This document shows, piece by piece, positions 1-24,470 of a stretch of 24,470 bases of DNA. Source of the stretch: a virus; the IMG/VR virus record IMGVR_UViG_3300030044_000077, positions 1 through 24,470 of that record. The stretch is one strand, 5' to 3'. Each line of letters opens with the position of its first letter. Positions within the stretch are counted from its first letter, which is position 1. Both the position numbers and the translations under genes were made by a program. The notes under the pieces were generated by a model. That model ran no database searches. It was not told the DNA's origin and saw nothing but the letters and a program-made list of their open reading frames with translations.

Positions 1-1592
1 GTGTAGTTGACATCAAAACTAATAGGGATCACTTGATTACTGCCTCCAGCTAACCTTACTTCCATATTTACAACAAACGCAGGAGCAGCATTAAGATTGG
101 CCACGTAGTCAACATTCAAGGTTTCAATACGGTCGAACCTTGAATCCTGGCTGATCTGGTTGGTCAACGAGCTGATGATAGAGGTCTTCACTCCATCTAT
201 ATCATTGTTTTTACTACCTATTACGTTTACTAAACCAAATCCTTGGTGCCTTATTAACTCACCGAGCTCTGTGACAATCTTTAGGCGAATCGCTTGAACG
301 TCGTTTTGAAGCCCATAGCTTAAACTCAAATCGTGGTTAGAAGTAAAAACTAGGTCATCTGTCTCAGAGAGGAGAAGGTCGATTCCAGCTCTCTTTTCGT
401 CTTCTGGGCTTTTTGCCAAAAACCAAGGAATGGTCTCTTGGCGGTTGTTAGGAAGAGGTTGAGTAGAGGGGATCAATATGAATAAGCTACTGTTAACAGT
501 GTGAGGCGCATAAACCCTAACATATGCATTATCTGCAATAGTGTATATGCTAAGATTACTGCTGCCATTTAAGGTTATAACTAAGTCACCAGATACGGGT
601 ATTTGATGAATGTTTGTAATGCTGCGTTGATCAGGAAAGGGCGATGAGGTAGATTGTAGGAAGATAGTTTGGTTTACATAGAACTTTTCACTATTATCAT
701 TTCCGTTACTATCTGTGCCCGCGATGTTAATTTGAAGACCAGAGCCGTTAGCTTCTAGCGGCACAGCTTGCCCCACTTCATCGATGTAGGGAGGTTGTAG
801 ACCGTTAGCGATAGCTATATCTAACCATCTGTTTGGATCACCAAGGTATCTATAAGCAAGAGACTCTAACGTGTCGCCATAGTTGAATCTAACCAATTGT
901 CCTGATGAATAGCTACCAATAGCTACGTCTGGGTTATTAGCGTTAGCGATTGCAAGGGCAAATGGATCTACTGCGGTATCCACCGCAAATAGGTTTGCTA
1001 GTATGAAGTCAATGGATTGTATTGAACTCTCTAATGTTAATAAGTATTGTATATCTGAGATTGCTGGCTTCTTTTGAGCTGCAGCTGCACTTCTATTCAT
1101 AGTGCTATTGTAAGTAGGATCAGTTAACCCTAAAACATCTGCTTGAGTATCTCTGTAACTAATAATGTTATTTTGAAGTTGTAAGAAATCGTTCTTAGTA
1201 TAGTTTTGTACAGTGTTGATTGTATTAGTTAACAATAAGTTTTCTTGATTACTTAAGTTAATAGACTTAATAGTGATATTGTCGAATACTGTGTAAAATC
1301 TGTACAGCGTGCTTAAGTCCGCTAACGGATTGAGGACTGCTGAGTTATTTCTTTCGATGTTGATGAAGTTTGTGAAATCTGCTAGCTGCTGCTTAAATAA
1401 ATCCGGGAAGGTATAACTAGTTATCTGGTTTATTAAGTTAGGAAGTAGTTGATTCCAGGTATCTCTAAAATAAGGCCATCTAAGCGCAATAATAGCAGGC
1501 ACATCTGTCAAAAGTAGTTGGTCGCCGGATTGTAGTTTAAACCACAAATTAACGTTTGCAATACTCTGATAAGCTTGTGCTGCAGTTGCCAT
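1..1592 (-). CDS. Baseplate protein with LysM and gp25-like domains (3' end outside window)
   Basis: An uninterrupted minus-strand frame opens at ATG 1592-1590, just after the upstream gene's stop, and runs off the left edge, giving about 530 residues. Residues about 230-285 form a LysM-like unit (FNYGDTLESLAYRYLGDPNR followed by W-L-D-I-A-I-A-N-G), as in tail proteins of the XkdP/gp53 type. From about residue 410 the sequence reads like the T4 gp25 / baseplate wedge family (DLSLSYGLQNDVQAIRLKI, then TELGELIRHQGFG). The first 200 residues are helical and unrecognised. It follows the spike and another baseplate gene, as expected for baseplate wedge assembly. There is no clear ribosome binding site, so translation is probably coupled to the gene before it. 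The domain calls rest on motif resemblance; the C terminus is not visible. Confidence 0.8.
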   Translation of the reverse strand, partial: MATAAQAYQSIANVNLWFKLQSGDQLLLTDVPAIIALRWPYFRDTWNQLLPNLINQITSYTFPDLFKQQLADFTNFINIERNNSAVLNPLADLSTLYRFYTVFDNITIKSINLSNQENLLLTNTINTVQNYTKNDFLQLQNNIISYRDTQADVLGLTDPTYNSTMNRSAAAAQKKPAISDIQYLLTLESSIQSIDFILANLFAVDTAVDPFALAIANANNPDVAIGSYSSGQLVRFNYGDTLESLAYRYLGDPNRWLDIAIANGLQPPYIDEVGQAVPLEANGSGLQINIAGTDSNGNDNSEKFYVNQTIFLQSTSSPFPDQRSITNIHQIPVSGDLVITLNGSSNLSIYTIADNAYVRVYAPHTVNSSLFILIPSTQPLPNNRQETIPWFLAKSPEDEKRAGIDLLLSETDDLVFTSNHDLSLSYGLQNDVQAIRLKIVTELGELIRHQGFGLVNVIGSKNNDIDGVKTSIISSLTNQISQDSRFDRIETLNVDYVANLNAAPAFVVNMEVRLAGGSNQVIPISFDVNY

Positions 1593-1593
1593 A

Positions 1594-2583
1594 TTATCTA
1601 CCTAGTAAACTGGAACCGTTCAGTACAGATCCAACGACCGCTTTTGCGCTGCTAGATACACTCTTGATGCTAGAGAGTAAAGAGGACGATTTAACTCCGT
1701 CGAGCCCGAGATCCGCCATGCGCGCCTGTAAATCTTCAGAGGCTGTTAAGCTACCCGATGTTCTAAGGTTATACCCTCTCATAGTTATAGAGTAGTAATA
1801 TAACATTGGATTCTCAGCTGACTTTCTTAGTGTAAAGCTTCTAATAGCTACATCATATTCATTTTGATCTTTGTAGTTAAAGAAAGTTAAAGGATGGTGT
1901 GTGAATGGAGTATTGTTAGGTTGATTGCTATTTAGTTGTAGACCTGCTGCATCGCGCTTATACTGTTTTAAGAATCTATAAAGATTATGAAACGCCATAT
2001 ATCCGGTTTGGTCTGTATATAAAGCTGTTTCTAGTGGTTTTGGTCCAGTTCCGCCGAATAGTTGTGACACACCGCCAATAGCCTTTTGCGCTTGGTTTAA
2101 AATGTTTGTTACTTGACCGATTGTGTTAGAGAAGAATCCACCTGCTATGTTTGCTCTAATAGGATATTGAGCTCTACCTGGTTGTTTAAGAGCTTGATAA
2201 GCTACATCTGCATCATCAGAATTTATGGGAGATACAAACTTAGGCGCCATACCCGTGGTGCCTTCAATTGTGATATCGTAATACCTAATGTCAGAGTGCT
2301 CTTCAACCGTTCCATATAAAGTAGGAATTACATTGGTGGCAAAATTTGTAACAATGTTAATATTACTTGGATTGATAGGAAGAAACATAGTAAATTTTTT
2401 ACCGTTTCTCTTATAGACCCTAAATCCATAAGGTTTAGATGAAAACCAATTTGCGGGATTGACTTCATACGTCTTAGTTCCTAAATCATCGCTGCCAGTT
2501 ATTAAGCTGTTTGATGGACTTTGCGCCGTTTGCTTAGGGTTCGGTGAGCTTAACGCATCTGATATCGAAGAGAAGATTGACAT
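1594..2583 (-). CDS. Tail/baseplate structural protein, 329 aa
   Basis: It lies between the spike gene and the LysM/gp25 gene, so it is very probably a baseplate or tail-tip component. The N-terminal 40 residues are Ser/Asn/Pro-rich. The middle has RYYDITIEGTTG, and the C-terminal half has a YRFLKQYKRDAAG segment followed by strands ending in LYYYSITMRGYNLR. This pattern resembles the beta-rich N-terminal domains of XkdP-like or DNA-circulation-type tail proteins that sit on the hub. No LysM is seen here; the next gene has it. The start is supported by a TATAAT box six bases upstream of the ATG with no Shine-Dalgarno, so the mRNA may be leaderless. Exact function is inferred from position. 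Confidence 0.8.
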   Translation of the reverse strand: MSIFSSISDALSSPNPKQTAQSPSNSLITGSDDLGTKTYEVNPANWFSSKPYGFRVYKRNGKKFTMFLPINPSNINIVTNFATNVIPTLYGTVEEHSDIRYYDITIEGTTGMAPKFVSPINSDDADVAYQALKQPGRAQYPIRANIAGGFFSNTIGQVTNILNQAQKAIGGVSQLFGGTGPKPLETALYTDQTGYMAFHNLYRFLKQYKRDAAGLQLNSNQPNNTPFTHHPLTFFNYKDQNEYDVAIRSFTLRKSAENPMLYYYSITMRGYNLRTSGSLTASEDLQARMADLGLDGVKSSSLLSSIKSVSSSAKAVVGSVLNGSSLLGR

Positions 2584-2589
2584 AAGTTT

Positions 2590-2595
2590 ATTATA
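2590..2595 (-). promoter_or_regulatory. TATAAT promoter, probably leaderless, for the 329-aa gene
   Basis: The minus strand reads aagtTATAATaaacttATG: a perfect -10 hexamer exactly 6 nt before the start codon. Transcription normally starts about 6-8 nt after the hexamer, which would place the 5' end at or next to the ATG. No -35 box is obvious. Confidence 0.6.
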
Positions 2596-2611
2596 ACTTA
2601 TTAGGACTTAA

Positions 2612-3613
2612 TTACAGGCCGCCCTTGATCTGATTAATCTTTGCCTTGATCTTTTCGACATCCGGCCAGTCTTCCACTGTGTTTAGGGCAGTGCAGGGAC
2701 CTACTGGAGATATAGGTAGTATTTTTCCTATGGCATCTATCAGTTGAGTTATCTGATCTAGTAATTCTATGTCTGCATGTCCAATAGCAATCTTTGGAGA
2801 GTCGAATTTTGCCGTAGCGCTAGCAATCAGGTGGTAATTTGTAGTGTTTTCATCTATGGAGTCAGACGAATTAATAGTGAGCGCTTTACTGGTTAAAATA
2901 ACAGCTTGACTACTCTTGGTCATTACCAAGGATATTTGGCCAGAATTCACAGTCACAGTTCCTGCGGCCTTATCGATGTGTAAAAACTGTGGATCGCTAG
3001 TAGCATTGTCGCTCACTATGAAGCCACCAGTCTTATCGAATTTCATGTACGAACTACCTACGGTGGTGTTGTATTGAGGCGCCGGTATACGACTAGAAGG
3101 GGTGCTGCTCAGTACGCTGATGTTTGTAGGTAGGGCTTTAAAGGTTAGCGTCCATTCGCCGGCGTTATTGATGTTGGTGTGAATACCATTAAACTCTGAA
3201 TCATATTGAGGCCCATCGGATGCTTGAATAGATGTTTGACGAGCGGCGTGTGTTAAACCACCTAATATAACTCCTTCTCTTCCTTGACCATTCAATTGAC
3301 CAACTAATACTGCATCTCCAGCTTTAGCCTCAAAGGAGGTTACAGGATCTGGAGCATCAGTAGTCTTATATCCTTGATAGATGTAATCTTCGTAGTTATA
3401 AACTCCACCAAAACGCCTCATAAGGCGACAGTTCATATTGATCTTCTTGGCGTTACTTTGAATCTCTACTAGATATCTAAGTTCGCCGGTATCAGCGTCA
3501 TTGAATGCGCTTTTGACAATACCAATACGAATCAAACCGTCCAACTTATTTAAGGTTGCAGTATTGCTTGGATCAGTCCAAATTGAGCTATCTTTAACTA
3601 TACTATCGCTCAT
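2612..3613 (-). CDS. Baseplate spike / puncturing protein (gp5/gpV-like)
   Basis: A 333-aa protein. Residues about 25-125 have the OB-fold signature of phage spikes, with G-D-A-V-L-V-G and GREGVILGGLTHAAR at about 99-125. Residues about 190-280 are short repeating strands rich in G, T, S and D (FDKTGGFIVSD, HIDKAAGTVTVNSGQ, SPKIAIGHADIELLDQ), typical of the trimeric beta-helix needle. No lysozyme domain is present, unlike T4 gp5, so it is closer to P2 gpV. It should sit on the hub made by the 584-aa protein upstream. Its ATG overlaps that gene's TGA by four bases (ATGA), so the two are likely translated together. Confidence 0.88.
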   Translation of the reverse strand: MSDSIVKDSSIWTDPSNTATLNKLDGLIRIGIVKSAFNDADTGELRYLVEIQSNAKKINMNCRLMRRFGGVYNYEDYIYQGYKTTDAPDPVTSFEAKAGDAVLVGQLNGQGREGVILGGLTHAARQTSIQASDGPQYDSEFNGIHTNINNAGEWTLTFKALPTNISVLSSTPSSRIPAPQYNTTVGSSYMKFDKTGGFIVSDNATSDPQFLHIDKAAGTVTVNSGQISLVMTKSSQAVILTSKALTINSSDSIDENTTNYHLIASATAKFDSPKIAIGHADIELLDQITQLIDAIGKILPISPVGPCTALNTVEDWPDVEKIKAKINQIKGGL

Positions 3614-5364
3614 TGTCCACGTACCTTGTTAGGATCTGGGTCGCTAGGATCCGATGTGCTAACCGTGTTAACTGTGTTTTTATATTTTTGATTCTGTAGA
3701 TCGGATGCAAGTTCATCTAATGAACCACTTCCTACTAGTGTATAGTTACCATTTGCCTTGTTGACTACTAAGCCTCTTACAAACTGAATTGTAGTTATAT
3801 AGGTTCGTCCACCATCGCCGCTCACAGTAAAAGTATGGTTTACATTTTCTACGTGCGCTAATACGTAGTTAGTGTTAGTATTAGTGTTTGCGCCCTGGTT
3901 CAAGTTCATTGTGGGATTAATTAAACCTGCTTCAAATAAAATGTTATTCCCTACGCCAATGTACTCAGTAGTGCCTCTCATTACGAGGGTTCCATTTAAA
4001 AGCCTATGCGTATCAAAGAACCATTCTTTTAAAAGCTCTACCCAGCTAGTTAACATGTCAGCGTTGTACTGTGCAGAGGACGCTGATGAAGTCGTAGAGA
4101 TATCGACAGGAAATTGTTTTGTTCCCACGATCATGGGTCTGAAGCCTTCTCTATTGAACGCTGCTGTGTCTGATCCCTGTGATTTCTGTGCTGTCCAACC
4201 GTTCAATATCTCGAAGTCTTGAAACAAAGGTCTAATTTCAACAAAGTTATATTTGTCTCTCCAGTTAGTTCCAATGTTAACAGAAGTCACTTTAACGTTA
4301 TCTATAACGTGGGTCTTTAATAAAGTGAAAGGAGATTTAAGCTTATTAGCAGCAGCAGAACTCTGCAGGTCCGTGCGGTAAGAGAAAGGTTTTATTCTAT
4401 TGAATATAGTTAATGAGGGCCCTACTGTACCACTGTTATTAGTTTCCCAGTCAATCTCGTTGTACATTTCATTCAGAGCTGGATTGCTATTATCCATCAT
4501 GATCTGCCAAAATGTATTAGTTCCTTGAAGTGAGAATGGATCTATGAAGCCGTAAGCCTCATTAGTATCTGCATACTGATCCTGAGCAACTAACTTACCT
4601 ACTTGAAGAGTTAATAGGTCAGAGAGTTTGGTAGAGGGATTTATATTTCCATCTCCATCTACAAAGTTAAAATATTGTGCCATCTTGGTAGGGATAAGGA
4701 AATCGTATATAGATTTATTTATTCGATTGATGGCACCACTAGCTTTATCTAACTCTGGAGAAGAACTTCCAAATATACCTAATAAAGCTACTAAATTATC
4801 GACTACTTTAAAACTTTGAGGAGTGTTGCCATCGCCAAACAGTTGTTTCTGTAATGCAATAGCTATTGCATTACCTTGATTGGTAGGAGTGTTAGCAGCT
4901 GAGATTAGATTGTCAATGTATAGAACATTATTAAATATATAACCCCAATCAGTTCCCGTCATTGTGTAAGTGGTATGTCTTGCGCCTTCTTCATCAATTT
5001 GAATATCTGCTCTAACGCTTTCAATCTTGCCTATCATTTTAACAAACTTAGGATCAGCTTTAGCTAGTTGAGTTGGAGAGATTGGGTTATTAGACATTAA
5101 GATAGCACACCAACTACCTGCAGTAATTTGGGAAACCCAATCTCTGGTAGGTGCTAAGTTTACAGTGAATGAACCGGCTGGTGAACTCTTACTTTTAGAT
5201 GTTTGAATAGATTGAAGAGACAATGTGCTCAATATAGTTTCATTGATATCATTGATAGTCCCAGCATTCGTTGGATCTGAACCAAGTCTATTGTCGTAGT
5301 TCCATATGATTATAGCCGCATGCGGAGTTACAATCCTAAAATTATTTGTTTGATTTAGCGCCAT
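3610..5364 (-). CDS. Baseplate hub protein (gp27/gpD/XkdQ-like)
   Basis: A 584-aa protein placed directly after the tape measure gene and before the spike, where contractile phages encode the gp27-like hub. Residues about 5-145 fit the first hub domain: FRIVTPHAAIIIWNYDN, then SIQTSKSKSSPAGSFTVNL and FVKMIGKIESVRADIQID. This strand-rich pattern, with a 'sp.gsFtv.L' segment followed by 'G.I..v', is common in XkdQ/gp27 proteins. The C-terminal third contains FEAGLINPTMNLNQG and VENVNHTFTVSGDGGRTYIT, resembling the region that binds the spike. The start lies three bases after the tape measure stop with no good Shine-Dalgarno, suggesting re-initiation. Family assignment is by motif pattern and gene order. 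Confidence 0.8.
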   Translation of the reverse strand: MALNQTNNFRIVTPHAAIIIWNYDNRLGSDPTNAGTINDINETILSTLSLQSIQTSKSKSSPAGSFTVNLAPTRDWVSQITAGSWCAILMSNNPISPTQLAKADPKFVKMIGKIESVRADIQIDEEGARHTTYTMTGTDWGYIFNNVLYIDNLISAANTPTNQGNAIAIALQKQLFGDGNTPQSFKVVDNLVALLGIFGSSSPELDKASGAINRINKSIYDFLIPTKMAQYFNFVDGDGNINPSTKLSDLLTLQVGKLVAQDQYADTNEAYGFIDPFSLQGTNTFWQIMMDNSNPALNEMYNEIDWETNNSGTVGPSLTIFNRIKPFSYRTDLQSSAAANKLKSPFTLLKTHVIDNVKVTSVNIGTNWRDKYNFVEIRPLFQDFEILNGWTAQKSQGSDTAAFNREGFRPMIVGTKQFPVDISTTSSASSAQYNADMLTSWVELLKEWFFDTHRLLNGTLVMRGTTEYIGVGNNILFEAGLINPTMNLNQGANTNTNTNYVLAHVENVNHTFTVSGDGGRTYITTIQFVRGLVVNKANGNYTLVGSGSLDELASDLQNQKYKNTVNTVSTSDPSDPDPNKVRGQ

Positions 5365-5367
5365 AGA

Positions 5368-8085
5368 TTAAGGTCCAGGTGCCTTTGTTTTTTCTCTGTT
5401 ATCGACAGTGCCTCTAGGTACGTTTGCTCTATCTAAAACTTTATTTAAAACGCTATCTAATCTGCCGATCGTAACGTTTAAATTTCCTAAATCTATACCA
5501 CCTCTATTTTTATCTTGGGCGGCGGCATGACCAGCGGCATCTCCAGCACTTTTCTCAATGTTAGGTATTTGTTTCGCCAATTGATCAAAGGCAACTTCTA
5601 ATCTTTTAATAGCTCCACTAGCGCCACTGACTTTATCTAAAGCATCTGCTGCAGTATTTGCGCTAGTCGACAATCTTCCGAATCCTTCTGTGCGCATCTT
5701 GTCTAGACCAGAAAGCATAGATTTATCATCTGTCATGGTCAATGCTTTATTACCCGTTGCGCTGTTGGGATCAATTTGTGCCTTAACGCCCTTAAGAATG
5801 TTGTACTGTTGTTCTCCAGTGGCTCTAGTCGGCGACAATCTTCCTATATCTGCAAGGTTTGTTTGTTCTTCGTCAGTGAGTTCGGCGAATGATTTGGTGC
5901 TGTTAACGCTCTTTAATAAGTTACCAGCGTTTCCAATAGCGAGACCTGTTCCAGCGGCTTCTATCATCTTCATCTGTCTATCGTTTAAGTATTGCGTTAA
6001 TGTGCCACTAATGTCTTTATTAGGAGAGTTTACTCCTAAGTTTCTCATTGCTCCCCTTTTTTCCTTGTCAGTCCCCATCTGACTAATGGACATCAAAGTT
6101 TCTGTATCAATTGTTTCTGCCGCTACTGCTTGTGCTCCACCTACACCAAGGGTGCGTTGGGCTCTTGCGATTGAAACCATGCCTGCGTAACTTGTGCTAA
6201 TGTTAGTACCAATGCCGCGTGCCGCATCCTGTAAAGAGGCGTTTCTTTCTAATGTTGCTTCCTTATTAGGCGTATCTTTTGTAATACCCGTAGTGAGCAA
6301 TGTTGCAGCAGCAGCAGTCGTATCGATACCTAAAGAGCGACCAGCAGACGACGCTGCCATCTGAGCAGTATGGTCAACTACGGCGTTGAGCGCCTTAGAT
6401 GAGTCTAATCCTTTTGTAAGAGCAACTTCCATTACTCCAGCTAATGATGCTTGAGGATTATTAGATCCGGCAGACGCAAGTGAAGACATGCGCTGCATGT
6501 TCTCTTGCATTGTTCCGAGTCCACGCGATTCCGCTCCACGTGCAGCAAAAATTTGATCTTGATTGAACATTGAGCCCATGTTGGCAACGCCCATTTGAGC
6601 CATCTGATTGTATTGCTCTGGACTAATTCTAGCTCCAGTCATTTTATCTAGGTTTCCACGCGTGATAGAGTTCTTTAAGAAACCTTCACCAGCTCCACCC
6701 ATGCCTATAGCAGCTACTCCAGCTCCTACTGAAAAATCTCTAAAACCTTGAATCTGCTCTGCGTTTGTTTCATTAACTACTCGGGATAATTCAATAGCTG
6801 CATTCCTACCCGCTACATCTGATTGTTCTTGTGTGACGTGCCTTAAAACATCGGAGGTAGCAATATAGGCATTTGTTCCCCCGCCAATAACGTTAGATAA
6901 ACCTTCGCCTACTTTACCGCTCATTGCTGTACTAATACCAGAAATTAGGTTTACAGCTCCACCGCCTGTTTGGGCTAACAAAGCATTTTCCGCACTATCC
7001 CCTAAACCTGTTCCAAATTTATCGGCTCCTGCAAAATGCGATAGCTGCATCAATGATGCTATGTCTCCACCTACAGCTGCTTTATAAGTTTGATACTTTT
7101 GATTCTCAAAATTTGCATAACCTGTAGCGTTATTAACTTGCGCTAAATGTTGATTTACGCCTACTTGCATTGCTGCACCACTAAACGCACTAAATGCAGT
7201 ACTAGCGACAGCTAAACCAGTCATCGTTGCGTTGCTAAATCCTTTATTAGTAGTGCCAGCTTTTTGAGCTTTGTCTAAATTTTCTGCTGCTTCTAATGCC
7301 TTCTTCTGCAAATCATCTAGGTTTGTGGCTCCTGCGCGCGCTGCCTCCTTAAGTTCCTTCATTGCGTTAACTAATTCTTTGGCTTCTTGCCCATCCATTC
7401 CTTGAGCTTCATGACTCTTAAGTGCAAGTCTTGACATCTGTGACTCAGGATCTAGCCCTTGCTGCTTTTGAATTCTCATTGCGGCATTTATAGGTGCTAA
7501 TTCTTTTAATTTATTTTGAAGTTGAGCATCTACATCTCTAAGTTCATTCTGCGCACTAGTGTTTACACCTCTTTTAGAAAAAATACTTCCGGCGGCTGTA
7601 GTCGCTCGTCCACGAAGAGAATTTATGCTATCTTGGATTGTTTGACTTCTACTTTGCAGATCTGTATAAGGAGCGTTAAGGTGAGCTGCTGATGCAAGCT
7701 GGCCTGATTGAGTAGACGCAATATCTCTAACCTGACCATTTATAGATGTCTCGTTGAATGTGCGTCCAACTTCGTTTATGGCCTGTTGAGTGAAACGGTC
7801 AATGCGGGCTTCCGTACTAACTCTGATCCTAGGTTCTGTCCTAGATATGGTTTGGAGGTTATCTTTATGTAATTTTTCAATCGGGCCATAGCCGCGTGAC
7901 TCTACAGGAATACTATCGTAGATGCTGATACCCTTGTTAGCAACCTTAGCTTTTCTTCTAAGCTCACGCTCTTCGGCAGGAACATTATATGCAGCGCGAC
8001 CTATGTCGGCAATACGGTCGGACAGACTAGTCCCAATTTCATTAGGATTATTCTGATTGTTGCTATTATTGGGATCCTTAGCCAT
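5368..8085 (-). CDS. Tail tape measure protein
   Basis: At 905 aa this is the second-longest gene in the window, and it sits between the tail-assembly chaperones and the hub, the standard place for the tape measure. It is mostly helical, rich in Ala, Gln, Ser and Asn, with charged coiled-coil stretches (residues about 150-280) and a hydrophobic segment around 287-310 (MTGLAVASTAFSAFSGAAM). A Gly/Ala/Met-rich central part follows, and the C-terminal part has LEVAFDQLAKQIPNIEKSAG. At the usual 0.15 nm per residue the tail would be about 135 nm long; this is an estimate. No peptidase or lysozyme domain is recognisable. A TATAAT box 8 nt upstream of the ATG, without a Shine-Dalgarno, suggests its own nearly leaderless transcript. 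Confidence 0.9.
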   Translation of the reverse strand: MAKDPNNSNNQNNPNEIGTSLSDRIADIGRAAYNVPAEERELRRKAKVANKGISIYDSIPVESRGYGPIEKLHKDNLQTISRTEPRIRVSTEARIDRFTQQAINEVGRTFNETSINGQVRDIASTQSGQLASAAHLNAPYTDLQSRSQTIQDSINSLRGRATTAAGSIFSKRGVNTSAQNELRDVDAQLQNKLKELAPINAAMRIQKQQGLDPESQMSRLALKSHEAQGMDGQEAKELVNAMKELKEAARAGATNLDDLQKKALEAAENLDKAQKAGTTNKGFSNATMTGLAVASTAFSAFSGAAMQVGVNQHLAQVNNATGYANFENQKYQTYKAAVGGDIASLMQLSHFAGADKFGTGLGDSAENALLAQTGGGAVNLISGISTAMSGKVGEGLSNVIGGGTNAYIATSDVLRHVTQEQSDVAGRNAAIELSRVVNETNAEQIQGFRDFSVGAGVAAIGMGGAGEGFLKNSITRGNLDKMTGARISPEQYNQMAQMGVANMGSMFNQDQIFAARGAESRGLGTMQENMQRMSSLASAGSNNPQASLAGVMEVALTKGLDSSKALNAVVDHTAQMAASSAGRSLGIDTTAAAATLLTTGITKDTPNKEATLERNASLQDAARGIGTNISTSYAGMVSIARAQRTLGVGGAQAVAAETIDTETLMSISQMGTDKEKRGAMRNLGVNSPNKDISGTLTQYLNDRQMKMIEAAGTGLAIGNAGNLLKSVNSTKSFAELTDEEQTNLADIGRLSPTRATGEQQYNILKGVKAQIDPNSATGNKALTMTDDKSMLSGLDKMRTEGFGRLSTSANTAADALDKVSGASGAIKRLEVAFDQLAKQIPNIEKSAGDAAGHAAAQDKNRGGIDLGNLNVTIGRLDSVLNKVLDRANVPRGTVDNREKTKAPGP

Positions 8086-8093
8086 ATAAGGCT

Positions 8094-8099
8094 ATTATA
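8094..8099 (-). promoter_or_regulatory. TATAAT promoter for the tape measure gene
   Basis: The minus strand reads aagtTATAATagccttatATG, with an 8-nt gap from hexamer to ATG. The stop codon of the 96-aa gene (TAA, 8097-8095) lies inside the hexamer. The upstream AAGT is shared with the sites at 2590 and 18859. Confidence 0.55.
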
Positions 8100-8385
8100 A
8101 CTTAAAAAGCTTAAAGAAAGTTAACTTCGAAGCGTTCTTATCATTAACCACGGGTTGGTCAACCTTGTTTATCTGATTGCATTTATAGACATTGTTGACT
8201 ACCCAAGTGGCGCCATTATTGACCCAAGTGCTGGGTACCTCAGACATCTGATCTCTAATATTGTCCTGAAAAGAGCGGCACTCTACCCCATACATACTAA
8301 TGTGGCCGTTCTCAACTCTGAACTTAATGTTAAAGTTGTTGTCATATCGAAATTTAGAATATGGGTTGTCTGGTAGTTTATTCAT
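8095..8385 (-). CDS. Conserved-position hypothetical, 96 aa, between chaperones and tape measure
   Basis: Not recognised. The ATG overlaps the stop of the second chaperone gene by four bases (ATGA), and the gene ends inside the tape measure promoter, so it is tightly embedded in the tail operon. The protein is short, with strands such as FNIKFRVENGHISMYGVECRS and a Val/Asn-rich middle (WVNNGATWVVNNVYK). It has two cysteines and no membrane segment. Its place suggests a tail-assembly helper or a small virion protein, but this is position-based only. Confidence 0.7.
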   Translation of the reverse strand: MNKLPDNPYSKFRYDNNFNIKFRVENGHISMYGVECRSFQDNIRDQMSEVPSTWVNNGATWVVNNVYKCNQINKVDQPVVNDKNASKLTFFKLFKL

Positions 8386-8894
8386 TCAAAGTCTTCTTCA
8401 ATGTCGTTGCCAAATGTCTCACCAAACTGCTGCTTAGCGAGTTTCATCTGCTCTTCCATCCATTTGATATTGTCGGGATCCTTCGTAGGATCTTCTACCT
8501 TAGCTGTCTCTAGATTGGCGGCCTTAGCCTTCATGTTAGCTAGGTCTTCTTGCTCCATCTGTTCAGCCCAATCAAGGTCAGCCTGTTCTTTAGCAATCTC
8601 TTGGTTAATCTCACCCTGATCATTGCGTTCTTCTTCAGCAAGTCTTCGTTCAACTTTATCGTAGAATTCGTACAGTAAATCTTCTAATGTGTATGATAGT
8701 AAAAGAGGATCTTTGAGTGGTCTATTGTATGTTTTAGACCACCAACTCTTTAAGAAAAGCGTTAGCTGCTCGTCGTTGTTTAATTCTGCTCTAGCGTTTC
8801 TGGCAGCAATCCGTCTTATGTCGTCTGCGGTGCTGAAGAGCTGTTCTCCACCGGTACTGGTGGATTCGCTAGATCCCTTACCTTCTGTCGCCAT
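8382..8894 (-). CDS. Tail assembly chaperone, second part (gpT-like)
   Basis: A 170-aa protein. The core LFLKSWWSKTYNRPLKDPLL followed by L-S-Y-T-L-E-D-L-L-Y-E-F-Y (residues about 46-78) is the pattern often found in the downstream member of phage tail chaperone pairs. The rest is acidic and helical, with coiled-coil character. It overlaps the upstream chaperone by 79 nt in the -1 frame, the layout that in many phages yields a frameshifted G-GT fusion. No canonical X-XXY-YYZ heptamer is visible in the usable overlap. Instead, AAAGGA lies 10 nt before ATG 8894, so separate initiation is also plausible. It should bind the tape measure during tail assembly and not be in the virion. Confidence 0.83.
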   Translation of the reverse strand: MATEGKGSSESTSTGGEQLFSTADDIRRIAARNARAELNNDEQLTLFLKSWWSKTYNRPLKDPLLLSYTLEDLLYEFYDKVERRLAEEERNDQGEINQEIAKEQADLDWAEQMEQEDLANMKAKAANLETAKVEDPTKDPDNIKWMEEQMKLAKQQFGETFGNDIEEDFE

Positions 8895-9217
8895 TCTGTC
8901 TCTGTCCTTTGAAGATTAGTGTAGAGTTCAACTAGGATATTTTCATCTTTGATATTGGAACCGCCGGCACTTTGTTTCCACCATTCAGGTCCATCTGTTA
9001 TTTTTGCTCTAAGATTTGCAAAGATAACAGCAATACCCGCTAGACCTTCTGTAGGACTTGAATAGTTCCCAAGAAGTCTAGTCTTTTCAAGCTCCATAGC
9101 GTGCTTTTGACCCATGTTCAAAACGCAGCGAACTGTGAACTGACCGTCGTATCTTTTGAATGTGGTTTCGCCTTCAACGTCAACGCTGAAGACTGCTTCA
9201 TTATTTGGTAATTCCAT
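8816..9217 (-). CDS. Tail assembly chaperone, first part (gpG-like)
   Basis: A 133-aa protein encoded just after the tube paralogues and before the tape measure, where gpG-type chaperones occur. It begins with short strands (AVFSVDVEGETTFKRYDGQF), continues with helices (MGQKHAMELEKTRLLG; GLAGIAVIFANLRAKI), and has WW at residues about 79-80. Small chaperones with an N-terminal strand region and helical body that overlap a longer -1 frame ORF are typical of this family. Its 3' end overlaps the 170-aa gene by 79 nt. GAGG lies 8 nt before the ATG, downstream of a TATAAT box, so it appears to begin a transcription unit. Confidence 0.8.
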   Translation of the reverse strand: MELPNNEAVFSVDVEGETTFKRYDGQFTVRCVLNMGQKHAMELEKTRLLGNYSSPTEGLAGIAVIFANLRAKITDGPEWWKQSAGGSNIKDENILVELYTNLQRTETEWRQKVRDLANPPVPVENSSSAPQTT

Positions 9218-9237
9218 GTACTAAACCTCGTACTAGC

Positions 9238-9243
9238 ATTATA
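9238..9243 (-). promoter_or_regulatory. TATAAT promoter for the tail chaperone genes
   Basis: The minus strand reads gtagTATAATgctagt, 20 nt before ATG 9217, with GAGG in between as ribosome binding site. Unlike the leaderless sites, this one leaves a short leader. Confidence 0.5.
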
Positions 9244-9903
9244 CTACGCACCCAAAGTGCCAGAACTAACATTGCTTAAATTCGTTGGAAGAGGGTTTAA
9301 ATTGTTAGCGGGAAGCGGACCCGCATTACTTATACCATTATTAGCAATTGCGGCAGCTTGCACAGTGTTATTGTAGTTATTAGCAGGTGGAATAGTAGGT
9401 TGCTTCTCATCCATAAATCCAATGGCTCTCCATCTTAGAGTTACATTAGCGAGAGAGTCTACTCTTAAATCTTCGGTACGTGAAGTAATCATTGCCTTAT
9501 CTGTAGCAAATACAACTTGTTGCGTTGCAGAATCAATAGCTTGAATAGAGATATATGGAGCGAATAAGAATGATAGAACGTCTGCTTGCCATCCTTCAGT
9601 TGAGGCACTAACTCCTGGAATGTGAAGTGCAGATATAGTTCCCTCTACAGTTACACGTTGAGGAGCAAGTTCATGTGGAAGATAGTCATCGATAGTATTA
9701 ATTTCAGTCACTGTAGTGTTGATAGTCCAACTGATGCCGAAAGCGAAGCCAACTAATTTACCGTTTACTTTAAGAGTGATTCTAGGTCCACTTAAAAATT
9801 TTGCATTAGGACGAAGAGAGAAGATACCAGCTACGTTACTAGCGGCGTTATTTACTAAATTCTCTGCAAAGCCTGGGCTGTTATCAAAACCTGTATTTGG
9901 CAT
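9244..9903 (-). CDS. Tail tube-like protein 3 (possible tube initiator or baseplate-proximal tube)
   Basis: A 219-aa protein. Residues about 36-110 have a tube-fold pattern: GPRITLKVNGKLVGFAFGIS, then ID-x-x-x-P-H-E-L-A-P-Q-R-V-T-V-E-G-T-I. The ID/P-E-L/VEGT run corresponds to the ETMGRYE...EPVNYSVAGEL region of the two neighbouring tube genes. The C-terminal 50 residues are Asn/Pro/Ala-rich and look disordered. It starts two bases after the upstream gene's stop, without a Shine-Dalgarno, so it is probably coupled. Being third in the tube series and closest to the tape measure and baseplate genes, it may be a tube cap or baseplate adaptor; that role is inferred. Confidence 0.72.
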   Translation of the reverse strand: MPNTGFDNSPGFAENLVNNAASNVAGIFSLRPNAKFLSGPRITLKVNGKLVGFAFGISWTINTTVTEINTIDDYLPHELAPQRVTVEGTISALHIPGVSASTEGWQADVLSFLFAPYISIQAIDSATQQVVFATDKAMITSRTEDLRVDSLANVTLRWRAIGFMDEKQPTIPPANNYNNTVQAAAIANNGISNAGPLPANNLNPLPTNLSNVSSGTLGA

Positions 9904-9905
9904 AA

Positions 9906-10517
9906 TTAACTATTCTGTTGTCCTGTACCGGATGGTCTAGCTTGATAAGCATCACCGTCTACGTATAGAGCAGTGAACTCAAACTTGTCTTGACCAGGAC
10001 CTCGTTTGCTGAGAGCAAAATCTGCTCTAGTAATTCTAACTTGTCTAACTTTCATAACTCCAAGTGGATCGCCATTTGGATTCTTCTGATAAACTTCAAT
10101 GTCAAATGTAGTTCCTTGAGAGTATGTACTTGGGTCAAGAGCTTCGTTAGCTCTACCGTCAGCACCACCTGCGAAAGGATTTCCAAGAGTAGATGGTAGG
10201 TTACCTAAAACTCCGCCACCCCATACTGAGCCCCAGTTACCGACTCCATTACCTGCATCATTAGCAGCAATACCTGGAGGCGCAACTCCACCGATATTCT
10301 CATGGGCATTGTGAACATATCTGATGATGCTAAACATGCCGTTTACATTGTAGGACAAAGGTTCTACAGAGACACCTTCGTATACGCCCAGCACGTGGGG
10401 AGTTTGGTGTGCTATCTGCACAGAACATTGGAAGTCAGTTAGGAACGCCATAGTCTTGCCATTAAGCTTTAACTTAGCATTTGCTCCTGTTACAAAAAAA
10501 GGTCTTACACCGGCCAT
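9906..10517 (-). CDS. Tail tube protein paralogue 2
   Basis: A 203-aa protein clearly related to the 191-aa tube protein: both begin MAG-x-x-P-x-F-[VI]-T-G-A-N-A-K and share G-x-Y-E-x-V-S-x-E-P-x-x-Y-x-V-x-G followed by S-x-x-R-Y. A Gly/Asn-rich insertion lies around residues 73-120. The C-terminal strands contain VRQVRITRADFALSKRGPGQ, parallel to the DCRFNRKSAGINKRGILVD region of the main tube. It is likely a second tube subunit or a tube-baseplate adaptor. It begins 6 nt after a TATAAT box with no Shine-Dalgarno. A plus-strand gene and a terminator separate it from the main tube gene. Confidence 0.8.
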   Translation of the reverse strand: MAGVRPFFVTGANAKLKLNGKTMAFLTDFQCSVQIAHQTPHVLGVYEGVSVEPLSYNVNGMFSIIRYVHNAHENIGGVAPPGIAANDAGNGVGNWGSVWGGGVLGNLPSTLGNPFAGGADGRANEALDPSTYSQGTTFDIEVYQKNPNGDPLGVMKVRQVRITRADFALSKRGPGQDKFEFTALYVDGDAYQARPSGTGQQNS

Positions 10518-10523
10518 GGGTTA

Positions 10524-10529
10524 ATTATA
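10524..10529 (-). promoter_or_regulatory. TATAAT promoter, probably leaderless, for tube paralogue 2
   Basis: The minus strand reads taccTTATAATtaacccATG, with exactly 6 nt between hexamer and start codon. No Shine-Dalgarno fits in this gap. Confidence 0.55.
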
Positions 10530-10552
10530 AGGTATAAGGGCTTAAGAATAAT

Positions 10553-10720
10553 ATGAGAAAAATTACCATGAAAGTCACTGATTTACAACTTGGTGAGATA
10601 GTGACACTTAGAGATACACCTATTCAAAAGGTGCTTTTACTGTTAATAAGCTTGAGAATAATTGCTGGCGTTTATATATTAACAGAAGCTGGCCAAACTG
10701 CTGAAGTACACTTATTCTAA
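10553..10720 (+). CDS. Small plus-strand protein, 55 aa, between tube genes
   Basis: An ORF on the strand opposite to all surrounding tail genes, followed two bases after its stop by a strong terminator. The protein starts MRKITMKVTDLQLGEIVTL and ends with VYILTEAGQTAEVHLF, a strand-rich pattern (DL-x-x-G-E-I-V-T-L ... G-x-Y-x-L-x-x-x-G-x-x-x-E-V) seen in many tiny phage proteins of unknown function. A second ATG at 10568 could be the start. A TATAAG sequence lies upstream but no strong Shine-Dalgarno is seen. It may be an independently expressed accessory gene (moron-like). Function unknown. Confidence 0.55.
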   Translation: MRKITMKVTDLQLGEIVTLRDTPIQKVLLLLISLRIIAGVYILTEAGQTAEVHLF

Positions 10721-10722
10721 AT

Positions 10723-10757
10723 AAAAGGGCCAGCATTTCTGCCAGCCCTTTTTGACT
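10723..10757. terminator. Two-way intrinsic terminator between the 55-aa gene and the tube gene
   Basis: AAAAGGGC at 10723-10730 pairs with GCCCTTTT at 10745-10752, with a small inner stem. Runs of T follow the stem on both strands (CCCTTTTTGACTTT on plus, CCCTTTTATTT on minus). It can end transcription of the 55-aa gene rightwards and of the tube gene leftwards. Confidence 0.8.
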
Positions 10758-10775
10758 TTGTACTGAATTTAGAGA

Positions 10776-11351
10776 TTAGCTAAGATCGACGTCTCCAGAT
10801 GTTCCTGCTTGGAATGAATCATCGTATGCTAGAATTCCTACGAATGATAAACGATCAACGAGGATACCTCGCTTGTTAATACCAGCTGATTTACGATTGA
10901 AACGGCAATCAGTGATGGTGATTACTGCACCACTTGTAGGAGCTCCTGAATTGGTCTCAGCAGGTGAGGTCGTTGCTGGGTTACCAGATTGAATTTTTTG
11001 ATACACGTTTAAATCCCAAGTTTGAGACACAAGGATATTTCCTGGATTGATCTCATCTGATGCATTACCACCAGTTTTGTAATTTACGTTACCAAGACCG
11101 TTACCGTTTACTGCGGCTCCAGCCATGTTGTTCTTGTTAGCGATACCAGTGTAACGAACTACTGAAAGTTCGCCAGCTACTGAGTAGTTAACCGGTTCGT
11201 TTGACACCGCTTCGTAACGACCCATTGTCTCGATCGGTACTGTGTCAACTGAGACGTTATAAGAAACGTCTGCTGCGTATGCAAACGTAACACCGCCTGC
11301 GGTAATTTTGGCGTTGGCGCCTGTGATAAAACTTGGTAATTTGCCTGCCAT
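10776..11351 (-). CDS. Major tail tube protein
   Basis: A 191-aa protein, first of three tube-like genes after the sheath, and the best candidate for the abundant tube subunit. It begins MAGKLPSFITGANAKITAGG and has GRYEAVSNEPVNYSVAGELS at about residues 43-62, the hallmark stretch of this tube type. It has its own expression signals: AAGGATA about 5 nt before the ATG and a strong terminator after the stop. The 87-nt region upstream is AT-rich and could hold a promoter (TATATT near 11428), but this is not certain. The sheath gene, usually its direct neighbour, is displaced by the endonuclease insert. Confidence 0.87.
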   Translation of the reverse strand: MAGKLPSFITGANAKITAGGVTFAYAADVSYNVSVDTVPIETMGRYEAVSNEPVNYSVAGELSVVRYTGIANKNNMAGAAVNGNGLGNVNYKTGGNASDEINPGNILVSQTWDLNVYQKIQSGNPATTSPAETNSGAPTSGAVITITDCRFNRKSAGINKRGILVDRLSFVGILAYDDSFQAGTSGDVDLS

Positions 11352-11438
11352 TTGAATATCCTTGCTAGTTCGGTTCTAGCTACCTTGAATTTAACTTCGT
11401 AACCTAATTATTACGAATTAGATATAATATATCACAAC

Positions 11439-11930
11439 TTAGGTTAACTTATTAGACTTGGCTATGTTCTCAAGAGCAGGCAAATACTGAAGATTCCAGG
11501 GTACATGTAGCCCAGACACTATTGAGTTCTTTAAAGGGATAATGTGATCAACGTGATGACCAGGTGGACAGTTGTTATAAATAAGCTTTAAAGCCTCATT
11601 ATCTACCCACTCAGGAGTAGCCATAAGCTTCTTGGCCCTATGTTTTGCTTCTCTATGTTTTTGAGACGCTAACCATGTTTCTCTATTAACTACTTGATGT
11701 CGCTGCTCGTATTCTTTTCTTTTGCCTGGATTAGCTTTAAGATAAGCTTTTCGTTCTTGATTACAGATGTCTCGTCTCTTACTATCTCTAGCATATCTAT
11801 AACACCTACGACAAGTAGGTCCTGAGTACCATTTATCAGTCTCTGCAGTGCTGCAACTAATACAAGTTTTAGTCAAGGCTCCACTGTCCATTTTTAGCAA
11901 TTTTAACTGGCTGTTTATATTTTTCAGCAT
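11439..11930 (-). CDS. HNH endonuclease with N-terminal zinc finger (probable homing endonuclease)
   Basis: A 163-aa protein. Residues 23-43 have a four-Cys metal site (C23-x2-C26 ... C40-x2-C43). A Lys/Arg-rich helical linker follows, then the HNH module near the C terminus: H-H-V-D-H-I-I-P-L at about 125-133 and an H-x3-W-N-L-Q-x-L stretch, ending KSNKL. This arrangement is common in free-standing phage HNH homing endonucleases. It sits between sheath and tube, which are normally adjacent, so it looks like an intruder. It overlaps the 256-aa gene upstream. An internal ATG at 11891 (residue 14) is an alternative start; neither has a Shine-Dalgarno. Confidence 0.82.
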   Translation of the reverse strand: MLKNINSQLKLLKMDSGALTKTCISCSTAETDKWYSGPTCRRCYRYARDSKRRDICNQERKAYLKANPGKRKEYEQRHQVVNRETWLASQKHREAKHRAKKLMATPEWVDNEALKLIYNNCPPGHHVDHIIPLKNSIVSGLHVPWNLQYLPALENIAKSNKLT

Positions 11931-12639
11931 GAGCTTTTACTTCTGGTGATCCAGCCTTAAAATGCTTAATAGGAGCAGGTGGTCTGAAATCTCTGTAGGC
12001 CTGTTCTTCTGCTGTACCATGAGGAGAACTAGTATAGGCTTTTATACCACGCTGACCAGTATTAGTGTGCTCAACCTTGCGATCAGCAACTTTCTGCTCA
12101 TGTATCCTAATAGCACGAGCCTCTGGAGTCGTCCACTTTCTTTTTACTAGTTCGTCATTCTTTTTTAACTTAGGTGTAGTAATAGGTGTAACCTTACCAG
12201 TTTGCATAAAATTATGTGGATCAGGCATAGGAGCCTTCCATATTTTCTGCTGCGTAGCCTCATCGTGATGATTTGGTCCTATATCTATGGGCAACTTAGG
12301 ATCAAAGTGTTCATTCATGAGCTGTCTTAGTTTTATAGTAGCAGGATGCTTACTGTTATTTAATACATCGTTATGAACTGAAGCATATTGCTCGCCTTCG
12401 TGGCCTATACCAATCCATCCCTTGCGATATGCTTCAGAGAAGTCTTCACCTTCTGGTAACTTAATATGATTAGCGAGCCAAGGCGAATGGTCATCTCTAC
12501 CTATTAAATGATGTTTGCCAGCAGGGGATATCCAACCTCTAACCTTTTTATATATGTAATCGCTGTTCTCAGGATTATTGGTAATAGACTTTTGCAGCTC
12601 TTCTTTAATAGCTATGCAAAGTTCTTGTAGCTGGTCCAT
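11869..12639 (-). CDS. Hypothetical 256-aa partner of the HNH gene
   Basis: Not recognised as a known family. The N-terminal half has GWISPAGKHHLIGRDDHSPW (residues about 35-54) and AYRKGWIGIGHEGEQYASVH (about 70-89). This paired G-W-I pattern with conserved His/Trp occurs in various phage-associated proteins of unknown role. The C-terminal half is Lys/Pro/Thr-rich and hydrophilic. It overlaps the HNH gene at its 3' end, so the two probably move and are expressed together. A TATGAT box lies 11 nt before the start and the sheath terminator just before that, so the pair forms its own transcription unit inside the tail operon. Confidence 0.72.
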   Translation of the reverse strand: MDQLQELCIAIKEELQKSITNNPENSDYIYKKVRGWISPAGKHHLIGRDDHSPWLANHIKLPEGEDFSEAYRKGWIGIGHEGEQYASVHNDVLNNSKHPATIKLRQLMNEHFDPKLPIDIGPNHHDEATQQKIWKAPMPDPHNFMQTGKVTPITTPKLKKNDELVKRKWTTPEARAIRIHEQKVADRKVEHTNTGQRGIKAYTSSPHGTAEEQAYRDFRPPAPIKHFKAGSPEVKAHAEKYKQPVKIAKNGQWSLD

Positions 12640-12650
12640 ATATCAATTCT

Positions 12651-12656
12651 ATCATA
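12651..12656 (-). promoter_or_regulatory. Possible promoter of the HNH module (TATGAT)
   Basis: The minus strand reads ctagTATGATagaattgat ahead of ATG 12639 (gap 11 nt). It is one base off the TATAAT box used elsewhere and lies just downstream of the sheath terminator. Confidence 0.4.
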
Positions 12657-12664
12657 CTAGAAAC

Positions 12665-12698
12665 TAAAAGGCCCCACACTTTCGTATGAGGCCCTTAA
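12665..12698 (-). terminator. Intrinsic terminator after the tail sheath gene
   Basis: On the minus strand AAGGGCCTCATAC and GTGTGGGGCCTT form a stem of about 13 pairs (a few G-T) around a GAAA tetraloop, followed by TTTTAG. It lies about 20 nt after the sheath stop. Confidence 0.85.
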
Positions 12699-12719
12699 GA
12701 TCTAATTTGTCAAGGCTTA

Positions 12720-15560
12720 TTAAGCGCTTGAAGAAGCACGTTGCAACGTGATAGTTGCTAATACGAAGTCGATACCTTCGACAAGTTTCACTACAACAGA
12801 GATGTTGATAGTGTTACCAACGATTTGAACAACTAGTAGCTTGTATCCGTTAGTAGCATCAGTTGTTGAAACGGTGATACCTTGTGCCAAGTAAGAGGTC
12901 AAGATGGCATCGCAGGTTGACTTAACTTCTGCCGCAGAAACAGTGTTCTTAACACCAACATAGATATTCTCTAATTGGTTGCGGAAGTCGTAAGCAAGAA
13001 CGTCTGCTGCGTATTGAACGTTACCACGGTTGAGAACCCAGTTTGCATCCTGACCGTAAGTAGTGTTATCTACTACTAAGCGGAATCCGCCAGTGTTAGG
13101 ATGTTCCCAGAAAGTGATACCGTTTTGGATCGCGTTATCATACTGAGTAAGTGGGTTGAAACCTTGAACGATGTTCGCTTCAGGAGTTGACAACAATTGA
13201 GCAGTCTGACGAATGCCTGACATGTTGAAATACTTGTGAGTCATCGGTAAACCGATTGGTGAACCACCGCGAGCACCTGCTAGTAAGCAAGCTCCTGCCC
13301 AAGGTAGGAACCATTGAACAACGCCCTGAGAGTTAACTTGGTTAATATCTTGAATGACCAATTGCACACGGCTGTTAGCCAAGTTTTGAGCTTGGTTTAC
13401 GCAGTTAGAATATGTGTCTTTCAATGACAAGTAACCTTGGCTCTCTGAACGATTCTTAGTAGAAGCCATCAAGCTTAAGTAGGTCACTGTAGCTTGTTGA
13501 ATACCAAGGATAGTGTAGTTAGAGCTTGGATCAGTGATCATGTCCTGAATATCTTGAGTAGCGTTACGAGAGAACAACGGAATCACTGAGTTAACGTGAA
13601 CGGCTTGTAAAGCAGTCAACGCGTTGGTGATATCAGAGGTTTGTGTTCCACCGAGTAATCCGCCAGCTAAGTAAGTAGTTGCAGATGGATCAGGTAAACC
13701 GATAGAAGCAGGAGTTAACAAGCTTACGTTTACTGACGATCCAAAGAATTGCTGTACAGAGTAAGCATCATCTTTGATTTGAGCAGGCATAGACCCGCTA
13801 GAACCGTTAGCACTTAAGTTAGTAACTTCATCCATTACACTTGGGTTTAATTGACCGTACAATGCGCTTGGTACTGCTGCACTCCAGTTTCCGCCAGTGC
13901 TGCTGTTAATGTAATTAGCAATAGCATTGAGGGTTGGGAAGTTTGCGAGAGCGATTGTGTACTCAATGGCACTGTTGTTAATTAACAACATGTTTGTAGC
14001 ATTCACTGTAACTACTGGAGCAACTCCACCGTTACGACCAAGTTCAAATACGATGTTACCACCGACTGTCGCTGATTCCTTGATATTAGTGCCGTTGTTA
14101 TTGATAGTAATAACAGCCATATCTTCGGTTTCAGAAACGTATAAACCAGGTTGAATATTTACTGGAGCAAGTAAGCTTCCGCTAACAAGCTGAAAGTTTA
14201 AACCGTGTCCATTGCGCTGAGGGTTAGTTCCCAACGATTGAGCAATGTTTAAAAACGCTGCCATGTCTGAGCCGCCGGATACTGTGAAAGTCATTCCAGA
14301 AGGAAGACCTAATGACCAGTTTCCTGAAGTAGTAAGAGCAGTTTGAAACAATGCTCTTGTAACAGTACCGCTAGGCATTGTGAACACGTTGTCAAGCGCA
14401 GATGATGCTCCGTTGATACGAAGAGTAAATGATAAGCTGCCGCTTGCGACGATAGTTGCTGGAGAACCAAAGCCGGTTGCAGAAGTACCAGGACTTACGC
14501 CCACGTTACCGTGGAATACGCTTGCGCCGGTGTTAGTAGCTGCTGAACCACCTAATACTGAGAAACTACCTGCTGCGCCAAGTTCGTTTGAAGATTGAGC
14601 AAATACGTTAGCTGCTGCACTCATAGTAACTGCGCCGTTGAGGGCGATCAAGCTACCGTTTACTGTGCCACCTAATGTATCTGTAATACTTGTTTCAGCG
14701 AGGATGTTACCTTGGAAGGTGCCTGAGAAACCAGAGTTGATAGTTGCAGAAGAACCTACGATCCAGTAGATGTTAGCTGCTGTAGCTCCGCCAGTAAGCG
14801 TCATTACAGGAACTCCACCAGCACCAGTAGTTAAGGTAGAAGCAGTTTGGATTACGTAAGTACCTGCACCGTTGAAGGTAAGGGTTCCAGTTCCAGAAGC
14901 CGCTAAGGTTGCTGCGCCAGTGCTATAAACACCAGGAGTAAGAGTTTGACCATCTAAGGTTGCAGAGATAGGAGTTGCAGTTTCAGTACCTAAGGTAGTG
15001 AAAGCAGTTGATGCATCAGATTGAGCTTCTTGAGCAAGTGCGTCATTCAAGTGTGGAGATCCGCTGACGATTGCGTCAAATGGAGCACCAGTTAAATCGA
15101 ATGGAGCTGAAGAAGTTGTTTGAGCAAATTGAGCTGGAACAGCAACATCTGCGTAAGTGATTTGATTTCCATTAGTTCCATAAACACTTGACTGCAAACT
15201 TCCGTAGCTGTTAGCTAGCGCAAGTGTTGCTCGTGTAGAAGCGTTTGTCTTGTAGATGTAAACAGATTGTGCTCCACCTGGGATCGCTCCGTCTGCACCA
15301 GGTGCAAACAAGAACGTACAAGCGTCGACAAGCGGTCCAGATCCGTAGATACTACGAATCATTGGAAGCTGATCAGCTTGGAAAACGTTTTGTGAAATGT
15401 CAGGAACTGCAGAACCTGGTGCACCCGCGGTTGATTCACCGAAGATGGCAACTAAGCCTGTTGGTCCTACCGGGAAACCGCCGCCAAGGTCTATTAATTC
15501 CTTAGAGTAAGCTCCTGGCTTGTAAATTGTAGCGCCGTTAAATTGTACGTTGATTGCCAT
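12720..15560 (-). CDS. Tail sheath protein with an inserted circularly permuted DUF3494 domain
   Basis: A 946-aa contractile sheath subunit, long for this family. The N terminus MAINVQFNGATIYKPGAYSK and following GPTGLVAIFGES match the sheath entry segment. The C-terminal 300 residues hold the conserved sheath core (QWFLPWAGACLLAGARGGSP, ITFWEHPNTGGFRL, ADVLAYDFRNQLENIYVG). Residues about 168-375 are an extra beta-solenoid domain of ice-binding (DUF3494) type, placed after a sheath-like A-P-F-D-A-I-V-S-G-S segment. A further strand-rich part spans about 376-560. The gene has the best ribosome binding site in the window (TAGGAGG, 6-7 nt before the ATG) with a TATAAT box 34 nt upstream, and a strong terminator after it, as expected for an abundant protein. 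Confidence 0.92.
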   Translation of the reverse strand: MAINVQFNGATIYKPGAYSKELIDLGGGFPVGPTGLVAIFGESTAGAPGSAVPDISQNVFQADQLPMIRSIYGSGPLVDACTFLFAPGADGAIPGGAQSVYIYKTNASTRATLALANSYGSLQSSVYGTNGNQITYADVAVPAQFAQTTSSAPFDLTGAPFDAIVSGSPHLNDALAQEAQSDASTAFTTLGTETATPISATLDGQTLTPGVYSTGAATLAASGTGTLTFNGAGTYVIQTASTLTTGAGGVPVMTLTGGATAANIYWIVGSSATINSGFSGTFQGNILAETSITDTLGGTVNGSLIALNGAVTMSAAANVFAQSSNELGAAGSFSVLGGSAATNTGASVFHGNVGVSPGTSATGFGSPATIVASGSLSFTLRINGASSALDNVFTMPSGTVTRALFQTALTTSGNWSLGLPSGMTFTVSGGSDMAAFLNIAQSLGTNPQRNGHGLNFQLVSGSLLAPVNIQPGLYVSETEDMAVITINNNGTNIKESATVGGNIVFELGRNGGVAPVVTVNATNMLLINNSAIEYTIALANFPTLNAIANYINSSTGGNWSAAVPSALYGQLNPSVMDEVTNLSANGSSGSMPAQIKDDAYSVQQFFGSSVNVSLLTPASIGLPDPSATTYLAGGLLGGTQTSDITNALTALQAVHVNSVIPLFSRNATQDIQDMITDPSSNYTILGIQQATVTYLSLMASTKNRSESQGYLSLKDTYSNCVNQAQNLANSRVQLVIQDINQVNSQGVVQWFLPWAGACLLAGARGGSPIGLPMTHKYFNMSGIRQTAQLLSTPEANIVQGFNPLTQYDNAIQNGITFWEHPNTGGFRLVVDNTTYGQDANWVLNRGNVQYAADVLAYDFRNQLENIYVGVKNTVSAAEVKSTCDAILTSYLAQGITVSTTDATNGYKLLVVQIVGNTINISVVVKLVEGIDFVLATITLQRASSSA
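14436..15059 (-). other. DUF3494 (ice-binding-like) domain, circularly permuted, inside the sheath
   Basis: Sheath residues about 168-375. The first part reads LNDALAQEAQSDASTAFTTL, then TLTPGVYSTGAATLA, FNGAGTYVIQTASTLTTGAG, IYWIVGSSATI, GTFQGNILAETSITDTLGG and NGSLIALNGAVTM, which is the middle and C-terminal part of DUF3494. It is followed by LGAAGSFSVLGGSAATNTG and HGNVGVSPGTSATGF, which in ordinary DUF3494 proteins is the N-terminal part. The family order is thus rotated. Both insertion joints carry IV-(A)-SGS (DAIVSGS before, TIVASGS after). Confidence 0.85.
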
Positions 15561-15594
15561 AGCAATCCTCCTAAGTCAGTTAAAGTCAAAACTA

Positions 15595-15600
15595 ATTATA
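15595..15600 (-). promoter_or_regulatory. TATAAT promoter of the tail sheath gene
   Basis: The minus strand reads tatgtTATAATtagtt, 34 nt before ATG 15560, which leaves a leader of about 27 nt carrying the AGGAGG ribosome binding site. It lies between the 71-aa gene and the sheath. Confidence 0.55.
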
Positions 15601-15618
15601 ACATAGTGCTATAGTTAG

Positions 15619-15834
15619 TTACTTCAGTTTTACGCCGTACTTCCTAAGTGCTTCGTCGTATGTTTGCAGAGTTTCCTTTAGGGAAAGTTGTCTAGCTTGA
15701 AAATCCGCCAAAACAATCTCTTTAAGATGTTGAGTAGGAACTTTCTTCTCTCTCATTGCCCACCAAGCATCAAAATCTACCTTTGATGGCTTTGGCGCTT
15801 CAGCGGCTTGTTCTTTTAAATTGGTTTTAGCCAT
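15619..15834 (-). CDS. Small conserved-type protein upstream of sheath, 71 aa
   Basis: A small helical protein with FDAWWAMREKKVPTQHLKEI at residues about 21-40 and ETLQTYDEALRKYGVKLK at the end. Small proteins with an F-D-A-W-W start and a Y-D-x-A-L-x-x-Y-G-V-K-L end occur next to tail genes in many myoviruses, where they have no known function. The N-terminal 18 residues are Ala/Pro/Lys-rich and likely flexible. AAGGAG lies 5 nt before the ATG. It sits between the 253-aa neck-cluster protein and the sheath, so a structural or assembly role is likely; this is inferred from position. Confidence 0.75.
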   Translation of the reverse strand: MAKTNLKEQAAEAPKPSKVDFDAWWAMREKKVPTQHLKEIVLADFQARQLSLKETLQTYDEALRKYGVKLK

Positions 15835-15870
15835 AATTGCTCCTTATATAATATTAACGTATCTGGACGC

Positions 15871-16632
15871 TTAAGTGAGGTCCTCGTCATCAGGGTCAAT
15901 GAACCTGTGATAATCCTCGTCTGCATCAATTTGTTCACCTACGATACCCTTATTGGTACGTCTATCGACCTTATGATGAGGCACATCTAAGCTGGTAGCT
16001 AAGTCCTCAGAATAAGGTTGCCCAATCTTAGGGTAAGTGTTAACATGCTCAAACTCACGAAGCGGTTCGCCATGCCAGAAGTTTTGAGTTGTACATCTAA
16101 AGCGTACCCATCTAGTCCAAACGTTGTTTACGCCCTTATCAGCATCTTTGCTATAATCTGAGGCGCTATATGTTTGTAATTTAAGACCAAGTCTGTGAGC
16201 CATCTGCTTATGCTTGAATAGGATATAAGAAACTATGTAGTACATCCATAGCACGTAATCGCCGCCCTGTGCCGTGTGGATGCCAACATCTATCATGGTG
16301 GTAAAGACAGCAGTGCCTAGCTCAAAGTCTTCCTCTACGGCTCCTAGATCATCTAATGCGGCCTTAGATTCGTCCTCTGTCTCGCTGGCGAGATGGATAC
16401 TAATGCAGGGTATCTTTTGAGCATTGAATGACCAAGCTTGAACTACAGGAATCTTAGTCGTACTGAACCATTGCCATATCTTCTCTCTATAGTCTGAACC
16501 ATAGTCTTCATTAAGCTCATCTAAAACTAGGTTAGAGAATAGGTCATCAAAGGCAGGTTTGTTCTTACGAAGCTCCTTGATACCGTGGTCTATTAACTTT
16601 CTTACAATAATCTCCGGCATTACGAATGGCAT
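15871..16632 (-). CDS. Neck / tail completion protein, 253 aa (probable)
   Basis: No confident family match. The gene lies between the 213-aa connector-like gene and the sheath side of the tail operon, where tail terminators and completion proteins are encoded. It starts MPEIIVRKLIDHGIKELRKN (from residue 5). An alpha/beta middle follows (WFSTTKIPVVQAWSFNAQKI, then P-C-I-S-I-H-L-A-S-E-T-E-D-E), resembling the layout of small tail terminator proteins. After a long acidic C-terminal region it ends in DPDDEDL. It shares one base with the previous stop (TAATG) and has GAGGAGG 7 nt before the ATG, so it is both coupled and strongly initiated. The tail-terminator role is an inference. Confidence 0.7.
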   Translation of the reverse strand: MPFVMPEIIVRKLIDHGIKELRKNKPAFDDLFSNLVLDELNEDYGSDYREKIWQWFSTTKIPVVQAWSFNAQKIPCISIHLASETEDESKAALDDLGAVEEDFELGTAVFTTMIDVGIHTAQGGDYVLWMYYIVSYILFKHKQMAHRLGLKLQTYSASDYSKDADKGVNNVWTRWVRFRCTTQNFWHGEPLREFEHVNTYPKIGQPYSEDLATSLDVPHHKVDRRTNKGIVGEQIDADEDYHRFIDPDDEDLT

Positions 16633-17273
16633 TAGAAACCCTCCTCGTAAGACCTAATTATTTGAAACACTATATCTTCCATTGTGGACTCTAAATCTTT
16701 GTTAACAGATTGAATCTCTTGAGTGAAGTCTTTCTCTGTGGCAGGCTTGACCCATTTAGTATTGGCATCTTGCTTGCTGGTAGCTGTTCTAAATTGACCC
16801 TTAGATCCGCCTGGCGTAATCTTCTGTGCCTGCGTTCTTGCATTCTCAACACGTTGAGCGCTTACTTGCTTATAGGCATCGTATATGTTGGTAGATACCT
16901 TTGGTCTCTCTGTGGTGCTAGGTGAACCGATTGGAATAACCTTATAAACACCTGAACCATCTTTGATAGGCTTAGCATTCTTCAACAAGTTAGATAGCAT
17001 TGGATACGGAGGATCTGAGAACTCCATGTTTCCTGAATCTGTGATAAGCTGCATGTTGATGTTGTCGTATTGGAGCTCATTGATAAAATCTGCAGAGCGC
17101 TTTTGAACACCGGCTTCAATAGCTAATTGCATAGCAGCATCAACCTGACGTTGGAATGCCATGTTGATATCGTGAGAAGCTTTGTTTACTATATTCTCAA
17201 CAATGCTAGAATCTAATCCCTTATTTCTAAGAGTTACTCTAAGCTTGTCGAGTTCGAAGAAGATATTAGGCAT
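16632..17273 (-). CDS. Head-tail connector / neck protein, 213 aa (HK97 gp10-like, probable)
   Basis: A helical N terminus (residues about 5-75) is followed by INMQLITDSGNMEFSDPPYP and MLSNLLKNAKPIKDGSGVYK, then VIPI. A TSKQDANTKW motif lies near residue 167, and a helical C terminus ends RSYEEGF. A 'P-M-L-x-N-L-L-K ... Y-K-V-I-P-I ... FRTxxSKQDxNxxW' pattern is seen in phage neck proteins annotated as gp10-like or virion structural. The start overlaps the NUDIX gene's stop by 8 nt, with AAGG about 9 nt upstream. Its neighbours are a NUDIX-bearing protein and the presumed completion protein. Confidence 0.7.
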   Translation of the reverse strand: MPNIFFELDKLRVTLRNKGLDSSIVENIVNKASHDINMAFQRQVDAAMQLAIEAGVQKRSADFINELQYDNINMQLITDSGNMEFSDPPYPMLSNLLKNAKPIKDGSGVYKVIPIGSPSTTERPKVSTNIYDAYKQVSAQRVENARTQAQKITPGGSKGQFRTATSKQDANTKWVKPATEKDFTQEIQSVNKDLESTMEDIVFQIIRSYEEGF

Positions 17274-18825
17274 CTTTACTCGCCTTCGTTATAACCTTGG
17301 CACGCATATCTTTTAAGAAATTCTCTTTCTCCATGTCCTGCCAGTCTTGAGCAAAGGAGATAACGATCTTACCGTTTGGAGAGATCTCGATACGTGGTTT
17401 AGTGAGATAAGAGTAATACTGATCGTGAATTTTAGTATCGTTGGCTGGGTTTGCACTGAATGCTTCTACTTTAGAAGGACCTCTATCAACGTTTTCAATC
17501 TTACTTTGAAGTTCACGGAGCTTGCTCTCAAGTTCATCCATGTCCTTACCAACTGCTTGTGCTAGTTGATTATGCTTGCCAGTTACTTCATGAGCAACGC
17601 TTTCAAGCTTGTCGAATAACTTCATGATTCTAGACTCAACCTGTTGTAAGTCCACAGCCATACCGTTACGCAACTGTTCGCGTATGGTTTCCATCTCTTC
17701 ATAGATATTTCCAATATTGTGGCGCTTATAGTGATCCATCAGCTCATTTAATCCGCCGTGGATTGCATCATCGCTCAATACATTGTCATCTAATAGGTTT
17801 AATTCTTTTTCGTCTTCTGGTAAGTACCACTCGAAGACGCTCATCAAAGCTGCAGTAAGTTCAGGAAGTGATTTGTTAGTAAATTGGTATACGGTCTTAT
17901 GCCCGTCGTTTACGCGCCCAGAGTACACATCGCTCATATGACGTCTAATACTTAATGTATAGGTATCGATCAATACATCTTTAAAGTCTTCATCCTGCAT
18001 GCCGTCAACTACACGTCTTAGGGTACGGAACATTCCGTTACCTACTAAGTGTAATGCCTCTCCGTGTGAAACTTCAAACACGGCATCAGCCTTCTGACGA
18101 ATGATGTTCTTCTCTAACTTCTCTAAAGAGACCATTCCCTTAAGGGACTTACCAAAACGAGTAGATACGAAATGCTTTATAGGTTCATAGCAGCAATCAC
18201 GAAGCTGACCCCAAGGTATCTTATCCATCTCATACCAGGTCCAGTCAGTCATGGTTTCATGTCCGCCATCGCCTTTAGTATTCTTAGGTTTGCCAGTAGC
18301 AATTTCACCTAGATAAACTACGGTATTATTCTTGTTGGTTTTACCTCTCCAGATCTCTGTAGAGATACGTACCTGACAACCTGTCTCTTCACCCGCTTCA
18401 CGGATGGCACCAGTTTCAAACGCCTCATCAGCATGACAGTGACCGCCTGGGAATGCAAGTCCGCCCTTGTTGTGAGTAGCTAGTAAAATTCTATTGTGTT
18501 GGTCCATTACAAGCACTGCGGCACAGTTGTTAGTGCGATGCTTGTCTTTCTTCTCAAGATACTCTTCAAAAGACTTCTTCAGCTCTTTCTTAGACTTCTT
18601 TCTCTTGATACGATCTTCTTTAACTTTTTCTTTAGCCTTGGCATGGTGCTTTTCGCCCCACGTCCCGCCTCTGTCGTTGTCCTTAGACTCCGGAGCATCC
18701 TTACCAGGATCTGTATACTTGGCGGCTACGGATTTTGGAGGACGACCTCTCGGTCCATCCTTCACGGCTCCGTGCGCTATTGCCATCATCATTCTGTATT
18801 GACGTCTTGAAACTGCAGCAGGCAT
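17266..18825 (-). CDS. NUDIX hydrolase domain protein in neck cluster, 519 aa
   Basis: A complete NUDIX box G-x5-E-x7-R-E-U-x-E-E-x-G-U is present at residues 128-150 (GHCHADE ... REAGEETGC), inside a domain of about residues 98-225. These enzymes cleave nucleoside diphosphates linked to another group, such as NAD, caps or ADP-ribose; the substrate here is unknown. The N terminus (SRRQYRMMMAIAHGAV, then RGRPPKSVAAKYTD and a Lys/Arg-rich stretch at about 60-90) looks like a virion or DNA-associated segment. Residues about 225-500 are helical with coiled coils, ending ISFAQDWQDMEKENFLKDMR. Lying among neck genes, it may be packaged or be an assembly factor. A TATAAT box lies 33 nt upstream, and GGGAG about 12 nt before the ATG. 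Confidence 0.87.
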   Translation of the reverse strand: MPAAVSRRQYRMMMAIAHGAVKDGPRGRPPKSVAAKYTDPGKDAPESKDNDRGGTWGEKHHAKAKEKVKEDRIKRKKSKKELKKSFEEYLEKKDKHRTNNCAAVLVMDQHNRILLATHNKGGLAFPGGHCHADEAFETGAIREAGEETGCQVRISTEIWRGKTNKNNTVVYLGEIATGKPKNTKGDGGHETMTDWTWYEMDKIPWGQLRDCCYEPIKHFVSTRFGKSLKGMVSLEKLEKNIIRQKADAVFEVSHGEALHLVGNGMFRTLRRVVDGMQDEDFKDVLIDTYTLSIRRHMSDVYSGRVNDGHKTVYQFTNKSLPELTAALMSVFEWYLPEDEKELNLLDDNVLSDDAIHGGLNELMDHYKRHNIGNIYEEMETIREQLRNGMAVDLQQVESRIMKLFDKLESVAHEVTGKHNQLAQAVGKDMDELESKLRELQSKIENVDRGPSKVEAFSANPANDTKIHDQYYSYLTKPRIEISPNGKIVISFAQDWQDMEKENFLKDMRAKVITKASKDA

Positions 18826-18858
18826 ACGCTATCGCAACTCCCATCCATTGCTAGGGTT

Positions 18859-18864
18859 ATTATA
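18859..18864 (-). promoter_or_regulatory. TATAAT promoter upstream of the NUDIX gene
   Basis: The minus strand reads cttaagtTATAATaaccc between the 271-aa gene and the NUDIX gene, 33 nt before ATG 18825. It shares TAAGTTATAATA with the site at 2590. Confidence 0.5.
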
Positions 18865-18884
18865 ACTTAAGTTAGCGGTTAACG

Positions 18885-19700
18885 TCATCTTTTAACTATA
18901 CTTTCACCTTGATTAGGTAAGAAGTCTCTTTTTACTAGAATCTGTTGAGGAAGGCGTCTGGCGACCTTCTGCCCGTTAGCATTCATCTCTTGAGTAACTC
19001 TAAGCTCTCTTAAAGACTGAATCACCTGATATACAGGATTAGCATAGAAGGACCATGTAAGAACTTCACCGTGCTGACTTTGATAGTTGTACATAGGCTG
19101 CTTTCCATCTACCCACACTATGAGGCCCTCTGCGTCGATGTTGAAATCAACTCCTTGGGTATATATCTTCTCTGTCTGCCCGTTATTTAAAATCGAAGCG
19201 GCGCGATCTACCTTCTCGATAGGGTATCTAAGTTCTTGCGTATTGCCGGGTCTTGGCTCATACTCCTTAAGTTCCCATAGGCGTACTGTAAAGTCAGGGA
19301 TCACAAGTTTGTCGAACATATTAAAATCTGCTTCTGTACCGTCTGGATATTCGGTTGGAAAGGTTATTACAGCAGTACCGATTTCCCACACACCGTGAGC
19401 TTCAAAGGTTTTCTGCATTGAGTTGCCTGTAAATGTTCCCCAGATCTCTTTTGGATCGTAGTGGATGAAACCATTAGTATCGCAGAACGGACAGTCGGGT
19501 ACGTGAGCATTATTGTCTACAGTTAGGATGTTAGGACATGGAGCCGCTTTAGAGTGAATGAAGCGAATTCCACGTTGACTTAGTAAGTCATCGAAACTTT
19601 GACCTTTGATGCTAAAATCTGGGTTATAAAGAGGCATCTCACTAGGTGTGGAAGCCGGACTTCTAGTTGGATATACTTGCTTTGGTTTATCTTCAGCCAT
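18885..19700 (-). CDS. Head completion / neck structural protein with Cys cluster, 271 aa (probable)
   Basis: First gene of the minus-strand tail block. Residues about 43-90 read RGIRFIHSKAAPCPNI, then C-P-F-C-D-T-N-G-F-I-H-Y-D-P-K-E-I-W-G; with the Cys in APCPN this gives at least three cysteines for a metal site (C-P-x-I ... C-P-F-C). The rest is strand-rich (GTAVITFPTEYPDGT, FDKLVIPDFTVRLWELKEYE, QELRYPIEKV). Proteins of this layout are found in neck gene clusters of large myoviruses as virion structural proteins. A TATAAT box sits 6 nt before the ATG and no Shine-Dalgarno is present, so the transcript may be leaderless. Exact role inferred from place. Confidence 0.75.
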   Translation of the reverse strand: MAEDKPKQVYPTRSPASTPSEMPLYNPDFSIKGQSFDDLLSQRGIRFIHSKAAPCPNILTVDNNAHVPDCPFCDTNGFIHYDPKEIWGTFTGNSMQKTFEAHGVWEIGTAVITFPTEYPDGTEADFNMFDKLVIPDFTVRLWELKEYEPRPGNTQELRYPIEKVDRAASILNNGQTEKIYTQGVDFNIDAEGLIVWVDGKQPMYNYQSQHGEVLTWSFYANPVYQVIQSLRELRVTQEMNANGQKVARRLPQQILVKRDFLPNQGESIVKR

Positions 19701-19706
19701 AACTTA

Positions 19707-19712
19707 ATTATA
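19707..19712 (-). promoter_or_regulatory. TATAAT promoter, probably leaderless, for the 271-aa gene
   Basis: The minus strand reads agtggTATAATtaagttATG, gap exactly 6 nt. It drives the start of the minus-strand tail block, facing away from the plus-strand genes at 19782. Confidence 0.6.
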
Positions 19713-19781
19713 CCACTAGAACATACAGAGAACCTCCTAATCCCAGGCATTGTAGAATTAGATTACAGGGAATCCGATTCT

Positions 19782-20030
19782 ATGGATGAGATATCGATAC
19801 TAGAGCGGATTGTCGCTGAAGAAGGTAGCTGTTGCTGGGCAACGCCTGCCATCTGTGCCATCTGTCCACTAGGTAAGCTAATACGATATGAAAGTGGAAG
19901 ATATCTGAGCTGTATAGAAGCTTTAAACATAGAAGGACTCAGTGAAGAAGAAGCTGATGCAAGGTATAAAGAGGCCGCAACCCGTAAACTTGCAGACCTC
20001 ATGATCAATAAGATTATAGAGGCCGACTAA
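19782..20030 (+). CDS. Small Cys-rich protein A, 82 aa
   Basis: Begins MDEISILERIVAEEGSCCWA and contains C-x-x-C-P-L-G (AICAICPLGKLI), with another Cys at SCIEAL. A helical tail ends LADLMINKIIEAD. The next gene has the same plan (E-x-I-V-x-x-x-G-[ST]-C ... C-x-x-C-P-[FL] ... C), so the two are tandem paralogues. The Cys spacing suggests a small zinc or iron-sulphur site, which is inference. AGGGA lies about 10 nt before the chosen ATG. The frame stays open upstream into the divergent 271-aa gene, but that part is only its antisense. It shares one base with the next start (TAATG). Confidence 0.7.
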   Translation: MDEISILERIVAEEGSCCWATPAICAICPLGKLIRYESGRYLSCIEALNIEGLSEEEADARYKEAATRKLADLMINKIIEAD

Positions 20031-20269
20031 TGGCACTCAAAGAGCAAGAGAAGAATGTACTGGAAGAGATCGTAACCTTGAACGGTACATGCATGCTAAA
20101 AGCTAGGTGCGACAAGTGCCCGTTCAGAGTGATGTGCTTACCAGAGTGGGTTTACCCGAATCCTCCAAGTCAGGAACAAAGACTTAAGATGGCCCAAGAC
20201 GTGTTAACGCACCACGGGCTACTGGACGAAGATACGGATATAGAAGAATTTAAATGGGACAAAAATTAA
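20030..20269 (+). CDS. Small Cys-rich protein B, 79 aa (paralogue of A)
   Basis: Starts MALKEQEKNVLEEIVTLNGT and carries C-M-L-K-A-R-C-D-K-C-P-F-R-V-M-C at residues about 21-36, a compact four-Cys site. The C terminus is acidic. It lines up with the 82-aa protein over the first 35 residues. The start is coupled to the previous stop by TAATG. Its 3' end overlaps the 37-aa ORF. Function unknown; metal binding is suggested by Cys spacing. Confidence 0.72.
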   Translation: MALKEQEKNVLEEIVTLNGTCMLKARCDKCPFRVMCLPEWVYPNPPSQEQRLKMAQDVLTHHGLLDEDTDIEEFKWDKN

Positions 20270-20367
20270 ATACAAAGCCTGTAGATAGAGTGGCTCAAGA
20301 TGCAGCCAAAGTGAAACTTTATATGTTTATGATGAAGTTGCTTTACGGTTTACCGAACGCTTTTTGA
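20254..20367 (+). CDS. Micro-protein, 37 aa, plus strand
   Basis: The ATG lies inside the last codons of the Cys-rich B gene (overlap 16 nt), and the stop lies inside the 3' end of the opposing 88-aa gene. The protein ends in a hydrophobic helix, VKLYMFMMKLLYGLPNAF, which loosely resembles the shared L-x-x-[LIF]-L-x-K-L helix of the neighbouring minus-strand micro-genes. There is no strong Shine-Dalgarno (GAAGAA upstream). Short length makes it less certain than its neighbours. Confidence 0.5.
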   Translation: MGQKLNTKPVDRVAQDAAKVKLYMFMMKLLYGLPNAF

Positions 20368-20606
20368 AGAGCTGCCAACGATGCCGGATCTAATAGTAGT
20401 TGATCTGGTCTTCCAAATTGATTTAGTGACGCTCGTAAGATTCTGTCTTCCCATGGATCTATAGCGGCTTGTGCTGATTTAATATTCAGCTTACCTAACA
20501 ACTTGCAAAGCTTTTCTTGTACTTTATAGTCATCCATTGTCATTATTTCAGATTCTCTCATCTCTTTTATATGTTCTTTGAGGTACTCTTCGTACTCTTC
20601 CATCAT
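20343..20606 (-). CDS. Micro-protein family member, 87 aa (last of its operon)
   Basis: Carries the shared helix as EKLCKLLGKLNIKSAQAA at about residues 31-48, after an acidic helical N terminus (MEEYEEYLKEHIKEMRES). The K-L-N-I-K-S-A run is close to K-L-N-F-K-S-A in the 48-aa gene two positions upstream. The C-terminal part reads DPWEDRILRASLNQFGRPDQ and is not recognised. The ATG at 20606 overlaps the TGA of the 34-aa gene (TGATG); a GTG one codon earlier, at 20609, is also possible. The 3' end overlaps the plus-strand 37-aa ORF by 25 nt, tail to tail. Confidence 0.7.
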   Translation of the reverse strand: MMEEYEEYLKEHIKEMRESEIMTMDDYKVQEKLCKLLGKLNIKSAQAAIDPWEDRILRASLNQFGRPDQLLLDPASLAALQKAFGKP

Positions 20607-20710
20607 CACGGGTTTCTATCTATCCAAATAAAATATGCTACGATACCTATTATAATAAGACCGTACAGAGACAAGAATGAGTGTGCAACTATTAGATCAG
20701 CGCCAGTCAT
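20606..20710 (-). CDS. Single-span membrane micro-protein, 34 aa
   Basis: Starts MTGADLIVAHSFLSLYG, then a membrane helix L-I-I-I-G-I-V-A-Y-F-I-W-I, ending DRNP. Positive and polar ends fit a single-pass inner membrane peptide. It is held between two micro-genes by overlaps at both ends (ATGA with the 48-aa gene, TGATG with the 87-aa gene), and AAGG lies 5 nt before its ATG. This coupling is the main reason to believe it. Function unknown. Confidence 0.62.
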   Translation of the reverse strand: MTGADLIVAHSFLSLYGLIIIGIVAYFIWIDRNP

Positions 20711-20853
20711 AAAACCTTATTTAAATCCTCGGCACTCTTGAAATTTAGCTTGCGTAGAAAGCCGATCAATACATCTACAGAGTGAGTCTTTGTTATCGTC
20801 GTAAAGTATGGGTGACCTTCATCGTACAGTAGGTAAAGTATTCTTCTCTGCAT
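20707..20853 (-). CDS. Micro-protein family member, 48 aa
   Basis: Two predicted strands (RRILYLLYDEG and YFTTITKTH) are followed by the shared helix SVDVLIGFLRKLNFKSAEDL at residues 24-43. It is the first gene of a three-gene set (48, 34 and 87 aa) with a TATAAT box exactly 6 nt before its ATG and no Shine-Dalgarno, suggesting a leaderless transcript. Overlaps the 34-aa gene by ATGA. Function unknown. Confidence 0.65.
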   Translation of the reverse strand: MQRRILYLLYDEGHPYFTTITKTHSVDVLIGFLRKLNFKSAEDLNKVL

Positions 20854-20859
20854 CTAATG

Positions 20860-20865
20860 ATTATA
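20860..20865 (-). promoter_or_regulatory. TATAAT promoter, probably leaderless, for the 48-34-87-aa operon
   Basis: The minus strand reads ctagtgTATAATcattagATG, gap 6 nt. Confidence 0.6.
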
Positions 20866-20902
20866 CACTAGCACGTTTGAGAAGCTCCCCACCCCTCCAT
20901 AG

Positions 20903-21043
20903 TTAAAACATAGTTCGATATGGGTTGATGTTAAGTTTTTCTAAGAATTGTCTCAGTACGAATCTGCGCGTCCATGATTCTCCTGGACCGTAACAACCCG
21001 GTACGCGTATTATTGCACCATTGAAACTAATATTTATAGCCAT
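20903..21043 (-). CDS. Micro-protein, 46 aa: sheath-like N terminus plus shared helix
   Basis: The first 18 residues, MAINISFNGAIIRVPGCY, match the tail sheath start MAINVQFNGATIYKPGAY at 12 of 18 positions. The rest carries the shared helix FVLRQFLEKLNINPYRTMF at residues 28-46. AGGAG lies 5 nt before the ATG, one of the better ribosome binding sites here, and the start overlaps the end of the 61-aa gene by 17 nt. No other sheath region is present. It may act as a sheath mimic or have arisen by duplication of the sheath 5' end; chance is not excluded. Confidence 0.68.
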   Translation of the reverse strand: MAINISFNGAIIRVPGCYGPGESWTRRFVLRQFLEKLNINPYRTMF

Positions 21044-21212
21044 GGCGACTCCTGTAGAATTCTTTATAATGATCTGTTAGTGGAGATACTGGATATACCC
21101 TATACTCATAAGTCATAAGTGGATACATGTCGAGTTTGCCTAGAAGCATAAGTAGATTGAACCAAACTTTACTTCGTTCATCATCCTTACCTTTTATTAT
21201 CACTCTTTCCAT
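21027..21212 (-). CDS. Micro-protein family member, 61 aa
   Basis: A short strand (MERVIIKGKDDERSK) is followed by the shared helix VWFNLLMLLGKLDMYP at residues 16-31, then an aromatic strand-like tail (YEYRVYPVSPL, EFYRSRHGYKY). It is expressed from its own TATAAT box 6 nt before the ATG, with no Shine-Dalgarno. The 3' end overlaps the 46-aa gene by 17 nt. Function unknown. Confidence 0.68.
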   Translation of the reverse strand: MERVIIKGKDDERSKVWFNLLMLLGKLDMYPLMTYEYRVYPVSPLTDHYKEFYRSRHGYKY

Positions 21213-21218
21213 AAATGG

Positions 21219-21224
21219 ATTATA
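21219..21224 (-). promoter_or_regulatory. TATAAT promoter, probably leaderless, for the 61-aa gene
   Basis: The minus strand reads cgagtagTATAATccatttATG, gap 6 nt. It directly abuts the stop of the 95-aa gene. Confidence 0.58.
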
Positions 21225-21512
21225 CTACTCGCCAGAACCAGGGAACTCGTCGGCGTATTCAGAGGTCGTGCGATGCGGCGGCTTAGCCCAGTTGCGTCTA
21301 GCCTGTACACCCTCTGGCTTCGGGTGCTTGCCCTGTCCAAAGCTGTGAAGCGACCCTTGGGTACCGCGATCTTCTCTGAGCTGTCCATCGGCTGTAGAAG
21401 TCGAGTAGCTCTTGAACGGTCTGTTGTTTGGAGTTCCTTCATCCTTCGGCGGGTTGCCATAAGACTTATGTAAGTCCCACTGTCCACCTGAGTTGAATGT
21501 TAAGTATTCCAT
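21225..21512 (-). CDS. Hydrophilic hypothetical protein, 95 aa
   Basis: Starts MEYLTFNSGGQWDLHKSYGN and is then Gly, Pro, Ser, Lys and Arg-rich without clear secondary structure (KPPHRTTSEYADEFPGSGE at the end). It lacks the shared helix of its neighbours and has no membrane segment. It has its own TATAAT box 6 nt before the ATG. A competing minus-strand frame at 21200-21487 lacks any start signal and is taken as a shadow. Function unknown; it looks intrinsically disordered. Confidence 0.6.
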   Translation of the reverse strand: MEYLTFNSGGQWDLHKSYGNPPKDEGTPNNRPFKSYSTSTADGQLREDRGTQGSLHSFGQGKHPKPEGVQARRNWAKPPHRTTSEYADEFPGSGE

Positions 21513-21518
21513 AATAGA

Positions 21519-21524
21519 ATTATA
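21519..21524 (-). promoter_or_regulatory. TATAAT promoter, probably leaderless, for the 95-aa gene
   Basis: The minus strand reads aagtgaTATAATtctattATG, gap 6 nt. The TGA stop of the 53-aa gene is immediately before the hexamer. Confidence 0.58.
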
Positions 21525-21686
21525 TCACTTACTGAGCTTGGCTTTTGGCCGCTTGAAACCGCTGCTGTAACTGTACCAAGGCGTATCTCTGTGCTTATTA
21601 ATCTTATGAATAAGATACAAAAGCTTATACGTTGGCGTCATACTCTTGAATAAAATATCTGGGCAACCGCACTCTTGATACTTCAT
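21525..21686 (-). CDS. Micro-protein family member, 53 aa
   Basis: Last gene of the six-gene chain that begins at 22538. It starts MKYQECGCPDILFKS, with a C-x-C pair, then the shared helix TPTYKLLYLIHKINKHRDTP at residues 17-36, and ends in a basic tail (FKRPKAKLSK). The ATG overlaps the 50-aa gene's TGA (ATGA). Function unknown. Confidence 0.62.
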   Translation of the reverse strand: MKYQECGCPDILFKSMTPTYKLLYLIHKINKHRDTPWYSYSSGFKRPKAKLSK

Positions 21687-21835
21687 GTCTGCACCGGCGG
21701 CCGATGAAAGAAAGTAAGCAAATCCCTATGTTTGGCCGGCACGAGGTTCAACTTCAAGAGTAGTGTAAAAAGGGCCGCCCTCGCCTTAGTTGGAGATGAA
21801 GTATCAGTGAATGTAAGTTCTCTATGGTAGCTCAT
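21683..21835 (-). CDS. Micro-protein family member, 50 aa
   Basis: A strand (YHRELTFTDTSS) is followed by the shared helix ARAALFTLLLKLNLVPAKHR at residues 18-37, a textbook copy of the L-x-x-L-L-x-K-L-N-L signature, and a short tail. It is coupled at both ends by ATGA overlaps, to the 72-aa gene before and the 53-aa gene after. Function unknown. Confidence 0.63.
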   Translation of the reverse strand: MSYHRELTFTDTSSPTKARAALFTLLLKLNLVPAKHRDLLTFFHRPPVQT

Positions 21836-22050
21836 GGTTTTGGTCCTGGGCGCATCCGCCTCATAAATACGTTTAAAGACATCTCGTTACTCTTATGTAT
21901 GTCGAGCAACATCAATAGGTCAAGCAGCCTCTGCTGCGAATGTCTCTTATTCTGCTCATGCCTCAAAGCATTTCTTCCTCTTTCCATCTGTACTATAAAC
22001 CAAATGAATGCAAATAATACTATAGCTGACGCCACTCCATATAACATCAT
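21832..22050 (-). CDS. Membrane-anchored micro-protein family member, 72 aa
   Basis: An N-terminal membrane helix (YGVASAIVLFAFIWFIVQM, residues 4-22) is followed by a basic region (RGRNALRHEQNKRHS) and a variant of the shared helix, QQRLLDLLMLLDIHKSNE, at residues 39-56, here with L in place of K. The positive residues after the membrane span suggest the helix faces the cytoplasm. Coupled by TGATG upstream and ATGA downstream. It links the membrane peptides of this cluster to the helix family. Confidence 0.68.
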   Translation of the reverse strand: MMLYGVASAIVLFAFIWFIVQMERGRNALRHEQNKRHSQQRLLDLLMLLDIHKSNEMSLNVFMRRMRPGPKP

Positions 22051-22181
22051 CAGTAGGGTAACTCCAGCATCGTATGATATATATTCAATCTGTGTAGAAG
22101 CATAAGCAAAGCGTACGTGTGTTCATGTACCTCAATAATCTGGTCAGTGCTCTTGCGGTGGACTAAGTGTATAGCAATCAT
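22050..22181 (-). CDS. Micro-protein family member, 43 aa
   Basis: One of the shortest family members: strand IAIHLVHRK, strand QIIEVHEH, then the shared helix YALLMLLHRLNIYHTM at residues 24-39. This compact beta-beta-alpha order may show the minimal fold. It is rich in His. It overlaps the 76-aa gene by ATGA and the 72-aa gene by TGATG. Function unknown. Confidence 0.62.
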   Translation of the reverse strand: MIAIHLVHRKSTDQIIEVHEHTYALLMLLHRLNIYHTMLELPY

Positions 22182-22408
22182 GGTATGAAACTTACAGCCA
22201 CTATCTTCCCGCTATGCGGTAAGACGTGTTCCAAGGCTAATGTAGTTATCGGTGGGGTTGGCCACTGGTATAGCTTAGCTAAGAAGCGCATGAGTGTATT
22301 CTTCGCGCGACGCTGCTTCATCGTACGATCATATTGCTCACGGAAACTATCAGAGGTGGTGGGCACTATATTATTCATTTGGCCAGCAGTGCTCGCTATC
22401 GACGACAT
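22178..22408 (-). CDS. Micro-protein family member, 76 aa
   Basis: A hydrophilic N terminus leads to the helix KNTLMRFLAKLYQWPTPP at residues 36-53, a divergent copy with Y-Q in place of N-I. The tail is strand-like (GKIVAVSFIP). AAGGAG lies 7 nt before ATG 22408, inside the end of the 55-aa gene, with which it overlaps by 38 nt in another frame. This clear ribosome binding site supports the start. Function unknown. Confidence 0.68.
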   Translation of the reverse strand: MSSIASTAGQMNNIVPTTSDSFREQYDRTMKQRRAKNTLMRFLAKLYQWPTPPITTLALEHVLPHSGKIVAVSFIP

Positions 22409-22538
22409 AGAGACACTCCTTCCCGCCTAGAAGCTTACGCTCGCAGTGGTCGGCATGACAAGTCCAGCCTGAGTGAGACTGAATGCCAGGGTCTACGCCG
22501 GTCGGTATGAGTAGCAAAAATAACAAGAGAAACTTCAT
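22371..22538 (-). CDS. Secreted four-Cys micro-protein, 55 aa
   Basis: A short signal-peptide-like start (MKFLLLFLLLIPTGV) is followed by a polar region with four cysteines (at about 27, 32, 42 and 51) and several His and Trp (WTCHADHCERK, GGKECLYVV, EHCWPNE). Two disulfides or a metal site are possible outside the cytoplasm. There is no lipobox. A TATAAT box lies exactly 6 nt before the ATG, and it starts the six-gene micro-operon. It lacks the shared helix. Function unknown; secretion is inferred. Confidence 0.62.
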   Translation of the reverse strand: MKFLLLFLLLIPTGVDPGIQSHSGWTCHADHCERKLLGGKECLYVVDSEHCWPNE

Positions 22539-22544
22539 TGGGCA

Positions 22545-22550
22545 ATTATA
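22545..22550 (-). promoter_or_regulatory. TATAAT promoter, probably leaderless, for the six-gene micro-operon
   Basis: The minus strand reads gatgagTATAATtgcccaATG, gap 6 nt. The stop of the 51-aa gene (TGA, 22554-22552) is one base before the hexamer. Confidence 0.6.
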
Positions 22551-22551
22551 C

Positions 22552-22707
22552 TCATCGATGTATCCCGAGCAATACGAGTAGGCGAAACAAGTGTACGTAC
22601 CTCACGTCGTTACCCAGCTCGTACAATTTGTCGTCATGCAAGAAGCCCGTTTGCATGCGGCTAGTGAAGAGGTCAGGGCGATACTTATTGAGCGGTCGAA
22701 TGTTCAC
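22552..22707 (-). CDS. Micro-protein family member, 51 aa (GTG start)
   Basis: The GTG start overlaps the TGA of the 88-aa gene (GTGA), the same coupling geometry as the ATGA joints elsewhere. A later ATG at residue 18 is an alternative. The C terminus is a variant of the shared helix, VRYVHLFRLLVLLGIHR at residues 35-51, with L-G in place of K-L-N. The frame ends one base before the next promoter. Function unknown. Confidence 0.55.
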   Translation of the reverse strand: MNIRPLNKYRPDLFTSRMQTGFLHDDKLYELGNDVRYVHLFRLLVLLGIHR

Positions 22708-22970
22708 GGTACGCTCTTGAAGTTGAGCTTCCTCAAGATGTTGGTGAGCACAGGGTAGCCATCTCGGTGGGTGTGATAGGTCAAGAGGTTATCAACCTCG
22801 CGCGAGATTTCGCCCTGAAGGTATGAAGCCGTACCAGCTTCAATTCGTTGACCCCAGAGCTTATGGATTTGGCACTGGATTACCTCTTTGACGGCTGGTA
22901 CGAGGCATAGGGGCATGTCAGGCGCGATACTTACATTAACCGTGTGACCTGTCATTGTGATTGTAACCAT
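22704..22970 (-). CDS. Micro-protein family member, 88 aa
   Basis: The longer N-terminal part has strands at the start (MVTITMTGHTVNVSIAPDM) and a helical middle (AVKEVIQCQIHKLWGQRIEA). The C terminus is the shared helix DGYPVLTNILRKLNFKSVP, residues 70-88, with K-L-N-F-K-S as in the 48-aa gene. It shares one base with the 89-aa gene's stop (TAATG). No known family recognised. Confidence 0.72.
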   Translation of the reverse strand: MVTITMTGHTVNVSIAPDMPLCLVPAVKEVIQCQIHKLWGQRIEAGTASYLQGEISREVDNLLTYHTHRDGYPVLTNILRKLNFKSVP

Positions 22971-23239
22971 TATGCTAACTCCAGCTTGTGAAGGAACCAG
23001 AGTAGGTTCAGGTATGGCGAGTCGTGATGGATCGTAATGAAGGATGTCGTGTAGTTATGCTCTTGAGTACCGTTCCAGTTGAGACCGCACTTGGAGCGAG
23101 TCATAGTTATAAAGCGGGCGAGTAGTGCGTGCTCGTTGCCGGGTACCTTGGCAGTGAAGCGCCAATCGTGGAAGGGTTGGGCGTTTGGCAAATAACTTGT
23201 GCCGTTAGAGATATGAACTGCAGGAGCGTATCTGGCCAT
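22970..23239 (-). CDS. Micro-protein family member, 89 aa
   Basis: Strand-rich, with polar loops (FHDWRFTAKVPGNEHALLAR, then YTTSFITIHHDS), and ends in the shared helix DSPYLNLLWFLHKLELA at residues 73-89. It lies first in a three-gene set (89, 88 and 51 aa) after a TATAAT box 7 nt before the ATG. Local GC content is visibly higher than in the tail genes. Function unknown. Confidence 0.72.
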   Translation of the reverse strand: MARYAPAVHISNGTSYLPNAQPFHDWRFTAKVPGNEHALLARFITMTRSKCGLNWNGTQEHNYTTSFITIHHDSPYLNLLWFLHKLELA

Positions 23240-23246
23240 AATTTAT

Positions 23247-23252
23247 ATTATA
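23247..23252 (-). promoter_or_regulatory. TATAAT promoter, probably leaderless, for the 89-88-51-aa operon
   Basis: The minus strand reads ttcagTATAATataaattATG, gap 7 nt. The TAA stop of the 53-aa gene overlaps the hexamer. The segment TATAATATAAATTATG is identical to the site at 23703. Confidence 0.6.
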
Positions 23253-23409
23253 CTGAAATGCGTACTGGTACCGTGAAGAACCTAATAGGTGTGCGGTCGC
23301 ATGTGTGGATGTGTGGGATACCAGGAGCGGTGAGGTGTGGGGCAATGCTGAGTTTAAATAAGAATTTAAACAGTGCGCCGGTGGAGCGCTGGCAGACGCA
23401 GGGTTTCAT
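23248..23409 (-). CDS. Micro-protein family member, 53 aa, Cys-rich start
   Basis: Begins MKPCVCQRSTG, then the shared helix ALFKFLFKLSIAPHLTA at residues 12-28, then a strand-rich tail with His and one more Cys (IPHIHTCDRTPIRFF, VPVRISV). The ATG shares one base with the 47-aa gene's stop (TAATG). A longer form starting at 23466 exists in the same frame, but it would overlap the 47-aa gene by 58 nt without start signals. Confidence 0.63.
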   Translation of the reverse strand: MKPCVCQRSTGALFKFLFKLSIAPHLTAPGIPHIHTCDRTPIRFFTVPVRISV

Positions 23410-23552
23410 TAGTAGAGCACCGTGACGATGTTGAGCTTGTATAGGATGGAGACGAGTGCGTGCCACTGGGGCGTAGACTGGATGACGTGGCCAGCGGCAT
23501 TCCAGTAGGTAGGGTCGGCTGTGTCGTATACGTAAGCGCGAGCAGATCTCAT
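23409..23552 (-). CDS. Micro-protein family member, 47 aa
   Basis: Strands RAYVYDTAD and GHVIQSTPQ are followed by the shared helix WHALVSILYKLNIVTVLY at residues 30-47. This is a clear beta-beta-alpha copy with a consensus K-L-N-I. The start overlaps the 48-aa membrane gene (ATGA) and the stop overlaps the next start (TAATG). Function unknown. Confidence 0.63.
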   Translation of the reverse strand: MRSARAYVYDTADPTYWNAAGHVIQSTPQWHALVSILYKLNIVTVLY

Positions 23553-23695
23553 GATGACCTCAGGAAGATGTTGACGAGTAGCGCAGCGGTGAGCGCTTGT
23601 AGTGCGATGGTGAGGGTGAAGGCATGTGGACCGATGAGCACAATGACGAAGGCGAATGATAGGCTGATGTCAAATGGTAATTTGCGAAGTTTCAT
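23549..23695 (-). CDS. Two-span membrane micro-protein, 48 aa
   Basis: Starts MKLRKLPFDI, with positive residues, then two hydrophobic stretches (SLSFAFVIVLIGP; AFTLTIALQALTAALLVNIF) around a Gly-Pro-His turn, ending LRSS. It is a likely hairpin in the inner membrane. It is the most upstream gene of the micro-gene block, with a TATAAT box 7 nt before the ATG. It overlaps the 47-aa gene by ATGA. Small hydrophobic proteins of this kind in phages can be holins or exclusion factors; no evidence here chooses between them. Confidence 0.62.
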   Translation of the reverse strand: MKLRKLPFDISLSFAFVIVLIGPHAFTLTIALQALTAALLVNIFLRSS

Positions 23696-23702
23696 AATTT
23701 AT

Positions 23703-23708
23703 ATTATA
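23703..23708 (-). promoter_or_regulatory. TATAAT promoter, probably leaderless, for the 48-47-53-aa operon
   Basis: The minus strand reads ttttcgTATAATataaattATG, gap 7 nt. The 16 bases from hexamer to ATG are identical to those at 23247. Confidence 0.6.
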
Positions 23709-23770
23709 CGAAAACAAGTACTGGTACCTGTTGAACCTATTAGAAAATCATATTCCCACCGAGTTCGCGC

Positions 23771-23830
23771 CGGGAGTACCCGTCCCGACTCAAGGGATCC
23801 CTTGTAATGTAAGGCCAGCGGGCCCTGTTT
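23771..23830. other. GC-rich inverted repeats between divergent genes
   Basis: The 174-nt gap between the minus-strand block and the plus-strand lipoprotein holds CGGG-AGTA-CCCG (23771-23782), the perfect palindrome CAAGGGATCCCTTG (23791-23804) and GGCCAGCGGGCCC just after. No T run follows, so it does not look like a simple terminator. It could be an operator, an RNA structure or a recombination scar. No tRNA fold was found. Confidence 0.4.
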
Positions 23831-23858
23831 TGACACAACCATCTCCGAGTCCTGACTC

Positions 23859-23864
23859 TATAGA
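23859..23864 (+). promoter_or_regulatory. Possible TATAGA promoter for the lipoprotein gene
   Basis: The plus strand reads gactcTATAGAttaacATG, gap 5 nt. It mirrors the TATAAT-N6-ATG layout on the other strand with two mismatches. A TTGACA further upstream is too far (23 nt) for a standard -35. Confidence 0.4.
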
Positions 23865-23869
23865 TTAAC

Positions 23870-24373
23870 ATGAAGATAACAATGATTATGGCTTTGGTAT
23901 TGCTCAGCGCATGCGGTCGTCCTGGTCCCAGCGGAATCGCTGGTCCTGCTGGTCATGATGGAACAAACGGGTCGAATGGTACTGATGGGATTAATGGAAC
24001 GAATGGCACGAGCTGTGGAGTGAGTGATGTCCCTGCTAATGCCGCTGCTCCTAACGGTGGTAGTCTTATCACCTGCGGGAATACACAGAGTTTGGTATTG
24101 AATGGGACTAACGGGTTGAATGGATCTAATGGAACAGACGGCACGAATGGGACGAGCGGAACAGTAGTCGCTCCCATCCAGTTCTGCAGCGGGTCTGGCT
24201 CGTATCCCTCGACCTTCCCTGAGGTTGGGTTCTGCATCGGTGGTAATATCTACGCGGTATATAGCGCTAACGGTGGGTTTCTCACTGAGGTATTGCCTGG
24301 GACTTGGAGCTCTGATGGGATCAACTCATCATGCACGTTCACAGTAGGTCCTGACTGTAAAGTAACTAGATAG
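23870..24373 (+). CDS. Collagen-like lipoprotein, 167 aa
   Basis: A short lipoprotein signal MKITMIMALVLLSAC has the lipobox L-S-A-C, with Cys at residue 15; Gly follows as the +2 residue. Residues 16-46 are a run of Gly-x-y triplets (GRPGPSGIAGPAGHDG, then G-T-N/G-S-N/G-T-D repeats), and a second run near residues 78-98 repeats this. Between and after them lie compact segments with paired cysteines. Such collagen-like lipoproteins occur in bacterial genomes; in a phage they suggest a surface-displayed accessory protein, for example blocking receptors against other phages. That function is inferred. It is on the opposite strand from the micro-gene block. Confidence 0.78.
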   Translation: MKITMIMALVLLSACGRPGPSGIAGPAGHDGTNGSNGTDGINGTNGTSCGVSDVPANAAAPNGGSLITCGNTQSLVLNGTNGLNGSNGTDGTNGTSGTVVAPIQFCSGSGSYPSTFPEVGFCIGGNIYAVYSANGGFLTEVLPGTWSSDGINSSCTFTVGPDCKVTR

Positions 24374-24381
24374 GAGACGAT

Positions 24382-24470
24382 ATGTATAGGAATGAAAGTA
24401 TTGAATTGGTATACTGCATAGCTCGGCTGTTGGGTAAGAACATTGGGCCATGTAAGGCTGTGATGATGGT
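24382..24470 (+). CDS. Start of a plus-strand gene (runs off the right edge)
   Basis: ATG 24382 is preceded by AGGAG with a 5-nt gap, 8 nt after the lipoprotein stop, so it is likely the next gene of the same transcript. The 29 visible residues include MYRNESIELVYCIARLLGKN, with the loose form L-x-x-x-I-x-R-L-L-G of the micro-gene helix. Too short to identify. Confidence 0.6.
   Translation, partial: MYRNESIELVYCIARLLGKNIGPCKAVMM

What the first reader, a model, noticed from the sequence alone, without database searches (positions are those of the whole stretch)
20343..23552. An expanded family of micro-proteins sharing an L-x-x-[LIF]-L-x-K-L-N-[IFL] helix
Seen directly: fourteen neighbouring minus-strand ORFs of 43-89 aa each carry one copy of the same 10-11 residue pattern. 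Examples are VLIGFLRKLNF, VLRQFLEKLNI, LFTLLLKLNL, LLMLLHRLNI, VLTNILRKLNF, LVSILYKLNI, LFKFLFKLSI, LLMLLGKLDM, LCKLLGKLNI and LLWFLHKLEL, with looser copies in the 76-, 72-, 53- (21525) and 51-aa genes. Codon choices differ between copies (for example the three K-L-N-[FI]-K-S segments), so the likeness is kept at protein level. The N-terminal parts differ but often look like one or two beta strands, giving a beta-beta-alpha microdomain in the shortest members. One copy is fused to a membrane span. I know of no described family with this layout. A common docking helix used to bring varied phage effectors to one host or phage target is a reasonable hypothesis.
Basis: partly seen in the sequence, partly recalled or inferred. 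Interest (0 to 1): 0.93.

Follow-up and report, generated by a model that had tools for sequence, protein, structure and literature searches.

The report
Phage microproteins: virion fragments plus helix
A group of uncultured, probably Bacteroidota-infecting phages encodes dozens of tiny proteins that each carry one copy of the same short helix, and in the cluster next to the virion genes several of them join that helix to a copied piece of a sheath, tail-tube, capsid or (more weakly) baseplate protein, a modular design I found in no known family.

Summary
The family is large: 158 such ORFs on 14 related phage contigs, 28 on each of two 176-kb contigs, each with exactly one helix. SPO1, Mx1 and distant relatives have almost none. 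All six Leu codons are used, so selection is on the protein. One orthologous backbone carries capsid, sheath or tube pieces in different phages; one protein carries sheath and tube pieces around a single helix. The window's sheath piece keeps amino acids although its codons have changed. Best explanation: modular adaptors, a shared docking helix plus an exchangeable mimic or target-binding part, most likely acting on things that recognise virion subunits (host sensors, or virion assembly). The helix's partner, expression and function are untested. No Pfam or PHROG family fits.

The parts
20343..20609 (-). helix ORF, 88 aa; helix LCKLLGKLNI (residues 34-43) followed by a capsid-like segment (res. 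about 54-85 resemble major capsid res. 236-266)
   Evidence: profile hit; capsid HMM 11.8 bits; nine aligned members in related contigs
20606..20710 (-). 34-aa ORF with a membrane span, no helix motif, overlapping both neighbours by 4 nt
20707..20853 (-). helix ORF, 48 aa, LIGFLRKLNF; N-terminus MQRRILY shared with G005 96231-96413; TATAAT just upstream
20903..21043 (-). helix ORF, 46 aa; residues 1-19 resemble the tail sheath N-terminus, then helix LRQFLEKLNI
   Evidence: BLAST 72% identity over 18 aa to sheath N-termini; 10/15 aa identical to the phage's own sheath with 0/9 shared codons
21027..21212 (-). helix ORF, 61 aa, LLMLLGKLDM; TATAAT just upstream
21225..21512 (-). 95-aa ORF inside the array without the helix; TATAAT just upstream
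21525..21686 (-). 53-aa ORF with doubtful helix copy LLYLIHKINK
   Evidence: below profile threshold
21683..21835 (-). helix ORF, 50 aa, LFTLLLKLNL
21832..22050 (-). helix ORF, 72 aa, N-terminal membrane span then LLDLLMLLDI (no Lys at position 7)
22050..22181 (-). helix ORF, 43 aa, LLMLLHRLNI; helix DNA 74% identical over 31 nt to that of 21027-21212
22178..22408 (-). 76-aa ORF with doubtful helix copy LMRFLAKLYQ
   Evidence: loose regex only; below profile threshold
22552..22707 (-). helix ORF, 51 aa, LFRLLVLLGI at the C-terminus
22704..22970 (-). helix ORF, 88 aa, LTNILRKLNF at the C-terminus
22970..23239 (-). helix ORF, 89 aa, LLWFLHKLEL at the C-terminus
23237..23272 (-). promoter-like repeat: GGTACC element, TATAAT and ATG of the next ORF; second copy at 23693-23728
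   Evidence: 86% identical 36-nt repeat
23248..23466 (-). helix ORF, probable start at 23409 (53 aa), LFKFLFKLSI
   Evidence: start site is my reading
23409..23552 (-). helix ORF, 47 aa, LVSILYKLNI; ortholog in L111 11813-11956
18885..19700 (-). 271-aa virion structural protein; conserved landmark beside the array
   Evidence: PHROG 1004; used to find the related contigs
12720..15560 (-). tail sheath protein (946 aa); its family is the source of the sheath-like pieces
   Evidence: PHROG 279
10776..11351 (-). protein of the cluster I call tail tube (taken as tube from position, size and sheath neighbourhood); its family resembles the tube-like pieces seen in related phages (none in the window)
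   Evidence: cluster c0

Best explanation
Shown: a superfamily of small phage proteins (median 66 aa), each with exactly one copy of a helix motif L-x-x-[LF]-L-x-[KR]-L-[GND]-[IV], often followed by x-S-A, joined to variable segments placed before or after it. In the array beside the virion genes several variable segments are pieces of virion proteins: sheath residues 1-20, tail-tube residues about 7-37, major capsid residues about 46-74 and 236-266 and, less certainly, a baseplate-J signature. Different pieces sit on one orthologous backbone in different phages, and two can occur in one protein. Inferred: the helix is a docking module for one common partner and the variable part selects or mimics the target. 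For the virion-derived set the target is probably something that binds virion subunits. I think a host defence sensor of tail tube, capsid or sheath is the likeliest (the microprotein acting as decoy or recruiter), with the subunits of assembling virions next.
For: Enrichment and one helix per protein. Family in related phages and absence from controls. Protein-level selection: six Leu codons in use. Virion pieces: 26.8, 20.3, 16.7 and 14.2 bits against 8.2 in controls; the reverse search gives sheath 34.9, capsid 33.5 and 17.6, tube 24.8 bits. Exchange on one backbone: G005 capsid, G002 sheath, G001 and G004 tube. Sheath and tube pieces on one protein in G014, a contig not used to build the models. 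Old and recent copies: window 10/15 aa identical with 0/9 shared codons, G004 13/15 with 11/12. Context: tail tube triggers DSR2 and capsid triggers CapRel; helix-rich phages carry NAD+ salvage genes with a helix ORF overlapping one of them.
Against: No partner was found and no expression data exist. Most family members have no recognisable virion piece, so decoying virion sensors cannot be the role of all. Mx1 has NAD+ genes without the helix family. The pieces are short, several single matches are weak, and the baseplate-J match (10.5 bits) lies below the largest reversed control of any model in that search (12.2, tube model), although above its own control (4.6). Whether a piece comes from the phage's own gene or a relative's is unclear.
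Confidence: 0.5

Rival explanations
1. Virion-assembly agents: the virion pieces insert where the real segment would sit and cap, time or poison assembly, of the phage itself or of co-infecting relatives; the helix recruits a common factor.
For: The pieces come from proteins that polymerise, and always from the same segments; the array lies beside the virion genes; the prophage protein Tab shows that blocking tail assembly is a real strategy.
Against: Pieces close to the phage's own protein would also hit its own assembly; the set of pieces differs between phages, which does not suit an essential assembly role; members without virion pieces are not explained.
Confidence: 0.25
2. Re-use of structure: the array is a nursery of new small genes in which ready-made hairpin-coding segments from well-expressed virion genes are joined to a helix to give a stable mini-fold; the virion likeness is ancestry, not function.
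For: Sheath and tube pieces look like beta-hairpins; some copies are recent by codons (G004); two helix DNA segments in the window are 74% identical over 31 nt.
Against: In the window and L111 the sheath-like residues persist although the codons have changed (0/9 and 1/9 shared); the same few segments recur, including one capsid segment in nine or more contigs and placed after the helix.
Confidence: 0.2
3. The helix is a packaging or localisation tag (like capsid targeting sequences or cargo-loading peptides) that puts the microproteins into the virion or a compartment.
For: A short amphipathic helix shared by otherwise different proteins is what cargo-loading helices look like (general knowledge).
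Against: The helix is not at a fixed terminus (it starts at residue 5 to 104 and is followed by 1 to 76 residues); no copy above chance in larger virion proteins.
Confidence: 0.1
4. Chance: a Leu-rich composition and a loose pattern produce the likeness.
For: The ORFs are short and the first list came from reading by eye.
Against: 10 observed against 0.02 expected; no hits on the other strand; almost none in control phages; orthologous groups across contigs.
Confidence: 0.01

Closest known systems
DSAD1, phage inhibitor of the defence protein DSR2 (PMC11087589)
   Same: A small phage protein that competes with the phage's own tail tube for the sensor DSR2; this is the kind of action proposed here for tube-bearing members.
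   Different: No sequence comparison was made; the paper describes a single inhibitor, not an array, and no shared helix or exchangeable virion pieces.
Tab, tail assembly blocker of a Pseudomonas prophage (PMC10884400)
   Same: A phage-encoded protein that acts on virion assembly of other phages.
   Different: One protein acting through the tape measure protein, with an anti-Tab partner; no virion-piece modules or common helix described.
Capsid recognition by CapRel and the Gol peptide of T4 (PMC9712102)
   Same: Shows that capsid protein, even a short capsid peptide, is what some bacterial defences detect.
   Different: These are the triggers and sensors; the microproteins here would be the answer to such sensors. 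No common sequence was tested.
SPO1 host-takeover gene cluster
   Same: Dense cluster of small phage genes in a distantly related contractile-tailed phage.
   Different: No helix family: 0 of 282 small ORFs in the first 40 kb.
Cargo-loading helices and capsid targeting sequences (general knowledge)
   Same: One short helix used by different proteins to reach one place.
   Different: Those signals sit at a terminus of their proteins as a rule; here the helix may be anywhere.

Membership tests
Known protein families (Pfam-A, PHROGs) | Match to a curated or clustered profile | tested here: not met
   52 members scanned; PHROGs none at 0.01, Pfam one marginal hit for one member
Tail sheath (PHROG 279) | Full-length sheath protein with the polymerising domains | tested here: not met
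   Only residues 1-20 are present in 44-89 aa proteins
Major capsid protein, SPO1 gp6.1 type | Full HK97-type fold of about 480 aa | tested here: not met
   Only segments 46-74 or 236-266 are present
Baseplate J | Pfam Baseplate_J domain | tested here: inconclusive
   The 2363-aa virion protein is Baseplate_J; the micro pieces show only the ETD..LR.RI signature, 10.5 bits, and two tested members have no Pfam hit
DSAD1-type sensor decoys | Binds a defence sensor at the trigger's site | not testable with these tools
   Needs binding assays
Tab-type assembly blockers | Blocks tail assembly of another phage | not testable with these tools
   Needs infection assays
Terminal cargo or packaging tags | Short helix at a fixed terminus | tested here: not met
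   Helix starts at residue 5 to 104 and is followed by 1 to 76 residues
Terminal cargo or packaging tags | Tagged proteins found inside the particle | not testable with these tools
   Needs virion proteomics
One docking-helix superfamily (as proposed) | Exactly one helix per protein, kept at protein level | tested here: met
   158 of 158 have no second copy; codons vary
One docking-helix superfamily (as proposed) | A common binding partner | not tested
   No complex prediction or binding data; presence/absence gave no clear candidate

The most novel reading that the evidence does not exclude
A modular, protein-level decoy or adaptor array: phages keep pieces of virion proteins (their own or relatives') as exchangeable baits on a constant docking helix, refresh them by copying from structural genes, and use the set to disarm host sensors of virion proteins or to control virion assembly.
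Probability: 0.4. Interest if true: 0.96.

Novelty: categorically new. Interest (0 to 1): 0.88.

Why it matters
It would be a large, undescribed superfamily (tens of genes per phage) made of proteins small enough to be missed by common gene-calling cut-offs, with a constant module and exchangeable parts taken from virion proteins. Bacterial immune systems that sense capsid and tail proteins are known, but I know of no phage strategy built on a set of virion-protein pieces. If the helix has one partner, finding it would give a likely role to dozens of orphan genes in each of these phages at once.

Tried and rejected
Megablast of the window against named phages: none. tblastn of two family members (VTGKD and ERLRV types) in named phages: none. 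Pfam and PHROGs: nothing usable. Helix in larger phage proteins as a possible origin: a few hits, about what shuffles give or not convincing. AF2 of the ERLRV type (pLDDT 70) and PDB fold search: no significant match. Whether the sheath pieces come from the phage's own sheath gene: unclear, 48 nt are too few, and that script stopped before its last two cases. DNA- or RNA-level explanation of the motif: rejected, codons vary freely. Search for a phage-encoded hub by presence/absence: gave an NAD+ salvage cluster and other genes but no clear helix-binding candidate. Scan of bacterial genomes with the 271-aa protein: nothing; with the capsid protein: three Bacteroidota MAG contigs.
Full report
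What was checked. The window is a 24,470-bp IMG/VR record, probably a fragment, of a contractile-tailed phage (tail sheath PHROG 279). In the minus-strand cluster at 20.3-23.6 kb, 10 of 25 ORFs carry the strict pattern against 0.02 expected from residue shuffles (maximum 2 in 20,000), with none on the plus strand and none in other ORFs of up to 150 aa.

A large family. The neighbouring 271-aa virion protein gene (18885-19700) led to 45 related viral contigs. The closer relatives carry the same kind of cluster beside that gene and often elsewhere. Raw counts at profile score 13 or more are 39 and 38 on two 176-kb contigs (G005, G002), 24 on G004 (85.6 kb) and 13 each on G001 and G006; some of these are shadow ORFs. 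After removing those that overlap larger genes, 158 remain on 14 contigs, 28 each on G005 and G002. None of the 158 has a second helix; the helix begins at residue 5 to 104 and is followed by 1 to 76 residues. The consensus is L-x-x-[LF]-L-x-[KR]-L-[GND]-[IV], often followed by x-S-A. G/N/D followed by a hydrophobic residue looks like a helix C-cap (inference); AF2 of ORF 20343-20609, at modest confidence (pLDDT 69), ends a helix there. All six Leu codons are used at the invariant positions. The stretches of SPO1 (40 kb) and Mx1 (80 kb) that were scanned and contig G012 (135 kb) have none; L021-L045 (330 kb) have one. These profile counts come from members that also built the profile, so they are not independent of it; the window counts by regex and the contig G014 are.

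Virion pieces. Masking the helix and searching with HMMs of the phages' own larger proteins showed that several microproteins contain virion segments: capsid residues 46-82 (26.8 bits), sheath 1-20 (20.3), capsid 230-266 (16.7), tail tube 9-36 (14.2), against at most 8.2 in reversed and shuffled controls. In the other direction, HMMs of the micro-families find the sheath at 34.9 bits, the capsid at 33.5 and 17.6, the tube at 24.8 and, weakly, a Baseplate_J protein at 10.5 bits; the largest reversed control is 12.2, for the tube model. The families were chosen after inspection, so these bit scores describe the likeness rather than test it blindly. The capsid protein is a homolog of the SPO1 major head protein gp6.1. 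In the window, 20903-21043 begins with a sheath-like N-terminus and 20343-20609 ends with a capsid-like segment. Among 9,118 small ORFs without a clear helix only three reach 8 bits, and two of these are array genes with a diverged helix (G010 38287 tube, G002 176173 sheath).

Exchange of pieces. One orthologous backbone, CSCP-(about 17 residues)-LFxLLHKLLH, carries capsid residues in G005 (97170), the sheath N-terminus in G002 (176173) and the tube N-terminus in G001 (30843) and G004 (42471); in G005 and G002 it follows a related microprotein. In an independent 146.7-kb phage contig from a Cytophagales MAG (G014), one 89-aa protein has a sheath-like N-terminus before the helix and a tube-like segment after it (tube HMM 18.0 bits, sheath micro-family HMM 14.9; reversed at most 8.5), and a neighbour has the capsid 236-266 segment. 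In the window the sheath piece is 10/15 identical to the phage's own sheath but shares 0 of 9 codons, while in G004 it is 13/15 with 11/12 codons shared. So old pieces are kept at protein level, and at least one is recent.

Gene status. Neighbouring window ORFs overlap by 1-4 nt, and a TATAAT-like hexamer lies 4-9 nt before the ATG in 17 of 179 helix ORFs against 62 of 5,212 others, which points to leaderless transcripts for the first genes of each group. Expression itself was not tested.

Host and context. Capsid relatives at 67-77% identity occur in Saprospiraceae, Cytophagales and Flavobacteriaceae MAG contigs, so the hosts are probably Bacteroidota (tentative: these are binned contigs). 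Helix-rich phages carry a nicotinate/nicotinamide phosphoribosyltransferase, a PRPP-synthetase-like protein and a macro-domain protein, and in G005 and G002 a helix ORF overlaps the end of the phosphoribosyltransferase gene. Phage NAD+ reconstitution counters NAD+-depleting defence (PMC12774641). DSR2 is triggered by tail tube (PMC11087589), CapRel by capsid protein (PMC9712102), and a TIR-based system senses capsids (PMC11312562). Mx1 has NAD+ genes but no helix ORF in the scanned stretches, so this is context, not proof.

Interpretation. A constant helix plus an exchangeable part is best read as a docking module plus a target-selecting or mimicking part. For the virion-derived set I favour decoys or recruiters aimed at host sensors of virion proteins, then effects on virion assembly; plain re-use of hairpins to build a fold is a serious rival. 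Shown: motif, family, virion homology, exchange of pieces, protein-level retention. Inferred: docking, partner, target, expression, function.

Noticed in passing
window 12720-15560 (-): The tail sheath protein (946 aa) has an Ice_binding (DUF3494 antifreeze-type) domain at residues about 163-315 (Pfam 4e-33; PDB 6eio 5e-27). Sheaths of some relatives are about 735 aa, so it looks like an insert.
   Followed up: partly
window 23237-23272 and 23693-23728 (-): A 36-nt repeat (86%) with a GGTACC element, TATAAT and ATG: probably a shared promoter for leaderless mRNAs; similar elements precede array genes in G004 and G005.
   Followed up: partly
G005 128695-131685; G002 130973-134415: NAD+ salvage-like cluster (macro domain, PRPP-synthetase-like, nicotinate/nicotinamide phosphoribosyltransferase) with a helix microprotein gene overlapping its end.
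   Followed up: partly
G005 94289-94432; G004 45195-45401; G001 29035-29277 and four other contigs: A conserved small protein (IDKIDV...HKELIALFYRIEL) always beside the array, with a variant of the helix; in some contigs it has an N-terminal membrane span.
   Followed up: no
window about 19782-20269 (+): Two small paralogous-looking Cys-rich proteins, convergent with the virion genes and conserved in G005 at the same place.
   Followed up: no
window 23409-23552; L111 11813-11956: These microproteins weakly resemble the N-terminus of a phage metallophosphoesterase (IYFTSDPHYWHAN, E 0.018), a possible non-virion mimic.
   Followed up: no
window 11439-11930 (-): Looks like an HNH endonuclease lying among tail genes (my reading of the sequence, not searched).
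   Followed up: no
window 23870-24373 (+): Collagen-like (G-x-N-G-T repeats) protein with a lipoprotein-type signal at the outer end of the array (my reading of the sequence).
   Followed up: no
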